From: a virus
Virus record (IMG/VR): IMGVR_UViG_3300042906_000698
Coordinates: 1 to 21,754 of that record
Direction: 5' to 3' (one strand)
Length of the DNA stretch: 21,754 bases
In this document: piece after piece, positions 1 through 21,754 of the stretch
Layout: every line of letters begins with the position of its first letter
Numbering within the stretch: the first letter of the stretch is position 1
Position numbers and translations under genes: made by a program
Notes under the pieces: model-generated
Told to the model about the DNA's origin: nothing
What the model saw: the letters and a program-made list of their open reading frames with translations, nothing else
Database searches by the model: none

Positions 1-60
1 TTGTACAAGGCAGAGGCTTTGGATAAGCTGAATGGAAAGAACAATGACGATACGCTATAA
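1..60 (+). CDS. C-terminal end of an upstream gene (partial)
   Basis: Frame 1 is open from the window edge to a TAA at 58-60, encoding the last 19 residues of a protein that ends NNDDTL. The next gene starts inside it at 44, giving a 17-nt overlap in the same style as the following genes. Too little is present to assign a function. Confidence 0.6.
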   Translation: MYKAEALDKLNGKNNDDTL

Positions 61-331
61 TACCAACTGGATGGGTCCAATAAACATGGAGTGGATCCGG
101 CAGAATGGTGATGGTTGGTCGGTTGGCCGTATTGATTGCCGAGGTACTGGACTGGATATGTACGGAGAAGAACTGGATCTTCCTCCTATGAAGTCTGAGG
201 ACTGGCATAGGTTTAGTGAGTGGCTCTGGAACTTTGAAACCGAGGATCTCTGGACTCTTGAGCAATTGGTGGCGGAGTATGAAAAGACTAGCCCAAAAAT
301 TGTATGGTTAAGGAATGAATTATATGACTAA
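44..331 (+). CDS. Small phage protein of unknown function (95 aa)
   Basis: The product begins MTIRYNTNWMGPINMEWI and is rich in Trp and acidic residues. An in-frame ATG at 32 exists, but 44 is preferred because a GGAAAG ribosome-binding sequence lies just upstream of it. The NWMGP opening resembles small conserved proteins in T4-type phages, but I cannot assign a domain. It overlaps the preceding gene's end and the following gene's start (324), so it is probably translated from the same polycistronic mRNA. Function unknown. Confidence 0.75.
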   Translation: MTIRYNTNWMGPINMEWIRQNGDGWSVGRIDCRGTGLDMYGEELDLPPMKSEDWHRFSEWLWNFETEDLWTLEQLVAEYEKTSPKIVWLRNELYD

Positions 332-488
332 AGATGAAATGCTAAACGCTCTGGCACAGGCCGCTAACCAATGTTCTGATGTTTACTTTGCGGCCCGTAC
401 ATCGGGTGATACTGAATTGGAAGACTTAATGTCGGCCGTGGATAGCTGTATTATGGAAGCCATAGATAAGGTCGAGGAGTTAAAATGA
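324..488 (+). CDS. Small acidic helical protein (54 aa)
   Basis: The ORF starts MTKDEMLNALAQAANQ and ends EAIDKVEELK. An AAGGA sequence at 309-313 lies 10 nt before the ATG, inside the end of the preceding gene. The stop codon overlaps the next start as ATGA at 485-488, typical of translational coupling. The composition is helical and acidic, with no recognisable motif. Function unknown. Confidence 0.7.
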   Translation: MTKDEMLNALAQAANQCSDVYFAARTSGDTELEDLMSAVDSCIMEAIDKVEELK

Positions 489-676
489 ATGAACAAATAA
501 AAAAACTAGCAGCTAAGGCTAATTTTGGCCATATAGAAAATGGTGAGGTGGTGTATGACCATCGATTGGAAAAATTCGCCGAGTTGATTATACTGGATTG
601 TGCCAAGATTGCTGATATTGCGGAACCCTATAAATATTCTGACTTAATTAAAAACCATTTTGGAATTAAAGAATGA
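485..676 (+). CDS. Small conserved phage protein, tandem paralogue 1 (63 aa)
   Basis: The product opens MNEQIKKLAAKANF, has a central LEKFAELIILDCAKIAD segment and ends HFGIKE. This layout (Asn-Glu start, FAELI.DC core, HFG tail) is a family of small proteins often seen in repeated copies in tailed phages; function unknown. GAGGAG about 6 nt before the ATG serves as ribosome-binding site. The next gene (673) is a paralogue with the same N-terminal pattern and the identical C-terminal hexapeptide, so this is a tandem duplication. ATGA overlaps link it to both neighbours. Confidence 0.8.
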   Translation: MNEQIKKLAAKANFGHIENGEVVYDHRLEKFAELIILDCAKIADIAEPYKYSDLIKNHFGIKE

Positions 677-918
677 ATGAGCGGATACAAGAACTAGCCG
701 AACAATGCGGGTTTAAACCACAGCCGAGTATCTATGACCGAAACCAATCGTTTGACATTGAGAAATTTGCCAAGTTAATTATCCAAGACTGTGTTGCTCA
801 GGTTGCGCTTGTGGGTATCAGCAATACAAGCTTCGAGAGATGGGTGGGAGAAGATATAGCATGGGGATGTAGTAAGTCCATTGAATGCATTAAAGAACAT
901 TTTGGAATTAAAGAATGA
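673..918 (+). CDS. Small conserved phage protein, tandem paralogue 2 (81 aa)
   Basis: This is a paralogue of the preceding gene: it opens MNERIQELAEQCGF, has a FAKLIIQDCV core and ends KEHFGIKE. It is longer because of an insertion between the core and the tail that contains NTSFERWVGEDIAWG. It starts within the preceding stop (ATGA) and its own stop overlaps the next start (915) in the same way. Function unknown; clearly the same family as the 485-676 product. Confidence 0.8.
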   Translation: MNERIQELAEQCGFKPQPSIYDRNQSFDIEKFAKLIIQDCVAQVALVGISNTSFERWVGEDIAWGCSKSIECIKEHFGIKE

Positions 919-1151
919 GTGAAACACCTGCAAGCTCTAGTCCAGGCATATCGGGCTTTATTGAAATCTTTGATGGTAGGCTTAATAAGATGAAGCTACA
1001 CCTTAAAGAAGAATTGAGTAAAGCCAAACACGATAGAGACCGTAAAGCTATACGCAGGATTATTGCTGATGCCAGGAAACTTAACAAGACACTAAAAGAA
1101 ATGCGTAATGCAAATACCAAACTGTGTCCACATTGCGGAGAGAAATTATGA
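915..1151 (+). CDS. Small basic helical protein with C-terminal CxxC (78 aa)
   Basis: The product has a Ser/Pro-rich start, then a highly charged helical stretch (about residues 25-65, rich in Lys/Arg) and ends CPHCGEKL. A single CxxC at the end is half of a zinc-ribbon knuckle, so metal binding would need another ligand pair or a dimer. The start overlaps the previous stop (ATGA) and the stop overlaps the next start at 1148. Family not recognised; nucleic-acid binding is possible but only inferred from the charge. Confidence 0.7.
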   Translation: MSETPASSSPGISGFIEIFDGRLNKMKLHLKEELSKAKHDRDRKAIRRIIADARKLNKTLKEMRNANTKLCPHCGEKL

Positions 1152-1516
1152 AAACAGATGATATACAACAAGAGGTTAATCGTATGACCGAAAGTAGAAT
1201 GAATAAAGTTATACGTGACGGCAAAGTGGCCGTTCTAGTATCACCCGGCCATGGTGCCGGTTGGTCAACATGGAATAGTTTGGTTGAAGGCCGAGAGAAC
1301 CTTCTTTTTGACCCTGAAATTGTGGAATGCGTGGAGCGTGGAGACCTGGATATGGCTCAATACGTTGCAGCCAAAAAATACCCTAATGGTTATTGGGGTG
1401 GAGCTGACCAGCTGACTATATGCTGGGTACCAGTGGGAACACATTTTAGAATCCATGAATATGATGGGTTCGAATCGGTGGAAATCCGTGATGATATTAA
1501 TTGGGTTGTAGCATAA
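1148..1516 (+). CDS. Conserved phage protein with GAGWSTWN motif (122 aa)
   Basis: The product starts MKTDDIQQEVNRMTES and carries VLVSPGHGAGWSTWN near residues 29-43, followed by a FDPEIVE segment and a C-terminal THFRIHEYDGFESVEI. This glycine/tryptophan motif recurs in small hypothetical proteins of large phages; no activity is known to me. An in-frame ATG at 1124 is less likely: 1148 forms an ATGA overlap with the preceding gene, as elsewhere in this run. Confidence 0.75.
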   Translation: MKTDDIQQEVNRMTESRMNKVIRDGKVAVLVSPGHGAGWSTWNSLVEGRENLLFDPEIVECVERGDLDMAQYVAAKKYPNGYWGGADQLTICWVPVGTHFRIHEYDGFESVEIRDDINWVVA

Positions 1517-1523
1517 GGTTTAT

Positions 1524-1694
1524 ATGGAAATTGATGTAGAAAAAATTGGTGGTTATATTAAGACAGGTTTTAAAATCGTCTTGTGGGTGTCTGTTCTTAT
1601 GGCATTCTACTTTACCGATTGGGGCTGGGCAACCGCTTCAGCAGCACTCTTAGCAGTCCTTGAGTTGGAAGAAATTAATGGAAAACTCGACTGA
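1524..1694 (+). CDS. Small single-pass membrane protein (56 aa)
   Basis: The ORF opens MEIDVEKIGGYIKTG and has one or two closely spaced hydrophobic segments (IVLWVSVLMAFYF and ATASAALLAVL) around residues 18-45. It lies 7 nt after the preceding stop with AAGG before the ATG. It overlaps the next gene by 17 nt. It probably sits in the inner membrane. Function unknown. Confidence 0.65.
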   Translation: MEIDVEKIGGYIKTGFKIVLWVSVLMAFYFTDWGWATASAALLAVLELEEINGKLD

Positions 1695-1815
1695 CGAGCA
1701 AGCCATTGAATTGTGGAATAAACTGGTAGAATATTATGGCGATAATTTACCAAGTTTTGAGCATGAGCCAATACAGTTTGAGCATTGTGTCAAGCTGTAT
1801 CGGTATTACAACTAA
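1678..1815 (+). CDS. Small phage protein of unknown function (45 aa)
   Basis: The ORF starts MENSTDEQAIELWNKL and ends VKLYRYYN, with a GGAAGAA ribosome-binding sequence just upstream inside the preceding gene. It is the last gene before the stem-loop and promoter at 1846-1898. No motif recognised. Confidence 0.65.
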   Translation: MENSTDEQAIELWNKLVEYYGDNLPSFEHEPIQFEHCVKLYRYYN

Positions 1816-1845
1816 AGTATTCATTTCCTAATGAGTATCCATGCG

Positions 1846-1865
1846 CTGTTGTTTATAGGCAACAG
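1846..1865 (+). other. Stem-loop upstream of promoter (cassette copy 1)
   Basis: CTGTTG at 1846-1851 pairs with CAACAG at 1860-1865 around an 8-nt loop. The -35 box follows five nt later. Similar TGTTG/CAACA stems precede promoters at 13648 and 20312, which fits the promoter-stem-loop cassettes described for T4-type phages. No clear T-run follows, so termination activity is uncertain. Confidence 0.6.
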
Positions 1866-1870
1866 GGCTC

Positions 1871-1898
1871 TTGACATTTACTCCAGTTCTGTTAGAAT
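1871..1898 (+). promoter_or_regulatory. sigma70-type promoter for the 1905 gene
   Basis: TTGACA (1871-1876), a 16-nt spacer and TAGAAT (1893-1898). Six nt separate the -10 box from the A of ATG at 1905, so the expected start of transcription coincides with the start codon. Confidence 0.8.
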
Positions 1899-1904
1899 GG
1901 ACCA

Positions 1905-2222
1905 ATGATGAATAGAAAAAAGCGCTCTGACCGCAACCACGTTTTGTATCGGGTTATTTGTACTGATACTGGCGATTCTTATATTGGCCTAACCGTAGCA
2001 CAAGGCCAGGCTTTTGTTCGCTCTGTTAAAGTTCGTTGGCAAAAGCATGTTAGCCGTGCTGTGCGTGAGGACAAGGATTGGTCAATGTGCCAATTCATCC
2101 GTGATAATGCGGAAGCTGAATTCAGATATGAAGTTCTGGAAATTGTACGTGGTAGAAAACCAGCTCACCAACGTGAGCGTGAGTTGATTGCCGAATTGGA
2201 ACCAACCTTAAATACCTTTTAA
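1905..2222 (+). CDS. GIY-YIG-like nuclease domain protein (105 aa)
   Basis: This looks like a stand-alone GIY-YIG superfamily domain: a first strand VLYRVICT (residues 13-20), then DSYIGLTV with Y26-I27-G28, a helix with R44 and H48, and a C-terminal helix with E91/E93 followed by PTLN (100-103), which matches the usual end of the fold. The first GIY triplet is replaced by Y15-R-V. Family members cut DNA (repair, restriction, homing); activity here is not proven. There is no ribosome-binding site: the ATGATG start sits exactly six nt after the -10 box, so the mRNA is probably leaderless. Confidence 0.72.
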   Translation: MMNRKKRSDRNHVLYRVICTDTGDSYIGLTVAQGQAFVRSVKVRWQKHVSRAVREDKDWSMCQFIRDNAEAEFRYEVLEIVRGRKPAHQRERELIAELEPTLNTF

Positions 2223-2236
2223 TGGAGGAAACTAGT

Positions 2237-2461
2237 ATGAACGAATGGGATAGAGATAATCTGAATTTTATTTTAAATACCGGTGAAAATGAATTCGCAA
2301 ACTGGATGTTACAGGCTGATGCCGATGATATCAATTATGCCTTAGAATTGATTGATACACACCGCATGGAATTAAACATAAAACAATCCTTGCTTCGAGA
2401 GACTGGCGAGGATATTGATATTACACAAGCGAAACAAGTATTAAATAAATTCCGCTGTTGA
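2237..2461 (+). CDS. Small acidic phage protein (74 aa)
   Basis: Start chosen at MNEWDRDNLNFILN because a GGAGG sequence lies at 2225-2229, eight nt upstream; the in-frame ATG at 2222 would overlap that site. The product is helical and acidic and contains EFANWMLQADADDINYA near residues 17-33. No family recognised. It follows the GIY-YIG-like gene directly and precedes the SprT-like gene in one operon. Confidence 0.7.
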   Translation: MNEWDRDNLNFILNTGENEFANWMLQADADDINYALELIDTHRMELNIKQSLLRETGEDIDITQAKQVLNKFRC

Positions 2462-2470
2462 AAGAATAAA

Positions 2471-2944
2471 ATGAACCTTATATTAGATATGCGGAAAAGT
2501 GACCGCAGGGATTTAATTGAAGCCTGCGTTAAGTTTTATTCGCAAGAATTGAAGATTGACAAAAAAAGGTTCACCCTTGCTGTGTTCTCTAAAAAGGATT
2601 TAGCAAAAGACCATGCAGCCAATGGAGTTGCTATGAGACTGACCGATGGAATCTATGGAATGGATTTAGATTCACGGCTCAGTATGGAAAAATTAATTGA
2701 AGTGATTGCACATGAAATGGTGCATATTAAGCAGTTCGCCACTGGCCAATTGAAATACAAAGGCCGCAGTTTATTCTGGCGTGGCGAAAAAGTTATTAGA
2801 AGTAGGATTAACTATTATGACCATCCTTGGGAAATTGAGGCATGGTCAAAAGAAAAGGTGCTAGCAGCTAAAGTGTTTAAACTTTGGATGAAAGCCGAGG
2901 ATGTTCACAATGGAAAATATAACAGAAATAAAAGCAAAGCGTAG
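2471..2944 (+). CDS. SprT-like zinc metalloprotease (157 aa)
   Basis: The active-site HEMVHIKQ motif lies at residues 81-88 in a hydrophobic helix (EVIAHEMVHI), the HExxH zinc signature of SprT-like and related peptidases. A downstream segment, YYDHPWEIEAW, matches the (W/Y)..P.E.EA element that usually contributes the later part of such active sites in phage homologues. Host and eukaryotic SprT/Spartan proteins degrade DNA-protein crosslinks, but the phage substrates are unknown. The 3' end overlaps the ArfA-like ORF by 35 nt. Confidence 0.75.
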   Translation: MNLILDMRKSDRRDLIEACVKFYSQELKIDKKRFTLAVFSKKDLAKDHAANGVAMRLTDGIYGMDLDSRLSMEKLIEVIAHEMVHIKQFATGQLKYKGRSLFWRGEKVIRSRINYYDHPWEIEAWSKEKVLAAKVFKLWMKAEDVHNGKYNRNKSKA

Positions 2945-3062
2945 TATATTGTTCAAGGACTTACGTAGCCCGAAGTATCGCCAGCGTGTGGTCAATAGCA
3001 AGAAACAATATAACCGTAATGTTGAGAAACAAAATTTTAAAAAGCAAATCGATGGAACATGA
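2910..3062 (+). CDS. ArfA-like ribosome-rescue small protein (50 aa)
   Basis: The protein opens MENITEIKAKRSILF and carries DLRSPKYRQRVVNSKKQYNR at residues 17-36. This resembles the core of bacterial ArfA (L..P.FRQRV..KK...Y.R), which recruits release factor 2 to ribosomes stalled on mRNAs without a stop codon. The tail is basic (KQNFKKQ), as in ArfA. It overlaps the SprT-like gene by 35 nt and the next gene by 11 nt. The assignment rests on the short motif, and a chance match is possible. An ArfA-like factor would fit a phage that also carries many tRNAs. Confidence 0.5.
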   Translation: MENITEIKAKRSILFKDLRSPKYRQRVVNSKKQYNRNVEKQNFKKQIDGT

Positions 3063-3387
3063 TGGTATCTTTTTCACCCCTGCAAATGATTACGATTTAG
3101 AGTTATCATTTTTTGATTTGAAAGAAAACCGCGGAACGCCAATTGATGGAAGTAAATATGGTGACAAATACCATATTGCTTTCTTTAAAGGATTACCGGA
3201 TGGTGAAGTGGTATTTGACGAATCATTTGAAGCTATCTTTGCCGACCCTGTGACTTATATCAGAGGGCTGGTTGGGTGTGAATTGTTCGGATGCATTCTC
3301 AAAAAAACAACAACCTCAACAAAATGGTTCGAAGATTACCTCACAAGAACTAAAGAATCTGTTAAGCTACTTAATGAAAACTCTTAA
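3052..3387 (+). CDS. Hypothetical protein (111 aa)
   Basis: Start chosen at MEHDGIFFTPANDYDLELSF (3052); the longer in-frame ORF from 2986 would run far into the ArfA-like frame. The product has alternating beta-like strands (KYHIAFFKGL, GEVVFDESF) and a C-terminal helix. No family recognised. Translation may be coupled to the ArfA-like gene, which it overlaps by 11 nt. Confidence 0.6.
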   Translation: MEHDGIFFTPANDYDLELSFFDLKENRGTPIDGSKYGDKYHIAFFKGLPDGEVVFDESFEAIFADPVTYIRGLVGCELFGCILKKTTTSTKWFEDYLTRTKESVKLLNENS

Positions 3388-3398
3388 AGGAAACTGAA

Positions 3399-3914
3399 AT
3401 GCCTAATTGGTGTAGTAACTCTGTAAAAATTTCTGGCTCTAAAGAACAAATTGATGCCTTGGAACAATTCTTAAAAGAATCAAATGGTAAAGACTGGTTC
3501 GATTTCTTTCGACCTATTCCACCTGAATATAAAGAAGGTGAATTGTGGTATGGTTGGTCTATCAACAATTGGGGTTGCAAATGGAATTGTGATGCTCAAG
3601 ATTGGTCAAGAGAAGATGTTGAGGATGAAGATGTATCAACGATTTCATTTTGGTTTGATTCTCCTTGGGGTCCGCCAATTGCTTTATATGAAGCCGCTAC
3701 TGAAGATGGTTATTATATTGAAGCATATTACCTTGAAGAAGGTATGGGCTTTGTAGGAAAGTTTGAAGATGGTTTTGATGATTATAATGAGTTTGATTTA
3801 GCAGACCCTGATTCTTTAGACCTCATTGATGATGATATTATTGAATTTTGGGATTTGAGAACACGCCTAGAAGATTGGCAAGATGAAAATCCACCGGAGG
3901 AAGATGATGAATAA
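3399..3914 (+). CDS. Api92/YubB-like ferredoxin-fold protein (171 aa)
   Basis: The N-terminus MPNWCSNSVKISGSKEQIDA is the signature opening of Api92-like (YubB ferredoxin-like fold) proteins found on phages and plasmids; the middle contains a WGCKWNC segment and SFWFDSPWGPP, also typical. The C-terminal third is extremely acidic (EDGFDDYNEFD and EENPPEEDDE-like composition). An AAGGAAA sequence precedes the ATG. The biochemical role of the family is unknown. Confidence 0.75.
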   Translation: MPNWCSNSVKISGSKEQIDALEQFLKESNGKDWFDFFRPIPPEYKEGELWYGWSINNWGCKWNCDAQDWSREDVEDEDVSTISFWFDSPWGPPIALYEAATEDGYYIEAYYLEEGMGFVGKFEDGFDDYNEFDLADPDSLDLIDDDIIEFWDLRTRLEDWQDENPPEEDDE

Positions 3915-4107
3915 TACATTTTCTATTTTAATTGCAATTGTTGTAATTTTATTTCTCTTAATTGTTGCTCCTTTCTTAACAATTTGGTCTTTGAACACGC
4001 TTTTTCCTGTTTTGGAGATTCCGTACACATTTGAGACTTGGTCGGCAACAATTTTATTGACAGCTGTGCTGCAATCTTCAAGCTTGAGTTTTAAAAATCG
4101 TAAATAA
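3907..4107 (+). CDS. Small membrane protein (66 aa)
   Basis: GGAGG at 3896-3900 sits just before an ATGATG; the second ATG (3907, MNNTFSILIAIVV) has the better spacing, the first is at 3904. A strong transmembrane helix covers residues 5-27 and a second hydrophobic segment covers about 44-58, ending with a basic FKNRK tail. It overlaps the Api92-like gene's stop. Holin-like topology is possible but not demonstrated; function unknown. Confidence 0.65.
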   Translation: MNNTFSILIAIVVILFLLIVAPFLTIWSLNTLFPVLEIPYTFETWSATILLTAVLQSSSLSFKNRK

Positions 4108-4116
4108 GGTGAAAAA

Positions 4117-4392
4117 ATGAGTGAAAAATTTGAATTTAAGACAAAAAAAGAGAAAAATTGGCTTTTGAGTGCTCTCCGTGAAAGTGAAGTGACTGTAAAA
4201 TTCACAAAAAAAGACGGAAGTGAACGGACAATGATTTGTACTTTGAAAGAAGACAAAATCCCGACTGAAAAATTGCCAAAAACTGCTGAAAAACAGAAAA
4301 ATGAAGAAGTTGTTCCCGTTTTTGACCTTGAGAGTCAAGGTTGGCGTAGTTTTCGCTGGGACTCAATCAAAGAAATTCATTTTACAGTATAA
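4117..4392 (+). CDS. SH3 beta-barrel fold phage protein (DUF2693-like, 91 aa)
   Basis: The pattern is NWLLSALRESEVTVKFTKKD, then ERTMICTLKEDKIP, a Lys/Glu-rich linker and a C-terminal FDLESQGWRSFRWDSIKEI. This is the layout of the Sm/SH3-like barrel proteins (DUF2693, WYL_2-like) common in T4-type phages, where the linker between the third strand and the WRSFR motif varies. The role is unknown; nucleic-acid binding is often suggested for the fold. AAGGTG lies before the ATG. The stop codon lies inside a TATAAATA sequence. Confidence 0.72.
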   Translation: MSEKFEFKTKKEKNWLLSALRESEVTVKFTKKDGSERTMICTLKEDKIPTEKLPKTAEKQKNEEVVPVFDLESQGWRSFRWDSIKEIHFTV

Positions 4393-4395
4393 ATA
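4388..4395 (+). promoter_or_regulatory. Possible T4-type late promoter (TATAAATA)
   Basis: Exact match to the T4 late -10 consensus TATAAATA, with no -35 box, which late promoters do not need. Initiation would fall at about 4401-4402, a few nt before the tRNA-like element at 4406. It overlaps the stop codon of the preceding gene, so part of the match is coding constraint. Confidence 0.35.
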
Positions 4396-4405
4396 GTAGC
4401 ATTAC

Positions 4406-4480
4406 CGCAGGTAGGTCAAGTTGACCCGAATGGTCTCATAAGCCATATCGAGAGTGGAGCGTTACCACTACCTGCAACCA
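4406..4480 (+). tRNA. Divergent initiator-tRNA-like cloverleaf, anticodon CAT
   Basis: A four-arm cloverleaf can be drawn. Acceptor: 4407-4412 pairs perfectly with 4470-4475, and C4406 faces A4476, the unpaired C1/A72 that marks bacterial initiator tRNA. It ends in A plus CCA (4478-4480). The anticodon arm (4430-4446) has five pairs and the loop CTCATAA, identical to bacterial tRNA-fMet, with CAT at 4437-4439. The T stem (4453-4457/4465-4469) is perfect. Both elbow loops are abnormal: the D-arm is a tight hairpin (4415-4425) without the G18-G19 pair, and the T loop is AGCGTTA rather than TTCRANY. It may be a functional initiator tRNA, a decoy, or an RNA element in the leader of the 4501 gene. 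Confidence 0.65.
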
Positions 4481-4500
4481 CATTTTTAGTATATTATAGC

Positions 4501-4950
4501 ATGTTACATTTAATAGAATCACTAACTGATAAATTTTTTGACTTGTTGAATCAAGATCCGGTACGCCCGAATATTCCACATGTGGACCGAATTGGTCCTA
4601 ATAAAGATATTTTTGTTTTCCGTGATGCTGATGATAAAGTTAAAGCTATTACATGTGTGAGTTATCAACATTCAATTCCAACAAAGGAATCTGAATTATT
4701 TGAAAATACAGACACTCCTAACGTAGCCGTATTTTACACAATCTGGTCATATGTGCCAGGTGCTGGTCGTACATTGATTTTTGATGCGGTTCGCCACATT
4801 AAAGAGACAAGGCCGGAAATTACAAGATTTGTGACTTTAAGTCCAAAGACTGAAATGGCTAAACGTTTTCATACAAAGAATGGTGCAGGTGTTTATCGTG
4901 AAAACATCGAAACTGTTAATTATGAGTATGAAAAAGTGGAAAATACTTGA
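4501..4950 (+). CDS. GNAT-fold acetyltransferase-like protein (149 aa)
   Basis: The sequence resembles a GNAT-like family of T4-type phages: LNQDPVRPNIP near the start, a VKAITCVSY strand, then VAVFYTIWSYVPGAGRTLIFDAVRHIKE (the pyrophosphate-binding-loop/helix region) and a C-terminal RFVTLSPKTEMAKRFHTKNGA. GNAT enzymes transfer acyl groups from CoA; the substrate is unknown and catalysis is not shown. There is no clear ribosome-binding site; the 20 nt between the tRNA-like element's CCA and the ATG are AT-rich. Processing of the tRNA-like element could therefore create a short mRNA leader. Confidence 0.65.
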   Translation: MLHLIESLTDKFFDLLNQDPVRPNIPHVDRIGPNKDIFVFRDADDKVKAITCVSYQHSIPTKESELFENTDTPNVAVFYTIWSYVPGAGRTLIFDAVRHIKETRPEITRFVTLSPKTEMAKRFHTKNGAGVYRENIETVNYEYEKVENT

Positions 4951-4980
4951 CCTTTTTACTTGTAATACTAAAGTTTACGC

Positions 4981-5009
4981 TTGACAAATACTAAATAATA
5001 GACTATAAT
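4981..5009 (+). promoter_or_regulatory. Consensus sigma70 promoter
   Basis: TTGACA (4981-4986), a 17-nt spacer and TATAAT (5004-5009): both hexamers and the spacing are perfect. Transcription should start at about 5016. It drives the short unit that ends at the terminator at 5175-5206. Confidence 0.92.
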
Positions 5010-5015
5010 ACACAA

Positions 5016-5144
5016 ATGATGCAAAATTTAAGACTCTCACCGATAACGCTAAGTGCTATGTCACCGACATGGCAGGCCAACTATCGTTGTGAGAATCATG
5101 GCTTTATTGGAACATCAAAGGATCCAGCAGAGGTTTGTGTTTAG
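5016..5144 (+). CDS. Possible leaderless small protein (42 aa)
   Basis: An ATGATG lies exactly at the predicted transcription start; the frame encodes MMQNLRLSPITLSAM and ends with CENHGFIGTSKDPAEVCV. There is no ribosome-binding site. The cysteines and histidine could bind a metal, but no family is recognised. The same position of ATG relative to the -10 box occurs at 1905 and 16426, which supports translation. The same DNA also folds strongly, so it may instead be, or also be, a non-coding RNA. Confidence 0.4.
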   Translation: MMQNLRLSPITLSAMSPTWQANYRCENHGFIGTSKDPAEVCV

Positions 5145-5174
5145 AATAAATTAGTAAAATAGTTTTTTAATCAC

Positions 5175-5206
5175 AAACCTCAGACCTAAAAAATCTGAGG
5201 TTTTTT
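5175..5206 (+). terminator. Rho-independent terminator
   Basis: A ten-bp stem (5175-5184 with 5194-5203, core CCTCAGA/TCTGAGG) is followed by T residues at 5201-5206. It closes the 4981 promoter unit and separates it from the tRNA array. Confidence 0.9.
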
Positions 5207-5228
5207 GTTTTGGGCATCGTCCCTTTTA

Positions 5229-5254
5229 GTTCTTTAAAAATTTGTAGAGTTAAT
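5229..5254 (+). repeat. boxA-like leader repeat, copy 1
   Basis: GTTCTTTAAAAATTTG followed by TAGAGTTAAT, four nt before tRNA-Gln. A second copy with two mismatches lies at 5710-5735, four nt before tRNA-Glu. The first half resembles the boxA antitermination signal of rRNA leaders (GCTCTTTAACA). The last 19 nt recur exactly on the opposite strand at 7859-7877. Confidence 0.6.
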
Positions 5255-5258
5255 ATAT

Positions 5259-5332
5259 TCCCGAATGGTGTAGTGGTAGCACAGCAGACTTTGACTCTGT
5301 TAGTATAAGTTCGATTCTTATTTCGGGTGCCA
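5259..5332 (+). tRNA. tRNA-Gln (TTG)
   Basis: Cloverleaf with anticodon loop CTTTGAC, T loop TTCGATT and encoded CCA. The first pair is a T1/T72 mismatch; the discriminator is G. First gene of the array. Confidence 0.93.
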
Positions 5333-5365
5333 TATAAAAACATATTGTGAAGTGTGTTTCTATAT

Positions 5366-5453
5366 GGAAGTGTGGTCGAGTGGTCTATGGCTCTAGTCTT
5401 GAAAACTAGCGATTCGAAAGGATCCGTGAGTTCGAATCTCACCGCTTCCGCCA
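5366..5453 (+). tRNA. tRNA-Ser (TGA)
   Basis: Acceptor GGAAGTG/CGCTTCC with G discriminator and encoded CCA. Anticodon loop CTTGAAA, long class II variable arm, T loop TTCGAAT. Confidence 0.95.
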
Positions 5454-5457
5454 AATT

Positions 5458-5546
5458 GGAGAGTGGGCAGGATGGTAATGCAGCAGATTGCTAATCTGTC
5501 ATCGGATTAAACCGGTGAGTGGGTTCGATTCCCACACTCTCCGCCA
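5458..5546 (+). tRNA. tRNA-Ser (GCT)
   Basis: Acceptor GGAGAGT/ACTCTCC, G discriminator, encoded CCA. Anticodon loop TTGCTAA and a long variable arm (CATCGG...CCGGTG) of the serine type. Confidence 0.95.
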
Positions 5547-5547
5547 T

Positions 5548-5623
5548 GTAGGTGTGACCTGAAAGGCTAGGGAGCGGATTGCAAATCCGTATAATGCAGG
5601 TTCGAGTCCTGTCACCTACTCCA
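5548..5623 (+). tRNA. tRNA-Cys (GCA)
   Basis: Acceptor GTAGGTG/CACCTAC, the U73 typical of cysteine tRNA, encoded CCA, anticodon loop TTGCAAA, T loop TTCGAGT. Confidence 0.95.
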
Positions 5624-5673
5624 TTTGAAAACAAAAGTATTGTTGTATAAAAACAACGATGCTAAAATAGTTG

Positions 5674-5701
5674 TTGACTAAATGTGTGGTTCATGTATAA
5701 T
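5674..5701 (+). promoter_or_regulatory. sigma70 promoter inside the tRNA array
   Basis: TTGACT (5674-5679), 16-nt spacer, TATAAT (5696-5701). The predicted start at 5708 is again an ATG, opening a six-codon mini-ORF that stops at TAG inside the leader repeat. A GTTGT/ACAAC stem (5642-5646/5653-5657) lies upstream. It should transcribe tRNA-Glu onward. Confidence 0.85.
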
Positions 5702-5709
5702 ACACACAT

Positions 5710-5735
5710 GTTATTTAAAAAGTTGTAGAGTTAAT
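5710..5735 (+). repeat. boxA-like leader repeat, copy 2
   Basis: Same 26-nt element as at 5229-5254 with two substitutions (GTTATTTAAAAAG at the start, then TTGTAGAGTTAAT). It begins two nt after the predicted transcription start of the 5674 promoter and ends four nt before tRNA-Glu. Confidence 0.6.
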
Positions 5736-5739
5736 TTTT

Positions 5740-5814
5740 GCTCCGTTCGTCTATCGGTTAGGACGCTGCCCTTTCAAGGCGGAAAGACCAGTTCGATTCT
5801 GGTACGGAGTACCA
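5740..5814 (+). tRNA. tRNA-Glu (TTC)
   Basis: Acceptor GCTCCGT/ACGGAGT with a G1-T72 wobble, encoded CCA, anticodon loop CTTTCAA, T loop TTCGATT. Its ACCA end is also the outer end of the 21-bp inverted repeat that follows. Confidence 0.94.
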
Positions 5815-5935
5815 TTTGTTTTGCTGACGTAAGCGCCTGAGTAAACGTCAACTCTAACTAACTATGTACATAAACGGTAATGCTGCAGCTAATTCCGTTG
5901 AGCATAGCAAATAGTGCGTCAGCAAAACAAATGGT
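5811..5935 (+). other. 125-nt element closed by a 21-bp inverted repeat
   Basis: 5811-5831 pairs with 5915-5935 over 21 positions, with only one G-T pair; 18 bp (5812-5829/5917-5934) are perfect. Inside, CTATG/CATAG and AACGG/CCGTT form a second stem, and GAGT/ACTC a small third hairpin, so the RNA can form a three-way junction. The left arm includes the ACCA of tRNA-Glu. No ORF lies inside. It may be an RNase III processing structure, an ncRNA, or a small inverted-repeat insertion; no target duplication is seen. Confidence 0.6.
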
Positions 5936-5940
5936 TGTTT

Positions 5941-6015
5941 GGAGGCATAACTTAACGGCTAAAGTAACTGGCTTTTAACCAGTAAATCAGAGTTCGATTC
6001 TCTGTGCCTCTACCA
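5941..6015 (+). tRNA. tRNA-Lys (TTT)
   Basis: Acceptor GGAGGCA/TGCCTCT (G1-T72 wobble), encoded CCA, perfect anticodon stem ACTGG/CCAGT around CTTTTAA, T loop TTCGATT. Confidence 0.95.
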
Positions 6016-6024
6016 GTAGAATTT

Positions 6025-6109
6025 GGAGATGCCGCCGTAATGGTATGGCAGGAGACTGTAAATCTTCCGACTTAGGTCACAATAGGTTCGATCCCTATCA
6101 TCTCCACCA
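6025..6109 (+). tRNA. tRNA-Tyr (GTA)
   Basis: Acceptor GGAGATG/CATCTCC, A discriminator, encoded CCA. Anticodon loop CTGTAAA, class II variable arm, T loop TTCGATC. Confidence 0.94.
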
Positions 6110-6113
6110 AATT

Positions 6114-6188
6114 GGTTTCAAAGTGTTCACGGACGCACGCTAGCTTGTCACGCTAGAAGAAGGGGATCGTTACCCCTTGAGACCGCCA
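6114..6188 (+). tRNA. tRNA-Asp (GTC) with unusual T loop
   Basis: Acceptor GGTTTCA/TGAGACC, G discriminator, encoded CCA. Anticodon stem CTAGC/GCTAG around TTGTCAC. The T stem AGGGG/CCCCT is perfect but its loop is ATCGTTA, so T54 and A58 are exchanged for A54 and T58. The D loop keeps GG. Confidence 0.92.
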
Positions 6189-6197
6189 AGTTTTTAT

Positions 6198-6272
6198 TCC
6201 ACAGTAGCACAGCGGTAGTGCAGTTGACTGTTAATCAATTGGTCGTAGGTTCGATCCCTGCCTGTGGAGCCA
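6198..6272 (+). tRNA. tRNA-Asn (GTT)
   Basis: Acceptor TCCACAG/CTGTGGA, G discriminator, encoded CCA. Anticodon loop CTGTTAA, T loop TTCGATC. Confidence 0.95.
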
Positions 6273-6277
6273 ATATC

Positions 6278-6354
6278 GGGGACGTGATGGAATTGGTATA
6301 CGTGTTGGTCTTAGAAGCCAAATTTTGTGAGTTCGAGTCTCACCGTCCCCACCA
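6278..6354 (+). tRNA. tRNA-Leu (TAG) lacking the long variable arm
   Basis: Acceptor GGGGACG/CGTCCCC, A discriminator, encoded CCA, anticodon loop CTTAGAA. The D-arm is leucine-like (GAATTGGTA) but the variable region is only five nt (ATTTT, 6322-6326) instead of the usual stem. Confidence 0.92.
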
Positions 6355-6358
6355 ATTT

Positions 6359-6432
6359 GCCCTTTTAGTATAATGGTATTACGCCTGTTTTGTAATCAGG
6401 TTACGGCAGTTCGATTCTGTCAAGGGGCACCA
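6359..6432 (+). tRNA. tRNA-Thr (TGT)
   Basis: Acceptor GCCCTTT/AAGGGGC, A discriminator, encoded CCA. Anticodon loop TTTGTAA above a T-T mismatch at the top of the stem; T loop TTCGATT. Confidence 0.93.
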
Positions 6433-6437
6433 ATTTT

Positions 6438-6511
6438 CTCGGTATAGTTTAATGGTAGAATTCGTGGTTTGGGACCATGTGATGGAAGTTCGATTCTTCC
6501 TACCGAGACCA
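6438..6511 (+). tRNA. tRNA-Pro (TGG)
   Basis: Acceptor CTCGGTA/TACCGAG, A discriminator, encoded CCA. Anticodon stem CGTGG/CCATG around TTTGGGA, T loop TTCGATT. Confidence 0.94.
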
Positions 6512-6516
6512 GTTAT

Positions 6517-6590
6517 GGGGAATTAGTATAATGGGATTACGGCAGCTTTGCAAGTTGTTTATGGGAGTTCGATTCTCCCATTCTCCACCA
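6517..6590 (+). tRNA. tRNA-Ala (TGC)
   Basis: Acceptor GGGGAAT/ATTCTCC contains the G3-T70 wobble that identifies alanine tRNA. A discriminator, encoded CCA, anticodon loop TTTGCAA, T loop TTCGATT. Confidence 0.95.
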
Positions 6591-6594
6591 TTCA

Positions 6595-6669
6595 GGTTCA
6601 GTAGCACAGCGGTAGTGCAATTGCTTCATACGCAATAGGTCGTTGGCTCGAATCCAACCTGAACCACCA
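6595..6669 (+). tRNA. tRNA with CAT anticodon (Met or Ile2), copy 1
   Basis: Acceptor GGTTCAG/CTGAACC, A discriminator, encoded CCA. Perfect anticodon stem ATTGC/GCAAT around TTCATAC. The T loop is CTCGAAT. The acceptor is fully paired, so it is not an initiator. Elongator Met and lysidine-modified Ile2 cannot be told apart with certainty; the AGGTCG variable region leans to Ile2. Confidence 0.9.
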
Positions 6670-6675
6670 AGTTAC

Positions 6676-6750
6676 GGGCGATTAGTAAAATGAATATTAC
6701 ACAAGGCTACGAACCTTGAAGTGGGAGTTTGATTCTCTCATCGCCCTCCA
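6676..6750 (+). tRNA. tRNA-Arg (ACG)
   Basis: Acceptor GGGCGAT/ATCGCCC, T discriminator, encoded CCA. Perfect anticodon stem CAAGG/CCTTG around CTACGAA. A34 would need conversion to inosine by host TadA. The T loop TTTGATT has T instead of C56. Confidence 0.92.
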
Positions 6751-6954
6751 GAACCAGCTAAGGTAACGCTTGGCTACTGTGACACGCAGGAAGTGAAGTG
6801 AGTTCGTTACTCAAGTGTGGTACTACTCTTACCGAAGTAGCGTTGGCAATACGAGAATTCTTTTTGGTCGGGAAGCGGGTGGAAGGTACATGGGAGAGGT
6901 ATGATAGCGTCATATCTTTTCGTACTATAATTACCGCCGCAGAAAGAAAGCAAT
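6751..6954 (+). other. 204-nt gap in the tRNA array without a supported gene
   Basis: No protein ORF with a credible start and no standard tRNA is visible. Local hairpins are CTACT/AGTAG (6823-6827/6836-6840), TATGA/TCATA (6900-6904/6910-6914) and TGAG-TTCGTTA-CTCA (6799-6813), the last resembling a T-arm with a CGTTA loop as in tRNA-Asp. A lone TATAAT at 6926-6931 lacks a -35 box. It may be decayed tRNA sequence or an unrecognised structured RNA. Confidence 0.4.
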
Positions 6955-7029
6955 GCCGTTGTAGCTCAGAGGAAGAGCATTCGCTTGATAAGCGAAAGGC
7001 CGACATTTCGAAATTGTCCAACGGTACCA
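6955..7029 (+). tRNA. tRNA-Ile (GAT)
   Basis: Acceptor GCCGTTG/CAACGGT (G1-T72 wobble), A discriminator, encoded CCA. Anticodon stem TTCGC/GCGAA around TTGATAA; T loop TTCGAAA with a T-T mismatch at the top of the T stem. Confidence 0.93.
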
Positions 7030-7034
7030 ATTTT

Positions 7035-7108
7035 ATCTCGCTGGTGTAATGGCAGCACGATGGTCTCCAAAACCATTAGTCGGGGTTCGAGTCCCTGGCG
7101 GAATGCCA
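7035..7108 (+). tRNA. tRNA-Trp (CCA)
   Basis: Anticodon stem ATGGT/ACCAT around CTCCAAA, G discriminator and encoded CCA. The acceptor ATCTCGC/GCGGAAT has one C-A mismatch and one T-G pair. T loop TTCGAGT. Confidence 0.92.
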
Positions 7109-7127
7109 AGTTTTAAAGGTTGTCAAT

Positions 7128-7616
7128 ATGAAAAAATTCGATATAGAAGAAGTCAAACAGTTCCTTGCAAAACAAGGACCAAACACCAAAGTATATCTTG
7201 GTGCTGATTCAGAAAGAATCAGAGTGAATGAAGTTTGGTATGCTGACTACGCTTTAGCTGTTGTAGTTCATATTGATGGTTGTCATGGTTGTAAGATTTT
7301 TGGTTTTGTTGACCGTGAATTAGATTACGACCATAAAAAAAGTAAACCTGCTATGCGTCTAATGACAGAGGTGTACAAGGTTTCAGAATTGTTCCAATCA
7401 CTACAGGATGTGTTGGAAGATTATCATGTTGAAGTCCATTTGGACTTAAATAAATCAGATGAGTTCGGTAGTTCTTGTGTTGTTCAGCAAGCAATTGGTT
7501 ATATCAAAGGTACATGTAACATGACACCAATGGTTAAACCTGATGCACCTGCGGCTTCATTCTGTGCAGACCGTTTAAAACGGATTCTAGCAGAACAAGA
7601 ATTGTCAACTATATAA
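7128..7616 (+). CDS. YkuK-like (DUF458) RNase H-fold protein (162 aa)
   Basis: The sequence follows the layout of Bacillus YkuK (DUF458, predicted RNase H fold): an early acidic motif GADSE with D27, a two-strand segment YALAVVVHI, a helix with MTEVYKVSEL, then VEVHLDLNKSDEFGSSC and IKGTCNMTPMVKPDAPAASFCADR. The acidic residues in the first strand and in VHLDLN are the expected metal ligands of the fold. Nuclease activity is a prediction. AAAGG lies before the ATG. It is embedded between tRNA-Trp and tRNA-Gly on the same strand, which suggests a role in RNA maturation or degradation, but this is inference. Confidence 0.72.
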   Translation: MKKFDIEEVKQFLAKQGPNTKVYLGADSERIRVNEVWYADYALAVVVHIDGCHGCKIFGFVDRELDYDHKKSKPAMRLMTEVYKVSELFQSLQDVLEDYHVEVHLDLNKSDEFGSSCVVQQAIGYIKGTCNMTPMVKPDAPAASFCADRLKRILAEQELSTI

Positions 7617-7622
7617 AAATAT

Positions 7623-7696
7623 GCGGGATTAGTTTAGGGGCAAAACAGCAGATTTCCAATCTTCGGTCATCGGTTCGATTCCGATATCCCGCTCCA
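7623..7696 (+). tRNA. tRNA-Gly (TCC)
   Basis: Acceptor GCGGGAT/ATCCCGC, T discriminator, encoded CCA, anticodon loop TTTCCAA (one C-T mismatch in the stem), T loop TTCGATT. Confidence 0.93.
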
Positions 7697-7702
7697 GTCA
7701 AT

Positions 7703-7778
7703 GCAGTTGTTAGTGTAAAGGTTAACACCACGGATTGTGATTCCGTTAATATGGGTTCGATTCCCATACTTCTGCCCA
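7703..7778 (+). tRNA. tRNA-His (GTG)
   Basis: An extra G at -1 (7703) faces C73, the hallmark of histidine tRNA. Anticodon stem ACGGA/TCCGT around TTGTGAT, encoded CCA. The acceptor has two adjacent T-T mismatches (positions 4/69 and 5/68). Confidence 0.92.
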
Positions 7779-7782
7779 ATTC

Positions 7783-7857
7783 ACATCGTTAGCTCAGCGG
7801 TAGAGCAGGGCCCTTACAAGGCCAAGGTCAAAAGTTCAATCCTTTTACGATGTACCA
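7783..7857 (+). tRNA. tRNA-Val (TAC)
   Basis: Perfect acceptor ACATCGT/ACGATGT, A discriminator, encoded CCA, anticodon loop CTTACAA, T loop TTCAATC. Confidence 0.94.
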
Positions 7858-7858
7858 A

Positions 7859-7877
7859 ATTAACTCTACAAATTTTT
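7859..7877 (-). repeat. Inverted copy of the 19-nt tRNA-leader repeat
   Basis: ATTAACTCTACAAATTTTT is the exact reverse complement of 5236-5254. It fills the space between tRNA-Val and tRNA-Arg. The TTCTTT portion of the boxA-like element is absent here. Confidence 0.7.
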
Positions 7878-7952
7878 CTGGCCTTAGTATAATGGATAAT
7901 ACAGTTGCCTTCTAAGCAATCAATACAGGTTCGATTCCTGTAGGCCGGGCCA
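7878..7952 (+). tRNA. tRNA-Arg (TCT)
   Basis: Acceptor CTGGCCT/AGGCCGG, G discriminator, encoded CCA, anticodon stem GTTGC/GCAAT around CTTCTAA, T loop TTCGATT. Confidence 0.94.
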
Positions 7953-7957
7953 ATTAC

Positions 7958-8033
7958 ACGCTTGTAGCTCAATGGTTAGAGCAGGAAACTCATAATTTCT
8001 TGGTTGGGGGTTCGAGTCCCTTCGAGCGTACCA
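7958..8033 (+). tRNA. tRNA with CAT anticodon (Met or Ile2), copy 2
   Basis: Acceptor ACGCTTG/CGAGCGT, A discriminator, encoded CCA. Anticodon loop CTCATAA, T loop TTCGAGT. Fully paired acceptor, so an elongator-type tRNA. Together with 6595 one copy probably reads Met and the other, with lysidine, Ile AUA. Confidence 0.92.
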
Positions 8034-8043
8034 TATATAATTA

Positions 8044-8790
8044 ATGTCCGTGAAAAATCTAATCTTTTCATTTCTACTGTTAACAACAAATGCCTTTGGT
8101 GTGAGTTTAACTGCTCACACTTGGTTAGTTGCGGATGGTGACGGTAGAATCATACAAAGTGAAAATGGCCAAGAACTAAGGTCGATTGCCAGTATCACTA
8201 AACTTATGACTGCAATGGTCATAATAGATGCTGGTCAGAATCCAAAAGAGAAACTCGGAAATTTAACAAGAGAGCAACATATTCAAATGGCTCTTGTTAT
8301 GTCAAGCAATGAATCTGCTATTACTTTATGTGATAATTATCCAGGTGGTAAATCAAGTTGTATTAGGGATATGAATTCTAAAGCTGTTGCTATGAATATG
8401 CCTAACACCAAATTTGTTGAAGCATCTGGACTAAGTCCGATGAATATCAGTACAGGAAAAGATTTGATTGAATTGGTGCTTGCTGCAAGTTATTATCCCG
8501 ATATCATTCAGGCTAGTAAAACTGCTCAAGTGAAGATTCAAGTTAAAAAGAAGTGGTTCTTTTTCAACAATACGAATCCAATTATTGGTAAACGCCACGA
8601 TTTCATAGTAAGTAAAACAGGATGGACAAATGCGGCCGGTGGTTGTATCGTAATGTTATTGGATACTGATATTGGCCGCAGGCTTGTTGTGGTACTCGGT
8701 TCTAAGAATACTAGAACACGAATACCAGAAGCTGAGTTTATTGCTTTACAGAATAATTGGCAACCACAACCAAATACCTTGGCTCATTAA
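8044..8790 (+). CDS. Secreted D-alanyl-D-alanine carboxypeptidase (peptidase S11, 248 aa)
   Basis: All three penicillin-binding motifs are present: SxxK at S50-I-T-K53, SxN at S87-S-N89, and KTG at 191-193 in SKTGWTNAAGG. The N-terminus (NLIFSFLLLTTNAFG) is a Sec signal peptide, so the enzyme should act in the periplasm, removing the terminal D-Ala from peptidoglycan stem peptides. It has the catalytic domain only; the C-terminal domain and membrane anchor of host PBP5 are missing. No ribosome-binding site is visible in the 10 nt after tRNA CAT copy 2. The last 45 nt overlap the 3' end of the convergent gene 8746-9294. It could limit crosslinking, alter the wall during lysis or block superinfection. 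Confidence 0.85.
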   Translation: MSVKNLIFSFLLLTTNAFGVSLTAHTWLVADGDGRIIQSENGQELRSIASITKLMTAMVIIDAGQNPKEKLGNLTREQHIQMALVMSSNESAITLCDNYPGGKSSCIRDMNSKAVAMNMPNTKFVEASGLSPMNISTGKDLIELVLAASYYPDIIQASKTAQVKIQVKKKWFFFNNTNPIIGKRHDFIVSKTGWTNAAGGCIVMLLDTDIGRRLVVVLGSKNTRTRIPEAEFIALQNNWQPQPNTLAH

Positions 8791-9294
8791 CAAAGCAGAT
8801 AAAGCACCAACTACTATACTTGCCAAATACAATGCAGGTGCTACAGCTAAGATACTAGCTGATAATAGAACAATTGAAATCTGAAAACCTGATCCTGCAA
8901 ATGTCATCCAAGGACCAGATTTGCGAATTTCATCACGTTCAGCTTCAAGTGCCTTTGCTTTAGCAAATAGTTCTTTTTTGCCTTCACCCGTTGCAGGTTC
9001 AGATTCATATCTATTGATTTTTGCAGTTAACTTATCTGCCTTCTCAAATTGTTTTCTGTCAATAGCATCATCTCTAGCCATTTCAGCAAGAGTCTGTTTA
9101 ATTGATTTTGCCTGAAAGAATGCCCAAGTGTCATTAGCCTTAATTGTATTGTTCAGTACCTTAGAACTATTGCCACTAGCAATATAAGTATTAATGGCCA
9201 ACAAAGCAGCCAAAACGGTAATAAGCCATCCCGCTTTGTCTTTGATTTGTGCTTCTCTTTCGCTTCTACTAAGTGGTTTTTTTTCTTCCGCCAT
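8746..9294 (-). CDS. DUF4337-like membrane protein (182 aa)
   Basis: Start chosen at MAEEKKPLSRSEREAQ because AAGGAG lies six nt upstream; in-frame ATGs further upstream would give a longer N-terminus. There is one transmembrane helix near residues 23-40 (WLITVLAALLAINTYIAS), then DTWAFFQAKSIKQ, a charged helical stretch and two C-terminal hydrophobic segments. This matches DUF4337 proteins, which carry the same WAFFQAKSIK motif; function unknown. Last gene of the reverse-strand cluster; its 3' end overlaps the carboxypeptidase gene. Confidence 0.72.
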   Translation of the reverse strand: MAEEKKPLSRSEREAQIKDKAGWLITVLAALLAINTYIASGNSSKVLNNTIKANDTWAFFQAKSIKQTLAEMARDDAIDRKQFEKADKLTAKINRYESEPATGEGKKELFAKAKALEAERDEIRKSGPWMTFAGSGFQISIVLLSASILAVAPALYLASIVVGALSALLMSQGIWLWLPIIL

Positions 9295-9454
9295 TATCAT
9301 CTCCTTTTGGTTGATAGTTCTTTCTTTCACGCCATTCTAAACATACCACTTTACGATTATAAACATCACCTGTCCATGTCCATCGGATGCATTCGTGAGT
9401 TGGCCATCCATATGTCGTTGTATTTAGTGCTACTGCTAAAATAAAGGCAATCAT
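9269..9454 (-). CDS. Small exported or membrane protein (61 aa)
   Basis: The product opens MIAFILAVALNTTTYGWPTH, a short hydrophobic start that looks like a signal peptide, followed by a region with two cysteines (HECIRW and VVCLEW) and a basic tail. Its ATG overlaps the upstream gene's TGA (ATGA at 9451-9454), and its end overlaps the DUF4337-like gene by 26 nt, so translation is probably coupled. Family not recognised. Confidence 0.6.
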   Translation of the reverse strand: MIAFILAVALNTTTYGWPTHECIRWTWTGDVYNRKVVCLEWRERKNYQPKGDDNGGRKKTT

Positions 9455-9942
9455 CGAGTTAAAGCAAAGAAAGCTAAACCAACAATTGGAACAAGAATCA
9501 TAAAGGTGCCAACGCCAATCAATGATAACATAATCAATTCAGCTATCTGTTCTTTTTTCTTTTTATCAGCAATTGCTTGTCTTCTAAGAAATTCTTTCTT
9601 CTCTTTAATTAATCTGGTTTGTTCAGACAACATTTCATCCCATATATCTCCATTGCCTGAATATATTAAAAGTTCTTTCAACTCTTTTGCATACATTCTA
9701 AGCTGCTTGGCCGCCATAGCAAGTTGCAAGGCTTGTTGACCAATTTGAGCATCTGTTTTATTTGCATTGTCGGCTTTTATTTTATTAGCCGCGGCCAGCA
9801 CATCATTACTAGCACTAAAAAATCTACTAAAGTCACCAATGATACCATTAATATCTTTACCCATATTAATGGCAGCCTTGATGCCATTAACAGCACCCTG
9901 AGCAGTAGCAAATGCAACACTAATGCTTACAGGGTCTATCAT
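9451..9942 (-). CDS. Helical protein with C-terminal membrane anchor (163 aa)
   Basis: The N-terminal part (MIDPVSISVAFATAQGAVNG) and middle are helical and charged, with EQTRLIKEKKEFLRRQAIAD; a hydrophobic C-terminus (IMLSLIGVGTFMILVPIVGL) forms a transmembrane anchor. It lies one nt after the stop of the coiled-coil gene upstream, so the two are likely coupled. No known domain. Its position suggests it acts with the other envelope proteins of this cluster. Confidence 0.7.
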   Translation of the reverse strand: MIDPVSISVAFATAQGAVNGIKAAINMGKDINGIIGDFSRFFSASNDVLAAANKIKADNANKTDAQIGQQALQLAMAAKQLRMYAKELKELLIYSGNGDIWDEMLSEQTRLIKEKKEFLRRQAIADKKKKEQIAELIMLSLIGVGTFMILVPIVGLAFFALTR

Positions 9943-9943
9943 A

Positions 9944-10564
9944 TTACTTGTTAGCTAAAGGGTTATCAATAGCCTTTTGAATTTTGCTATCAACTTCTTT
10001 TTTGAGTGTCTCAACTTCACGGTTAATTTCTCTGCGAGCTGAGGTAAATTCACTGTTGATTTCTTTGCGAGTTGTTTCCATATCCTTACGAATAGCGGCA
10101 GCTTCAGTTCTGGCTCTTTCTAGGTCTTCTCGAACTGCCTTACGCATATCACGCATTTCAGACTCAGTTTCACGTTGTGCATTTTTAACACTACGCTCAA
10201 CCTGTTCGGTTACGGTTTCATTGCGGCGAATGTCATTCTTCAAATCAACTTTAATATCACGAGTATAGTCTGCACCCTTTTGACTATTTTCTTCAATGAC
10301 TGCTAGGCGTTTGTCAAATTCTGAAAGGTCTGGTGCTTCGTAGGAAGCAATCTTCTTTTTCATACCTTGATAGTCTTTGTAAACCTCAAAGGTACCATAA
10401 AGACCGCCTAGAGCGGATGAAACAAGAGTGAATGCAACCATTAGTTTGGCTGGTGTAAATTCATACCCACCGATACTAATGACTGTATCTTTGCTTGCAT
10501 ACTTTTTTACTGCCGCTTCGGCTTCATCAATTTTAGCATTTACATTTTTGATTTCTTCTGCCAT
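9944..10564 (-). CDS. Membrane-anchored long coiled-coil protein (206 aa)
   Basis: After a charged N-terminus there is one hydrophobic segment (about residues 39-58, LMVAFTLVSSALGGLYGTF), then more than 120 residues of heptad-like charged helix (ERSVKNAQRETESEMRDMRK and similar). AAGGA precedes the ATG. This topology fits a protein anchored in the inner membrane, with the coiled coil reaching across a compartment or holding partners. No family is recognised; it follows the large secreted gene by 9 nt. Confidence 0.72.
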   Translation of the reverse strand: MAEEIKNVNAKIDEAEAAVKKYASKDTVISIGGYEFTPAKLMVAFTLVSSALGGLYGTFEVYKDYQGMKKKIASYEAPDLSEFDKRLAVIEENSQKGADYTRDIKVDLKNDIRRNETVTEQVERSVKNAQRETESEMRDMRKAVREDLERARTEAAAIRKDMETTRKEINSEFTSARREINREVETLKKEVDSKIQKAIDNPLANK

Positions 10565-10573
10565 TTTCTTTCC

Positions 10574-12442
10574 TTATTTGTATTGTAAGTTGACTAATTC
10601 TTGGTGTAATCTATCAGAACTAAGTTGTCGCAAAACCATTACATTATCGATAACTTTTTGATCCTTGTAAACTTCTTTAGGTGGATAAAAAGTTGTGTCC
10701 CTTATAGTAAATGAATATAGCTCAAATCCTCTTGGTTGAGTAGCCATCGAGGCAATATCAACACCACTAGCTAAATCATTTGGTTGCACATTTCTATTAA
10801 CCGATGGACCACGTTGTTCTATATTTGATTGCATCATTTCAAAATTTTGTTGCGTCATCATCTCTGATAATGGATTACCAGGACGACTGGTACCACTAAA
10901 AGATGCTACTTGCATAGGAACTTCAACTTCAGTTTGCCGTATTGTAACTCTAGGTTGATACATTGCTACTGTTTGAGGTTGTTGATTGTTATTCAAAGAC
11001 AATCCGTTATTGGTTGAATTGAAACCAAATGAATTGTTATTGACTGTGATTCCTGTTCCAGAACTATACTGGATTGACTGTGTGCTTGATTGTGTTGCCT
11101 GTATGTTTTGAAATGATTGTGTTGTTTGTTGTGTCGATTGTGTGGTTTGTTGTGTTTGATTCAATTGCGTTGCCACTTGCATTGAAGATTGAGTTGTTTG
11201 ACTAGAAAATTGTGCAGCTGCAGCCGCACTTGCTGAACTCATTTCATTCAATGAGGCAATTGTAGATGTAACTGTTGCCTGTGATTGTTGTGTTGAACCC
11301 TCTACAACTTTGGCTGCATTTTGTACGGCCATTTGTTGAGTTGCTTTATCCTTCTCTTGTACAGATTTAATAATACTTAAAGCCTGACTTGTGGTCATTT
11401 TTGGACCATCATTGCTTTTTGCAGGTGATCCACTAGACGTTGGTCCAGAACTTGAAGCCGTTGCAGATTGTTGCGCTACTTGCGGAGGACCTCCAGCGGG
11501 TTGAGGACTTGTGGGTGCGGGACCTGCTTGTGTTGGACTAGGTTGTGCCGGATCCATTTGAGCAACGGATGGGTTTTGATTTACATCTTGAGTTTGCGAT
11601 ACTGGACCCTGTTGTGTAGGTGTAGAAACTTGTTGTGATGGTTGAATCGCAACATTGATAGACTCAGGTAATGATTGTGTAGCAGTAGGCGTTGTATATG
11701 TGGTTGTAGGAATATAAGAAGTTGTAGGACTCAATATTGAATTTTTAATATTGGCTATGGCATATCCTGAACAAGTAGGGCTTGACAATGGATCAGCAAT
11801 ACAAGGATCAGGTTTAACTGAATACTTTAAACTGAAACTAACATTATAAATTTCAGGACCGTAATTACCAGACCAGAAATTATTATCTCTACCTACAAAA
11901 CCTACTTGTGCATTACCAAGGGTTGCTACTGTATATGGTGTTGTAAATGTTTCGCTAAAGTTAAACTGTGTCCAATTATATCGCCTGTTAGTTTGACTTG
12001 TGTAATCATAGTTAGCAACCTGATTACCAGTGCTCCCATACAATTTTACATATGCAGACAAATAGTCTTGCCGGCCATCATCCCAACCGTTACCATTCTT
12101 AGCCATAAAACCAAAATTGAAACCGCTAAGTTGTACACCACTACCACCAATGGACAAAGCCTTGTTTATGCTAACAATTTGATTTAAATCTACAGTACCA
12201 TACGAGAAGTTAATAACACCGTTTGGTCGTACACTAGGATTTGGCCCGCAGTTTCCAGGTTGACCATACTGAAAACACAATTGGTCAACGTACACACCAT
12301 TATTCCATTTACTTGTCGTATCTGTAGGTGTACTACCGTAATTAATTAAATTGCCGGTAGTAGATATATCTTGACTGTTAGAATAACTTGTGAACAAGAA
12401 CGCCGAGAACAGCGCCAATGCCAATTTTCTTATGAGTGTCAT
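10574..12442 (-). CDS. Large secreted protein with Q/S/T/P-rich linker (622 aa)
   Basis: A Sec signal peptide covers about residues 1-23 (LALALFSAFLFTSYSNSQ). Residues 24-215 form a beta-rich domain with paired cysteines (LCFQYGQPGNCG and DPCIADPLSSPTC). Residues 230-480 are low complexity, very rich in Gln, Ser, Thr and Pro, including runs of alanine and TQQTTQS repeats. The C-terminus (480-622) is again ordered-looking. Exported surface or periplasmic adhesin-like architecture; no known family. The signal peptide is encoded within a 65-nt overlap with the upstream gene. An AAGGT ribosome-binding sequence precedes the ATG. Confidence 0.8.
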   Translation of the reverse strand: MTLIRKLALALFSAFLFTSYSNSQDISTTGNLINYGSTPTDTTSKWNNGVYVDQLCFQYGQPGNCGPNPSVRPNGVINFSYGTVDLNQIVSINKALSIGGSGVQLSGFNFGFMAKNGNGWDDGRQDYLSAYVKLYGSTGNQVANYDYTSQTNRRYNWTQFNFSETFTTPYTVATLGNAQVGFVGRDNNFWSGNYGPEIYNVSFSLKYSVKPDPCIADPLSSPTCSGYAIANIKNSILSPTTSYIPTTTYTTPTATQSLPESINVAIQPSQQVSTPTQQGPVSQTQDVNQNPSVAQMDPAQPSPTQAGPAPTSPQPAGGPPQVAQQSATASSSGPTSSGSPAKSNDGPKMTTSQALSIIKSVQEKDKATQQMAVQNAAKVVEGSTQQSQATVTSTIASLNEMSSASAAAAAQFSSQTTQSSMQVATQLNQTQQTTQSTQQTTQSFQNIQATQSSTQSIQYSSGTGITVNNNSFGFNSTNNGLSLNNNQQPQTVAMYQPRVTIRQTEVEVPMQVASFSGTSRPGNPLSEMMTQQNFEMMQSNIEQRGPSVNRNVQPNDLASGVDIASMATQPRGFELYSFTIRDTTFYPPKEVYKDQKVIDNVMVLRQLSSDRLHQELVNLQYK

Positions 12443-13538
12443 CTGCTATTACCTTGTCAAGTGCTGGAATTTTTTCTGGATTTGCTTCCCAAGATGCTTT
12501 AGCTTGAGCACCAATTTGACCTTCATACGGGCAAGGTGTGCCTGCGGCCATCATAGCGTCAAACACTCTACGGTCTTGGCACATAGTAGCAACTGCAGCT
12601 ACTTTCATACCCATATCATAAAGAGTCTTGGACAACTTCAGGCGTTCGCAATTCAGGTCTCTGACAGTACCACCACTAGACACACCAAAAATCTGCGTCT
12701 GAACAGAACCAGAAGTTCCTGTTGAACACAAATCGGTATTTCCACCACTCATCATTGCCGGTGCAACAGCTGTTGGAGGAGGTTGAATAACTTTCTGAGT
12801 GATAGTTGATTCATTTATGTTACGATTCGTCATGTCACCAGAGTTAATGTTTTGGTTAACATTAGCATTTTGGTTAACACTTGTACTGGTACTGGCTGAT
12901 GTTGAAGCATTGATATTACGATTGGTCATATCGCCACTATTCACATTATTGTTTTGGTTAACACTAGTGCTTGTATTAACGTTTGTATTTCTACTATCAC
13001 TGGTTGAAGCATTGACATTGTTGTTATTGTATGTCATTGTACCGGTGTTTTCACTTTTATTGATATTGGTTGATGTACTGGTGCTATTATTGTTATTGTT
13101 AAATGTCTGAGTTCCGCTATTGACGTTGTTGTTTGTGTTTACGCTGGTAGAGGTTGAAGCATTGACATTATTGTTATTGTTGGTCATTGTGCCGCTATTG
13201 ACGTTATTATTGTTAAACGTCTGAGTACCAGAATTTACGTTGTTGTTATTGTTTGTATAAGTGACTGAACCACTCATAACGTTGTTGTTGTTATTGTTGT
13301 TTGTCAGAGTACCGCTATTGACATTGTTATTGTTGTTGGTATTGGTACTTGTACTGCCAACTGTAGTTTGGTTGATATTGGTTATAGTGCCACTGTTAAC
13401 ATTATTTGTGTTAACGGTACTTGTGCTGGTGCTTGTGCTATTTGTGTCTACCAGACTTTTAGTATCATATGTGGTCTGAGCGAAAGCCCCGCCACCAATC
13501 ATAACAAAAAGAAGCGCAGCTATCTTTTTGCGTAGCAT
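12378..13538 (-). CDS. Secreted Asn/Ser/Thr-repeat protein (386 aa)
   Basis: A Sec signal peptide (KKIAALLFVMIGGGAFAQ, residues 4-21) is followed by about 220 residues made of Asn, Ser, Thr, Gly and Val in irregular repeats of the type NNNNVNSGTxT, alternating with NASTSTSVN. The C-terminal 120 residues are a separate four-cysteine domain (DLCS, LNCERL, MCQD, TPCPYEG) ending in a hydrophobic IGIGAVLGVLVHKLF. The repeats could build a beta-solenoid or an amyloid-like stalk; that is inference. AAAAGGAAA precedes the ATG. First gene of the reverse cluster. Confidence 0.8.
   Translation of the reverse strand: MLRKKIAALLFVMIGGGAFAQTTYDTKSLVDTNSTSTSTSTVNTNNVNSGTITNINQTTVGSTSTNTNNNNNVNSGTLTNNNNNNNVMSGSVTYTNNNNNVNSGTQTFNNNNVNSGTMTNNNNNVNASTSTSVNTNNNVNSGTQTFNNNNNSTSTSTNINKSENTGTMTYNNNNVNASTSDSRNTNVNTSTSVNQNNNVNSGDMTNRNINASTSASTSTSVNQNANVNQNINSGDMTNRNINESTITQKVIQPPPTAVAPAMMSGGNTDLCSTGTSGSVQTQIFGVSSGGTVRDLNCERLKLSKTLYDMGMKVAAVATMCQDRRVFDAMMAAGTPCPYEGQIGAQAKASWEANPEKIPALDKVIADDTHKKIGIGAVLGVLVHKLF
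12800..13440 (-). repeat. Asn/Thr/Ser codon repeat tract
   Basis: On the reverse strand this segment is dominated by AAC/AAT codons alternating with GTC AAT AGC GG units (NVNSG) and ACT/AGT tracts. Units are imperfect and vary in the number of Asn codons, consistent with slippage or recombination. It lies wholly inside the secreted repeat protein gene. Confidence 0.75.
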
Positions 13539-13594
13539 TTCTTTTTCCTTTTATGTTTTTGTTTCCTATCAAATGGTTCATTAAACTATATGGG

Positions 13595-13602
13595 TATTTA
13601 TG
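13595..13602 (-). promoter_or_regulatory. Possible T4-type late promoter for the reverse cluster
   Basis: Read on the reverse strand the sequence is CATAAATA, seven of eight positions of the T4 late consensus. It lies about 57 nt upstream of the start codon at 13538. No sigma70 -35/-10 pair is evident for this strand. Confidence 0.3.
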
Positions 13603-13622
13603 CCTCCATTGACTCCACACGC

Positions 13623-13640
13623 TGTTGTTTTGGCACAACA
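13623..13640 (+). other. Stem-loop upstream of promoter (cassette copy 2)
   Basis: TGTTGT at 13623-13628 pairs with ACAACA at 13635-13640 around a six-nt loop, seven nt before a -35 box. The flank CGCTGTTGTTT...GGCTCTTGA is shared with the cassette at 1846-1876. Confidence 0.6.
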
Positions 13641-13647
13641 TAGGCTC

Positions 13648-13676
13648 TTGATTAATTTGACTACATATGTTATACT
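13648..13676 (+). promoter_or_regulatory. sigma70-type promoter for the 13699 operon
   Basis: TTGATT (13648-13653), a 17-nt spacer and TATACT (13671-13676). Here the mRNA has a normal leader with AAGGA before the ATG at 13699. Confidence 0.8.
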
Positions 13677-13698
13677 AGAACATAAACAAGGACTTTAT

Positions 13699-13965
13699 AT
13701 GTCAGATGGAATCTACATACTAAAGACGGCTGATGGTTTTCGTGTTACTTACTCAAAACGATATGATGATTTTGTGACAATTGAAGGCAAGTTGGTTGGT
13801 CTTTCGGTAAATGAATGTTTTGGTTCATGTGAACCTTTACGAACACAGGAAAATGCTATGGATGTGGCACAACGGCTTGCGAGAAAATACCACGAAACCG
13901 ATGATGGTATTTGTTTGATTGAAATAGGTAAAAAACAAACATTTGATGAAATTGTAGGAATTTAA
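13699..13965 (+). CDS. Hypothetical protein (88 aa)
   Basis: Start chosen at MSDGIYILKTADGFRV: an AAGGA lies about eight nt upstream and the promoter lies at 13648-13676, so the longer in-frame start at 13600 would precede the promoter. The product looks alpha/beta, with YILKTADGFRVTYSKRYDDF, a conserved-looking ECFGSCEPL and a helical AMDVAQRLARKYHET. It resembles small conserved T4-type phage proteins of unknown function. One nt separates it from the next gene. Confidence 0.75.
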   Translation: MSDGIYILKTADGFRVTYSKRYDDFVTIEGKLVGLSVNECFGSCEPLRTQENAMDVAQRLARKYHETDDGICLIEIGKKQTFDEIVGI

Positions 13966-13966
13966 A

Positions 13967-15019
13967 ATGGCTACTAGACATTTAAAAATTGAAGAACCAA
14001 AATTTATTAATGAGATGACCACTATTCAATTAATGAATAGTTTAAATTGGTATCATCAGAATAAAGAATATAAAGAAGGTGTTAATTACATCCAAGATTA
14101 TGCCAAGAAGCATAAAATTGAAGGCCGTGTTGATACCTCAAAAAGCATTTTAACATTAGCTTGGGCTTGCCGTCTTGTGATGAACGGAAATGATATTGGT
14201 GAAAAAGGTCGAAACTTTTTAAATGCCGAAATCAGAAATGTCATGCAAAAAGAAGTTGAAGAAGCATCGGTTAAAGTTGATACAACACCGACAGTTTCAA
14301 TTCAGGAAAGATTGCGTGAAAAGGTTGCAGAAATTGCTGGTGACCTTGAAGGTGCTATTGACGATTATATTGAAAATGACTTTGCCCACCCAGCGTCACC
14401 TTTTGCTATTATGCAAGACAGAGCTAAAGGCGTTCATGCACAAAGGTTGATTGAGCAGTTTAAGAAACGCAGGATTGAATTTGATGAAGTGTTACACACC
14501 AAAGATGCTGAAATTAAAGAAGGTTATGGCAACTTTACTAAACCACAACTGAAGAAGATTGTGGCTTTGTGTGATGCTATCATTACTGATGCCATGAAGA
14601 TTGCTGGTGAAGCCAAAGTTAATCGTAAACCACGTAAACGTAAACAAAAATCTGCCGATGAATTGGTGGCTAAGATGAATTACTGCCAAGAGTTTGCAGA
14701 ATTGAAGTTAAAATCGGTTGCACCAAAAGAAGTCATTGGTGCGTTACAAGTTTGGGTATATAATACCAAGACTAGAAAATTAGGTTGTTATCATGCAGAA
14801 GATGCTGGCGGCATTTCAGTCAAAGGGTCATCGCTGTTGAATTTCAATGAGACCAAATCGGTACAGAAGAAACTCAGAAAACCAGAAGTTACTTTGCCTG
14901 AAGTATTGAAAGGTGGCAAAATTTATCTAAGAAGTGCAATAGATAACATTAAAGCTGTAGATTCAGCCTTGACAGGACGTATCAATGGTGATACAATCTT
15001 GGTGCGCTGTATTAAATAA
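13967..15019 (+). CDS. Conserved phage protein of unknown function (350 aa)
   Basis: The first 100 residues are helical (TIQLMNSLNWYHQNKEYKEG). A long helical middle with LREKVAEIAGDLEGAIDDYI follows, then a strongly basic linker (NRKPRKRKQK near residue 219) and a C-terminal beta-rich domain that includes VWVYNTKTRKLGCYHAEDAG and IKAVDSALTGRINGDTILVR. The organisation recalls large conserved hypothetical proteins of T4-type phages; the basic linker hints at nucleic-acid binding. AGGA precedes the ATG. Family not assigned. Confidence 0.75.
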   Translation: MATRHLKIEEPKFINEMTTIQLMNSLNWYHQNKEYKEGVNYIQDYAKKHKIEGRVDTSKSILTLAWACRLVMNGNDIGEKGRNFLNAEIRNVMQKEVEEASVKVDTTPTVSIQERLREKVAEIAGDLEGAIDDYIENDFAHPASPFAIMQDRAKGVHAQRLIEQFKKRRIEFDEVLHTKDAEIKEGYGNFTKPQLKKIVALCDAIITDAMKIAGEAKVNRKPRKRKQKSADELVAKMNYCQEFAELKLKSVAPKEVIGALQVWVYNTKTRKLGCYHAEDAGGISVKGSSLLNFNETKSVQKKLRKPEVTLPEVLKGGKIYLRSAIDNIKAVDSALTGRINGDTILVRCIK

Positions 15020-15027
15020 GGATTATT

Positions 15028-15861
15028 ATGAAGATTGCTGTTTGTTCCGATATTCACCTAGAATTCGGTCCTATTGAATTAGAAAACACCGACAATGCCG
15101 ATGTGCTGATATTGTCTGGTGACATTTGTGTAGCTAAAGACTTGCCTTATAGTGATTCTAAAAAGGGTGGTATAGCTAGAGACTTTTTTAGAATGTGTGC
15201 TTTGAGATTTCCGCATGTACTCTATGTTATGGGTAATCATGAGCATTATAATGGAGATTTTGCCAAGAGTGCCAAGATTATCAAAGAAGAACTTGCTCAA
15301 TATGCTAATGTCCATCTACTTGATAAAGAAATCAAATTGATTGGTGATGTTACCTTTATTGGTGGAACATTGTGGACTGATATGAACAAGGAAGATGGAA
15401 TCACTTTATATCATATGAAAACTATGATGAATGATTTTATGTGTGTAACAAATGCAAACCGAGAAACGTCTTATAAAGATGAAGGTGGAATGAATCATAC
15501 AAGAAAAACTCGCTTTACTCCAGAAGATGCGGTTGAAGACCACAAAAAAATGGTAGGTTACATTAAACAAATTGTTGTTGAGAAGCCTGATGAGAAATTT
15601 GTTGTGGTTGGCCATCATGCGCCAAGTAAAGCTTCTACTCATCCTAGATATATCAAAGAAGAAATTATGAATGGTGGATATAGCTCTGATTTGTCGGAGT
15701 TTATACTAGATAGGCCACAAATTAAATTGTGGACACATGGACATACGCATGAAGAATTCGATTACATGATTGGGTCTACCCGTATTGTTTGCAACCCACG
15801 TGGTTACATTAATTACGAAGACCGTGCTGATAAATTTACTTTAAAAACTGTGGAGATTTAA
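15028..15861 (+). CDS. Calcineurin-like metallophosphoesterase (277 aa)
   Basis: The full motif set of the family is present: D8-I-H10, G-D32, G-N70-H71-E72, GH196-H197 and H237-G-H239-T-H241. These bind two metal ions and hydrolyse phosphoesters. The substrate is unknown; phage members may act on nucleotides or nucleic acids. The spacing of motifs and the 277-residue length are normal for a single-domain enzyme. AAGGA lies before the ATG; the gene is in the operon driven from 13648. Confidence 0.88.
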   Translation: MKIAVCSDIHLEFGPIELENTDNADVLILSGDICVAKDLPYSDSKKGGIARDFFRMCALRFPHVLYVMGNHEHYNGDFAKSAKIIKEELAQYANVHLLDKEIKLIGDVTFIGGTLWTDMNKEDGITLYHMKTMMNDFMCVTNANRETSYKDEGGMNHTRKTRFTPEDAVEDHKKMVGYIKQIVVEKPDEKFVVVGHHAPSKASTHPRYIKEEIMNGGYSSDLSEFILDRPQIKLWTHGHTHEEFDYMIGSTRIVCNPRGYINYEDRADKFTLKTVEI

Positions 15862-15862
15862 A

Positions 15863-16384
15863 ATGGGATACAATTATAGCCGATACGAAGAACTAGTCAC
15901 GATGCTCATGGAAGCTTCATGGCGTGACCCCGAAGATTTGGAAATTGGTAGGGATATTTCAGACCAACCAGAAGTTAAAATTATTTTTGATGGTTATGGT
16001 GATTTAGAAATTGACAATGGTGTTGATGAGTATCAATATAAAGAAGGTGGCAACACCAAGATGGAATCATATGCCATCTTTATTCACAAGGATGCATTAG
16101 AACCTGAGTTTATATTCCCTGAGCATGAGCTGACTCCTTGGGCTTTGATTCATAGACCAAAAGAAGAAATCTGCATCTATGCATGGTATGACGTAGAGAA
16201 TGACATTTGGGATATCTTACCAATTGAAGATAGGCTAGATGAAGATAATACAATGACTGCCGAAGATGTAATGGTAATACTTGAAGGCCTCTATGAGTAT
16301 TATTTTAAACCATGGGAAGGCAAGTTTACGAATGACCCCGAAACTGGTTTGCCTAATTGGCCATTCCCTACCGCCAAACCTTAA
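15863..16384 (+). CDS. Acidic hypothetical protein (173 aa)
   Basis: The product starts MGYNYSRYEELVTMLM and is strongly acidic, with a probable beta-rich centre (VKIIFDGYGDLEIDN, SYAIFIHKDALEPEFIFPEH) and a Pro-rich end (NDPETGLPNWPFPTAKP). GGAGA lies before the ATG, one nt after the phosphoesterase stop. It does not match any family I recognise. Last gene of this operon. Confidence 0.7.
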   Translation: MGYNYSRYEELVTMLMEASWRDPEDLEIGRDISDQPEVKIIFDGYGDLEIDNGVDEYQYKEGGNTKMESYAIFIHKDALEPEFIFPEHELTPWALIHRPKEEICIYAWYDVENDIWDILPIEDRLDEDNTMTAEDVMVILEGLYEYYFKPWEGKFTNDPETGLPNWPFPTAKP

Positions 16385-16413
16385 TTATTGCCTCACTAGT
16401 GATGAATTTGTGA

Positions 16414-16419
16414 TATACT
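16414..16419 (+). promoter_or_regulatory. Extended -10 promoter for the exonuclease gene
   Basis: TGATATACT gives an extended -10 (TG one nt before TATACT); no good -35 at the right distance. A perfect ten-nt palindrome TCACTAGTGA lies about 12 nt upstream. Six nt separate TATACT from the ATG at 16426. Confidence 0.6.
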
Positions 16420-16425
16420 GACTGT

Positions 16426-17274
16426 ATGATTATATTTGATTTTAACCAAGTTGCTATTTCTAATCTGATGGAACAAATCGGTTCGTCTAAGACTGCGGTC
16501 GAAGAAAGTCTGGTTCGCCACATGATTCTTAATAGCTTGCGTACCTATGTGAAGAAGTTTCGTGACTCACATGGGCCAGAAGTTATCATTGCTTGCGACA
16601 ATAAAAAATATTGGCGCCGTGATATCTTCCCACACTATAAAGCCAGTCGGAAGAAAATGCGTGAGGCATCTGGACATGATTGGGTTACTATCTTTGAATG
16701 TTTGAGTAAAATCAAACAAGAATTGAAAGACCATTCTCCATATAAAGTTATTGATGTTGACTCATGCGAAGCTGATGATGTTATTGCTGTATTGGCAACA
16801 AAATACTCAGCTACTCAAAAGGTTATGATTCTGTCAAGTGATAAAGACTTTGCTCAATTGCAAAAGTTTCCTAACGTAGAACAGTATTCACCAATTCTAA
16901 AGAAGTTCATTCGTGAGCCTTTACCTTCAGCTCAACTCAAACAACTTATTATTCGAGGAGACAAAGGCGATGGCATCCCTAATATTCTTAGTGCTGATGA
17001 TTGCTTTATTACTGCGACTAGGCAGAAACCAATAACTGAAGCAAAAATCATTAATTGGATGAATCAGCAACCTTCAGAGTTTTGTAATGAAGATATGATG
17101 AGGAACTATTCTCGTAATGAGAATTTGATTGATTTGACGATGATTCCGTCAACTCTGAAGGTTGCTATACTAGATACCTATGATAACACCAAAGGTAAGA
17201 CTAAACAAGAGTTTATGAACTATCTGATGGTGAATCGACTTAAAAATTTGTTAGAAGTAATTGATGAATTTTGA
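16426..17274 (+). CDS. rnh: T4 RNase H-like 5'-3' exonuclease (FEN/PIN family, 282 aa)
   Basis: Metal-binding acidic residues line up with the FEN family: D5 in IIFDFNQ, D58, E115/D117/D118 in CEADDVIA, D139/D141 in SSDKDFAQL, and D179/D182 in RGDKGDGIPN, the last being the helix-hairpin DNA-binding region. T4 RNase H (about 305 residues) removes RNA primers from lagging-strand fragments at the fork. The sequence is slightly shorter but appears complete. No ribosome-binding site is present; the ATG is at the predicted transcription start, so the mRNA is probably leaderless. Confidence 0.85.
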   Translation: MIIFDFNQVAISNLMEQIGSSKTAVEESLVRHMILNSLRTYVKKFRDSHGPEVIIACDNKKYWRRDIFPHYKASRKKMREASGHDWVTIFECLSKIKQELKDHSPYKVIDVDSCEADDVIAVLATKYSATQKVMILSSDKDFAQLQKFPNVEQYSPILKKFIREPLPSAQLKQLIIRGDKGDGIPNILSADDCFITATRQKPITEAKIINWMNQQPSEFCNEDMMRNYSRNENLIDLTMIPSTLKVAILDTYDNTKGKTKQEFMNYLMVNRLKNLLEVIDEF

Positions 17275-17292
17275 TATAACCCACTTGAGAAC

Positions 17293-17724
17293 ATGATGAG
17301 CTCTGAAAAACTATACTCCGAAATTTTTGAAGATTTCGATAAATGCAAAAACAAAGAAGAACGTATTGGCGTGTTACGGAAGAATTTTCATCCACGCTTT
17401 GCTGAATTCTTGCAAATGGCATTTCACCCAAATATTGAATTTGATGTACCAATCCCGAATTACAGACCGGCAACTGAACCTGCTGGTTTGAATTTCTCGT
17501 ATATTGATACTGAGATTTCTAAGATGTATCGATTCATTAAAGGTCATCCAAAACGACCTGAAGGATTGACACCACATAAACAAACTAGTATTCTGTTGGT
17601 CATTCTAGAATCACTACATAAAGACGAAGCTGAACTGCTTGTTAAATTGTTCAAAAAAGATTTAGGTGTAAAATACCTAACATTGAATCTTGTTAAAGAA
17701 GCATATCCAACTTTAAACATTTAA
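17293..17724 (+). CDS. DUF6433-like conserved T4-type phage protein (143 aa)
   Basis: The product opens with a helical FYTEI-like region (KLYSEIFEDFDKCKNKEER), then VLRKNFHPRFAEFLQMAFHP, VPIPNYRPATEPAGLNFSYI and RFIKGHPKRPEGLTPHKQTS. The PNYRPA.EPAGLN and HP.RPEGLT segments are what I remember of a family (DUF6433) found widely in T4-type cyanophages and relatives; no function known. An ATGATG start gives two options (17293, 17296). It lies 18 nt after the exonuclease, suggesting a replication-associated role by context only. Confidence 0.7.
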   Translation: MMSSEKLYSEIFEDFDKCKNKEERIGVLRKNFHPRFAEFLQMAFHPNIEFDVPIPNYRPATEPAGLNFSYIDTEISKMYRFIKGHPKRPEGLTPHKQTSILLVILESLHKDEAELLVKLFKKDLGVKYLTLNLVKEAYPTLNI

Positions 17725-17725
17725 A

Positions 17726-18151
17726 ATGAAATTTGTTGTTGTGACGGGTGGGTTTGATCCCATCCATTCTGGTCATATTGAATATATACGTGAAGCTGCC
17801 AAGCTTGGTGATGTGTTGATTGTTGGTGTAAATTCTGATGAATGGTTGACTCGTAAAAAAGGTAAACCATTTATGAATTGGAATGAACGATCCATTATCG
17901 TTAATGAATTGCGACACGTTGATTTTGTTTTGAAGTTTGATGACTCTGATGATTCTGCTTGTAGTTTATTAGAAGACTTGAAAAGAAGCTGGATTGGTAA
18001 AGGTGATGAGATTATCTTTGCAAATGGTGGTGATAGAAACAACACAAACAACCGTGAAGTTAAAGTTGAAGGTATAACATTTGTATATGGAGTTGGTGGC
18101 TCAAATAAAATGAATTCATCATCCGATATTTTGAAAGCGTGGAAAGAATGA
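17726..18151 (+). CDS. Cytidylyltransferase-like nucleotidyltransferase (141 aa)
   Basis: The HxGH signature H14-S-G-H17 sits after a Rossmann first strand (FVVVTGGFDPIHSGHIEY). VGVNSDEWLTRKKG and IFANGGDRNNTN follow, as in the C-terminal domain of HldE/RfaE and in glycerol-phosphate cytidylyltransferase. The usual ISST motif is degenerate (MNSSSDIL). The family joins NTP and a sugar- or polyol-phosphate. It starts one nt after the preceding stop and overlaps the glycosyltransferase start (ATGA), so it probably supplies an activated sugar or polyol. Confidence 0.82.
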   Translation: MKFVVVTGGFDPIHSGHIEYIREAAKLGDVLIVGVNSDEWLTRKKGKPFMNWNERSIIVNELRHVDFVLKFDDSDDSACSLLEDLKRSWIGKGDEIIFANGGDRNNTNNREVKVEGITFVYGVGGSNKMNSSSDILKAWKE

Positions 18152-18900
18152 AAGTAGCAGTAATAACTCCTACAATTGGTTCAGAGTATTTGCAACAATG
18201 CATTAACTCTGTAGATAAACAAACTTATGAAAATTTAACCCATTACATTTTTGTTGATGGTGCTCAGTACGAGGAAAAGGTCAATGATACAATTCAAGGC
18301 GCTACCAAAGTCAAAACCATCCGTCTTGAGGAGAATGTTGGTAAAGGTTGGTATGGCCACAGGGTTTACTCCGCTTGTTCTTTTCTTGTTAATGCTGATG
18401 TAATTTGTTATTTGGATGAGGACAATTGGTTTGACAGTTGCCATGTAGAAAAACTTGTCAAGAAAATTCAAGCTGGAAATGATTGGGCATATTCTTTAAG
18501 GAAAATTTATGATAAAGATGCAAACTACCTCTTTGAGGACAACTGTGAAAGCCTTGGTAAATGGCCTGTATATTTTGATGACCAAGTATTCCATATTGAT
18601 ACCTCAAGTTTTGCTGTTAAGCGTGACGTTGCTGCTCGCATCGGGCATGCTTGGTATGGCCAATGGGGCGCAGATAGGCAATTCTTTGCTAACTTGAAAC
18701 AACACTTTCCAAGATTTGAATGCTCTAACACACATACACTTTGCTATCGTTTAGATGGTAATGATAATTCTGTTAAATCAGATTTCTTTGTTGGTGGTAA
18801 TGAAAAGATGGAAGCAAAATATGGAAAAGATTTTCCATGGAAAAAACAAAACAACTTCCATAAGATTCAAATTGCACCAGGTATTGTGATTGTAGAATGA
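18148..18900 (+). CDS. Family 2-type glycosyltransferase (250 aa)
   Basis: Start chosen at MKVAVITPTIGSEYLQQCI, overlapping the upstream stop as ATGA; an upstream GTG at 18139 is in frame but less likely. It has the GT-A opening (VITPTIGS..L..CI.S), a YIFVDGA strand, the DxD-like L89-D90-E91-D92 in VICYLDEDNW, and an acceptor-side GADRQFFANL. The enzyme would transfer a nucleotide-activated sugar; substrate and acceptor are unknown. It is a soluble protein without transmembrane helices. Confidence 0.82.
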   Translation: MKVAVITPTIGSEYLQQCINSVDKQTYENLTHYIFVDGAQYEEKVNDTIQGATKVKTIRLEENVGKGWYGHRVYSACSFLVNADVICYLDEDNWFDSCHVEKLVKKIQAGNDWAYSLRKIYDKDANYLFEDNCESLGKWPVYFDDQVFHIDTSSFAVKRDVAARIGHAWYGQWGADRQFFANLKQHFPRFECSNTHTLCYRLDGNDNSVKSDFFVGGNEKMEAKYGKDFPWKKQNNFHKIQIAPGIVIVE

Positions 18901-19397
18901 TTGAGTTTACAGACCTAGAAGAAGTATTGTTGGTCACACCTCCTATGGTCTTTGAAGATTTCCGTGGAACAAACGTAGAAATTTTCAATAAAGCCTTGTA
19001 TGGGAATGGTGTCTTAGATAAAGTCAAATGGAAAATTGATAGTGTCAGCACATCGAGGCAACATGTCTTACGTGGTGTTCACGGAGACGAAAAGACCTAC
19101 AAGTTGATTAGTTGTCTTTATGGTACAATCTATTTGTTGGTCGTTGATAATAGACCTTGGTCGCCACAATATAAAGAGTGGACATCTTTTACTTTATCCG
19201 ACAAGAATCACAAACAAGTTTTAGTACCACCAGGCTTTGGCAATGGCCATCTGGTTATGTCTGAAACTGCGGTGTTTCATTACAAGTGGTCGGAGTATTA
19301 TGACCAAGAAGCACAATTTACAATCAAATGGAATGATCCAGAATATGAATTCTGGTGGCCAGTTAAACACCCTATTTTATCCCTAAGAGATTACTAA
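18897..19397 (+). CDS. RmlC-like sugar 3,5-epimerase cupin (166 aa)
   Basis: The cupin signature of dTDP-4-dehydrorhamnose 3,5-epimerases is seen: RQHVLRGVHGDEKTYKLI with the catalytic-type H62, a following ISCLYGTIYLLVVD, and LVPPGFGNGHLVMSETAVFH. The family normally ends at about 180 residues, so this is near full length. It would epimerise a nucleotide-linked 4-keto sugar. It overlaps the glycosyltransferase by four nt and the ClpP-like gene by one nt. No dehydratase or RmlA/B/D gene is in the window, so the sugar precursor must come from the host or from elsewhere in the phage. Confidence 0.82.
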   Translation: MIEFTDLEEVLLVTPPMVFEDFRGTNVEIFNKALYGNGVLDKVKWKIDSVSTSRQHVLRGVHGDEKTYKLISCLYGTIYLLVVDNRPWSPQYKEWTSFTLSDKNHKQVLVPPGFGNGHLVMSETAVFHYKWSEYYDQEAQFTIKWNDPEYEFWWPVKHPILSLRDY

Positions 19398-19960
19398 TGA
19401 AAAAAGAAGACTTGATGATTCCTGCCGAAGAAAAGATTAGTATCGGTTTATTGAACGCACACGTACATTTTCTCTCAGGCGAAATTAATGAGGAAACTGT
19501 AAAGAGTGCTATTCAATGGATTGTATATGAAAACTTGAATACGTCAAGTGATACTCCCCTCAGTTTGTATATCAATTCAACTGGTGGTGATTTGAGTGAA
19601 GCTTTTGCACTTACAGATATAATGCGTAATTCAAATCGTGTTATCAGAACGTTTGGTTTGGGTTCAGTATGCTCAGCCGCCTTTTTAATCTTTGCTTCAG
19701 GAACTCAGGGGCATAGATATATCGCTAAGAATACCAGTATTATGTGTCACCAATATGCTTCTGAAATGAATGGTAAATACCATGACATGAAAGCCTATGT
19801 ACGTGAAAGTGAGCTTGCTAATACCCGAATGAATAAGTTATTGCAAGAATGTACTGGTATGGATTCTAGAAGCGTTAAAACTAAACTTCTTCCACCAAGT
19901 GATGTTTGGTTTACCGCTGAAGAATTAGTAGAACTAAGTGTAGCAGACCAAATTTTTTAG
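19397..19960 (+). CDS. ClpP-like serine protease (187 aa)
   Basis: A complete ClpP-type triad can be placed: S93 in GSVCSAAF, H118 in SIMCHQYAS and D169 in PPSDVWFTAEE. The oxyanion/gating region STGGDLSEAFALTDIM (residues 61-76) matches the family. ClpP subunits form chambered proteases; relatives in phages can also serve as capsid maturation proteases, but no capsid gene is nearby. Length is close to mature ClpP without its propeptide. TAATG overlap with the epimerase gene indicates coupled translation. Confidence 0.85.
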   Translation: MKKEDLMIPAEEKISIGLLNAHVHFLSGEINEETVKSAIQWIVYENLNTSSDTPLSLYINSTGGDLSEAFALTDIMRNSNRVIRTFGLGSVCSAAFLIFASGTQGHRYIAKNTSIMCHQYASEMNGKYHDMKAYVRESELANTRMNKLLQECTGMDSRSVKTKLLPPSDVWFTAEELVELSVADQIF

Positions 19961-19977
19961 GAGAAGTGTTTTCTAGT

Positions 19978-20130
19978 ATGTTAAGCGGCGGTAAAAAGGT
20001 TGAAAAACCTCAAAGAACAAAATTTAGAAAGAATACGGATAATTTGAATCAGAAGAATTCGAATAAACCGAAACACCATGACCGATCCTTTTATCGGTTA
20101 GTAAAAGAGGAAAAAGAATATGTCTTATAG
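19978..20130 (+). CDS. Small basic protein (50 aa)
   Basis: The product is very basic (MLSGGKKVEKPQRTKFRKNT) and polar, with no hydrophobic core, so it may be disordered or nucleic-acid binding. AGGAG at 19959-19963 is rather far from the ATG; an in-frame GTG at 19966 is possible but too close to it. The 3' end overlaps the next gene by 11 nt. Family unknown. Confidence 0.55.
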   Translation: MLSGGKKVEKPQRTKFRKNTDNLNQKNSNKPKHHDRSFYRLVKEEKEYVL

Positions 20131-20287
20131 AAATAACCTCAGAGAACGAATTGCTGAATTGCAAAAAGAAATTACCGAAGACAAAGGTCAAATCGAAGCC
20201 TTGAAAAAAGAATTGAAAAGACTTGAAATGGCTGAATTTGAAGAAGATTTGTCGGAAGAATCTAATCAGCAACTACTAAAAGGTTGA
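20120..20287 (+). CDS. Small coiled-coil protein (55 aa)
   Basis: Nearly all of the protein is a charged heptad-like helix (RIAELQKEITEDKGQIEALK) with an acidic end (EEDLSEESNQQ). GAGG precedes the ATG. It ends immediately before the stem-loop of the next promoter cassette. Dimerisation is likely; function unknown. Confidence 0.7.
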   Translation: MSYRNNLRERIAELQKEITEDKGQIEALKKELKRLEMAEFEEDLSEESNQQLLKG

Positions 20288-20305
20288 TGTTGTTTTAATA
20301 CAACA
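20288..20305 (+). other. Stem-loop upstream of promoter (cassette copy 3)
   Basis: TGTTGT at 20288-20293 pairs with ACAACA at 20300-20305, six nt before a perfect -35 box. It starts right after the TGA of the coiled-coil gene. Same stem sequence as the cassette at 13623-13640. Confidence 0.6.
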
Positions 20306-20311
20306 ACCCGC

Positions 20312-20340
20312 TTGACATTTCCATCAATATCTGTTAAGGT
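20312..20340 (+). promoter_or_regulatory. sigma70-type promoter for the SWIM gene
   Basis: TTGACATTT as in the 1871 promoter, a 17-nt spacer and a weak -10 TAAGGT (20335-20340), preceded by GT as in GTTAGAAT at 1891-1898. Six nt separate it from the ATG at 20347. AAGG inside the -10 could alternatively act as a ribosome-binding site. Confidence 0.55.
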
Positions 20341-20346
20341 ATTGGT

Positions 20347-20730
20347 ATGAGTGAAATTCTGCAAGAAACTACAATTTGGACAGGCCATTATGGTGCCTGT
20401 AATCACACGTATTTACTAGATAATCAAAATAAGATTATCGCATATATCAAACAAAATGATAATAAAGTAAATATATTAAAAACCCAAATCAAACTAGATA
20501 AACGTTATCGGACATTTAATAAAGTCCGTAATATTCAATTAGAATTATTATCTGGTAAATCCATAAAGAATAATACCCGTATATTCAAAGTAAAAAGTAA
20601 AGATAAAGAATATAATGTTGAATTAATAGATTCTCATTATACCTGCACCTGTACTGGTTTTAATTTTCGTGGTAAATGTAAACATATTGACGCTGTTGCA
20701 AAAACACTACAGTCTGCCGAAATCGCTTGA
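20347..20730 (+). CDS. SWIM zinc-finger protein (127 aa)
   Basis: The SWIM signature CxCx8CxH is present at C100-T-C102...C111-K-H113 (YTCTCTGFNFRGKCKHIDAV). The N-terminal 90 residues are basic with beta character (IYIKQ..VNILKTQIKL). SWIM domains bind DNA or proteins; small SWIM proteins of this layout occur in T4-type cyanophages. The start lies six nt after the promoter's -10 box. The 3' end overlaps the next promoter's -35 box. Confidence 0.8.
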   Translation: MSEILQETTIWTGHYGACNHTYLLDNQNKIIAYIKQNDNKVNILKTQIKLDKRYRTFNKVRNIQLELLSGKSIKNNTRIFKVKSKDKEYNVELIDSHYTCTCTGFNFRGKCKHIDAVAKTLQSAEIA

Positions 20731-20754
20731 CAAACCTGCCCGAATCTGTATAAT
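20727..20754 (+). promoter_or_regulatory. sigma70 promoter for the 20784 operon
   Basis: TTGACA (20727-20732), 16-nt spacer, TATAAT (20749-20754): both hexamers are perfect. The mRNA would have a normal leader of about 23 nt with AAGGA before the ATG at 20784. It overlaps the end of the SWIM gene. Confidence 0.88.
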
Positions 20755-20783
20755 GGTACCTGTTGAGTTGATAAGGACATCAA

Positions 20784-21020
20784 ATGAAAGATAAATTGAC
20801 ATGGGAATTGCAGGCATATGGCTCGCCTGCTGATGATATCATTGCTTCTGTGGAAGAATCAATGACTTTTAAATTTTCAGGTGTGGGCATGGTCATTGCT
20901 TCGTACCTGTCGGATGCTCAAGAAATGTTAGAGCGTGACAACAAAAACGCTTCTCGCCAATATATCAATATTGCTAAAATGTTGATAATGCATTATGACC
21001 TTGGTTTCAAACGTGCTTAA
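20784..21020 (+). CDS. Small helical phage protein (78 aa)
   Basis: The product starts MKDKLTWELQAYGSPADD and is helical, with VIASYLSDAQEMLERDNKNA and NIAKMLIMHYDLGF. No family recognised, though similar short proteins are common in T4-type early regions. AAGGA lies before the ATG. Confidence 0.72.
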   Translation: MKDKLTWELQAYGSPADDIIASVEESMTFKFSGVGMVIASYLSDAQEMLERDNKNASRQYINIAKMLIMHYDLGFKRA

Positions 21021-21030
21021 GGATAAAAAA

Positions 21031-21303
21031 ATGTCTGCTACAAAAGAATACACCATCGAAATTTACAAAACCGACCGCCGCACAAAAGAAGGCCGCCGTC
21101 TGGTTGCTAAACAGGAATTTGCTCCTGTAACTAAAGATTACATCGGCTACGTAGCTGATGCAAAGCGCAATTTAGGTTTTACTGTAGAAGTTTTTGAAAC
21201 CTGGGTTACTAAAAAGAATTTAATTTCTGGAAAAGAATATCAGGAAAAATACGATACACCGCATTTTTGCTCTGCTTCTTCAGAATCATATTGGTCAATG
21301 TAA
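21031..21303 (+). CDS. Conserved hypothetical phage protein (90 aa)
   Basis: Start chosen at MSATKEYTIEIYKTDRRTKE because AAGGATAAAAAA precedes it; an in-frame ATG at 20995 would lie within the previous gene. The predicted fold is beta-rich at first (YTIEIYKTDRR) with a short helix and an aromatic C-terminus. Unknown function. It shares the AAGGATAAAA leader pattern with the next gene. Confidence 0.72.
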   Translation: MSATKEYTIEIYKTDRRTKEGRRLVAKQEFAPVTKDYIGYVADAKRNLGFTVEVFETWVTKKNLISGKEYQEKYDTPHFCSASSESYWSM

Positions 21304-21312
21304 GGATAAAAA

Positions 21313-21624
21313 ATGAAATTGCTCATCACCACACAAAATTTAGAAAACTACGGCGCCCATGATTGGGACGGAGTTGGCGAGTGCCCACAATATTGGAAAG
21401 CCAAGGGTGGTAGTGATTATGTGGTAAAGAATTTTACCAATTTCAATAATACCACAGAAGCCGTTATGGCTCTCCGTGGCCAAATTGAAGAGGACAGCGA
21501 GTATTATCGTTCCTTTATTATTGATTGGGAAGTTGTGGCTGATGACTACCTCACCGAGTTTGAGCAAATGCAGCTGGACTATGAAGGCAAGATTCGTTTT
21601 GCTGCCAAAGAATTGACATTGTAA
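21313..21624 (+). CDS. Conserved hypothetical phage protein (103 aa)
   Basis: The opening MKLLITTQNLENYGAHDWDG and the following CPQYWKAKGGSDYV resemble a conserved small protein of T4-type phages with no known function. The C-terminal half is helical and acidic (LTEFEQMQLDYEGKI). AAGGATAAAAA precedes the ATG, giving normal spacing. Confidence 0.75.
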   Translation: MKLLITTQNLENYGAHDWDGVGECPQYWKAKGGSDYVVKNFTNFNNTTEAVMALRGQIEEDSEYYRSFIIDWEVVADDYLTEFEQMQLDYEGKIRFAAKELTL

Positions 21625-21633
21625 GGATATATT

Positions 21634-21754
21634 ATGTGGCGAATTGTTTATTTAAATGACAGATATGGTATAATGAATTTGCTGACCGAAGAATGCTGCG
21701 GTTGGTATGAATTTAAATCGGATGCTAAAGAAGCTTTCGAATCTTTGCGTAAAA
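21634..21754 (+). CDS. Small phage protein, cut by window end (partial)
   Basis: AAGGATATATT precedes the ATG at 21634. Forty codons are visible, beginning MWRIVYLNDRYGIMNLLTEE and containing a CCGW segment; the frame is open to the window edge. A TGGTATAAT at about 21666-21674 inside the gene resembles an extended -10 promoter. Function unknown. Confidence 0.6.
   Translation, partial: MWRIVYLNDRYGIMNLLTEECCGWYEFKSDAKEAFESLRK

Follow-up and report, generated by a model that had tools for sequence, protein, structure and literature searches.

A probable phage initiator tRNA whose compacted elbow is re-coded, and the coupled A18/G55 switch among its relatives

Introduction

The bacterial tRNA-fMet of the E. 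coli type shares with the element described here an open C1/A72, G2–C71, C3–G70, A73, R11:Y24, the CAU anticodon, G29–C41 and G30–C40. The element differs from it in U31·G39, A4–U69, a 5-nt D loop without GG, G55 in place of Ψ55, A54–U58 in place of T54–A58 and an anticodon stem that is longer by 3 bp. Natural initiators with imperfect G–C triplets exist. Eukaryotic initiator tRNAs resemble the element in carrying an initiator-only elbow change, A54 instead of T54 in the T loop but, unlike it, they keep the canonical 18–55 pair and GG and have another 1–72 pair.

The elbow is recognised by RNase P, RNase Z, the CCA-adding enzyme and all three ribosomal sites, and Ψ55 has been described as universally conserved (PMC4810234); in the summary given there of Pan et al. 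(2006), translocation depends on pair 18–55 in the P-site tRNA. Phage tRNAs that escape host nucleases are, like the element, encoded by phage genes altered relative to those of the host, but in them it is the anticodon loop that is changed, whereas the element has an altered elbow and an intact anticodon loop; where a nuclease targets tRNA-fMet, phages mostly do without a gene of their own for it (PMC10264068). Within the open-access literature we found no prior description of an A18–G55 elbow, of this phage initiator family or of a switched initiator in Patescibacteria.

Methods

Relatives of the element were sought with a pattern restricted to the loops of the anticodon and T arms and the two inner pairs of the T stem, which matched at least 120 stretches in IMG/VR; a variant of the pattern with a spacing of 18 instead of 16 caught members with long variable loops. 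The family set was built from IMG/VR stretches, 35 stretches of GTDB genomes (about 14 of which fold) and other fetched loci. A further route, via the GNAT-like neighbour, reached 80 phage loci, and the Patescibacteria loci came from searches with model R1 and a second model, R2, trained on both elbow states. Covariation was counted on a clean 18-row subset and on hand-segmented sequences because whole-family MAFFT alignment misplaced the anticodon 3′ strand. The scan for coupling between positions 18 and 55 covered 1,532 different tRNA sequences from these loci and was limited to those in which C56 follows U55 or G55; D loops were scored by a GG-first rule, a last-RG rule having misread canonical loops ('A,T' 135).

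Results

The window, that is, the whole 21,754-nt stretch of viral DNA analysed here (IMG/VR record IMGVR_UViG_3300042906_000698), carries at exactly 4406–4480, on the plus strand, a 75-nt cloverleaf (CGCAGGT A GGTC AAGTT GACC CGA ATGGT CTCATAA GCCAT ATCGAG AGTGG AGCGTTA CCACT ACCTGCA A CCA). Its parts and neighbours are as follows.

4406–4480, plus: probable phage-encoded initiator tRNA with a switched and compacted elbow, 75 nt, CCA encoded (ARAGORN, covariance model, family covariation)
4406–4412, plus: acceptor stem, 5′ strand, C1 unpaired (pairs 2–71 to 7–66 form in 95/95 relatives, the start position having been picked for best pairing)
4414–4426, plus: short D arm GGTC-AAGTT-GACC, the A-G read as A18 G19 and G11–C24 as R11:Y24 (family D loops)
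4427–4429, plus: D/anticodon linker CGA, which pairs with the variable-loop TCG at 4448–4450 (covariation)
4430–4446, plus: anticodon arm ATGGT-CTCATAA-GCCAT, anticodon CAT at 4437–4439, with G29–C41, G30–C40 and U31·G39 (covarying stem)
4453–4469, plus: T arm AGTGG-AGCGTTA-CCACT, with A54–U58, G55 and C56 (stem covaries; 55 coupled to 18)
4470–4476, plus: acceptor stem, 3′ strand, A72 unpaired opposite C1 (pairing and covariation in relatives)
4477–4480, plus: discriminator A73 and encoded CCA (A73 in 77/95 and CCA in 72/95 relatives)
4501–4950, plus: GNAT-like gene, 149 aa, outside the element, a marker of the phage clade (weak Pfam match)
5259–8033, plus: main array of 22 canonical tRNA genes (ARAGORN)

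The cloverleaf is the minimum-free-energy structure of 4406–4480 (−26.3 kcal/mol, z = −3.3), a stability equalled by one of 200 shuffled sequences, and ARAGORN labels it tRNA-Met(cat). The element scores 95.6 bits with its own covariance model, by construction, the window sequence being included in that model. Its anticodon stem consists of 5 bp and, beyond a bulged A, of the three pairs formed by linker and variable loop; this extension covaries, pair 24–43 being A–U in 9/18 and G–C in 9/18 sequences and 23–44 varying on both sides. An earlier reading made from the sequence only had pointed out the unpaired C1/A72, the 5-bp anticodon stem with its CTCATAA loop, the perfect T stem, the CAACCA end, the T loop AGCGTTA and the lack of GG in the D loop, all of which we read in the same way. 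Its three-nt D loop is one drawing only: the D arm of the family is a 4-bp stem with a loop of 3–5 nt (here AAGTT) and a conserved A-G inside.

The Rfam tRNA model RF00005 gave no match to 4406–4480 at its gathering threshold, and none when the local stretch was scanned at a cut-off as loose as E≤10. Among the matches listed, the same model finds the element in about 1/20 further loci, and ARAGORN detects 11/95 family members; standard tools miss most of the family.

Phage contigs, together with a small number of metagenome-assembled genomes, yielded 95 distinct cloverleaves that share the T loop, a lower bound that the search pattern biases towards AGCGTTA, the anticodon loop and C56 being likewise fixed by the pattern. 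In cultured phages, direct DNA similarity to the element yielded no full-length relative, the match in Av-05 covering only 50 nt at 78%. All four stems of the family covary. In the clean 18-row alignment, 96.5% of cells are paired (81.4% when shuffled) and double-sided changes occur in 67 cells, against 20.9 in shuffles, with sliding controls near zero; compensatory change among related loci, which the sequence-only reading had proposed as a check, is therefore borne out. The sole acceptor pair not kept is 1–72, which forms in 32/95 members, equal to shuffles (mean 30.8). The D loops of the family are AAGT, AAGC or ATAGN, and the close relatives L004–L006 and L012 carry the same element with altered stems.

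A subclass has offset or interrupted acceptor pairing and no encoded CCA (L303, L312, L337, L371, L322; L411, L414, L431; GCGAGGG...CCTACGCTACT; GCGGGTG...GACCCGCTACA). L411, L414 and L431 may be the chromosomal initiator, as the Patescibacteria contigs on which they lie gave no further R1 match at E≤0.01.

The elbow of the element is non-canonical in that the D loop offers A18 G19 and the T loop G55 C56, compared with the usual G18 G19 and Ψ55 C56; both bases of the outer pair, G19–C56, are thus present (C56 fixed by the search pattern). Counting sequences rather than independent events, the coupling scan found that of 1,332 tRNAs with U55, 1,300 have GG in the D loop, and that of 200 with G55, 185 have AG but no GG there. 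A further 12 G55 sequences were scored GG, most of them with an A-G as well; the G55 loops outside the 185 are mostly of the type AGGAGTA. The association holds for non-CAT tRNAs alone, across 33 anticodons (G55: 80 AG, 6 GG; U55: 9 AG, 1,217 GG). The replacement of G18–U55 by A18–G55 with G19–C56 unchanged is, judged by this coupling, a coordinated switch, and we infer the A18–G55 geometry from covariation. The elbow had earlier been called abnormal; its bases are indeed unusual, but the 18/55 coupling points to a coordinated alternative elbow rather than to an abnormality.

Intermediates are of two kinds. The near-identical L202 (AGGT with TTCGATT) and L004 (AAGT with TGCAATA) present both states on one shortened D arm, and in L528, L529, L537, L043 and L075 A18/G55 occurs in full-size D loops. 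The pattern TGCNATA gave 86 matches, about ten of which fold as true intermediates, most others being chance matches or protein-coding repeats. The flip of pair 54–58 from U–A to A–U was seen in 187 sequences, including the window's own tRNA-Asp. On a tree of the neighbouring protein, four changes are required to account for the full-size switched form, three or more of them forced by well-supported branches, and gene transfer could explain some of the four; the alternative elbow probably arose repeatedly, mostly in initiators, i.e. P-site tRNAs.

As a separate observation, the T loop of this tRNA-Asp, ATCGTTA, in which 54–58 is flipped to A–U and U55 is kept, is conserved across the phage clade (window 6114–6188; L527 811–886; L534 198–273; L535 76–151).

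Four loci (L084, L305, L425 and L442) have nearly all of their detected tRNAs or isoacceptors switched (12–14 vs 1–3 canonical per locus). Outside phages, G55 was found in 14/61 chromosomal initiators of Patescibacteria, all 14 with A18 by inspection, a proportion that is not a prevalence because part of the sample entered via R1, which favours the switched form. These initiators (e.g. L569, L575, L580 and L738) share with the element the open 1–72 and the combination of A18 G19 with G55 C56; they differ in being chromosomal, in mostly having a full-size D loop and in keeping T54–A58. They stand beside canonical elongator Met tRNAs, nearly all CAT elongators of the Patescibacteria loci being canonical. 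G55 was absent from the initiators of Planctomycetota (0/24) and of the phylum of the Izimaplasma genome (0/20). By these counts the switch is initiator-biased and extends beyond phages; among phages, it recurs in no fewer than a hundred besides the present one, and standard annotation overlooks nearly all of these cases.

Three further observations were made in these loci. A Verrucomicrobiales-binned contig (L543, G013:C259) holds several initiator-like copies with differing stems. A ROOL RNA (RF03087, 254.6 bits; L598, 2555–3072, minus strand) lies near the divergent initiator of a 133-kb phage contig, and a manA RNA motif (RF01745, 65 bits; L602, 559–728, minus strand) lies within a phage tRNA array.

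The marks of an initiator run through the family. A strong 1–72 pair is lacking in the window, where C1 faces A72, and G–C at 1–72 occurs in only 5/95 members, the other 90 having a mismatch or a weak pair. The formylation determinants G2–C71 (80/95 relatives), C3–G70 (92/95) and A73 (77/95) are all present in the window. R11:Y24 is found in 72/87 family members, as opposed to 46/863 elongators of the same loci. Two of the three G–C pairs of the initiator triplet are kept in the window, 31–39 being U·G there and in 60/95 relatives; U31·G39 recurs in full-size phage initiators, L015 among them, so this lineage would seem to do without a strict GGG/CCC.

The full-size initiators of sister phages (L015, L046, L533 and L534) share with the element the phage clade and C1/A72, and some of them also the U31·G39 anticodon stem, but have a canonical D loop with GG and a TTC T loop. 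The GNAT clade is represented by 14 records, nine with a full-size initiator and five with the switched form, none of these five having a second initiator match. A 157-kb relative has 23 tRNAs, of which the element alone is initiator-like, and two other CAT tRNAs are present; the window's array likewise holds two other CAT tRNAs (6595–6669 and 7958–8033, ARAGORN). Because five family members have a strong G1–C72, and L368, the one of these examined in a large contig, stands beside another initiator-like tRNA, some members may be elongators; the coexistence in L368 is as expected if 1–72 marks the role.

The element is 779 nt from the main array, in line with the 780 nt or so reported before. 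Other tRNAs on the same strand lie within 1.5 kb of 83/95 family members (median six); the arrays of L412 and L430, with 27–35 tRNAs, have the element placed precisely between tRNA-Glu and tRNA-Leu genes. Since members usually sit in tRNA arrays, we regard the element as a trans-acting tRNA and not as a leader of the GNAT-like gene. The product of that gene, which has at least 590 relatives in IMG/VR, weakly matches the Pfam MCD C-terminal domain (22.9 bits against a cut-off of 23.2).

Discussion

Comparative sequence analysis establishes the fold, its covariation, the initiator marks, the 18/55 coupling and the replacement of a full-size initiator in sister phages. On this basis, we consider it probable, at roughly 85%, that 4406–4480 is a working phage initiator tRNA whose elbow has been re-coded and compacted. 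Against this reading stand U31·G39 in place of a third G–C pair, the strong G1–C72 of five members and the fact that CCA is encoded in some but not all of the family. A phage initiator tRNA was one of the options of the sequence-only reading, and it is now strongly supported by the family-wide initiator marks, the alternation with full-size initiators and the location in arrays.

Considering that the elbow is altered and that some members lack an encoded CCA, the element might instead be a non-translating decoy of an initiator, reshaping host translation by binding formyltransferase, IF2, MetRS or RNase P. We find this unlikely and see no need for it, given that the anticodon loop is kept in 95/95 members (it is part of the search pattern), that A73 and CCA are usually kept, that the element replaces the full-size initiator in sister phages, and that elongators of 33 anticodons share this elbow, as do chromosomal initiators, which should be working tRNAs. 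A reading as an elongator Met or lysidine Ile2 tRNA could draw on the CTCATAA loop, common in such tRNAs, and on the few relatives with G1–C72; the open C1/A72, R11:Y24, the two other CAT tRNAs of the array and the alternation with full-size C1/A72 initiators make it very improbable, and we reject it on the initiator marks.

We also reject, from the context in relatives, a cis-acting tRNA-like leader that would control the GNAT-like gene 20 nt downstream, another of the earlier options and one with scant probability. Its close position speaks for it, as does the lack, observed before and seen again here, of an obvious ribosome-binding site in front of the ATG. Against it, a conserved position of the element before this gene was not found among relatives, in which the slot holds Ala, Leu, initiator or other tRNAs, coding sequence or no tRNA; the element of L057 is found at another place in the array, 1.4 kb upstream, and most family members belong to arrays of other arrangement. 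A decaying tRNA pseudogene, which the unusual loops and the failure of the Rfam model might suggest, is of negligible probability and is rejected on the compensatory changes in all stems and the constant loops across very divergent relatives.

As a working initiator, the element would be transcribed near the phage tRNA array and then trimmed, charged with methionine via its CAU anticodon, and presumably formylated, the open 1–72, G2–C71, C3–G70, A73 and R11:Y24 being in place; it would then reach the P site, where the synthesis of phage proteins would begin with it. A18–G55 in place of G18–Ψ55, together with the usual G19–C56, would hold its elbow, with 54–58 flipped and a D loop of only 3–5 nt. 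How the elbow came to change is a more speculative matter. One route may be relaxation, in that an initiator goes straight to the P site, bypassing EF-Tu and A-site accommodation, which might leave its elbow freer. Moreover, a T loop without U54 and U55 is no substrate for TrmA or TruB, and might perhaps escape host enzymes that read the elbow.

We suggest, tentatively and as a possibility we rather doubt, that these sequences represent a second self-consistent tRNA elbow, in which position 55 is naturally G together with A18 in hundreds of phage tRNA genes and in chromosomal initiators of Patescibacteria, which is favoured in initiators and in some phages extends to nearly the whole array, and which may protect translation in the phage against those enzymes or defences of the host by which the standard elbow is read or modified. 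Many phages that seemingly have no initiator tRNA would possess one that annotation has overlooked. Further, the elbow pair 18–55, treated as fixed, would have a natural alternative, which would make the purpose of the elbow directly testable, and the family may bear on the reasons why phages carry tRNAs at all.
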